Below are positions 1-33,957 of a DNA stretch of 33,957 nt, in pieces (positions within the stretch are counted from its first letter, which is position 1; each line of letters opens with the position of its first letter). A model generated the notes under the pieces. The model saw only the letters and a list, made by a program, of their open reading frames with translations. It did not search any database and was not told the origin of the DNA. The translations under genes and the position numbers were made by a program. This stretch comes from Verrucomicrobiota bacterium (GTDB taxonomy: Bacteria > Verrucomicrobiota > Verrucomicrobiia > Chthoniobacterales > JAFAMB01): the NCBI GenBank assembly GCA_019247695.1, contig JAFBAP010000160.1, positions 1 to 33,957 on the forward strand, written 5' to 3'.

Positions 1-152
1 ACAGCCGGAGGTGGTCAAATCGCTTTGCGGCTACAGCTGGATTCAGGTTATCTCAACCGGGTCACCGCCCAGCGACTCGCCCGCCATTCAGCAAGAAGCA
101 CCTCCCACGCCAAGCCCGGGTAAACTATCTCTTTGATCCGCAATTGGAATAA

Positions 153-330
153 AGCTCGACTCTGGCCATTTTCTAACGGAGGAAATGCTGAAAATGAGCC
201 ACTTACGGCCTCGCGGATGCGTTTTCGCCAGGTCGGACGGATACCTCGACAGCCAAAAAGCCCGCCAAAGCACACGGAACGGCCCGATTTGGCGGCATCG
301 GCTTGGTTAGAAAATGGCCAAAGTCGAGCT
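153..330. repeat. 25-bp inverted repeat pair (MITE-like)
   Basis: Positions 153-177 and 306-330 are reverse complements over 25 bases with a single mismatch. They enclose 128 bp of non-coding sequence, so the whole unit is about 178 bp. This resembles a miniature inverted-repeat element or the ends of a decayed insertion sequence, but I see no transposase fragment and no clear target-site duplication. It could also simply be a long RNA hairpin. Confidence 0.5.
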
Positions 331-342
331 AAAGTACCTGCC

Positions 343-453
343 TAACCTCAGCCGTCCTGCGGGACCAAAGCAATACCCGGCCTTGTATCCTTAACTAAAT
401 GGCAGTGGGATGGAACCCTGGGCTAAGGTCTGCCGGCCCGTTTGGCCTGAGAC
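343..453. repeat. REP-like intergenic repeat, copy A
   Basis: Two blocks are shared with copies B and C. One is a GTCC-loop-GGAC hairpin block near 343-373. The other starts CCCTGGGCTAAG near 415 and contains a degenerate GGCCC-loop-GGCC hairpin. Here the blocks are in the reverse order from B and C, as if the end of one unit were followed by the start of the next. It is non-coding. Confidence 0.5.
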
Positions 454-485
454 AAAACTTTACCTCGATGGTCATCGAAATCGTA

Positions 486-1091
486 TCAGAACACCACCGC
501 GACGGCGAGGACCGCGAGGAGGGCTCCGACGACGACATCCGGCACCGTATGGCGGGCCAGCACGAGCCGGGACCAACCGACCGCGGCGGCCAGGCCCGCC
601 AGGGCCAGGGCGAGCGGCAAATCGGAACGCCACAAGGCGCCGGCGGTCAGCAACACGAACCCCGTGTGCATCGACGGCTTCAACCAGCGGTTGCAGAACC
701 AGGCTGCGGCGATCAGAAGCATGGCGCCTGCGCAACCCCTGGCAAAGACCGGCGGCTGGCGCGTGACGATCAGGACGGCGACCGTGAGCGCGAGCAGAAT
801 CAGCCCGAGCGTAAAAAGGTGGGGTCGATCTTTTCGCGCCGAAACGTCGAGGTCACTCCACTCGCGGCGTTGCACCTTGCGGCCAATGTAGATGGAGGCA
901 GGCGCCAGACACGCCAGCACGATGGTCAGGACGGCTCGAAGCGCCTGCGGGCCGCCGAACGTCCTCCACCCGACAATCAGGGTGACGGCGGGCGTCAGCA
1001 GAAAAGGGTGTCCCACCAAAGAGAAGAAGACCGCTAACGGGCGCACCCACGGTCTGGCCGGGCGCGGCGGCGCTGAAGCCGGAACGCCCAA
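486..1091 (-). CDS. PAP2-family membrane phosphatase-like protein
   Basis: This is a predicted polytopic membrane protein of up to 201 residues with the three-part signature of the PAP2 / type 2 phosphatidic acid phosphatase superfamily. Motif 1 is KDRP (87-90, abbreviated). Motif 2 is KPSMHT (138-143), equivalent to the usual PSGH with Gly replaced by Met. Motif 3 is SR-x5-H-x3-D (Ser174, Arg175, His181, Asp185). The family hydrolyses lipid phosphates or pyrophosphates at the membrane; the substrate here is unknown. The longest frame starts with TTG three bases after the preceding stop, and a GTG at residue 16 is an alternative start. It is the last gene of a three-gene group with the SCO-like protein. 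Confidence 0.7.
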   Translation of the reverse strand: MGVPASAPPRPARPWVRPLAVFFSLVGHPFLLTPAVTLIVGWRTFGGPQALRAVLTIVLACLAPASIYIGRKVQRREWSDLDVSARKDRPHLFTLGLILLALTVAVLIVTRQPPVFARGCAGAMLLIAAAWFCNRWLKPSMHTGFVLLTAGALWRSDLPLALALAGLAAAVGWSRLVLARHTVPDVVVGALLAVLAVAVVF

Positions 1092-1094
1092 CGT

Positions 1095-1364
1095 TTACAC
1101 GGTAGGTTGCGACTTCGCGATGGAGACGGCGCCGGTGCGGGCATCGAGCTGTTTGCAGGCCCGCACGATCATGCAAAGCATGCCCCCGGCGAGGGTCGCA
1201 ACCATGCCGAGCATGAACATGACGCTGACCGAAAATCCGAGGCTGACCCCGTTCACCCCGGACGCCCCAGCCACACTGGAAGGTTCCTTGCAACCCTCGC
1301 AGGCCAGAGCCATGGGCAGGTTGGCTGACAGGAGCATGACGATCGTCCAGAAGTACCGGGCCAT
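1095..1364 (-). CDS. Small membrane protein with CxxC motif
   Basis: This 89-residue protein is not assigned to a named family. Residues 1-21 look like a signal peptide or membrane anchor. They are followed at once by CEGC (22-25), and a second hydrophobic segment spans about 45-69. The CxxC would sit at the outer membrane face, where it could bind a metal or heme-related ligand or undergo thiol redox; this is inference. Its start lies inside the 3' end of the SCO-like gene (112-bp overlap in another frame), and it ends three bases before the next gene. The position suggests a role with oxidase assembly or the terminal oxidase. Confidence 0.6.
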   Translation of the reverse strand: MARYFWTIVMLLSANLPMALACEGCKEPSSVAGASGVNGVSLGFSVSVMFMLGMVATLAGGMLCMIVRACKQLDARTGAVSIAKSQPTV

Positions 1365-2041
1365 GAAAGGTATTTTGCCGATGTTTGGCCGTTGCGCAAG
1401 AGTGTTCCAACGTCCTCCAGGATGGCAGCCACAACTTCCTGATCGAGGCCCTGGTACCTTTGGCGGATCCGGGCTTCCTCATCGACCAGGACCAGAACCG
1501 GCGCGTCGATCGCGGCTTGGCGCAACCGGTCGCCGCGCAGGGCCGGCGCGGTCCCAAAAACCCCGGCTGCAAACCTGGTGATTTCGGCGGGGTCACCGGT
1601 GAGGAAAACCCAGTGGTCAGAACCCTCGTAGCTCTCGCGGAGCCGGGCCAGAACGGGCGGTTGGTCGACCTGAGGGTCAATCGTGACAGAGAGAAGCTGG
1701 AGGCGGCTGCTCCGGTTAAAATTTTGGTCCAGCTCGGCAAACCTGCTTAGAAGCAGCGGACCAGGACTCCCGCAACGGCTGCAGACCAGCTGGCAAACGG
1801 TGATGCGTCCCTGGAGAAAACTACGGTTCACCTCGCGGCCATCCTCGGCGGTAAGCGTAAATTCCCCCACCGTTCCGAGTACGGGCAACTCCGTTTGGGC
1901 ATGCGATACCGGATGCCGCCACGACCAGAAGATCCCGGCGGCGGCCAGGCAGAAAAGGGTTAGGAGAACCAGGAGAACAGCGCGGGACCGGCGTCTCCCG
2001 TCGAGTCCGGCCGGACGAGCAGTAATTTCATCCATTTTCAA
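1253..2041 (-). CDS. SCO1/SenC-like thioredoxin-fold protein, degenerate copper site
   Basis: The protein has an N-terminal anchor (about 20-40) and then a SCO/SenC thioredoxin-fold domain (about 50-215). Family landmarks include SVTIDPQ (118-124) and DHWVFLTGD (142-150). SCO proteins deliver copper to the CuA site of cytochrome oxidase through CxxxC plus a distal His. Here the first Cys aligns with Cys90, but the second is Gly94 and the His position is Ala180 (IDAPVLVLVD). Cys83 and Cys87 lie just upstream. TTG at 2041 has a GGAG about 10 bases upstream; ATG at 2035 is the alternative start. The frame runs about 38 residues past the usual family end, into the next gene. Family assignment is solid; a copper-chaperone function is doubtful. 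Confidence 0.75.
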   Translation of the reverse strand: MKMDEITARPAGLDGRRRSRAVLLVLLTLFCLAAAGIFWSWRHPVSHAQTELPVLGTVGEFTLTAEDGREVNRSFLQGRITVCQLVCSRCGSPGPLLLSRFAELDQNFNRSSRLQLLSVTIDPQVDQPPVLARLRESYEGSDHWVFLTGDPAEITRFAAGVFGTAPALRGDRLRQAAIDAPVLVLVDEEARIRQRYQGLDQEVVAAILEDVGTLLRNGQTSAKYLSWPGTSGRSSCSCQPTCPWLWPARVARNLPVWLGRPG

Positions 2042-2394
2042 GACGATCGATCTCCGGCTGCTTCGCCAGCTTTATACCTGTTGGGCCGTAAAAAAGGGGT
2101 TTTGGAGGATGGGTGCGAGAGCAGGGTGATCGCGCTCATCGCCCCCGGTGCTTGCCCCCCCTCAGCAAATCCAACCCGGCGGGGCGGGCGTTTGTTAGGG
2201 AGGGCGTACCGGCGTGACGCCTTAGGAGGCCCAACGGGCCGGCAGAGCTTGGCCCTTCGGGCCGCAGGACGGACCCCGGCCCTCCGTGCCGGAGAGGTGG
2301 ACTCGCCCCAGGCGGTTCAGTCCCCGGCTAACCTCGGCCGTCCCTCCGGGATGGAGGCAACAAGGCCTTGTCCTCCCGGTTCTCCACGAGCTCG
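2042..2394. other. Gene-free spacer between ctaE and the SCO-like gene
   Basis: There is no coding sequence. The right half is REP-like copy B. The remainder is GC-rich with a run of C residues near 2155. The spacer separates the end of the oxidase operon from the SCO-like gene, so it should carry the promoter of the latter, but I see no convincing -35/-10 pair. Confidence 0.5.
2239..2361. repeat. REP-like intergenic repeat, copy B
   Basis: It contains the perfect hairpin GGCCCTTCGGGCC (near 2251-2263) and a GTCCC-TCC-GGGA hairpin (near 2339-2350). A block reading TCGCCCCAGGCGGTTCAGTC lies between them. The last 60 bp align clearly with copy C. It lies just past the ctaE stop codon. Confidence 0.6.
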
Positions 2395-3000
2395 TTAAAG
2401 GATATAAAGAATCGTGAAGAGGAAGATCCACACGATGTCGACGAAATGCCAGTACAGGCTGCTGCAGTCGAGGAACGCATGGCGCTCCGGGCTGATCAGG
2501 CCAAGCATGGTCCGAGCCAAGGCAGCGAGCAGCAGCAACGCGCCGATGAACACGTGCAGGCCGTGAAAACCGGTCAACACAAAGAAGCTGGAACCCATGA
2601 TCCCGGCCGTGTTGAACCAGAAACCTTCGTGGTAAAGGGAATACCACTCGTGAGCCTGGTTGGCCAGGAAGCAACCGCCCAGGACCAGGGTCAGCAGGAG
2701 AAGCAACCGGCCGCCGCGCTGCCCGCGCAAGATCCGCACCTCGCTGAAGTGCAGGGTGAAACTGCTGCTGAGCAGCATCAGGGTCGCAACGGACGTCTGG
2801 GCCATCGTGGTCGGGTTTTTAAGCGCTTCCGGCATTTGCCAGCCTGGGCCTGCGCCGGAGCGAAGCACGATGTACCCGCCGATGAGGCCTGCGAACAGCA
2901 TCGCTTCGGAGGCCAGGAACGTGAGCATCCCGAATCGGACCAGATTCGGCGGTTGCTGGGGCAACTGATCAGCGGTGAGGGCGACGGCGGAGGCTTGCAT
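2395..3000 (-). CDS. ctaE: Cytochrome c oxidase subunit III
   Basis: This 201-residue integral membrane subunit of the heme-copper oxidase has about five membrane segments, the short form of subunit III that lacks the first two helices. Typical features are the N-terminal segment with FLASEAMLFAGL, the HEWYSLYHEG region, GFHGLHVFIG and a C-terminal WHFVDIVWIFLFTILYI. Subunit III has no redox cofactor and stabilises subunit I. It follows the 38-residue peptide gene by three bases and ends the ctaCDAB-ctaE series. REP-like copy B follows the stop codon. Confidence 0.93.
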   Translation of the reverse strand: MQASAVALTADQLPQQPPNLVRFGMLTFLASEAMLFAGLIGGYIVLRSGAGPGWQMPEALKNPTTMAQTSVATLMLLSSSFTLHFSEVRILRGQRGGRLLLLLTLVLGGCFLANQAHEWYSLYHEGFWFNTAGIMGSSFFVLTGFHGLHVFIGALLLLAALARTMLGLISPERHAFLDCSSLYWHFVDIVWIFLFTILYIL

Positions 3001-3003
3001 AGT

Positions 3004-3120
3004 CTAAGCAGGTTGGTAGATGGACAACTTCCAGAGGATCACGGCAAGGGCGAGGGCCAGGGCAAACAGGATCATCGCGGTAAGGAACCAAAGGTTCTTT
3101 TTACGCAGCCCATCCTTCAT
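3004..3120 (-). CDS. 38-residue single-span membrane peptide in oxidase operon
   Basis: This tiny open frame begins MKDGLRKKNLWFL, has one hydrophobic span (about 11-30) and ends KLSIYQPA. The ATG at 3120 overlaps the ctaB TGA in an ATGA (3117-3120), and its stop lies three bases before the ctaE start. It therefore sits in a fully coupled operon slot with no spare DNA. Basic residues before the span predict N-in topology. Size and location recall the small oxidase assembly peptides found between ctaB and subunit III in other bacteria, but sequence similarity is too short to claim homology. The frame itself is convincing; the function is inferred. Confidence 0.7.
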   Translation of the reverse strand: MKDGLRKKNLWFLTAMILFALALALAVILWKLSIYQPA

Positions 3121-4034
3121 GAAAACCGGGTAACGACGAGCGCGCCCAGCGTGATCGGCAGGTACACGATGGAAGCGATGAAAAGCTTGCGCGCAGCCCG
3201 TTCGGTCCCCGTCACGGCAAAACGCAAAGCCATGCAGAAAAAGTAAACACCGGTGGCGAGCGCAACCGGAAGGTACCAGAACGTGGTGAGCCGGAGCGCG
3301 GCCGGAATCAAGCTGACCGAGACCAACCCCATGGTGTAGAGCAACGCCTGCCGGCCGGTCAGACGGCAGTCGGGGTCTTGCCCGCTCAGCATGATGAAAC
3401 CCGCTGACCGGTATTGTTCCCGGTAAAGCCAGGAGATCGCCAGGAAATGCGGCATCTGCCAGAGAAAAAGGATCGCAAACAGGATCCAGCTCTCAAAGCT
3501 GGCTTCACCCCGGACGGCCGTCCAGCCGATTACCGGCGGTAAAGCGCCCGGAATGGCCCCGACGATGGTGTTCAGGGTGGTAACCCGTTTAAGGGGGGTG
3601 TAAGCGAAAAGGTAAGTGGCAACCGTCACGGCCGTGAAGAGCCCCGTCAGCACGTTGGTGGCCAGGCTCGTGTAGATGATGCCGGCGGCGGAGCAGATCA
3701 CCCCGATCATGAGTCCTTCATCGAGGTTCATCCGCCGGGCGGGCAACGGCCGGTTCCGGGTGCGATTCATGCGCGCATCCAGTTCAACCTCGAACACCTG
3801 GTTGAGAGCGGCGGCCCCGGCGGCGGCGAGGGCGGTGCCGCACAGGACGTGGAAAAGGTAAAGGTAATTCATCTCGCCATGCCAGGCCAGGAGGAATCCC
3901 ATGAGCGTCGTGACCAGGACCAGCAGGGTCAGGCGCGCTTTCACCAACTCGCCGAGGTCCGCCACGAACCTGCGCACCGACGCGCGCGCGGTCACCGGCG
4001 TAACCGGAGAATGTTTTTCGCTGATGAAGCTCAT
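3117..4034 (-). CDS. ctaB: Protoheme IX farnesyltransferase (heme O synthase)
   Basis: This UbiA-family polytopic enzyme farnesylates heme B to give heme O, the precursor of heme A. The first Asp-rich motif lies in NQVFEVELDARMNRTRNRPL, and the second region in the REQYRSAGFIML stretch. The 305-residue length is usual. I chose ATG 4034 because it overlaps the ctaA TGA in an ATGA. A longer upstream frame exists but reads antisense-like composition through ctaA. The gene is translationally coupled to ctaA upstream and to the 38-residue peptide downstream. Confidence 0.93.
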   Translation of the reverse strand: MSFISEKHSPVTPVTARASVRRFVADLGELVKARLTLLVLVTTLMGFLLAWHGEMNYLYLFHVLCGTALAAAGAAALNQVFEVELDARMNRTRNRPLPARRMNLDEGLMIGVICSAAGIIYTSLATNVLTGLFTAVTVATYLFAYTPLKRVTTLNTIVGAIPGALPPVIGWTAVRGEASFESWILFAILFLWQMPHFLAISWLYREQYRSAGFIMLSGQDPDCRLTGRQALLYTMGLVSVSLIPAALRLTTFWYLPVALATGVYFFCMALRFAVTGTERAARKLFIASIVYLPITLGALVVTRFS

Positions 4035-5068
4035 GCGCGAGCCGCCTCCATTCGGGTTGAGGGATCCGAGCCGGCGACGTTTGCGCATGCGACAAACTTG
4101 CACAACGTCACCGAGAAAAGCACGCCGTTCATGAGGGTCAACGCGCCGAACAGCACGTGGGAAGTCGCGATGTCGGCCGCCTTGTTGGACCAGATGGTCC
4201 AGGCGCCGAGCGCAAACTGGACGGCGACCAGCAACATCCAGATCAAGGCAAACCTCTTCAAAATGCGTGGAAAGTTCGCCTGGCGCATTGCAGCACTCCC
4301 GATCGACACGATCCCGATCACCAACGCCACCGCCCACACTCGGTGCACGTAATGGAGGAGGATCAGCCCAACCGAGGTGGGCAGCTCGGCCTGGGCCGCG
4401 CGCGTCTGGTTGATGGTGTCGATCGCAGTTGCTGTGACCGGCGGCAGAACCCCGCCGTACACCGTCGGGAAATCGTGAACCGCCAAGCCGCTGTGCGAGT
4501 GGCGCATGGCCGCGCCGAGCACCAACTGGATAAAGACCATCGCGGTAACCACGAGCGTCCAGCGCCTGAATATCAGGAGCCCGGGCTCGGCTGCATGCCG
4601 GGCAAATGCCCGCCAGAAGCGGGAGGTCACCAGGGCGATGACGGCCACGAGCGCAAAGAAGCTTTGCGCCAGGCAGCCGTGGAACAGCCCAAGCACCGCG
4701 TTGTGCTCCGTGACGCGCAGCCCGCCAAGTACCCCTTGGACGATCACCGCCAGGACGGCGACACCCGCGAGGGTTTTGACCCAGCGCCGATCTTCCACCG
4801 CGAAAGCTAATCCGCAGAGAACGAGGGTTAACATGCCCACCCCGCTCGCGATCAGGCGATGGGTGTGTTCAAAGAAAACGCCCCCGATCCAGCGGGAGAC
4901 CGGAAACAGGAACATGTTGTACCCGAAGCTGTTCGGCCAATCGGGCACGGCCATGCCGGCCTCATGGCTGGTCACCAGGCCGCCGCTGCAGATCAAGACG
5001 AGGATTGCCGCGGCAAGAAAGCTTGCGAACCAGTGCAAGAGTCTCCGGGGCAATCCAAACTCGTTCAT
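4031..5068 (-). CDS. ctaA: Heme A synthase (COX15/CtaA)
   Basis: This 345-residue membrane enzyme oxidises the C8 methyl of heme O to a formyl group, giving heme A. It shows the paired histidines expected on both halves of the internal duplication: EHTHRLIASG, LFHGCLAQ, HYVHRVWA and TSHVLFGALT. It also has the conserved HEAGMAVPDWPNSFG segment. The start is ATG 5068, 18 bases after the ctaD stop, and the stop overlaps the ctaB start. Its presence confirms that the CtaCDE oxidase carries heme A. Confidence 0.93.
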   Translation of the reverse strand: MNEFGLPRRLLHWFASFLAAAILVLICSGGLVTSHEAGMAVPDWPNSFGYNMFLFPVSRWIGGVFFEHTHRLIASGVGMLTLVLCGLAFAVEDRRWVKTLAGVAVLAVIVQGVLGGLRVTEHNAVLGLFHGCLAQSFFALVAVIALVTSRFWRAFARHAAEPGLLIFRRWTLVVTAMVFIQLVLGAAMRHSHSGLAVHDFPTVYGGVLPPVTATAIDTINQTRAAQAELPTSVGLILLHYVHRVWAVALVIGIVSIGSAAMRQANFPRILKRFALIWMLLVAVQFALGAWTIWSNKAADIATSHVLFGALTLMNGVLFSVTLCKFVACANVAGSDPSTRMEAARA

Positions 5069-5086
5069 CTCAGTAGTTTCAGCGGC

Positions 5087-6859
5087 TCAATGGGGCATTA
5101 ACCGGGCCGTTTCCGGCACGGGCTGGTTCTGGGGCAGGAAATCCTCCTCCATGCCCGGTACACTATATTCGTATGGACCGTGGTACACCGTCGGAGTCAC
5201 CTCAAAATTGCCGTGGCCGGGAGGAGACGGCACCGTCCACTCCAGCGTCGTGGAATTCCAGGGATTCCGCGGGGCTTTCGGTCCTTTGAACATGCTGTAG
5301 AAGAAGTTGATGAAGAACGGGATGGTCGACAAGCCGAGCCCGAACGCACTCAGGGTGATCAGGACGTTAATGGGCTGTTGGCTGCGCAGGTGATCGTACT
5401 GGGTGGGATCGGCGATCCGCCGCATCATCCCGTTGAGACCCAGGTTGTGCATCGGAAAGAAGGTGAGGTTAAAGAACGTGAGCGTGAGGAAAAAGTGGAC
5501 CTTGCCCCAGAACTCGTTCGTCATACGCCCGAACATCTTCGGGAACCAAAAATAAATCGCGCCAAAGATCGCAAAAATGCTGCCGCCGAACAGGACGTAG
5601 TGGATGTGGGCCACCACAAAGTACGTGTGGTGAATGAACAGATCGACCGGGGTCGACGCCATGAAAATCCCGCTCAGGCCGCCGATCACGAACATCGAAA
5701 CGAAACCCAGCGCGAAGCACATCGGCGTCGTGAACCGGACGGACCCGCGCCAGACCGTGCCGAGCCAGTTGAACGTTTTGATGGCCGAAGGCACCGCGAT
5801 CACCATCGTCGAGAAGGAGAAAACCGCCGACAGCATCAGGTTCATGCCGCTGACGAACATGTGGTGGCCCCAGACGATAAAGCCCAGGACGCCGATGGCG
5901 ACCATGGCGAAGACCATCGCCTTGTAGCCGAAAATCGGTTTGCGCGAGAAAACCGGCAGGATTTCCGAGGTCAACCCCATGGCCGGCAGAATGAGGATGT
6001 AAACCTCCGGGTGACCGAAGAACCAGAAGAGGTGCTGCCAGAGCAGGGGCTGGCCGTAGTTGGAAGCCGAGAAGAAGCTGGTCCCGAAGTTCAGATCAAA
6101 GAAGAGCATGGCGGCCGCGGCGGACAACACCGGCACGGCCAGGAGCAATAAAAACGCGGTGACGAGCAGCGCCCAGACGGCCAGCGGCAAGCGGAACATC
6201 TTCATACCGGGGGCGCGCATGTTGATGACCGTGGTGATGTAGTTCATCGCACCGGCAATGGAGGCCAGACCGTTGACGAAAAGACCGACGCACCAGAGAC
6301 TCTGGCCGGCCTGCGTGCCGTTGTAGGAACCGTGCGCCGAGAGCGGCGCGTACGAGGTCCAGCCGGAGGCCGGAAAACCGTTTGGCGCAAAGAAGCTCGA
6401 CAGGAGGATGAAACCTGAGAGCAGGAACAGCCAGAACGACAGCGCGTTGAAGAACGGAAACGCCATATCCGGCGCCCCGATCTTAAGCGGAATCAGGAAA
6501 TTGCCGAACACCCCGACGAGGAACGGCATCACGACCAGGAAGACCATGACCGTGGCGTGCATGGTAAACAGCGCGTTGTACCCGCCGGGCTGGATCGCGC
6601 CGTTGTCCGTGATCAACCATCGAGGCAGCAGTTTTCCGATGACCGGCACAGGGGTGCCGGGAAAGGCGAGCTGATAGCGCACCCCGAGGGCAAGCAGGCC
6701 GCCGATGATCAGAAAAAAGAGGCAGGCAAAAAGGTATTGCAAGGCAATCGTCTTGTGGTCCTCCGACCAGATGTACTTGCGAAAAAAACTGAGTTCGTGG
6801 TGGTGCTGCGCGGTTTCGCCGTGCACCTCGGTAACGGAATGAGCGAGGGTCTGGGCCAT
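5087..6859 (-). CDS. ctaD: Cytochrome c oxidase subunit I
   Basis: This 590-residue catalytic subunit is a proton-pumping A1-type heme-copper oxidase. All ligands are visible: His101 (low-spin heme a), His283 with cross-linked Tyr287 in GHPEVY, His332-His333 (CuB), His418 (heme a3) and His420 (heme a). Glu285 of GHPEV and Asp131 in IGAPDMAFP mark the D-type proton channel. The N-terminus carries a His-rich stretch (about 13-21). It follows ctaC by 14 bases. This intact subunit contrasts sharply with the ligand-less CcoN-like protein encoded a few kilobases upstream. Confidence 0.97.
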   Translation of the reverse strand: MAQTLAHSVTEVHGETAQHHHELSFFRKYIWSEDHKTIALQYLFACLFFLIIGGLLALGVRYQLAFPGTPVPVIGKLLPRWLITDNGAIQPGGYNALFTMHATVMVFLVVMPFLVGVFGNFLIPLKIGAPDMAFPFFNALSFWLFLLSGFILLSSFFAPNGFPASGWTSYAPLSAHGSYNGTQAGQSLWCVGLFVNGLASIAGAMNYITTVINMRAPGMKMFRLPLAVWALLVTAFLLLLAVPVLSAAAAMLFFDLNFGTSFFSASNYGQPLLWQHLFWFFGHPEVYILILPAMGLTSEILPVFSRKPIFGYKAMVFAMVAIGVLGFIVWGHHMFVSGMNLMLSAVFSFSTMVIAVPSAIKTFNWLGTVWRGSVRFTTPMCFALGFVSMFVIGGLSGIFMASTPVDLFIHHTYFVVAHIHYVLFGGSIFAIFGAIYFWFPKMFGRMTNEFWGKVHFFLTLTFFNLTFFPMHNLGLNGMMRRIADPTQYDHLRSQQPINVLITLSAFGLGLSTIPFFINFFYSMFKGPKAPRNPWNSTTLEWTVPSPPGHGNFEVTPTVYHGPYEYSVPGMEEDFLPQNQPVPETARLMPH

Positions 6860-6873
6860 AGGGACTGCGACGA

Positions 6874-7746
6874 TTATGGGTTTCGGACGTACGCCCGGTC
6901 AGACGAGTTCGAGAGAGCGACTGCGGCCGTTTTTTCCTTGTACCATTTGTCGAACTCCTCCTGAGACACAACCTGGATTTGCGCTTTCATGTTGTAATGG
7001 CCGGAGCCGCAGAGCTGGTTACACGCCAACTGAAAGGATCCAAGCTTCGTGGGCACAAACCACACCCAGTCGATGGTGCGCCCGGGCACCGCGTCCTGAT
7101 AGATCCGGAATTCCGGAACGTAAAAGGCGTGGATGACGTCTTTTGAGTTCAGGCGGATCCGGACCGGCTTGTCCACAGGCAATTCAAGGTTCGGGGACGT
7201 GAAGTTATCTTTGGAATCGGGATCGTCTTTGTCGTTGCCGAAAAGATTATCGTTCGACAGCAGCTTGACGTCGGTGCGCCCGAGTTTTTTGTCTGCGCCC
7301 GGGTACTGGAAGCTGAACGCAAACTGGTATGCCGTTATTGCGACCTCGAGCGTGTCGGCGGGTGGCTCCGCGTGAATGACGTCCCACCAAAGGTGGTTTC
7401 CGTAACCCCAGAGCGAGATAAAAATGGCGGTCGGGATCACCGTCCAGATGAACTCGAGCCGGTTATTCCCGTGACTGTAAGTTGCCTTCACCCCTTTGCG
7501 GGCGCGGTACTTGATTAGGAAATAGACGTACACGATCTGCGTCAGGATAAAAACGGCAGCCGTGAGGTAGAAGATGGCGTAGAGGAGCTGGTCGATCTTT
7601 TCTCCGGACCGGCTGGCCACGTCCGGCAGCCACCAGAGATCGCTGGTCCGCGGGGCAGCTGAAGCAGTGCCCGTCATGGCCAGGGCCAATGCCACTGCGG
7701 CTACGAACAGCAGGCCGCGTTTAAACCTGAAAAAAAGGGGTTTCAT
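6874..7746 (-). CDS. ctaC: Cytochrome c oxidase subunit II
   Basis: This 290-residue subunit receives electrons from cytochrome c at the periplasmic CuA centre. It has a signal peptide (about 1-30), two membrane helices (about 52-80 and 96-118) and a cupredoxin domain. CuA ligands are His206, Cys242, Cys246, His250 and Met253; the motif reads CNQLCGSGHYNM, with Gln244 where most oxidases have Glu. No cytochrome c domain is fused, so the donor must be a separate cytochrome, plausibly one encoded just upstream. It begins a new transcription block after REP-like copy C. Confidence 0.95.
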   Translation of the reverse strand: MKPLFFRFKRGLLFVAAVALALAMTGTASAAPRTSDLWWLPDVASRSGEKIDQLLYAIFYLTAAVFILTQIVYVYFLIKYRARKGVKATYSHGNNRLEFIWTVIPTAIFISLWGYGNHLWWDVIHAEPPADTLEVAITAYQFAFSFQYPGADKKLGRTDVKLLSNDNLFGNDKDDPDSKDNFTSPNLELPVDKPVRIRLNSKDVIHAFYVPEFRIYQDAVPGRTIDWVWFVPTKLGSFQLACNQLCGSGHYNMKAQIQVVSQEEFDKWYKEKTAAVALSNSSDRAYVRNP

Positions 7747-7759
7747 AAGAGAAGGGTAG

Positions 7760-7890
7760 ACCCTGGGCTAAGTTCTCCTGGCCCTTCGGGCCATAAGACG
7801 GTCCCCAAGCTGCTGTGTGTCATTGCAATTCGCCCCAAGCGTTTCAGTCCCTCGCTGCTATCCACCGTCCCTCCGGGACGAACGCAACTC
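7760..7890. repeat. REP-like intergenic repeat, copy C
   Basis: It starts with CCCTGGGCTAAG as in copy A. It then has the perfect hairpin GGCCCTTCGGGCC (near 7780-7792), a TCGCCCCAAGCGTTTCAGTC block, and the hairpin GTCCCTCCGGGAC (near 7867-7879). It occupies most of the 241-bp gap between the CcoP-like gene and ctaC. It may affect mRNA stability or partial termination between the two halves of the respiratory cluster; that is inference. Confidence 0.6.
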
Positions 7891-7987
7891 CGAAAACGTG
7901 TGCGTAAAACGTAGTCATAAAAGACCCCGGCAGCCGGCAGACGGGCAACCTACGCTGAAAACACGGAAATTTAAAGTTACCATACCG

Positions 7988-8704
7988 TTACTTCGTCTGA
8001 GCGGCAGGCGCATTGGCCGGGGCCGCAGGTTTGGCCGCCGGCGCCGCGGCATTTTTGGCGACGTCCTGGGCCGGCATTTTCTGCAGTTCAGCCATGGTCC
8101 ATTGTTCCTTGCGATCCTTAACCTGCTCGCGCACCTGCTTCACGGCTTCGGGCGGAATCGGCGGCGCAGTGTTGCCCCAGTCGGAGCGAACGTAGGTGAG
8201 AATGGCGGCGAACTGCTGGTCCGTGTACTGGGCTTCCCACGCCTGCATGGCGTTGTTGTAGGCCTGGCCTTTGACCTGCACGGGGCCCTGCAACCCTTTC
8301 AGCACAATCGCGATCAACCGGTTGGTGGCATCGCTGTTCACCCACTCCGAACCCGCCAGCGGCGGGAACTGGCCGGCCACCCCCTGGCCGTTGGCCTGGT
8401 GGCAGGTGATGCAATTCGCCGAAAACAGTTTGCGCCCGACCTCCTTCGGATCCGGCGGGACGGCCGGACCGCTCGCGGCGGCCCCGTACTTCGGCTTGAA
8501 GTCAAACACGCTGCTGTCAAAGCCGCCGCTGTAAGTGAAAAGGTATGCACCCGTCCAGAAGACGGCGACGGCGAGAACGCCCAGGAACCAGGCCGGCACC
8601 GGCGCGCTGCCGGCATCCAGCGGCGACCTGCCGGGCGCCGCTTCCGGGCTATGCCCGGGCTCCGGGCCGTAAGGACGATTCGGTTCAGAAGATTCGAGGC
8701 TCAT
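7988..8704 (-). CDS. Membrane-anchored monoheme cytochrome c, CcoP-like
   Basis: The 238 residues comprise a hydrophilic N-terminus, one membrane span (about 38-58) ending LFTYSGG, a cytochrome c domain with CITCH (98-102) and axial Met153 (YNNAMQAW), and a 30-residue Ala/Pro-rich tail. The anchor plus class I cytochrome layout and the PLAGSEWV segment resemble CcoP of cbb3 oxidases, which normally has two hemes; here there is one. The start overlaps the CcoO-like stop in an ATGA (8701-8704), so the two are translated together. It probably accepts or relays electrons near the CtaCDE oxidase. Confidence 0.85.
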   Translation of the reverse strand: MSLESSEPNRPYGPEPGHSPEAAPGRSPLDAGSAPVPAWFLGVLAVAVFWTGAYLFTYSGGFDSSVFDFKPKYGAAASGPAVPPDPKEVGRKLFSANCITCHQANGQGVAGQFPPLAGSEWVNSDATNRLIAIVLKGLQGPVQVKGQAYNNAMQAWEAQYTDQQFAAILTYVRSDWGNTAPPIPPEAVKQVREQVKDRKEQWTMAELQKMPAQDVAKNAAAPAAKPAAPANAPAAQTK

Positions 8705-9324
8705 TCCTTTGGTTCCGGGACTTCCGGCAGCGGGTAGGTTCGGTTGAGCGCACGAAGGTAGCCGACCAGTTCCCGGGCGTCGTTATTCGGAACGACTTCC
8801 CAACCGGGCGGCGGCGCGTCTTCACCGGCCAACTGCAAGGCATCCGCAGAAGGCTGGCCGGCAATTTTCCGGGTGGTAAACAACCAGCGGTAAGCCGGCA
8901 TCCCTGACCCCGGATTCACGGTGGCCGGGCTGTATAACAGCTTATAGTACCAGGCCGCATCCTTTTGGCGGGCGCCCACGTTCGTCAGGTCCGGCCCGAG
9001 CCGGCTGCTGCCGAGAAAAACGTCCCCGTCATTCATGTAGTCGCGGGCCACCGTCCGGCGTGCCCCCCACTTCCGGTCGATGTCGGATCCTTCATTCTTG
9101 TCCCGAACGTATTGAGAATGGCAGTCGACGCAGCCATTGGCCGCGTAGACCCGGAAGCCCTGGACCGCAGTGCCGGGCAACCCGGGCGGGATGACTTCGT
9201 TGGTGGTCGCATCGCGGTCGGGCCGCAACTCCGCAAAAGCCATGTACGGGTAATAAACCATCCCGAGCCAGCCAAGGAGGAAAAAGCCTAAAACTCCGAG
9301 GAAATAAGGTGTGAAGCGTTTCAA
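8701..9324 (-). CDS. CcoO-like monoheme cytochrome c
   Basis: This 207-residue protein has an N-terminal membrane anchor (about 7-30) and one heme c site CVDCH (65-69) in the CcoO-type context CHSQYVR. It has SRLGPDLTNVGAR (107-119) and an axial Met142 in GMPAYRW. These match cytochrome-containing subunit II of cbb3 oxidases. The start is a TTG at 9324 overlapping the CcoN-like stop (TTGA), with GGAGG about 10 bases upstream and no usable Met until residue 22. The heme site looks intact although its presumed partner subunit I has lost its cofactors. The gene symbol ccoO is withheld because the complex is not a canonical cbb3 oxidase. Confidence 0.85.
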   Translation of the reverse strand: MKRFTPYFLGVLGFFLLGWLGMVYYPYMAFAELRPDRDATTNEVIPPGLPGTAVQGFRVYAANGCVDCHSQYVRDKNEGSDIDRKWGARRTVARDYMNDGDVFLGSSRLGPDLTNVGARQKDAAWYYKLLYSPATVNPGSGMPAYRWLFTTRKIAGQPSADALQLAGEDAPPPGWEVVPNNDARELVGYLRALNRTYPLPEVPEPKE

Positions 9325-10775
9325 GCGACCGAGACCTCCGCGGGGGTTTCAACTGGGGCAACCGGTTCCGCCGCAGCGCGCACCCGTTCCAAACACCGGA
9401 AGCAAAGGACGAGGAACAGCGAAAATCCGAAGAGCAGGTAGGAAAAGAAGAGCATTCCGACGGCGATGACCTGGACCAGCAGGAACGGCCGGATGATGTC
9501 AACGACGGCGCTGAACTCGATCTTGGCATCGGCCAGGCCGAAACCCTGGACCAAGCCCCCGACGGCCTGATCAAGCGCCAGCATTCCCACCCCGGCGGCA
9601 GCCAGCCAGAATTGAAGCCTGAGCAGGCCGGGCAGCAACCAGCGTCGCCCAAGCAACTCCGGCACGGCGTAGTAAACCGCGCCCATGAGGGTAAAGGTTA
9701 CAAATCCGGCCAGCAGCAACGACCAGCGCGCGGCCATGCCCAGGGTGAAATGAAAGATGTAATCGACCGTGCGGAACGAAATGAACGCCGACCAGAACGT
9801 GGCGGCGACAAACAGGAAAAAGCCGGTCATGGCGAAACGCAGCGGCAGGTTCGCACCCGCGAAGTCGTACCGGCCGTCGAGCGTGCGATGGAAATTCGCG
9901 AACAGGGCGAGTACCGGGAGGATCAGCAGGACGTTGGCAACGATGGTCACGGTTTGCATCCAGGCCGGGAACGGGCCGCCCAGGAACAGGCCGAGCCCTG
10001 CCCACACGGCCAGGGCGCCGTAGCCCCAAAAGCCGATCCGGGCCAGGGGCAAACTGGCGACGGGCCGCTGAACCCCTTCGGGAATCAGGACGTACGCAGC
10101 GCCAAGCGCGAGCGGCACCAGCCAGAGTTGGTAAAGGCCGTTCACGTACCAGGACTGAATGGCGGGCTGCACGGGCCCGCCCGTGTGCCAGTAATTGACG
10201 ATGGCTTGGCCCGTGGTGAAAACCCAGACGAAACAGAGCAGCGCCGCCACCAGGTACCAGAGCGGGATGACCCGCAACTGGTTGCGGTACGCCCAGAACT
10301 CAACCAGGAGCCAGGTGACGATGAGCACCGCGGCGAGAAAGAACCCGAACGAAATGGACGGGTTGATCTCCAGCAACTCCCGGCCGGTGCTGCCACCACC
10401 GAGGACGTGCCAGAGTCCGAGCGCCAACGACAGGTTCCAGATGATCCCGGCGATAAAAATCAACAGACCGGCGCGCCAGGACAGGCGGCAAAGCCGGCTG
10501 ACGAAGTAAAGCGCGACGCCGAGTCCGGTCAGGGACGCCCAACCAAACACAAAAGCGTTGGTAAACGCCGGATAGACCCGCCCGTAGGTAAGCCACGGCA
10601 CACCGGCAAAAGCGTACCAGGCATTCGGCGCGAACGCCTGGGCGGTGTTCAACCACCAGAACAAAGAGGAAACGATGAGCCAGGCCGCTCCGGAGAGGAG
10701 GTAAAAGGCGATAATGCTCCGGCCCAGGCGGTGGGCGCGGTCTATGATCAATGGGACAGCGGTATGATCAGCCAT
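9321..10775 (-). CDS. CcoN-like membrane protein lacking heme/copper ligands
   Basis: This 484-residue polytopic protein is collinear with cbb3 oxidase subunit I. GRVYPAFTNA (65-74) matches the GRLRPLHTNA region, WAG (258-260) matches the CuB helix, and IFHFTLG followed by GAVYYAVP (365-372) matches the heme-ligand helix and beyond. In my alignment all six cofactor histidines are replaced: Phe71, Asn212, Gly262-Leu263, Arg350 and Ser352. Its only histidines are 4, 15, 123, 197, 296 and 342, and none form HH or HxH. It should not bind heme b, heme b3 or CuB. The start has a perfect AGGAGG eight bases upstream. It may serve as a scaffold for the two adjacent cytochromes c; that role is inferred. 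Confidence 0.85.
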   Translation of the reverse strand: MADHTAVPLIIDRAHRLGRSIIAFYLLSGAAWLIVSSLFWWLNTAQAFAPNAWYAFAGVPWLTYGRVYPAFTNAFVFGWASLTGLGVALYFVSRLCRLSWRAGLLIFIAGIIWNLSLALGLWHVLGGGSTGRELLEINPSISFGFFLAAVLIVTWLLVEFWAYRNQLRVIPLWYLVAALLCFVWVFTTGQAIVNYWHTGGPVQPAIQSWYVNGLYQLWLVPLALGAAYVLIPEGVQRPVASLPLARIGFWGYGALAVWAGLGLFLGGPFPAWMQTVTIVANVLLILPVLALFANFHRTLDGRYDFAGANLPLRFAMTGFFLFVAATFWSAFISFRTVDYIFHFTLGMAARWSLLLAGFVTFTLMGAVYYAVPELLGRRWLLPGLLRLQFWLAAAGVGMLALDQAVGGLVQGFGLADAKIEFSAVVDIIRPFLLVQVIAVGMLFFSYLLFGFSLFLVLCFRCLERVRAAAEPVAPVETPAEVSVA

Positions 10776-10844
10776 GGATGGAACCTCCTGAGTTTCGGGT
10801 TGGAGTCCGGACGCGAGCGCACACGAATAAATGGGAAAGCATAC

Positions 10845-11429
10845 CTATTTCGGCGGAGGGGTGGAAGCGGGGGTTCCGGCGGGTGAAGCGTCTCCGGCCG
10901 GCGGGGCCGGGTTTGATTGCGGGGCCGGGGTCGGCTGTGAAGGCGGAGCGGATGCCGGAGCGGGGACCGACTGCGGGTTAACGACGGGAGCCGGAGGCGC
11001 AGCGGCGGCCGGGGCCGGGCTGGCCGGCGGCAGGCCGGCGGCCGGGGATGGCGACGCCGAGGGGTTAGCGGTCGGCGCCGGGGCGTTGTTCGTGGCCGGG
11101 GCGGGCGCCGGCGGGTTGATCAGCCCGGCCGGATGCGGTTTGTTCGCCTCCAGGTCGGCGATGATCAGCTGTTTGGCGCGCTCGATCGGGACCCCGACGA
11201 CGCCTTTCTGCCGGTCGATCCAATGGTAATGGTTCAGCACCTTATCGTTGTCGGCGTAAAGGTCGGCAAGATTCTTGAGCCGGGTCTGGCGCCGTTCTTC
11301 ATCGAAGGTCGGGATCGCCTGCCGTTGCCAGGCGCTGAACCGGGCCAGGCCCAGAAACAGGAGCACGATCACCAACCCCGCGATCACCAATGGCAGTGAA
11401 CCCTTGCCGTTCCGATAACTTTTGGCCAT
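10845..11429 (-). CDS. Single-span membrane protein with Pro/Ala-rich tail, ACIII-linked
   Basis: Of 194 residues, one membrane helix spans about 11-30. A compact conserved-looking region follows (about 44-95), including HYHWIDRQKGVVGVPIERA. A low-complexity Pro/Ala/Ser tail covers about 105-194. I recall similar YxWxD-x-x-KG-x-V-x-(I/V)-PI-x-RA segments in small proteins near oxidase clusters of Verrucomicrobiota and Planctomycetota but cannot name the family. It starts 10 bases after actF and precedes the CcoN-like gene by 69 bases. The tail probably extends into the periplasm and may tether cytochromes or neighbouring complexes; this is inference. Confidence 0.65.
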   Translation of the reverse strand: MAKSYRNGKGSLPLVIAGLVIVLLFLGLARFSAWQRQAIPTFDEERRQTRLKNLADLYADNDKVLNHYHWIDRQKGVVGVPIERAKQLIIADLEANKPHPAGLINPPAPAPATNNAPAPTANPSASPSPAAGLPPASPAPAAAAPPAPVVNPQSVPAPASAPPSQPTPAPQSNPAPPAGDASPAGTPASTPPPK

Positions 11430-11439
11430 AGGACGAGAA

Positions 11440-12672
11440 TCAGTTGCTCAGGTTTACCGACTCCAGCAGCCGCGGGTCGCGCGCCGGGAACAGCGGCACG
11501 TCGCCGATGGTGCGCAGGAAGAGAAACGCCAGCGGGCACCCGATCGCAAAAAGGCAAAGCAGATCGAGGATGTTTATCTGGAACCCGGCCGGGTGAAGAA
11601 ACGGCAGAACCGTGATGTAGGTATCCAGCACGTGCATCGCCAGGATCCAGAAGCAGATAAAGCCCAGGAACTTCGGATTACGCTTCGTGAATTGAAACAG
11701 CAGGTAAAGAAACGGAATAAAAAACCGGCCCACCACCATGAAGGTGCTCAGCACGTTCCAGGACTCAACGTTGCGCCGGAGAAACCATTGCGTTTCCTCC
11801 GGGATATTGCCGTACCAGATGAGCATGTACTGGCTGAAGCCGATGTAGCCCCAGAAAATTGAGAACGTCAGGAGCAGCTTACCCATGATGTGGTAATGCT
11901 CCTCGTTGACGGCCCTGAGGTAACCGGCATTTTTGAGGGCGATCACGACCAGGATGATGAGGGCCATGCCTGCCCCGGCGGCGCCCGCAAAGATGTAGAC
12001 GCCCCACATGGTCGACGCCCAGTGGTAGTCGAGCGACGCCACCCAATCAAATGAGAACGCGGTGAGGCTCGCGGCGAAAAGGAGCAGGCACACGAAAGAG
12101 GTGCCCCGCATCTGGATCGACCAGCGCGGGTCGCCGTCGCCGTCCTGGCGGAGCGAGGTCCGGCGGAAATAAAAGGCCGCCAGACCGAAGTAGAGGAAGT
12201 AGAAGATCGCCCGCAGCCAGAAGAACGGGACCACCAAAGGGCCGAGGCGAAATTCGAAATACGGCAGCTTGGCCGCAAGAGCCGGGTCAACGTGGGCCTG
12301 GTCTTTGACCGTGATCCAGGCCCAGATGTCTTTGCGAAACAGGAAGAGGGGGATAAAGAAGAGCACCATCCAAGGCAGAAGCACCGCCAGGTTCTCCATC
12401 TGTCTCCTGACCAGGATACCCCAGCCGGAATCGGTCGCGTGGTGCACCAGGATCCAGAAGTAGCAGCCGACCAGGATGGTAAAGAAGTAGACGAAGGCGA
12501 ACAGCCAGGAATAGGCCAGTTGCCTGCGCAACCCACTCCCTGCCGGGGCGATCACGCCCACCGCCAGGGTAATCAGGAGCGAAAGGACGCCGATCCCCAG
12601 CAAAATCAAGAGGATCCGGCTGAGATTCTTGACGTCAAAACGCTCCGGTTTCGGGACAGAATGCAGACTCAT
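11440..12672 (-). CDS. actF: Alternative complex III subunit ActF (quinol:cytochrome c oxidoreductase)
   Basis: This 410-residue NrfD/PsrC-like membrane subunit of ACIII has about ten membrane helices. In this family ActC and ActF are related membrane subunits, one or both bearing the quinol site. Typical segments include FSFDWVASLDYHW, STMWGVYIFAGAAGAGMA, FSQYMLIWYGNIPEET and the C-terminal HVLDTYITVLP. The ATG at 12672 overlaps the actE TGA (ATGA). It is the last subunit of a complete actABCDEF set in the usual order. Confidence 0.93.
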   Translation of the reverse strand: MSLHSVPKPERFDVKNLSRILLILLGIGVLSLLITLAVGVIAPAGSGLRRQLAYSWLFAFVYFFTILVGCYFWILVHHATDSGWGILVRRQMENLAVLLPWMVLFFIPLFLFRKDIWAWITVKDQAHVDPALAAKLPYFEFRLGPLVVPFFWLRAIFYFLYFGLAAFYFRRTSLRQDGDGDPRWSIQMRGTSFVCLLLFAASLTAFSFDWVASLDYHWASTMWGVYIFAGAAGAGMALIILVVIALKNAGYLRAVNEEHYHIMGKLLLTFSIFWGYIGFSQYMLIWYGNIPEETQWFLRRNVESWNVLSTFMVVGRFFIPFLYLLFQFTKRNPKFLGFICFWILAMHVLDTYITVLPFLHPAGFQINILDLLCLFAIGCPLAFLFLRTIGDVPLFPARDPRLLESVNLSN

Positions 12673-13358
12673 GGATGGCTGGCCTCCAGTGCCTGGCGTT
12701 GATCCTCAGGCACATCCGACAGTTTGGCGTACTGGCTCTTCTGCAGGGCTCGAATGTAGGCCACGACGGCCCACCGATCCTTGACCGTGACCTTGTCGCC
12801 GTACGGCATCATCGAGTTATAGCCGTTGGTGATGGTGTTGAAGATCTGGCCATCCGCCATCTCGCGGTACTTATCCTGATGGTAGTTGGCAATCCCGAGC
12901 AGACCGTATTTGGAAGTGACCCCGTTCCCCTGCCCGGTTGCGCCGTGGCAGGCGGAACAGTAGATGGTGTAGACTTTCTGGCCGCGATCGATCAATTCCG
13001 GCGTCGCGGGCATCGGGATCCCCGTGCCCCAGTTGGCGCGCATTTTTCCGGTGTTGTAATAATCGGTGCCGGCCGTGAATTCACCCAGGGGCGAGCGGAT
13101 ATCGCTGGGCGTCTCCGAATTCTGAAACGGGTGCCCCGGGATGTCGTATCCCATCGGGATCGTCCCGTCCACCGGGGGGCGGGCGCCGCGGCCGTCGGCG
13201 AAAAAGTCGGAGGGCCGTTGGAATTTGATCTTCGATTGCCGCTTCATGTCGCTGAAGAACTCGATCGGCGGCGCGCTGTGACGTTCCCCCTGGAATCCGA
13301 GTACGGCGATCGCCACGATGCAGAGCAATCCAGTGACGATCAGGAAATTCTTAATCAT
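12669..13358 (-). CDS. actE: Alternative complex III monoheme cytochrome c subunit ActE
   Basis: This 229-residue cytochrome c has an N-terminal anchor (about 3-22), the ActE-typical stretch RPSDFFADGRGARPPVDG (48-65), a heme c site CSACH (134-138) and a likely axial Met in SMMPYGD (182-188). ActE passes electrons out of ACIII to the oxidase or a soluble cytochrome. The start overlaps the end of actD by eight bases and the stop overlaps actF. Confidence 0.93.
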   Translation of the reverse strand: MIKNFLIVTGLLCIVAIAVLGFQGERHSAPPIEFFSDMKRQSKIKFQRPSDFFADGRGARPPVDGTIPMGYDIPGHPFQNSETPSDIRSPLGEFTAGTDYYNTGKMRANWGTGIPMPATPELIDRGQKVYTIYCSACHGATGQGNGVTSKYGLLGIANYHQDKYREMADGQIFNTITNGYNSMMPYGDKVTVKDRWAVVAYIRALQKSQYAKLSDVPEDQRQALEASHP

Positions 13359-13907
13359 TGGCGTAGATTACCTTCACCTCTTTGCTGCCGAGCCCTTGGA
13401 GGAGGTCGCGGGTCCCGGACTCCGAATATTTCGGGTCGCCCGACTCGATCACCAGGAAGAAAGCATCATTCGTGACCCGCCGGAAGGGCAGGTAATCGAA
13501 CAGCGGGTGGTGGAGGCGCGGCAACCGGTTCAGGACGAACACGCCGAAAAACGCGGTGAACGCCGAGAACAGGATCGTCAGCTCGAACATGATCGGGAAA
13601 AATGCGGGCACCGTGAAAAAGTCGACCGGTTTGCCGTGCACGATGAGCGGGTAGAGGAACGATGAGGGGATAAATTCCAGGCTGGCCGCGGTGAGAAAAC
13701 CGGTCAGGCCGCCGCAGAAAATGATGTACCCGAGCGGGCTTTTGCCGAGGCCCATGGCCTTGTTCATGCCGTGGATCGGAAAGGGCGAGTGAACGTCCCA
13801 GAAGCGGTAGCCTGCGTCACGGACTCCTTCGGCGGCATGGTAAAGCTCGGCAGCCGAACCGAATTCGGCGACGACGGCGAAGGATGGGCGGCGGGCGGCG
13901 GCGGCGG

Positions 13908-13911
<4 letters not shown>
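13351..13911 (-). CDS. actD: Alternative complex III subunit ActD (DUF3341)
   Basis: This 186-residue membrane protein of the DUF3341 family is the ActD subunit of ACIII. It has a soluble N-terminal part with the characteristic [20 protein letters not shown] (about 31-50) and two membrane helices (about 57-82 and 100-128). A C-terminal [15 protein letters not shown] segment follows. It carries no cofactor and links the membrane subunits. ATG 13911 overlaps the actC stop (ATGA), and its end overlaps actE by eight bases. Confidence 0.92.
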
Positions 13912-15342
<1,431 letters not shown>

Positions 15343-15350
<8 letters not shown>

Positions 15351-18300
15351 GATACGTTTCCTCCGGTGATTGGAGCCGGGCGGCCGGCCCCGGCTCGTTA
15401 CCTGCCTTTTCGCCGCCGTCGCGCTCGTGCTCGACGTTGATTTTTCCGATCTTTTGGGCGCCGGGCATTTTGGGATTGGGATTGCGCAGCCGGGCGAGGT
15501 AGCTCGTGCGCGTTTCAACGTTCAGGTACTTCAGAAGATGATAGTTCTGCGGCAGGGCACGCACCTTGGAGACGTGGCTCTGCGGATCCTTCAGGTCCCC
15601 GAAGACGATGGCCTCCGTCGGGCAAACCTGCTGGCAGGCAGTCCTCACCGAGTCGGTCGGCAGGGTGAGGTCGCCGGTCACCCCGGCCTTCACGCGCTGC
15701 TGGATTTTTGCCGTCTCGATGCGCTGCACGCAATAGGTGCACTTCTCCATCACCCCGCGCATCCGGACCGTCACGTTCGGATTTTTCTGGAGCTTGGAGA
15801 TTTCGTCCATGCCCCAGTGGGCGAGCGGCCCGAGGTAGAGCTGCTGTTTGCCCTGGAAGCCGGGGAGCCCGTGCTCGATGCGGTCGAGCACCGGCCGGTC
15901 GTTGTAGTTGAAGAAGTTAAAGCGCCGCACCTTGAACGGGCAGTTGTTGGAGCAATATCGGGTGCCGATGCAGCGGTTGTAAACCATTACGTTCAGCCCC
16001 TCTTCACTGTGGACGGTCGCGTTGACCGGGCAGACGGTCTCACACGGCGCGTTCTCGCAGTGCTGGCACATCATCGGCTCCATGACCATCTCCGGTTCTT
16101 CCTCCAGGCGCGGGTTGGCCAGATCGCCGTCCGCACTGGCGAAGTAGCGATCGATGCGCATCCAATGCATCTCGCGGGTCCGGTCGCACTGGTCCTTGCC
16201 GACGATCGGGATGTTGTTTTCCGCCTGGCAGGCGATCACGCAGGCCGAACATCCCGTACAGGTATTGAGGTCGACCACCATGGCCCATTGGTTGGGCGCA
16301 TTCAGCGGCGGGTGCGAGTACAGCGAGAGGTTAGGCCGAATCTCCGCGTCATCCCCGATCCGCTGCGCAAAATCCGGCGTCTTGGCGTAATCGTCGACGG
16401 TGCCCTCCCGCACCAGGTTGCGGCCTTCCATGCTGTGGTGCATCTGAGTTTGCACCAGGTGGTAACCGCCTTTCTGGACCAGCCGGACCGTGGCTCCCGT
16501 CGCCACGTACGGCGCCGCGGCCGTGCGGAGTTCGTACGCATTGAAACCGGTCCCCCGCCCTACCTTACCCACCGCAGGGCGGCCGTAGCCGAGCGGCAGC
16601 GTGATCGAGTAATCGGCGTGGCCGGGTGCGATCAGCACCGCGACCTGCAGGCGGCGGTCGCCGACCGTAATTTCGACCATGTCGCCATCGGCGACGTTGA
16701 GCGCGCGCGCGGTCGCTTTGGAGAGCAGCGCGGCATTATCCCAGGTCAGTTTGGTGATGGGATCCGGCATCTCCTGCATCCAGGCGTTGTTGGTGTACCG
16801 GCCGTCATCAACTTTGTAGTCAGCCGGAAAGACTACCTCCAGGGCGCTCGGGTTCGCCGGGGCCGGCAGCGGCGCGACGGTCTTGAGCAGGTTCGGGAGC
16901 CCGTTCGGGTTAAATTCCTGCCCCGCCGGGGTGTAGCCCGTGCCGCGGGCGTAGCCTTCACGCAGCAAGCGGGTCCAGGCCGCTTCAAAATCGTCGTCTT
17001 TGACAAACGCCTTGAAGGTCTCGCGCACCGCCTCCAATCCGCCCGGCACCCCGAGCAGTCTGGAAAGCACATCGATCTGCGAGAGGCCCCCGAAAAGCGG
17101 CAGGATCATCGGTTGCACCGGCAGGTAGGTTCCGTCGGTGGCCCGCTGGTCGCCCCAGGCTTCCAGAAAATGCGCTTCCGGCACGTGCCATTTGGCGCCG
17201 GGCGACGTTTCGTCGACGTAATAACCGAGCCGGACGACTTCCGGTACGGCCTTTTGAATTTCCGGCCACCGCAAGTCGGCCGGGGCGGTGTAACCGGGGT
17301 TGCCGGCCAGAATGAACAGCCGTTTCACCGCGCCCGCCTTGATGCCGGCGGCCAGCTCCTCGAGGCTCGCCGTTTTTACGCGCGGCGCAGCGGCCAAACT
17401 GAGGGTCGAGCCGAGCGCCCGGAGCGCATTGTTCATCGCGAGCACCACGCCATGCACCCACGCAGGGTAACGCGAGCCGAGTAAAACCAGGCTGCGCCCC
17501 ATGCGGCCGACCAGATCGTTAGCGCATTCCGTGACCCACTTCGGATCGAACTGGCTCCCGTTATCGCGGACCTGTCCTACCAAGGCGCTCAGGACCCGGT
17601 CATTGGTAGCAGCGGCGACCTGCCTGGCCAGGGCAACGGCAAACCCGGGAATCTGGGACGCGGCGCAGCGCAACCGGTGATCAGCCATTCCGCCGGTAAG
17701 ACTGTAGCGATTTTCGACGACGTAGAGGCGGTTCATGCCCCGGGCCGAGCCGTGCGCCCGGCGGCGCCCCGCGAATTCGCAGGCCTGTTCGACGCGCTGC
17801 TCCAACCCGAGGAAATCCGCGTCGAGGGCGACCACCACGTCGGCGTTCGAAAACATCGGGCGCGCCAGCACGTCCGGACCAAAAAGCGCTTCGGTGGCGG
17901 CATGGACCTCCCGGTGCCCGAGCGGATCGCCGGAATAAAAGGCGATCTGCGGGTACTGCCGTTTCAGGTCATCCAGGAGCCGGTCCCGGGCCGGCGCGTA
18001 TTGCTCATCGATCAACAGGGCAAGACCGGCGCCGCCGTTCGCCTTCAACTCCTGCTGGACGCCCTTCAGGTATTCATCGAACGCCTGAGGCGGAACTTCT
18101 TTCCCGTCCTGCAGGAACGTCTGGGCACGATCCGGATCGTAGAGCTGCAGGATCGAAGCCTGGGTCAGCGCGTCGGTTCCACCGTTGCTGAACGGCACCA
18201 CGGGATTGCCCTCGAGCTTGGTCGGGCGCCCTTCGTAAGTCGTGGCGATCAACGGGGTCCCGCCGAGGCGCCCCGGGATTGACGTGCTGTAAAGCACGGC

Positions 18301-18582
18301 CCGGCCCGGGATCAACCATTCGACGCTTTTGGTGTAAGGGACGAGGTAGGTCTGGGGCCGGCGGCAGCCGCTCAGCCCGACGCCGGCCAGCGCCAGCGAC
18401 GCACCCATCAGACGGAGAAAATTGCGCCGGGAAACGCCGTCGGCTTCGAACTCAGCCGCACCGTCGGGGAACTCGCGTTGAAGCCATTGGCGGAACTCGG
18501 GGGTGTCCGCGTATTCCTCGACGCTGCGCCAGTAGCGGCGCCCGGTCGACTTGGCCGGGGGATGATGAAAAATTCGTTTCAT
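15343..18582 (-). CDS. actB: Alternative complex III subunit ActB (molybdopterin-like plus Fe-S domain)
   Basis: This 1079-residue periplasmic subunit has a twin-arginine signal [17 protein letters not shown] (51-67), so it is exported folded. The N-terminal two thirds resemble molybdopterin oxidoreductases, a fold that in ACIII lacks the Mo cofactor. The C-terminal third is ferredoxin-like, with cysteine groups near residues 773 ([11 protein letters not shown]), 837 ([14 protein letters not shown]), 869 ([12 protein letters not shown]), 947 (CTYC) and 985 (CQQVCP). These fit three to four Fe-S clusters and carry electrons from the quinol site to ActA/ActE. It begins directly after the actA stop and overlaps actC. 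Confidence 0.95.
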
Positions 18583-19236
18583 TTAACGGTGACAACCTGC
18601 GCAGTTCTGGGGCGGATTGATGTTCCATTGCTCCTTGAGCTGGGAACCGATCTGGAGCTGGGTCTGGCCCGCGTCCGGATTCCAGTCGAGGTTAAACACC
18701 TGGCCGACCGGCCGGAGGCGGCCTTCCGGATGGCGGTGGCAATCCAGGCACCACCCCATGCTCAGCGGTTCGTGCTGGTACACCACGTCCATGTGATTCA
18801 CCTGCCCATGACAGCTGACGCAGCTCACCCCACGGTTCACGTGTACGGCGTGGTTGAAATAAGCGAAATCCGGCACCTGGTGGATCCACACCCAGTTCAG
18901 CGGCTTGCCGGTCGCCCAGCTTTCGCGCACGGCCGCGAGCTTCGGGTTGTTTGCCTGCACCTGCTGGTGGCAGTTCATGCAGGTCTGGGTAGTCGGGAGA
19001 TTGGAGTGCGGCGACACCTCGACGTACGAGTGGCAGTACCGGCAGTCCAGCCCCAACTGCGTCACATGGATGTCATGCGAGAAAGGAACCGGCTGCACCG
19101 GTTGGTAGCCCTTCCGCATGTAGTCCGGGGTTAAGTAGTACCAATAAGCTGCCGATGCGACCCCCCCGAGCACCAGGAGGCAAAACACGATTTTCAGCGG
19201 CAGATAATTCGTCCAGCGGGGAAAAAAATTAGCCAT
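18583..19236 (-). CDS. actA: Alternative complex III pentaheme cytochrome c subunit ActA
   Basis: This 217-residue protein has an N-terminal membrane anchor (about 14-33) and five CxxCH heme c sites: CRYCH (65-69), CMNCH (86-90), CVSCH (139-143), CLDCH (163-167) and CAGCH (212-216). Several extra His residues can serve as distal ligands. It is the first gene of the ACIII operon. ATG 19236 has GAGG four bases upstream, and the stop abuts the actB start with no gap. Confidence 0.94.
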   Translation of the reverse strand: MANFFPRWTNYLPLKIVFCLLVLGGVASAAYWYYLTPDYMRKGYQPVQPVPFSHDIHVTQLGLDCRYCHSYVEVSPHSNLPTTQTCMNCHQQVQANNPKLAAVRESWATGKPLNWVWIHQVPDFAYFNHAVHVNRGVSCVSCHGQVNHMDVVYQHEPLSMGWCLDCHRHPEGRLRPVGQVFNLDWNPDAGQTQLQIGSQLKEQWNINPPQNCAGCHR

Positions 19237-19700
19237 GCGACCTCAAACCAGTGACAACACACCGCCCTGAAGCGGCGGGAATTTACGAACGCGCGTGTTA
19301 CGAATCGGCCGTTCTCGGAATAGCGTAGTCGTTTTCAAAGGGCGAACTGTCTGGAGTCTGGAATCTTAAAGCGCCCGAGAATATTGGGTCCGCTTGGTTA
19401 CGCAACCAAAAAAAACGAACTTCGGTTCCCTGGAGCCAAGACGATGAAAGAGGCTAATATTAAAGTTTCTAATGGCAAAAAGAATCTGAATGAAACCGTC
19501 AGAAATGTGGTTACGGGCCACACGGCGGGCGCGGCGGGGGTGGCGGGCACCACGACGGAGTTCACACGGGCACACGGCGGGCACGGCGTAAAAGAATCAC
19601 ACGGCGCCATAGCGGAACACGGCGACCACGGCGGGAAAGTGAGAAGAGTTAAAGGGTAAACGACGGGAGAGACGGCCGGAGCACCCGAGAACCGGTTCCG
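19237..19700. other. Gene-free leader region of the ACIII operon
   Basis: The first ~150 bp upstream of actA should hold the promoter of the whole respiratory block. A TTGAAA hexamer lies on the minus strand near 19334-19339, but I find no good -10 partner. The distal part (19515-19645) is word-repeat material. An open frame across 19384-19659 on the plus strand is mostly repeat translation and is not called. Confidence 0.5.
19515..19645. repeat. Word-repeat cluster R1 (CACGGCGGG family)
   Basis: These are degenerate repeats of about 9 bp around CACGGCGGG / ACACGGCG. They include GAGTTCACACGG and CCACGGCGGGAAAG phrases that recur in clusters R2 and R6. The cluster lies between actA and the downstream end of the GT39 gene and is non-coding. 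Confidence 0.6.
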
Positions 19701-21248
19701 CTAGTTCCTAACACGAAACAGGAATGTTTGGTTCCCGCCCCGTTCCTGGTGGCGCCACAACTCCGAGGCGCGCTCACCGAACCGCTGCCTGACCCGGTCC
19801 ACTTCCGCGCGCCCAACCAAAAGGTATTCCGCGTCTGCCGGCACGGCGTCAACTCCCGGTTCCAACCGGTGCGGCGTGCGCAAATAGAACAGCACGTGCG
19901 GCGTGTCCAATCCCGCGGCATAGATAAGAACTTTATCCCCGGGGGTGAAGCTCTCGATTCTGGCCGCTTCGGGCCGCAGCGACTCCCGGTGCCGCAGTTC
20001 GGGAAGAATTTTTCCGCAGTAAAACAACGTCGCCGAAACGGCCAGGGCACCGGCGGCCCAATTCAGGGTCTTGATCCGCGGAGTGTCCTCGAAGTGCAAC
20101 CAGATCGCCGCTCCCAAAGCGAGCATGGCGCCGGGAATGACGTATTGGCGGCCACCGGGCGCCACGAGCAGCCAGAAAGAGGCGAGCACGATCAGGATCA
20201 AGCCCGCGAGCACGACGCGGATGACGGGCGCCGTCAGCCCGGAATTTTCGCGAAGCCGGTACGCAGCCAGGACCGCCACGGGCACAGCCAGCGGCAGCGC
20301 GTAACGCGGCAGCGCGCCCGGCAAAAGCATGACGAGGATGAAAGTGGCCAGGGCGCCCCATTCCAGGCCGGCAAGCAGCGGCCGGTCTTCGAGGCGGCGA
20401 TTGTTGCGGCCGAAGGGCAAGAGCAACAGCCAGGGCAGGAAATTCAGCAGGGCGCGCCCGAGATTGATCACCGTATTTGCCGGGCGGTAATCACCCCAAT
20501 CAAACCGCTCGGCGTACTGGCTGGACCAGGTGCTGACGGCGCCCTTGGCTTCGGGGTTCAGCAGGTGAGGCACCAGCCAGGCCGCAAACACCAGCAGCAT
20601 CACCGCCAAACCGGCCAGGTGCTGGGGCGACCAGAGGGCGGCAAGCTTCCCGGAGCGGGCCAGGACGATGGTGACGAACGGATAGAAAAACAGCAGGAGC
20701 AACGGCCCTTTAAGCAGCAAGCCGATCCCCAGGAAAAAACCGGAGACGACCCACCGGAACCGGCTGGAGTTCCCGTCGAGCCCGATCCAGGCGGCGACTG
20801 CCAGGCCGAAAGCGGCCGCGTACAGCGCGTCGATTTCGATCAACCGGCCTTTATCGATGAGTTCAGCAGTAGTCAGGACCGCCAGGGCCGCGAACACGGC
20901 GTGATCGGTTCCCAGCCACCGTCGCAGGCCGATAAGCACGCCGAGACCAAGCGCGAGGATGGCCAGCGCCGACGGCAACCGGGCCGTCCACTCGTTGCGG
21001 CGACCTGAGAGGATGAAACTGGTGGCGACCAGCCAGTTAACCATCGGCGGCTTCCTCAGGTACGGCACGTCGTCGATGCGGGGCACGAGCCAGTTCCCCG
21101 TTTCGAGCATTGAAACGGCCGGCAGAATCCGGCGGCCTTCCTCACCCCGGATTTCAAGGGAACCGAGTCCGGGCAGGTAGATACCGGCCCAGGCTGCCAC
21201 GATCAGGAGAAATGGAAGCGAACGTTTCAGCACGGCAGTCGTACCCAC
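19701..21248 (-). CDS. ArnT-like family 39 glycosyltransferase
   Basis: This 515-residue polytopic protein of the PMT/ArnT (GT39, PMT_2) family moves sugars from polyprenyl-phosphate donors to periplasmic acceptors such as lipid A, proteins or glycans. The first periplasmic loop has the family signature: an acidic patch RGEEGRRILPA (about 34-44) and YLRKPPMVNWL (about 63-73). About eleven to thirteen hydrophobic segments follow, then a soluble C-terminus. The longest frame starts with GTG at 21248; a second GTG at 21233 is possible, and neither has a strong ribosome site. It lies 89 bases downstream of pnp. The acceptor is unknown. Confidence 0.82.
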   Translation of the reverse strand: MGTTAVLKRSLPFLLIVAAWAGIYLPGLGSLEIRGEEGRRILPAVSMLETGNWLVPRIDDVPYLRKPPMVNWLVATSFILSGRRNEWTARLPSALAILALGLGVLIGLRRWLGTDHAVFAALAVLTTAELIDKGRLIEIDALYAAAFGLAVAAWIGLDGNSSRFRWVVSGFFLGIGLLLKGPLLLLFFYPFVTIVLARSGKLAALWSPQHLAGLAVMLLVFAAWLVPHLLNPEAKGAVSTWSSQYAERFDWGDYRPANTVINLGRALLNFLPWLLLLPFGRNNRRLEDRPLLAGLEWGALATFILVMLLPGALPRYALPLAVPVAVLAAYRLRENSGLTAPVIRVVLAGLILIVLASFWLLVAPGGRQYVIPGAMLALGAAIWLHFEDTPRIKTLNWAAGALAVSATLFYCGKILPELRHRESLRPEAARIESFTPGDKVLIYAAGLDTPHVLFYLRTPHRLEPGVDAVPADAEYLLVGRAEVDRVRQRFGERASELWRHQERGGNQTFLFRVRN

Positions 21249-21337
21249 GTCAGGGTTGCGCGTCCCGTAATTTTTTCAAGGGACGGCAAAACGAGACCGA
21301 TACCCGGACCCGCGCTGAACGCTACTCCTTTCTGAAC

Positions 21338-23482
21338 TTAAACGGCGCCTTCTTCCTGGAGGGCCGATTCCGCTTCAGCGTTTCGCTCGCGCATGGCGAC
21401 CTTGCGGCTGAGCTTCACGCGCCCTTTTTCATCGATGCCGATGCATTTGACCCAGATCAGGTCACCTACCTTCACGACGTCTTCGACGTTTTTGACGCGG
21501 AAGTCAGCCATCTCGGAGATGTGGACCAGGCCATCCTTACCCGGCAAAACCTCGACAAACGCACCGAACTCCTTAATCGACACGACGCGGCCGTGGTAGG
21601 TCTCGCCTACCTCGATCTCCTTCGTCATGCCGGTGATGATTTCCTTGGCCCGGTTCAGGCTGTCGCGATTGGCGGAGTAGATGTGCACCGAACCGTCATC
21701 GTCGATGTTGATCTCCGCGCCCGTCTCGGCGACGATGCCCTTGATCGTCTTGCCGCCCGGACCAATCAACAGCCCGATCTTATCCGGATGGATCTTCACG
21801 GTTTCAATCCGCGGGGCGTACGGGCTCAGTTCCTTGCGGGGCGCCGTAATGGCGGCGTGCATGACGTCGAGCACCTTCATGCGGGCATCGCGTGCCTGGC
21901 GAATCGCTTCGGCCATGATCGCGTGCGAAATTCCCGTCAGCTTCAGGTCGAGTTGGAAGCCGGTGATCCCCTGGCGGGTACCGCAAAGTTTGAAATCCAT
22001 GTCGCCGAAGTGGTCTTCGGAACCGATGATGTCGGTCAGCGTCGTGTAGCGGGTGAGGCGGTCCCCCTCGTACTCGGTCACCAACCCCACGGAAATGCCG
22101 GCCACCGGGCGGCGGACCGGCACGCCGGCATCCATCAAGGCCATCACCCCGGCGCAGACTGAAGCCATGGAGGTTGAGCCGTTCGATTCCATGATCTCGG
22201 AACTGACGCGGATGGCGTACGGGAAATCGAGTTCGGGCGGGATGACCGGCGCGATGGAGCGTTCGGCCAATGCGCCGTGGCCGATTTCGCGGCGGCTGGC
22301 GCCCCCCACGCGCCCGGTTTCACCGACGCTGAACGGCGGGAAGTTGTAATGGAGGATGAAACGTTTTGAAAGGTCGCCGCCGGTGTACCCGTCCAGCATC
22401 TGGGCTTCTTCGGCTGAGGCCAGCGTGGCCAGCGCCAGCGCCTGCGTCTCGCCGCGGGAGAAAAGTGCCGAACCATGCGAACGCGGGAGCAACCCGACCT
22501 CGGCCTGCAGCGACCGGATATCAAAAAAGCCGCGGCCGTCGCAGCGGGTTTTCTTATCCAGGATGCTGACCCGGAACGCCTTCTTTTGCAGGTAATCGAA
22601 CGCCTGGGAAATGTCGAACGGCGTGGCATCCGGATGACGCTCCAGCACCGCGGTCTCGACCTCTTTATGAAGGGCGTCCACCGCCTTGGTGCGGGCCACT
22701 TTACCGGAGCTGTAGAGGGCGGCTTCGATCCGGTCGCCGGCCACCTGGTAAGCCACCTCCAGCAACTCCTCGCGAACGGCGATCAACTCGGCCTGACGCT
22801 TTGGTTTTCCGACGCGGTCGACCAGTTCTTTCTGGGCGGAAATGATTTCGCGCACGAAAGGATGCGCATACTCCAGTGCCCGGATGAAATCCTCTTCGGC
22901 CATTTCGTCGGCCGCGCCTTCGATCATGATCACGTCGTTCCAGGTGCCCACGTAGACCAGGTCGAGGTCGCTGGCCTGACGTTGCGTGTGGGTCGGATTG
23001 GCCACGAATTCGCCGTTGATCCGGGCGATACGGACCGCACCGATCGGGCCGTCAAACGGAATATCGGAGACGGCCAGGGCGGCCGAAGCCCCGTTGATGC
23101 TCAGGATATCGGGGTCATTCTCGCCATCAGCGCTGAGCAGGACGCTCATGACCTGGGTATCGTAAAAGTACCCTTTTGGAAACAGCGGACGCAACGGCCG
23201 GTCCGTCATGCGCGCGGTGAGGGTTTCCTTTTCGGAGGGCCGGCCTTCCCGCTTGAAATAACCGCCCGGAAACTTGCCGGCGGCGGCCGCTTTCTCGCGG
23301 TAATCGACCGTTAGAGGGAAGAAATCCTGGCCTTCCTTGATGCTGGTGGCCGACACGGCTGCGACCAGGATGATGGTGTCGCCGGAACGAACCGTAACTG
23401 ATCCATCGGCAAGTTTTGCGAGTTTGCCGGACTCGAAGGTAAGATTGGCGGTGCCAATGAGTTTAGAAACGCTGTGATGCAT
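21338..23482 (-). CDS. pnp: Polyribonucleotide nucleotidyltransferase
   Basis: This 714-residue PNPase is a phosphorolytic 3'-5' exoribonuclease and a core degradosome enzyme. It has two RNase PH-like domains (about 1-210 and 300-540), a KH domain with the GxxG loop in [13 protein letters not shown] (about 560-575), and a C-terminal S1 domain (about 620-690, [15 protein letters not shown]). The length matches the family. ATG 23482 has GGGGAT upstream. It follows rpsO, the usual neighbour, across a 318-bp gap that contains a long stem-loop suggestive of post-transcriptional autocontrol. Confidence 0.96.
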
Positions 23483-23512
23483 GTGCGGATCCCCAGGTGC
23501 TCACAAACGCAT

Positions 23513-23578
23513 CGGCCTTTACTCGTAGGTCCGAGCCTCGAACCCGCGTTTCGGGGTTCGGACCTAAGATCAAGGCCG
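23513..23578 (-). promoter_or_regulatory. Long stem-loop in the pnp leader
   Basis: Arms 23526-23542 and 23550-23566 pair over 17 bp with two G-U wobbles and a seven-base loop. An outer stem 23513-23519 / 23572-23578 adds seven perfect pairs across a small internal loop. The structure begins about 30 bases before the pnp ATG. It lacks a T tract, so it is not a classical terminator. In E. coli, PNPase autoregulation depends on RNase III cutting a long leader stem upstream of pnp. This hairpin is of the right kind and place, but the mechanism is inferred. Confidence 0.6.
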
Positions 23579-23765
23579 GAGTCGGCGACACGTAGAGGTT
23601 ATTAAGGGTTGTACAACTCCCTGCGGGTTTGTAGAAGGTGTGGCTTGGCGTACTGCAACGCATGGTCAACTACGAATTAACCAAGCCTTGAATAGCTACG
23701 CCATTTCGGCCATTTCTCAAGCGCCCGCTTGGAAAAAGCCTGCGCCTGCGCCGCCGCGATTCGGG

Positions 23766-23793
23766 AAAACCGCTGCTGCCACCCCCCAAGCGG
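23766..23793 (-). terminator. Possible rho-independent terminator after rpsO
   Basis: On the minus strand CCGCT (23793-23789) can pair with AGCGG (23774-23770), followed by TTTT (23769-23766), starting eight bases past the rpsO stop. The five-pair stem and short T tract make it weak, so read-through into pnp is likely. Confidence 0.3.
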
Positions 23794-23800
23794 CGCGTAA

Positions 23801-24061
23801 TCATTTACGAAGGTTGAGCTTCTCGATAACCGTCTTATACCGGTCCTGCGACGTGCGCTTGAGGTAATCCAGCAAACTCCGCCGGGTAGCCACCAGTTTC
23901 AGCAGACCGCGACGGGAGGAATGATCCTTGCGATGCCCTTTAAGATGCTCAGTCAGCTGATTGATCCGGCGGGTTAAAAGTGCGATCTGCACGTCGGCAC
24001 TCCCGGTATCCTGCTCGTGCAGCCGAAACGCACCCAGATCGATGTTTTCGCTCGTTGGCAT
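23801..24061 (-). CDS. rpsO: Ribosomal protein S15
   Basis: This 86-residue small-subunit ribosomal protein binds 16S rRNA and nucleates the platform. Conserved segments include [47 protein letters not shown] (split across about 18-64; read as [25 protein letters not shown]). The length is close to the usual 88-89. ATG 24061 lacks an obvious Shine-Dalgarno sequence. Upstream is the repeat cluster R2; downstream is pnp. Confidence 0.96.
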
Positions 24062-24434
24062 AGGTGAAGAAAGGGTAGCAACATAGGGGCAAACGGGCGG
24101 GCTGCAAGGGTAAAAGTTCGGGGTTCGGCGTTCGGAGTTCGGCGTTCGGAGACGTCATATCACCGGGTCCAATCTCCCCCGATCATCCGCAGAACACGCA
24201 GAAGCACGCAGAAAAGAGAATACATCCACAGATTACACAGATTGACACAGATTAAGAAACCCTGGGCAACTGTGAGCTTGGCACTCGCACCCACCCTCCA
24301 TGCTGCCGCTCCGAACTCCGAACTCCGAACTCTTTTCCCTTCCCCCTCTTCCCGCCGTGGTTCGCCGTGGTTCGCCGTGTGAACTCTTCCGTCGTGCCCG
24401 CCCGATCGCTGTGCCCGCTGTGTGACCGGACTCC
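24062..24434. repeat. Word-repeat cluster R2 (composite element)
   Basis: This gene-free 373-bp stretch is built mostly of short-word arrays. In forward order they are: TTCGGAG-type 7-mers (24117-24155); a CGCAGAA array of about 9-bp period (24184-24216); an ACACAGATT array (24227-24255); a linker with GAGCTTGG and CATGCTGCCGCT (near 24270-24310); CTCCGAA 7-mers, the reverse complement of the first array (24309-24333); then CGCCGTGG/CCGTGTGAAC words (24345-24427). Cluster R6 repeats the same order. The 5' end must also hold the rpsO promoter, which I could not pick out. Confidence 0.7.
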
Positions 24435-24695
24435 CTACCCGTTTCCGATTTCCACAAGCCGGTCGGCCAGTTTTCCGAAGGTACTCGTGATCAGGGCTTC
24501 GCCGAGGTCGTTGATGTTGATCTCGATACCGAGCCGGTCTTCAAGGTGGAGGACAAACTCCACCAGCTCGAGGCTTTGATGAATCAGCTGGGAGGCAGTC
24601 AGCCGTTCGAGTTCGCCGGCGACTGTTTCCGGGAAGTGATGCGTCAGGAATTCGGCCATGGCCGCCAGCACCTTTTCGCGGTTCAGCTTCCTCAT
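24435..24695 (-). CDS. Acyl carrier protein-like
   Basis: This 86-residue, single-domain carrier protein of the ACP fold has a helix-loop-helix with the phosphopantetheine site HQSLELVEFVLHLEDRLGIEI (residues 39-59, abbreviated). Ser41 is the expected attachment site, but the residue before it is Gln40 instead of the near-universal Asp of DSL. The acidic recognition helix (ELVEF, LED) is present. ATG 24695 overlaps the upstream gene's TGA by four bases, so the two are coupled. It probably carries the substrate or product of the adjacent condensing enzyme rather than serving general fatty-acid synthesis. Confidence 0.8.
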   Translation of the reverse strand: MRKLNREKVLAAMAEFLTHHFPETVAGELERLTASQLIHQSLELVEFVLHLEDRLGIEININDLGEALITSTFGKLADRLVEIGNG

Positions 24696-25732
24696 TCGAT
24701 CACCTTTCCCCCTCCGGCTTCGACGTGAAAACCCGCGCCCATGGCCAGCCAGCGCAAGTCCTTCGCGTTGCTGATCCATAGATCGCGCAAGATGTGCAAA
24801 AGGCTTGCGCCACTCATATTGGAAAATCTACGAAAATGCCGGATCGACGGCTCGAGTGCCTGGCGTTCGATGCCCAGTTTCTTTGCCAGGCTAAGCAATA
24901 GCATCATGCCCGCCGGGTGCAGCGCCCAGGCGTCAGCCTTCCCGCGTTCCCAGCCAAAATGCCCGATGGCTGCGAACACGGCGTTCCTGACTTTTTGTTC
25001 GAAGCCTCCCAGGTCAGAGACGTCAAACCGGTAATAGTTTGATCCGTACCGCCAGCGGATCAACTCCGGCAGACCGCTATGCCAGGAGTAAACCTGCGCG
25101 ATCTCGAGGGCGCCCGGGGCGGGTTCATCGGAGAGCCAGACGGCCGCCGCACCATCGCCGAAGGTGCAAAGTCCCTGCCAATTGGCCCGGTCGGTCGAGC
25201 ACGGATCGGTCAACGAAGTCGGGACTTCAACGACGACCAGCAAGACGTTCTTATACTCCGGACCGAGCCTCGAAGCCAGCCGCAGGCCGCGCGCTCCGCT
25301 CGTGCATCCACCGTTGTTCACATCCACCAGGAGCGCTTCCGGCCGGACCCGGTCGGACCAGGCTTCGGCCAGGCGGTCGGCCATGCCGGGCAACAGATTT
25401 CCGGTACTCGAAATCGCGATGACCGCGTCGAAAACGCCCGGCGCGTCCGTTTGCTCCAACTCCCGTCGCAACGCCCGCAAGGCTTCCGTGACTGCCGTTT
25501 CGAATGCAGCGGCGTGATCCGAAAAACTGCGCAGTTCCAGAAAATCCGGACACAGGATTCGCCGGCTCCGGAGGCCGATCAGGAGCAGACGCACGAAGTT
25601 TTCCAGGCTGAGACGTTCGGAGCCCTCCAGCGGCAGCACCCTCAGGTGCGGCAACAGCGCCTCAAGCAGGGCTTCGTTTGTCCACTCCACGCCCATGACG
25701 GGCGCAAAAATCGCACGAACGTACCTGCCCAT
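24692..25732 (-). CDS. Thiolase-fold condensing enzyme (KAS III / type III PKS-like)
   Basis: This 346-residue decarboxylating-condensing-enzyme homologue has a Cys-His-Asn triad: Cys143 in NNGGCTSGARG, His272 in WALHPAGMML and Asn305 in RFSNMSGASLL. It also has the structural TFGDGAAAVWL motif (190-200). The HPAG and NMSGA contexts resemble type III polyketide/alkylresorcinol synthases, while the length and ACP partner resemble beta-ketoacyl-ACP synthase III. I chose ATG 25732; an in-frame GTG extension to 25768 reads only repeat sequence. The gene is coupled to the ACP by a four-base overlap. The product is unknown: a lipid, quinone-like ring or small signal are all possible. Confidence 0.78.
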   Translation of the reverse strand: MGRYVRAIFAPVMGVEWTNEALLEALLPHLRVLPLEGSERLSLENFVRLLLIGLRSRRILCPDFLELRSFSDHAAAFETAVTEALRALRRELEQTDAPGVFDAVIAISSTGNLLPGMADRLAEAWSDRVRPEALLVDVNNGGCTSGARGLRLASRLGPEYKNVLLVVVEVPTSLTDPCSTDRANWQGLCTFGDGAAAVWLSDEPAPGALEIAQVYSWHSGLPELIRWRYGSNYYRFDVSDLGGFEQKVRNAVFAAIGHFGWERGKADAWALHPAGMMLLLSLAKKLGIERQALEPSIRHFRRFSNMSGASLLHILRDLWISNAKDLRWLAMGAGFHVEAGGGKVIE

Positions 25733-25916
25733 TGAATGCCACAAATGCCACAACCGGAAAAATGCCACAAGCTCAGTGATGGGTAACTGGTAATGCGTAC
25801 CGGGTAACGAGTGGAGTTCGGAGTTGGGGGGTCGGCGTTCGAAATCGGTCTTCCCGCCGTGTGAACGAACCCGTTACCCGTTACCAGTTACGCGTCACCA
25901 GTTACCCATCACTGTT
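25733..25916. repeat. Word-repeat cluster R3
   Basis: This is the spacer between the condensing-enzyme start and the helicase stop. In forward order it holds ATGCCACAA 9-mers (25736-25770), TAACGGG-type 7-mers (25782-25812), TTCGGAG-type 7-mers (25813-25848), a CCCGCCGTGTGAAC word (near 25854-25867), and CCCGTTA-type 7-mers (25868-25914). The order ATGCCACAA, then TAACGGG, then TTCGGAG is also found in cluster R5. It is non-coding. Confidence 0.65.
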
Positions 25917-27905
25917 TCAGAAGCCGACCGTCCACTCTTCCAGCAGCGCTGCCGGGATCTCCTTCAAAAACCGGCTGGGGCGTTGCAACCTTTGGTCGGG
26001 GGCGCCATTGGGCCAGCTCAACGGGTGGGTAAGGTAGAGCTCGTCTTTGGCGCGAGTGACGGCCACGTAAAAAAGGCGGCGCTCCTCTTCCACGGCCTCC
26101 AGGGAATCAAGCGACCGCGAGCTGGGAAACATGCCGTCGGTCATCCAGATGACGAACACCACGCGCCATTCGAGCCCTTTGGCCTGATGGATCGTCGAGA
26201 GCGTCACTTTTTCGGTTTCCTCCTCGCCGCCGATGTTTTCGGTATCTCCCGTGGCCATGAGGGAGAGCTGGCTCAGGAACTCGACGGCATCGGAAAACGT
26301 CCGCGCGAAACTTTCGAGTGTGGCGAGGTCCTCCCGGCGCTGCTCGTAATTGGCGTACTTGGTTTGAAGGTAGTCGTCGTAAACGGCTTCCAGGATTGTA
26401 CGGATCATCTGGGCCGGCCCGGCCGGTTTACCTTCCGGGGCAATTTCGTCGAGCGTGTAGATCAATTGCTGCCATGCGCGCCTGGATCGTTCACTTACGG
26501 AGCCATGCGCCAGCCACGAACTGAATTTTGTCCGGTCCGCTTCAGGCGCACCGTTGAGCTGTCCCCAAAGCTTTTCCGCCGTTTTGGCCGCCACTCCCGG
26601 CAGGAGACGCACCATGCGTTTAAAGGCCACTTCGTCGGCTGGGTTGATCACGAACTTCATGAACGCCGCCACGTCTTTGATGTGCGCCTGTTCGAAAAAG
26701 CGCAGCCCGCTGGTGATGAAGAACGGAATTCCGGCCCGGGTAAAGGCGAGCTGTACCTCCAGGGACTGGTAATGAGCCCGGTAGAGCACGGCCATTTCGT
26801 TCAGTTCGACGCCTTCGTCGCGCAACTCGAGAACCCGTTGAGCCACGAAGTTGGCCTGCTGGTTGTTATCCAGCAGCGGGACGACCGCCGGCTTGAGGGC
26901 GCTTTCGGGCCGGTTGGCGTGCAGGGTCTTGAAGAATTGCTTCGTGTTGGCCTGGATGGCCGCGTTCGCCACGGACAGAACTTCCGGCACACTCCGGTAA
27001 TTGGTCTCAATCTTGTAAATCACCGCCTCGGGGTAGCGCTTCGGAAAATCGAGGATGTTCTGGTAATTGGCCCCGCGCCACGAATAGATGGACTGCGCGT
27101 CGTCACCGACCACCATCAGGCTGCGGTGACGCTGGACGATGAGGTCGACGAAATCGGCCTGGAGTTTGTTGGTGTCCTGGTATTCGTCGACCAGCACAAA
27201 CTGGAAACTGCGCTGGTAGAACTCGGCGATACCTGGATTCTCCCGGAGCAACCGGACGGTTTTAACCAGCAGGTCGTCAAAATCCATCGCGTTAGCGGCC
27301 CGTTTTCGCGCCTCGTATTGTTCCTGGATGGAGGCGATCTCGGCGGTCAGGGGGGCGAAACGTTTGTAGCGCTGGGCGAGCACGACCGGCAGCGGCCGTT
27401 CCGTGTTCAAGGCAAAGCTGAACATGTCGGCCATCACTTCCGCCGTGGGAATCCGGACCTGCCGGGTATCGATGCCGGAACTCGCAATGACGGCGCTCAA
27501 CAGGTCCTGCTGATCTTCACGGTCCATGATTGTGAACCCGGGCCGGAAGCCGACCTCCTGAGGATGCCGGCGGAGAAGACGATTCCCAACCGAATGAAAG
27601 GTGCCGCCCCAGATTGCCCGGGTCTCGAGCGGCAGCAGCGTTTGCACCCGCGCCAGCATTTCGCGAGCCGCCTTATTGGTAAAAGTCAGCAGGAGAATGC
27701 TTTGAGGCTCCACGCCGTTGTCCAGCAGCCAGGCAACCCGGTAAGTCAGGGTTCGCGTTTTCCCGCTGCCCGCGCCGGCCAGAACCAGAGCGGGTCCGGG
27801 AGACGCCGTCACGGCGGCGTATTGCTGGTCGTTCAGTTCCGCCCGGTAATCAATCGAACTCGCGGCGACCGTCGGCAGCTGTTTGAGGTGATATTCGCGA
27901 GGCAT
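25917..27905 (-). CDS. UvrD/Rep/PcrA-type superfamily 1 DNA helicase
   Basis: This 662-residue ATP-dependent 3'-5' DNA helicase has all SF1A motifs visible: Walker A GAGSGKT (about 43-49), TFTNKAAREM (Ia), GTFHSVGNRLLRR, Walker B VDEYQDT, motif III GDDAQSIYSWRGA, YRSVPEVL (IV), STIHQAKGLEWRVVF (V) and RRLFYVAVTRAKDELYL (VI). Its length is close to Rep; it lacks the long C-terminal extension of UvrD/PcrA. Members act in replication restart, repair and removal of bound proteins. It stands alone between two word-repeat clusters, so it is probably transcribed on its own. Confidence 0.93.
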   Translation of the reverse strand: MPREYHLKQLPTVAASSIDYRAELNDQQYAAVTASPGPALVLAGAGSGKTRTLTYRVAWLLDNGVEPQSILLLTFTNKAAREMLARVQTLLPLETRAIWGGTFHSVGNRLLRRHPQEVGFRPGFTIMDREDQQDLLSAVIASSGIDTRQVRIPTAEVMADMFSFALNTERPLPVVLAQRYKRFAPLTAEIASIQEQYEARKRAANAMDFDDLLVKTVRLLRENPGIAEFYQRSFQFVLVDEYQDTNKLQADFVDLIVQRHRSLMVVGDDAQSIYSWRGANYQNILDFPKRYPEAVIYKIETNYRSVPEVLSVANAAIQANTKQFFKTLHANRPESALKPAVVPLLDNNQQANFVAQRVLELRDEGVELNEMAVLYRAHYQSLEVQLAFTRAGIPFFITSGLRFFEQAHIKDVAAFMKFVINPADEVAFKRMVRLLPGVAAKTAEKLWGQLNGAPEADRTKFSSWLAHGSVSERSRRAWQQLIYTLDEIAPEGKPAGPAQMIRTILEAVYDDYLQTKYANYEQRREDLATLESFARTFSDAVEFLSQLSLMATGDTENIGGEEETEKVTLSTIHQAKGLEWRVVFVIWMTDGMFPSSRSLDSLEAVEEERRLFYVAVTRAKDELYLTHPLSWPNGAPDQRLQRPSRFLKEIPAALLEEWTVGF

Positions 27906-28065
27906 CTTAACGCGTTACTGATAACTGGTAACGGGTAACTAGTAACCGGTTATCAGGGATTCGTCACCAGCTACCCGTTACTCATTACCCGCTACCCGTT
28001 ACGCGTTACGCGTTACTCATTACCCGTTACCCGTTACCCGTTACGCGTTACCGGTTACCGGTTCC
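27906..28065. repeat. Heptamer array R4 (CCCGTTA / TAACGGG)
   Basis: A degenerate 7-bp tandem array is clearest from about 27968 to 28063, where roughly thirteen consecutive 7-mers read CCCGTTA, CGCGTTA, CTCATTA or close variants. The first part (27908-27955) has the same words partly in the opposite orientation. It fills the space between the helicase start and the sulfate-binding-protein gene, and supplies that gene's TAA stop codon (28055-28057). Confidence 0.75.
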
Positions 28066-29128
28066 AGATCCGGTGGAAGAGGCCGTCATCCGCAAAGAAC
28101 ATTTGCCGGACCGCGCCCCACCCTCCGAACGCCTGGTCCACGTCGATCAACTCGGCCGATGGGTATTTTCCCTGATACTGCGCCGCGACGGCCGGATCAT
28201 TCGGCCGGTAATAAAACCTGGCCGCAATCTGCTGGGCTTCGGTTGAGAAGAGAAAGTCCAGGTAAGCCTGCGCCAATTCCCGGTTGTGGTGTTCCTGTAC
28301 CGCGGGTTCCACCAGGGCGACCGGAAAATCAACCGGCATGGTGAGCGGCGGGACAACCACGTCGATCTGATCCGAACCGAACCGGGACCGGATCAGGCCG
28401 GCCTCAGCCTCATACGTCAGCAACACGTCACCCGTGCCGTGCGCGGCAAAAGTCGTGGTGGCACCTCTCGACCCGGTATCGAGCGTCGGCACGCGCCGGC
28501 AAAACTCTTGCAGGAACGTTTCGGCCGCCTTTTGGTCCCCGCCGGACGCCCGCAGGGCGTACCCGTAAGCGCCGAGAAAAGCGTACCGTGCGGTTCCGCT
28601 CGTCTTCGGGTCCGCCACGATGATTTCCGTTCCCGGCTTGACCAGGTCGTTCCAGTTTCTGAGGCTTTTCGGATTGCCGGCCCGGACGACAAAGACAATG
28701 ACGGAGCGATACGGCGATGCGTGGTAGGGAAAACGGGTGGCCCAATCCGGCGCGACCCGTCGGGCACGCACCAGGACGTCGATATCAGTCACCTGATTGA
28801 GCGTCACAACGTCGGCCTCCAGGCCGTCGATGATCGCCCGAGCTTGAACGCTGGAGCCGGCATGCGACTGCTCAATTTCCGGCTCGTTACCGGTACGTTG
28901 CCGCCAGACCCCGGCGAACGCGGCGTTGACGTCGCGGTAAAACTCGCGCGAGAGGTCGTAAGACGCATTCAGCAGCGTGTCGGCCTGAACAGAAAATGCC
29001 GCCACAGCAAATGCCACAAATGCCACAAGCGGATACACCGTGGCGAGTAACGGGTAACGCGTAACGCGTAACGGGTGCCGAGCAGGGTTCGGAGTTCGGG
29101 GTTTGGAGTTCGGAATTCGGAGAGGCAT
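28055..29128 (-). CDS. Sulfate/thiosulfate ABC transporter substrate-binding protein
   Basis: This periplasmic binding protein of the Sbp/CysP family captures sulfate or thiosulfate for import. Family landmarks are LLNASYDLSREFY (52-64), the QSHAGSSVQARAIIDGLEAD stretch starting about residue 85, and DPKTSGTARYAFL with GSRGATTTF further on. The mature domain should start after VQA (47-49). The N-terminus is odd. From ATG 29128, residues 1-45 are encoded by three word-repeat families, including the hydrophobic core LVAFVAFAVAAF (34-45). A GTG at 29038 is a possible internal start. No ribosome site is evident, and no permease or ATPase gene for this transporter is nearby. Confidence 0.85.
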   Translation of the reverse strand: MPLRIPNSKPRTPNPARHPLRVTRYPLLATVYPLVAFVAFAVAAFSVQADTLLNASYDLSREFYRDVNAAFAGVWRQRTGNEPEIEQSHAGSSVQARAIIDGLEADVVTLNQVTDIDVLVRARRVAPDWATRFPYHASPYRSVIVFVVRAGNPKSLRNWNDLVKPGTEIIVADPKTSGTARYAFLGAYGYALRASGGDQKAAETFLQEFCRRVPTLDTGSRGATTTFAAHGTGDVLLTYEAEAGLIRSRFGSDQIDVVVPPLTMPVDFPVALVEPAVQEHHNRELAQAYLDFLFSTEAQQIAARFYYRPNDPAVAAQYQGKYPSAELIDVDQAFGGWGAVRQMFFADDGLFHRIWNR

Positions 29129-29288
29129 CCTGGGTGCTGGAGGCTGGTGTGAAGTGAAATGCCACGAGTAAAGAACGGCAACGCTGCCCGGCCGTCCCTT
29201 AATCTGTGTAGTCCGTGGATGTTCTCTCTCTCTTCTTCTGCGTTGTCTGCGTGTTCTGCGGATAATTTTTCTGCGTAATCTGTGGATG
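28994..29288. repeat. Word-repeat cluster R5
   Basis: In forward order: ATGCCACAA 9-mers (28994-29028), TAACGGG/TAACGCG 7-mers (29046-29075), TTCGGAG-type 7-mers (29088-29123), an isolated ATGCCACGA (29159-29167), a CTTAATCTGTGTAGTC word (near 29199-29214), and TTCTGCG words (29231-29280). The first three arrays overlap the 5' end of the sulfate-binding-protein frame. The remainder fills the space up to the livF stop at 29291. Confidence 0.7.
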
Positions 29289-29290
29289 CT

Positions 29291-30001
29291 CTAAGCGCCG
29301 CCCAGGTAGGATTCGCGCACGAGGCTGCTGGCCCTCAGCTTGCTCGAGGCATCCTCAAGGATGATGCGGCCCGTTTCCAGCACGTAACCGTAATCGGAAA
29401 TTTCCAGGGCGAGGTTCGCGTTCTGTTCCACCAGCAGGATCGTGATGCCGAGTTCACGGTTAATTTCAACGATCTTGGCGAAAATCGTCTTCACGAGGAT
29501 CGGCGCGATCCCGAGCGACGGTTCGTCCAGCATCAGAAACCGCGGCTTGCTCATCAAGGCGCGGCCGATGGCGAGCATCTGCTGTTCGCCGCCGCTCAGG
29601 GTGCCTGCCACCTGGTGCTCGCGTTCTTTAAGCCGCGGAAAGGTGTTGAAGACGTAATCGTAATCTTTCTTCAGACCATCTTTGTCCGACCGGCGGTAAG
29701 CGCCCATCCGCAGATTCTCCAGGACCGTCAGGTTCGAGAAAATCATCCGGCCTTCAGGCACTTGCGTCACGCCGAGCGCGACGATCCGGTGCGGCGGACG
29801 GTTGGTGATGTCCTCACCTCCCAGCAGGATTTTGCCGGCGCGCGCCTTCAGAAGCCCGGAAATGGCGCGCAGGGTTGTCGATTTGCCGGCCCCATTGCTG
29901 CCGACCAGCGTGATGATTTTTCCTTTCTCGACCTTGAGGCTGATCCGGTGCAGTGCGGTGATCGAGCCGTAGGCGACTTCGAGGTCCTGGACTTCCAGCA
30001 T
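29291..30001 (-). CDS. livF: Branched-chain amino acid ABC transporter ATPase LivF
   Basis: This 236-residue ATPase has Walker A GSNGAGKST (about 35-43), the signature LSGGEQQMLAIGRAL and Walker B LMLDEPSLGIAP. It energises the LivHM permease for branched-chain amino acids or related substrates. A TTG two codons upstream overlaps the livG stop, but ATG 30001 has GGAAG at good spacing and is preferred. It is the last gene of livHMGF. Confidence 0.92.
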   Translation of the reverse strand: MLEVQDLEVAYGSITALHRISLKVEKGKIITLVGSNGAGKSTTLRAISGLLKARAGKILLGGEDITNRPPHRIVALGVTQVPEGRMIFSNLTVLENLRMGAYRRSDKDGLKKDYDYVFNTFPRLKEREHQVAGTLSGGEQQMLAIGRALMSKPRFLMLDEPSLGIAPILVKTIFAKIVEINRELGITILLVEQNANLALEISDYGYVLETGRIILEDASSKLRASSLVRESYLGGA

Positions 30002-30003
30002 GC

Positions 30004-30780
30004 TCAAGCTTCCGGTTCTTCGCCGAGGTAAGCCTCGATGACCTTCGGGTCCCGCCGGATGGCCTCAGGTGCGCCCTCGGCGATTTTGATGCCGTGATCG
30101 AGCACGTAAATGCGGCGGCAGATGCCCATCACGACCCGCATGTCGTGTTCGACGAGGAGCACGGAGATATCAAACTGCTCCTGGATAAATTCGATCAGGC
30201 GCATCAGGTTTTTCTTTTCGGTGGGCGTCATCCCGGCGGCCGGTTCGTCGAGGAGCAACAATTTCGGGGTGGTTGCCAGGGCGCGGACGATTTCCAGCCT
30301 CCGCTGGTCGCCGTACGGCAGGCTCTTGCACATGACGTCGCGGTGCCGGTCGAGGTTGAAGATTTTAAGCAACTCGAGCGCTTTCGCCTCAATTTGGGCT
30401 TCCTCGGCGCGGAATTTCGCGCCGCGCCACCAGGCATGACGCGGCCCGTGGGCAAGGTGCACATTGAACGCGACGCGTACGTTATCGAAGACGGTCAGCG
30501 AAGGGAACAGGCGGATGTTCTGGAATGTCCTGGCAATGCCTTTTGCCGTGATGACGAACGGTTTCAGGCCGTTGAGGCGTTCGCCGTTAAACACGACCTG
30601 CCCCTCGGTCGGTCGGTAAACGCCGGTGATCATATTGAATACCGTGGTCTTCCCCGCCCCGTTCGGGCCGATCAACCCCACCAGCTCCCGGGGACCAACG
30701 ACCATGGAGAAGTTGGCGACCGCCGTCAGGCCGCCGAAGCGGATCGTGCAATTCTGCAGTTCGAGGGGTTTGCTCGTCAT
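30004..30780 (-). CDS. livG: Branched-chain amino acid ABC transporter ATPase LivG
   Basis: This 258-residue ATPase has Walker A GPNGAGKTT (about 37-45) and a long LivG-type insertion (NVHLAHGPRHAWWRG region). The signature is LPYGDQRRLEIVRAL, Walker B is LLLLDEPAAGM, and the switch region is LLVEHDMRVVMGI. It is the partner of LivF in the heterodimeric motor. ATG 30780 overlaps the livM stop (ATGA). Confidence 0.93.
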   Translation of the reverse strand: MTSKPLELQNCTIRFGGLTAVANFSMVVGPRELVGLIGPNGAGKTTVFNMITGVYRPTEGQVVFNGERLNGLKPFVITAKGIARTFQNIRLFPSLTVFDNVRVAFNVHLAHGPRHAWWRGAKFRAEEAQIEAKALELLKIFNLDRHRDVMCKSLPYGDQRRLEIVRALATTPKLLLLDEPAAGMTPTEKKNLMRLIEFIQEQFDISVLLVEHDMRVVMGICRRIYVLDHGIKIAEGAPEAIRRDPKVIEAYLGEEPEA

Positions 30781-31796
30781 TTCGGCCGGGTGCGGATGAG
30801 GCGCCGGCGCACGGCGCTCGGATCGCCGAAGAGTCCTTCGGGCCGGGTGAGCATGAGGACTATCAGCAGCAATGAGTAAACGATAAGCCGGTTTTCCAGG
30901 AGGCCCTGGAACGCCGGCGGCATAAAGCTCGTGTGCGCCAGGGCCCGCAGAATTTCGGGCAGGATGGTGAGCAGGGCGGCTGCCAGGATTACCCCGAGGG
31001 TGCTGCCCATGCCGCCCAGGATGACCATGACCACCACGTCCACCGACCGGAAGAAATTGAAGCCTTCAGGCGTGATGAACGCTTTGAAATGGGCGTACAA
31101 CGCGCCGGCGATGCCGGCGAAAAATGCTGCGACGACAAAAGCCGCCACCTTATAGCGGGTCGTGTTGATCCCCATGGCCTCGGCCGCGACCTCGTCATCG
31201 CGGACGGTTAAAAATCCGCGCCCGTAGGTGGAGTTGACCAGGCTCAGAACGGTGTAGACGCAGATGCCGGCCAGACCGTACGTCCAAAAGAGGTTCGTGT
31301 AATTGCCCCGGACGCTCAGGCCGCGCGCGGCGCCGAGAAAATCGGTATTAAGGATGGCCGTGCGGATAATTTCACCGAACCCCAGGGTCACGATGGCCAG
31401 GTAATCGCCCCGCAGCCGCAGGGAAGGAATGCCGACGAGCAAGCCGGCCAGGGCAGCCAGCAACCCGCCCAGCAGCATCGAAATGACCAGACAAAGGTTC
31501 GTGGCGACCGGGCCACCGATCCCGCTCAGCGCCCCGGCAATCACGGGATCCAGGTGGTTCGACCAACTGGCGGCCGTATAGGCGCCCACCGCCATAAAAC
31601 CGGCGTGTCCAAGAGAAAACTGGCCGGTGTAACCGTTGACCAGGTTGAGGCTGACGGCGAGGATCACGTTGATGCCGATCGTAATCAGGACGTCATAGTA
31701 GTAGGCAAACGTTCCGGCGAGAACGCCTTCGGTGGTCAGAGATACGGCCAGCAGAAAAAGGAGAAAAGCCCCCAAGCTCAGGCGCGCCCGGCTCAT
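30777..31796 (-). CDS. livM: Branched-chain amino acid ABC transporter permease LivM
   Basis: This 339-residue permease has about nine to ten membrane helices. Characteristic stretches are NLVNGYTGQFSLGHAGFMAVGAY (about 51-73, abbreviated), RLRGDYLAIVTLGFGEIIR and VVMVILGGMGSTLGV. It pairs with LivH to form the channel. It starts at ATG 31796, overlapping the livH stop by four bases. Confidence 0.93.
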   Translation of the reverse strand: MSRARLSLGAFLLFLLAVSLTTEGVLAGTFAYYYDVLITIGINVILAVSLNLVNGYTGQFSLGHAGFMAVGAYTAASWSNHLDPVIAGALSGIGGPVATNLCLVISMLLGGLLAALAGLLVGIPSLRLRGDYLAIVTLGFGEIIRTAILNTDFLGAARGLSVRGNYTNLFWTYGLAGICVYTVLSLVNSTYGRGFLTVRDDEVAAEAMGINTTRYKVAAFVVAAFFAGIAGALYAHFKAFITPEGFNFFRSVDVVVMVILGGMGSTLGVILAAALLTILPEILRALAHTSFMPPAFQGLLENRLIVYSLLLIVLMLTRPEGLFGDPSAVRRRLIRTRPK

Positions 31797-32743
31797 ACTT
31801 TTTCCCGTTCCACCCGTCCCAGCAAGCCGGTCGGCTTGAACAGCAGGATCACGATCAGCACCGCGAAAGCGATGGCATCACGCAACTCCGGCCGGAGGTA
31901 CCCGACCACCAGGGTTTCCAAAATGCCGATGAGCAAGCCGCCGATGGCTGCTCCCGGAATGTTTCCGATGCCGCCCAGCACCGCAGCCACGAACGCCTTG
32001 ATGCCCGGCAGGTTCCCCATCAGCGGCGTGATGGACGGCGAGTCGAGCGAGACCAGGATGCCCGCCGCCGCGGCGAGTGCCGAACCGAGCGCAAACGTAA
32101 AAGAGATGACCACATCGATGTCGACGCCCATCAATGAGCAGGCTGTGGGGTTGAGCGACAGCGCCCGCATGGCCATGCCCAGCTTGGTGCGCATGACGAT
32201 GAACCGGAGCAGAATCAGGAGGACGATCGTGGAGATGATGATGGCCGCCTGGGTGGTCAGGACGGTCAGGTCGCCGAGTCCCTCAATGGGGTGAACCGGG
32301 ATCAGCTGCGGGAAAGGTTTCGGTTCCGCCCCGAAGAAGTACTGCGTCATGTTCTGAATAAAGAGCGAGACGCCGATCGCGGTGATAAGGACCGTCAGAC
32401 GCGGCTGGTTGCGCAGGGGGCGATACGCGATTTTTTCGATGAGCACGCCGATGATGGCGCAGATCGCCATCGAGATGAGCATCACCAGCCCGGCCCCGCA
32501 CGCGATGATGAAAAAGTTCCGGGCCGTAAAGGCGTCGTACTGCTGCAGGGGGATGAACCGGGTAATCAGGGGGGCCACGAGGAACCCGGAAAAGGCGCCC
32601 AGCATGTAAATGTCGCCGTGGGCAAAATTGATAAACCGAAGGACGCCGTACACCATCGTGTAACCGAGGGCGATGAGGGCGTAGATGGATCCCAGGGAGA
32701 TGCCGTTAAGCAGTTGCTGAAGAAAAAGGGTAATTTGTTCCAT
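31793..32743 (-). CDS. livH: Branched-chain amino acid ABC transporter permease LivH
   Basis: This permease of 316 residues is the first of the livHMGF genes. Family features are LNGISLGSIYALIALGYTMVYGVLRFINFAHGD (read in two parts, about 12-45), AYRPLRNQPRL and AAVLGGIGNIPGAAIGG. I start it at ATG 32743; a TTG directly before it is in frame. The gene lies 79 bases after the J-domain gene, close enough for co-transcription. No periplasmic binding-protein gene (livJ/K type) is present in the window. Confidence 0.92.
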   Translation of the reverse strand: MEQITLFLQQLLNGISLGSIYALIALGYTMVYGVLRFINFAHGDIYMLGAFSGFLVAPLITRFIPLQQYDAFTARNFFIIACGAGLVMLISMAICAIIGVLIEKIAYRPLRNQPRLTVLITAIGVSLFIQNMTQYFFGAEPKPFPQLIPVHPIEGLGDLTVLTTQAAIIISTIVLLILLRFIVMRTKLGMAMRALSLNPTACSLMGVDIDVVISFTFALGSALAAAAGILVSLDSPSITPLMGNLPGIKAFVAAVLGGIGNIPGAAIGGLLIGILETLVVGYLRPELRDAIAFAVLIVILLFKPTGLLGRVEREKV

Positions 32744-32822
32744 CAATCAAACACCAGCCCTGCGGATCTCCCCGATTCGTCCTTGGCCGCCATTCTCCCC
32801 GGGTGTTCCCCGCGTTGCAGCT

Positions 32823-33551
32823 TTACCAACCGGTCTCGGCCGGCCGGAACCGGACGATAAGATGTAAGTTGTGGATGCCAAGACGATCGAGGGGTATACG
32901 CGCGATATAGTCTCCCTGCAAGCCGGCAGGGTAATTCACTGTTAACGGATACTCTCCGGTCAAGACTCCATGCCCTTCACAATGGAGGCATTCGCAAGGC
33001 CCGACGTTCCCACGGCCGCCGCACACCCGGCAAATCATCCGTGCCGGCACCAGCAGGCGCACCGCCCCGCCCTCGAACGCCTGCCGGGCCGACAGCGGCA
33101 CTTCCACCTGCAATCCTTCCATCCGCTCCGCTTTCGGCCGGGTCAGCCGGGTAAAATTGCTCCAGAGCCGTTCAAAGGTCTCCTCGAGGGAAGGGGAGCA
33201 AGTCTCGAACGACCGGAACAGCGAGATGTCTTCAAAACCCGCTGCCGATCGGGGCTCCGTCAACGGCTCAGCCTGCTGCCGGCGCAAGATCACGTCCCCC
33301 GATCTTCCCGGCCCGGCGGGACCGCGCCGGATCGGGATTTCATCGGCCCCACCGTCGTAGACAGCTCGCTGGGCCGGGTCGCTCAGCACGGCGTAAGCCT
33401 CCTGGAGTTCCCGGAACGGGGCACTGTCGCCGCCTGAAACGTCGGGGTGAACTTCCAGGGCGCGACGGTGGTAAGCTGATCGGATTTCGTCCGCAGTGGC
33501 TTTCGGGGTCAAACGAAGAATGAGGTAATAATCCTTCTTCATACCGCTCAT
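32823..33551 (-). CDS. J-domain protein with reduced zinc finger (DnaJ-like)
   Basis: This 242-residue co-chaperone-like protein has an N-terminal J domain (about 5-66) with the essential HPD (35-37), which stimulates Hsp70 ATPase activity. A linker follows. A C-terminal part has substrate-domain-like strands and a shortened cysteine region, CRVCGGRG then CLHCEGHG. Canonical DnaJ is about 370-380 residues with four CxxCxGxG repeats; here there are about two. It is therefore a shortened DnaJ-like protein rather than dnaJ itself. ATG 33551 has GGAAG close upstream; ATG 33542 is the alternative. Downstream is livH. Confidence 0.82.
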   Translation of the reverse strand: MSGMKKDYYLILRLTPKATADEIRSAYHRRALEVHPDVSGGDSAPFRELQEAYAVLSDPAQRAVYDGGADEIPIRRGPAGPGRSGDVILRRQQAEPLTEPRSAAGFEDISLFRSFETCSPSLEETFERLWSNFTRLTRPKAERMEGLQVEVPLSARQAFEGGAVRLLVPARMICRVCGGRGNVGPCECLHCEGHGVLTGEYPLTVNYPAGLQGDYIARIPLDRLGIHNLHLIVRFRPAETGW

Positions 33552-33957
33552 CCGCTTCCGTTGTCTCTACTGCCAAAAAAGCGGCCGCTCGTGCTGCGGC
33601 GCACTTTATATATGTTGAGTGATCCGGCCTGAAAAATAAAGTTCGGAGTTCAGTCACACGGTCACACTGCGGGCACAGCGGAGAGGGCGGGCACAACGTA
33701 AGAGTTCACACGGCGAACACGGCGGGAAGAGGGGGGAAAGAGTTTGGAGTTCGGAGTTCGGGGTTCGGAGCTCGGAGGCGTCGTACAGCCGGATTCGATT
33801 TCCCGAGGGTCACGTTCACACGGTGCGAAGACCGAATCATCCGCAGAACACGCAGAAGAACGCAGAAAAAGATCCACGAAACCGGAGCTTGACACCGGCA
33901 ACCGGCCCCCATGATGCCGCTCCGAACTCCGAACTCCGAACTCCGAACTCCGAACTC
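33552..33957. repeat. Word-repeat cluster R6 (composite element) at right edge
   Basis: This is a gene-free stretch. After a possible promoter (33607-33635), word repeats run from about 33641 to the window edge. In order: CACACGG/GGGCACA words (33655-33735), TTCGGAG 7-mers (33746-33776), a spacer, a CGCAGAA array after ATCATC (33834-33872), a linker with GAGCTTGA and CATGATGCCGCT (near 33885-33920), then five CTCCGAA 7-mers (33918-33957) cut by the edge. The first part is a near-copy, in reverse complement, of the end of cluster R2. The rest follows R2 in the same orientation. Confidence 0.7.
33607..33635 (-). promoter_or_regulatory. Possible promoter of the J-domain gene
   Basis: On the minus strand TTTTCA (33635-33630) and TATATA (33612-33607) are separated by 17 bases, a sigma70-like arrangement with four of six matches at -35. 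About six bases further on a small hairpin (33600-33584, five-pair stem) is followed by six T residues (33580-33575), which could attenuate transcription before the gene. Both calls are weak. Confidence 0.3.

Follow-up and report, generated by a model that had tools for sequence, protein, structure and literature searches.

The main finding of this study is that a gene lodged in an ACIII operon of Verrucomicrobiota, which we call ccoN', encodes a protein that aligns with subunit I of cbb3-type oxidases and is, as read from its sequence, a COX1 fold minus all six CcoN heme and copper ligands. The gene is under purifying selection, has relatives across the phylum and, in the interpretation developed below, probably encodes a scaffold for the neighbouring cytochromes, not an enzyme. 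Subunit I of heme-copper oxidases is regarded as the part that performs the catalysis of aerobic respiration, and a homologue of it is taken for a functional oxidase. A large and conserved branch of the family that persists without ligands is a natural test of what this fold can be used for without its chemistry.

The ccoN' gene and its operon

The window—the whole stretch of 33,957 nucleotides that was analysed—carries the following genes, given in the order in which they occur on the minus strand.

18583..19236, minus strand: actA, multiheme cytochrome c (five CxxCH in the orthologues read; gene order)
15343..18582, minus strand: actB, molybdopterin/FeS-type ACIII subunit (sequence and conserved order)
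13908..15518, minus strand: actC, NrfD-like membrane subunit whose true start probably lies within the ORF (Pfam NrfD, 4.1e-17)
13351..13911, minus strand: actD (Pfam ActD, 9.4e-57)
12669..13358, minus strand: actE, ACIII monoheme cytochrome c, CSACH (CxxCH in the sequence, conserved order)
11440..12672, minus strand: actF, ACIII membrane subunit (gene order and resemblance to relatives' ACIII clusters)
10845..11429, minus strand: small conserved membrane protein encoded between actF and ccoN' (position conserved in most ACIII clusters read)
9321..10775, minus strand: ccoN', predicted ligand-free CcoN-like subunit with a COX1 fold, 484 aa (Pfam COX1, ligand sites, 4-bp overlap with ccoO')
8701..9324, minus strand: ccoO', FixO/CcoO-like monoheme cytochrome c, CVDCH, with a TTG start inside the overlap with the ccoN' stop (Pfam FixO, 9.5e-20)
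7988..8704, minus strand: ccoP', monoheme cytochrome c with a membrane anchor and the motif CITCH (Pfam Cytochrom_C, 7.9e-16; NCBIfam ccoP, 4.5e-9, under the cutoff)
6874..7746, minus strand: coxB, subunit II of the aa3 oxidase, carrying the CuA motif CNQLCGSGH (NCBIfam CoxB, 164.8 bits, above the cutoff)
5087..6859, minus strand: coxA, A-type oxidase subunit I with intact ligand motifs MHA, GHPEV, GHH and HIH (Pfam COX1, 8.9e-154)
4031..5068, minus strand: ctaA-like heme A synthase (sequence and conserved order)
3117..4040, minus strand: ctaB-like heme O synthase; its start is approximate, and the ORF as listed opens at 4337 (sequence and conserved order)
2395..3000, minus strand: coxC-like oxidase subunit III (sequence and conserved order)

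Pfam matches confirm ActD, ActC (as NrfD), FixO, cytochrome c, COX2 and COX1 as members of the operon, and the rest are assigned by sequence and conserved order. The overlaps of ccoN' with ccoO' (4 bp, TTGA) and of ccoO' with ccoP' (4 bp, ATGA) suggest that the three genes are translationally coupled. CcoO' and CcoP' score below the NCBIfam ccoO and ccoP cutoffs, and CxxCH is present in both. CoxB contains the Pfam domains COX2 and COX2_TM and a weak cupredoxin match only, with no fused cytochrome c domain. Because the operon encodes a complete CoxA and a CuA-bearing CoxB, O2 reduction has a place there without CcoN'. The genome has two more A-type CoxA genes besides the one in the operon and a single copy of ccoN'. 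The small protein upstream of ccoN' has a hydrophobic stretch and the motif HWIDRQKGVVGVPIERA at its N-terminal end and a tail rich in Pro and Ala, and a Pfam scan of it returned no family.

The claim that prompted this work, made from the DNA without database searches, was that of an intact frame with a perfect ribosome site encoding a protein CcoN-like along its length. The open reading frame lies on the minus strand, which that claim had left unstated, begins with ATG, has no internal stops and is preceded by a full AGGAGG 8 nt ahead of the start (5' flank ...AACTCAGGAGGTTCCATCCATGGCT). The protein matches Pfam COX1 over residues 21–438 (E=1.5e-34) and NCBIfam ccoN (TIGR00780) over residues 21–455, with 86.7 bits that lie far under the 583-bit cutoff, and its closest solved relative is CcoN of 3MK7 (phmmer, E=4e-21). 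The COX1/CcoN fold is assigned from Pfam, phmmer and hhalign (Prob 100); an AlphaFold model made from two sequences only has a pLDDT of 43.5, too low for use.

We take H60 and H347 of 3MK7 to be the low-spin heme b ligands, H345 that of heme b3, and H207, H257 and H258 those of CuB, as established from the cbb3 structure. At the corresponding positions CcoN' has F71 and S352 (heme b), R350 (heme b3), and N212, G262 and L263 (CuB), just as the sequence-only reading had listed them, and the active-site Tyr251 is A256. Phmmer, the 171-row MAFFT family alignment and an HMM-HMM alignment place the same residues at the ligand sites in an identical register, the alignment to CcoN being ungapped from about N212 to S352 in all three, and the hhalign comparison of 72 ligand-poor proteins with canonical CcoN gives Prob 100 and E=1e-59. 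None of the six histidines of CcoN' (H4, H15, H123, H197, H296 and H342) lies at a ligand position, and its sequence holds no HH or HxH pair, also as claimed. An alignment slip masking the ligands is ruled out, since three methods give one register for a protein without HH or HxH, and so is local mutation or sequencing error, since the ligand set is also missing from an 83%-identical relative and from every member of the GTDB family.

Relatives, ligand counts and selection

Relatives of CcoN' are found in 182 of the 213 genomes of the order (E<=1e-10), in 93 of 141 genomes sampled at class level and in 40 of 145 sampled at phylum level, some of the weaker genome matches being canonical fused CcoNO. 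The family alignment comprises 170 proteins, from which 8 canonical fused CcoNO were set apart and 162 non-fused proteins counted. The ligand counts of the latter are bimodal: all six histidines are kept in 45 and five are scored in two (one of them a partial sequence), while 115 have three or fewer (three in 1, two in 24, one in 49 and none in 41). Every member of the window's own GTDB family (L002–L010) is ligand-poor, and the residues that replace the ligands differ between ligand-poor clades (F/A/G/S/Q). The sequence-only reading had named orthologues retaining ligands as a refuting result that would imply local mutation only. Such orthologues exist, namely the 45 that keep all six ligands, most of them in the ACIII slot; they do not imply local mutation because 115 relatives have zero to three ligands and the best tree places losses in several lineages. 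As a separate observation, nearly all non-fused copies with full ligands have replaced the Glu of canonical CcoN (3MK7 E323) by Gln or a different residue, so that even they may differ from textbook cbb3 enzymes.

One ligand-poor clade of 19 sequences (family code f8, L011 type: L011, L015, L017, L052, L056–L059, L061, L063–L067, L069, L090, L093, L108 and L109) keeps exactly the H60/H347 pair, has a conserved Tyr in place of the heme b3 ligand and has lost the CuB ligands, which makes it a possible heme-b-only intermediate stage. This clade speaks for an alternative in which CcoN' still holds heme via relocated or unusual ligands (Tyr, Met or another His) and acts as a b-type electron relay, and ligand relocation is possible in pseudoenzymes. 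However, the window protein has lost both H60 and H347, has none of its own histidines at a ligand site and belongs to a family in which the replacements vary from clade to clade. An HH pair at 3MK7 positions 290–291, seen in some relatives, was considered as a new, relocated cofactor site and ruled out, being ancestral and present in full-ligand copies too. We regard a heme relay as unlikely.

The slot actABCDEF–small protein–ccoN'–ccoO'–ccoP' is common to the window and its relatives across Verrucomicrobiota. Of the ligand-poor copies, 61 have 900 bp or more of sequence upstream, and ACIII genes lie there in every one; 72 have 380 bp or more downstream, and ccoO' follows in each. In the widely read ligand-poor loci every CcoO' has a CxxCH and every CcoP' has one or two. 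This conserved ACIII context agrees with the sequence-only reading. The ACIII slot is also flagged for 32 of 38 full-ligand copies, four of the 32 by cytochrome c matches only, and stand-alone full-ligand ccoNOP sets occur at L043, L154, L155, L189 and L194. One genome (G144) carries both an ACIII-linked ligand-poor copy and a separate stand-alone full-ligand ccoNOP, which indicates that the ACIII slot can work without an active site. Several ligand-poor loci have no cox genes after ccoP' (L039, L046, L047, L156 and L159–L165), and aa3 genes also lie downstream of some full-ligand copies (L044, L192 and L193). An adjacent downstream aa3 oxidase was dropped as a predictor of ligand loss, both states occurring with and without it. 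The search of one 95% complete genome, G248, whose locus L161 holds an ACIII cluster with a ligand-poor ccoN', returned no CoxA match. At another locus (L171), an ACIII cluster holding a ligand-poor ccoN' has as its divergent neighbour a canonical fused ccoNO that keeps every ligand.

Away from the active site, G65, R66, W113, W209, P270 and W272 are each at least 93% conserved in ligand-poor copies, and the residues equivalent to R55 and E125 of CcoN (R66 and E136 in the window) are kept in most of them. The retention of these two polar residues in a long multi-helix protein under purifying selection could suggest an active non-redox transporter—an ion path coupled to ACIII, for example, that keeps part of the C-family proton channel. 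This is improbable in our view: Tyr251 of the C-family active site has gone along with the ligands, and polar conservation equally fits plain structural constraint.

The dN/dS of ligand-poor ccoN' ranges from 0.07 to 0.24 over eleven pairs. For the window gene and its 83%-identical relative it is 0.23, against 0.05–0.12 for actDEF, ccoO' (0.07) and ccoP' in the same pair, so that ccoN' changes faster than its partner genes yet is clearly constrained. This faster change, together with ligand-poor branches that are longer (roughly 0.3–2 changes per column) than most full-ligand ACIII-group branches (0.2–0.5), is what could be expected of a relaxed, decaying remnant that persists by position only. 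Such a remnant is nevertheless very unlikely, given a dN/dS well under 1 in every pair, reading frames intact in nearly all matches (a stop occurs in one weak class-level match, G255), the conservation described above, the spread of relatives through most genomes of the order and across the phylum, and a ccoO' that is missing from no testable ligand-poor locus. The earlier view that the gene is no decaying pseudogene stands.

Evolutionary history and the pmoA-bearing genomes

Trees were built after removing the ligand columns. At their base the full-ligand proteins form a paraphyletic group, and the number of switches between full and lost states is at least two in a quick tree of 102 rows and at least five in a careful tree of 53 rows. 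We read these switches as losses because a regain of six His and a Tyr is implausible, and ligand loss probably happened more than once. Forcing all ligand-poor rows into one clade costs 58.9 log-likelihood units with an AU p of 0.056, and a single origin is not rejected at 5%. One genus (code g7) holds both states, with L025 and L080 full and L104 ligand-poor. The existence of a series from full through heme-b-only to empty, with full and lost states in one genus, means that the step-by-step loss of an active site in respiration can be put directly to the test.

The loss also bears on published accounts of methanotrophs. Two papers (PMC8498564, PMC6688271) describe a cbb3-type oxidase adjacent to ACIII in Opitutaceae and verrucomicrobial methanotrophs, both ascribing the co-located enzyme to the methanotrophs; the high O2 affinity of the methanotrophs has been tied to this oxidase (PMC6688271), and their three oxidase types are given again in PMC10205796. 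All ten genomes of family code f20 (2.2–2.5 Mb each) have pmoA-type genes (PF02461), and we therefore take them to be verrucomicrobial methanotrophs. In the five f20 loci that were widely read, act genes are followed by ccoN', ccoO', ccoP' and an A-type coxA. The six aligned f20 copies of CcoN' read SESSHFV or ADAAHQT at the sites of H60, H207, Y251, H257, H258, H345 and H347, and no gene in the ten genomes scores above the CcoN cutoff. The pmoA-bearing genomes examined share the operon slot of the reported oxidase and carry the CcoN' family there; however, that oxidase has been described as a working high-affinity enzyme, unlike the six copies read here, which lack the ligand set. As read in the f20 genomes, the reported "cbb3 oxidase next to ACIII" of methanotrophs would, on these residues, have no catalytic subunit but only a ligand-poor CcoN' (L149–L153, in G225, G264, G257, G241 and G274) that lacks the known means of binding heme or copper. 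Physiological accounts built on a cbb3 enzyme beside ACIII in methanotrophs need checking.

A proposed role for CcoN' in the ACIII chain

Taken as a whole, the observations are best explained, and likely so, by a non-catalytic, ACIII-linked CcoN' scaffold that would hold the c-hemes of CcoO' and CcoP' between ACIII and an oxidase, aa3 in the window. The sequences show that the fold and operon position have been kept, that the ligands of low-spin heme b, heme b3 and CuB have been lost, that purifying selection acts and that the c-heme motifs of CcoO' and CcoP' have been retained; from these we infer a physical complex, as suggested by gene order and gene overlap, an electron path and the absence of heme and copper from CcoN'. 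The protein would derive from subunit I of a C-family (cbb3-like) oxidase whose gene became part of the verrucomicrobial ACIII cluster. It would now be a multi-helix membrane anchor, free of heme b and copper, which joins CcoO' and CcoP' in one assembly and docks both on ACIII. In the window operon, electrons would pass from menaquinol to the ACIII hemes, then to the c-hemes of CcoO' and CcoP', the CuA of CoxB and finally the aa3 CoxA; where the cox genes lie elsewhere, they would go to another oxidase. The CcoN'O'P' module would thereby supply the cytochrome c link that ActE or the cytochrome c domain of caa3 provides in other ACIII chains. Once aa3 had taken over O2 chemistry, the CcoN active site would have become dispensable and been lost, probably more than once, with the scaffold retained. 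This hand-over is not universal in gene order, because several ligand-poor loci have no cox genes after ccoP', and the presence of aa3 alone does not predict loss, because it also follows some full-ligand copies.

The sequence-only reading had envisaged "a scaffold or wire". The scaffold half agrees with the role we propose, whereas a wire role for CcoN' itself is unlikely because a protein without hemes has no redox centre, and the retained c-hemes of CcoO' and CcoP' would be the wire. CcoN' might instead help to assemble or stabilise CcoO'/CcoP' or aa3 without being a lasting member of the complex. This would fit a gene placed between act and cox genes that overlaps ccoO' by 4 bp, and cofactor loss would cost such a role nothing. 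However, the fold, length and operon order of CcoN' match those of a structural CcoN, to which CcoO and CcoP are permanently bound in cbb3 structures, and we see hardly any chance of such a factor. The scaffold reading can be extended to a broader proposal, to which we give even odds: throughout much of the phylum, a cofactor-free heme-copper-oxidase fold would be a permanent structural subunit of an ACIII–cytochrome c–oxidase respiratory supercomplex. It would have evolved several times from an active cbb3-like oxidase bound to ACIII, and one clade would still show a heme-b-only intermediate. We found no ligand-less CcoN or ACIII-linked pseudo-oxidase in the open-access papers searched; an earlier mention in subscription papers is possible.

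Comparison with known systems highlights similarities and differences. CcoN' resembles the CcoN of cbb3-type oxidase (3MK7) in sharing the COX1 fold along some 400 residues, with most ligand helices aligned without gaps, and in being followed by CcoO- and CcoP-like cytochromes. Unlike CcoN, it has all six heme/Cu ligands and the active-site Tyr replaced, scores 86.7 bits against a cutoff of 583 and is encoded inside an ACIII operon. As in the ACIII-aa3/caa3 chains of the Flavobacterium johnsoniae and Rhodothermus marinus type, an A-type oxidase directly follows the act genes, and electrons pass from ACIII through cytochrome c domains to CuA, a path that is proposed for the window. The main differences are the extra CcoN'O'P' module between ACIII and the oxidase and a CoxB without a fused cytochrome c. 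A further parallel lies within ACIII itself, in the NrfD-like ActC and ActF (PMC8076601), which are redox-cofactor-free membrane subunits bearing peripheral electron-transfer subunits, as we propose for CcoN', although the two are unrelated in fold and origin, CcoN' coming from the heme-copper oxidase superfamily.
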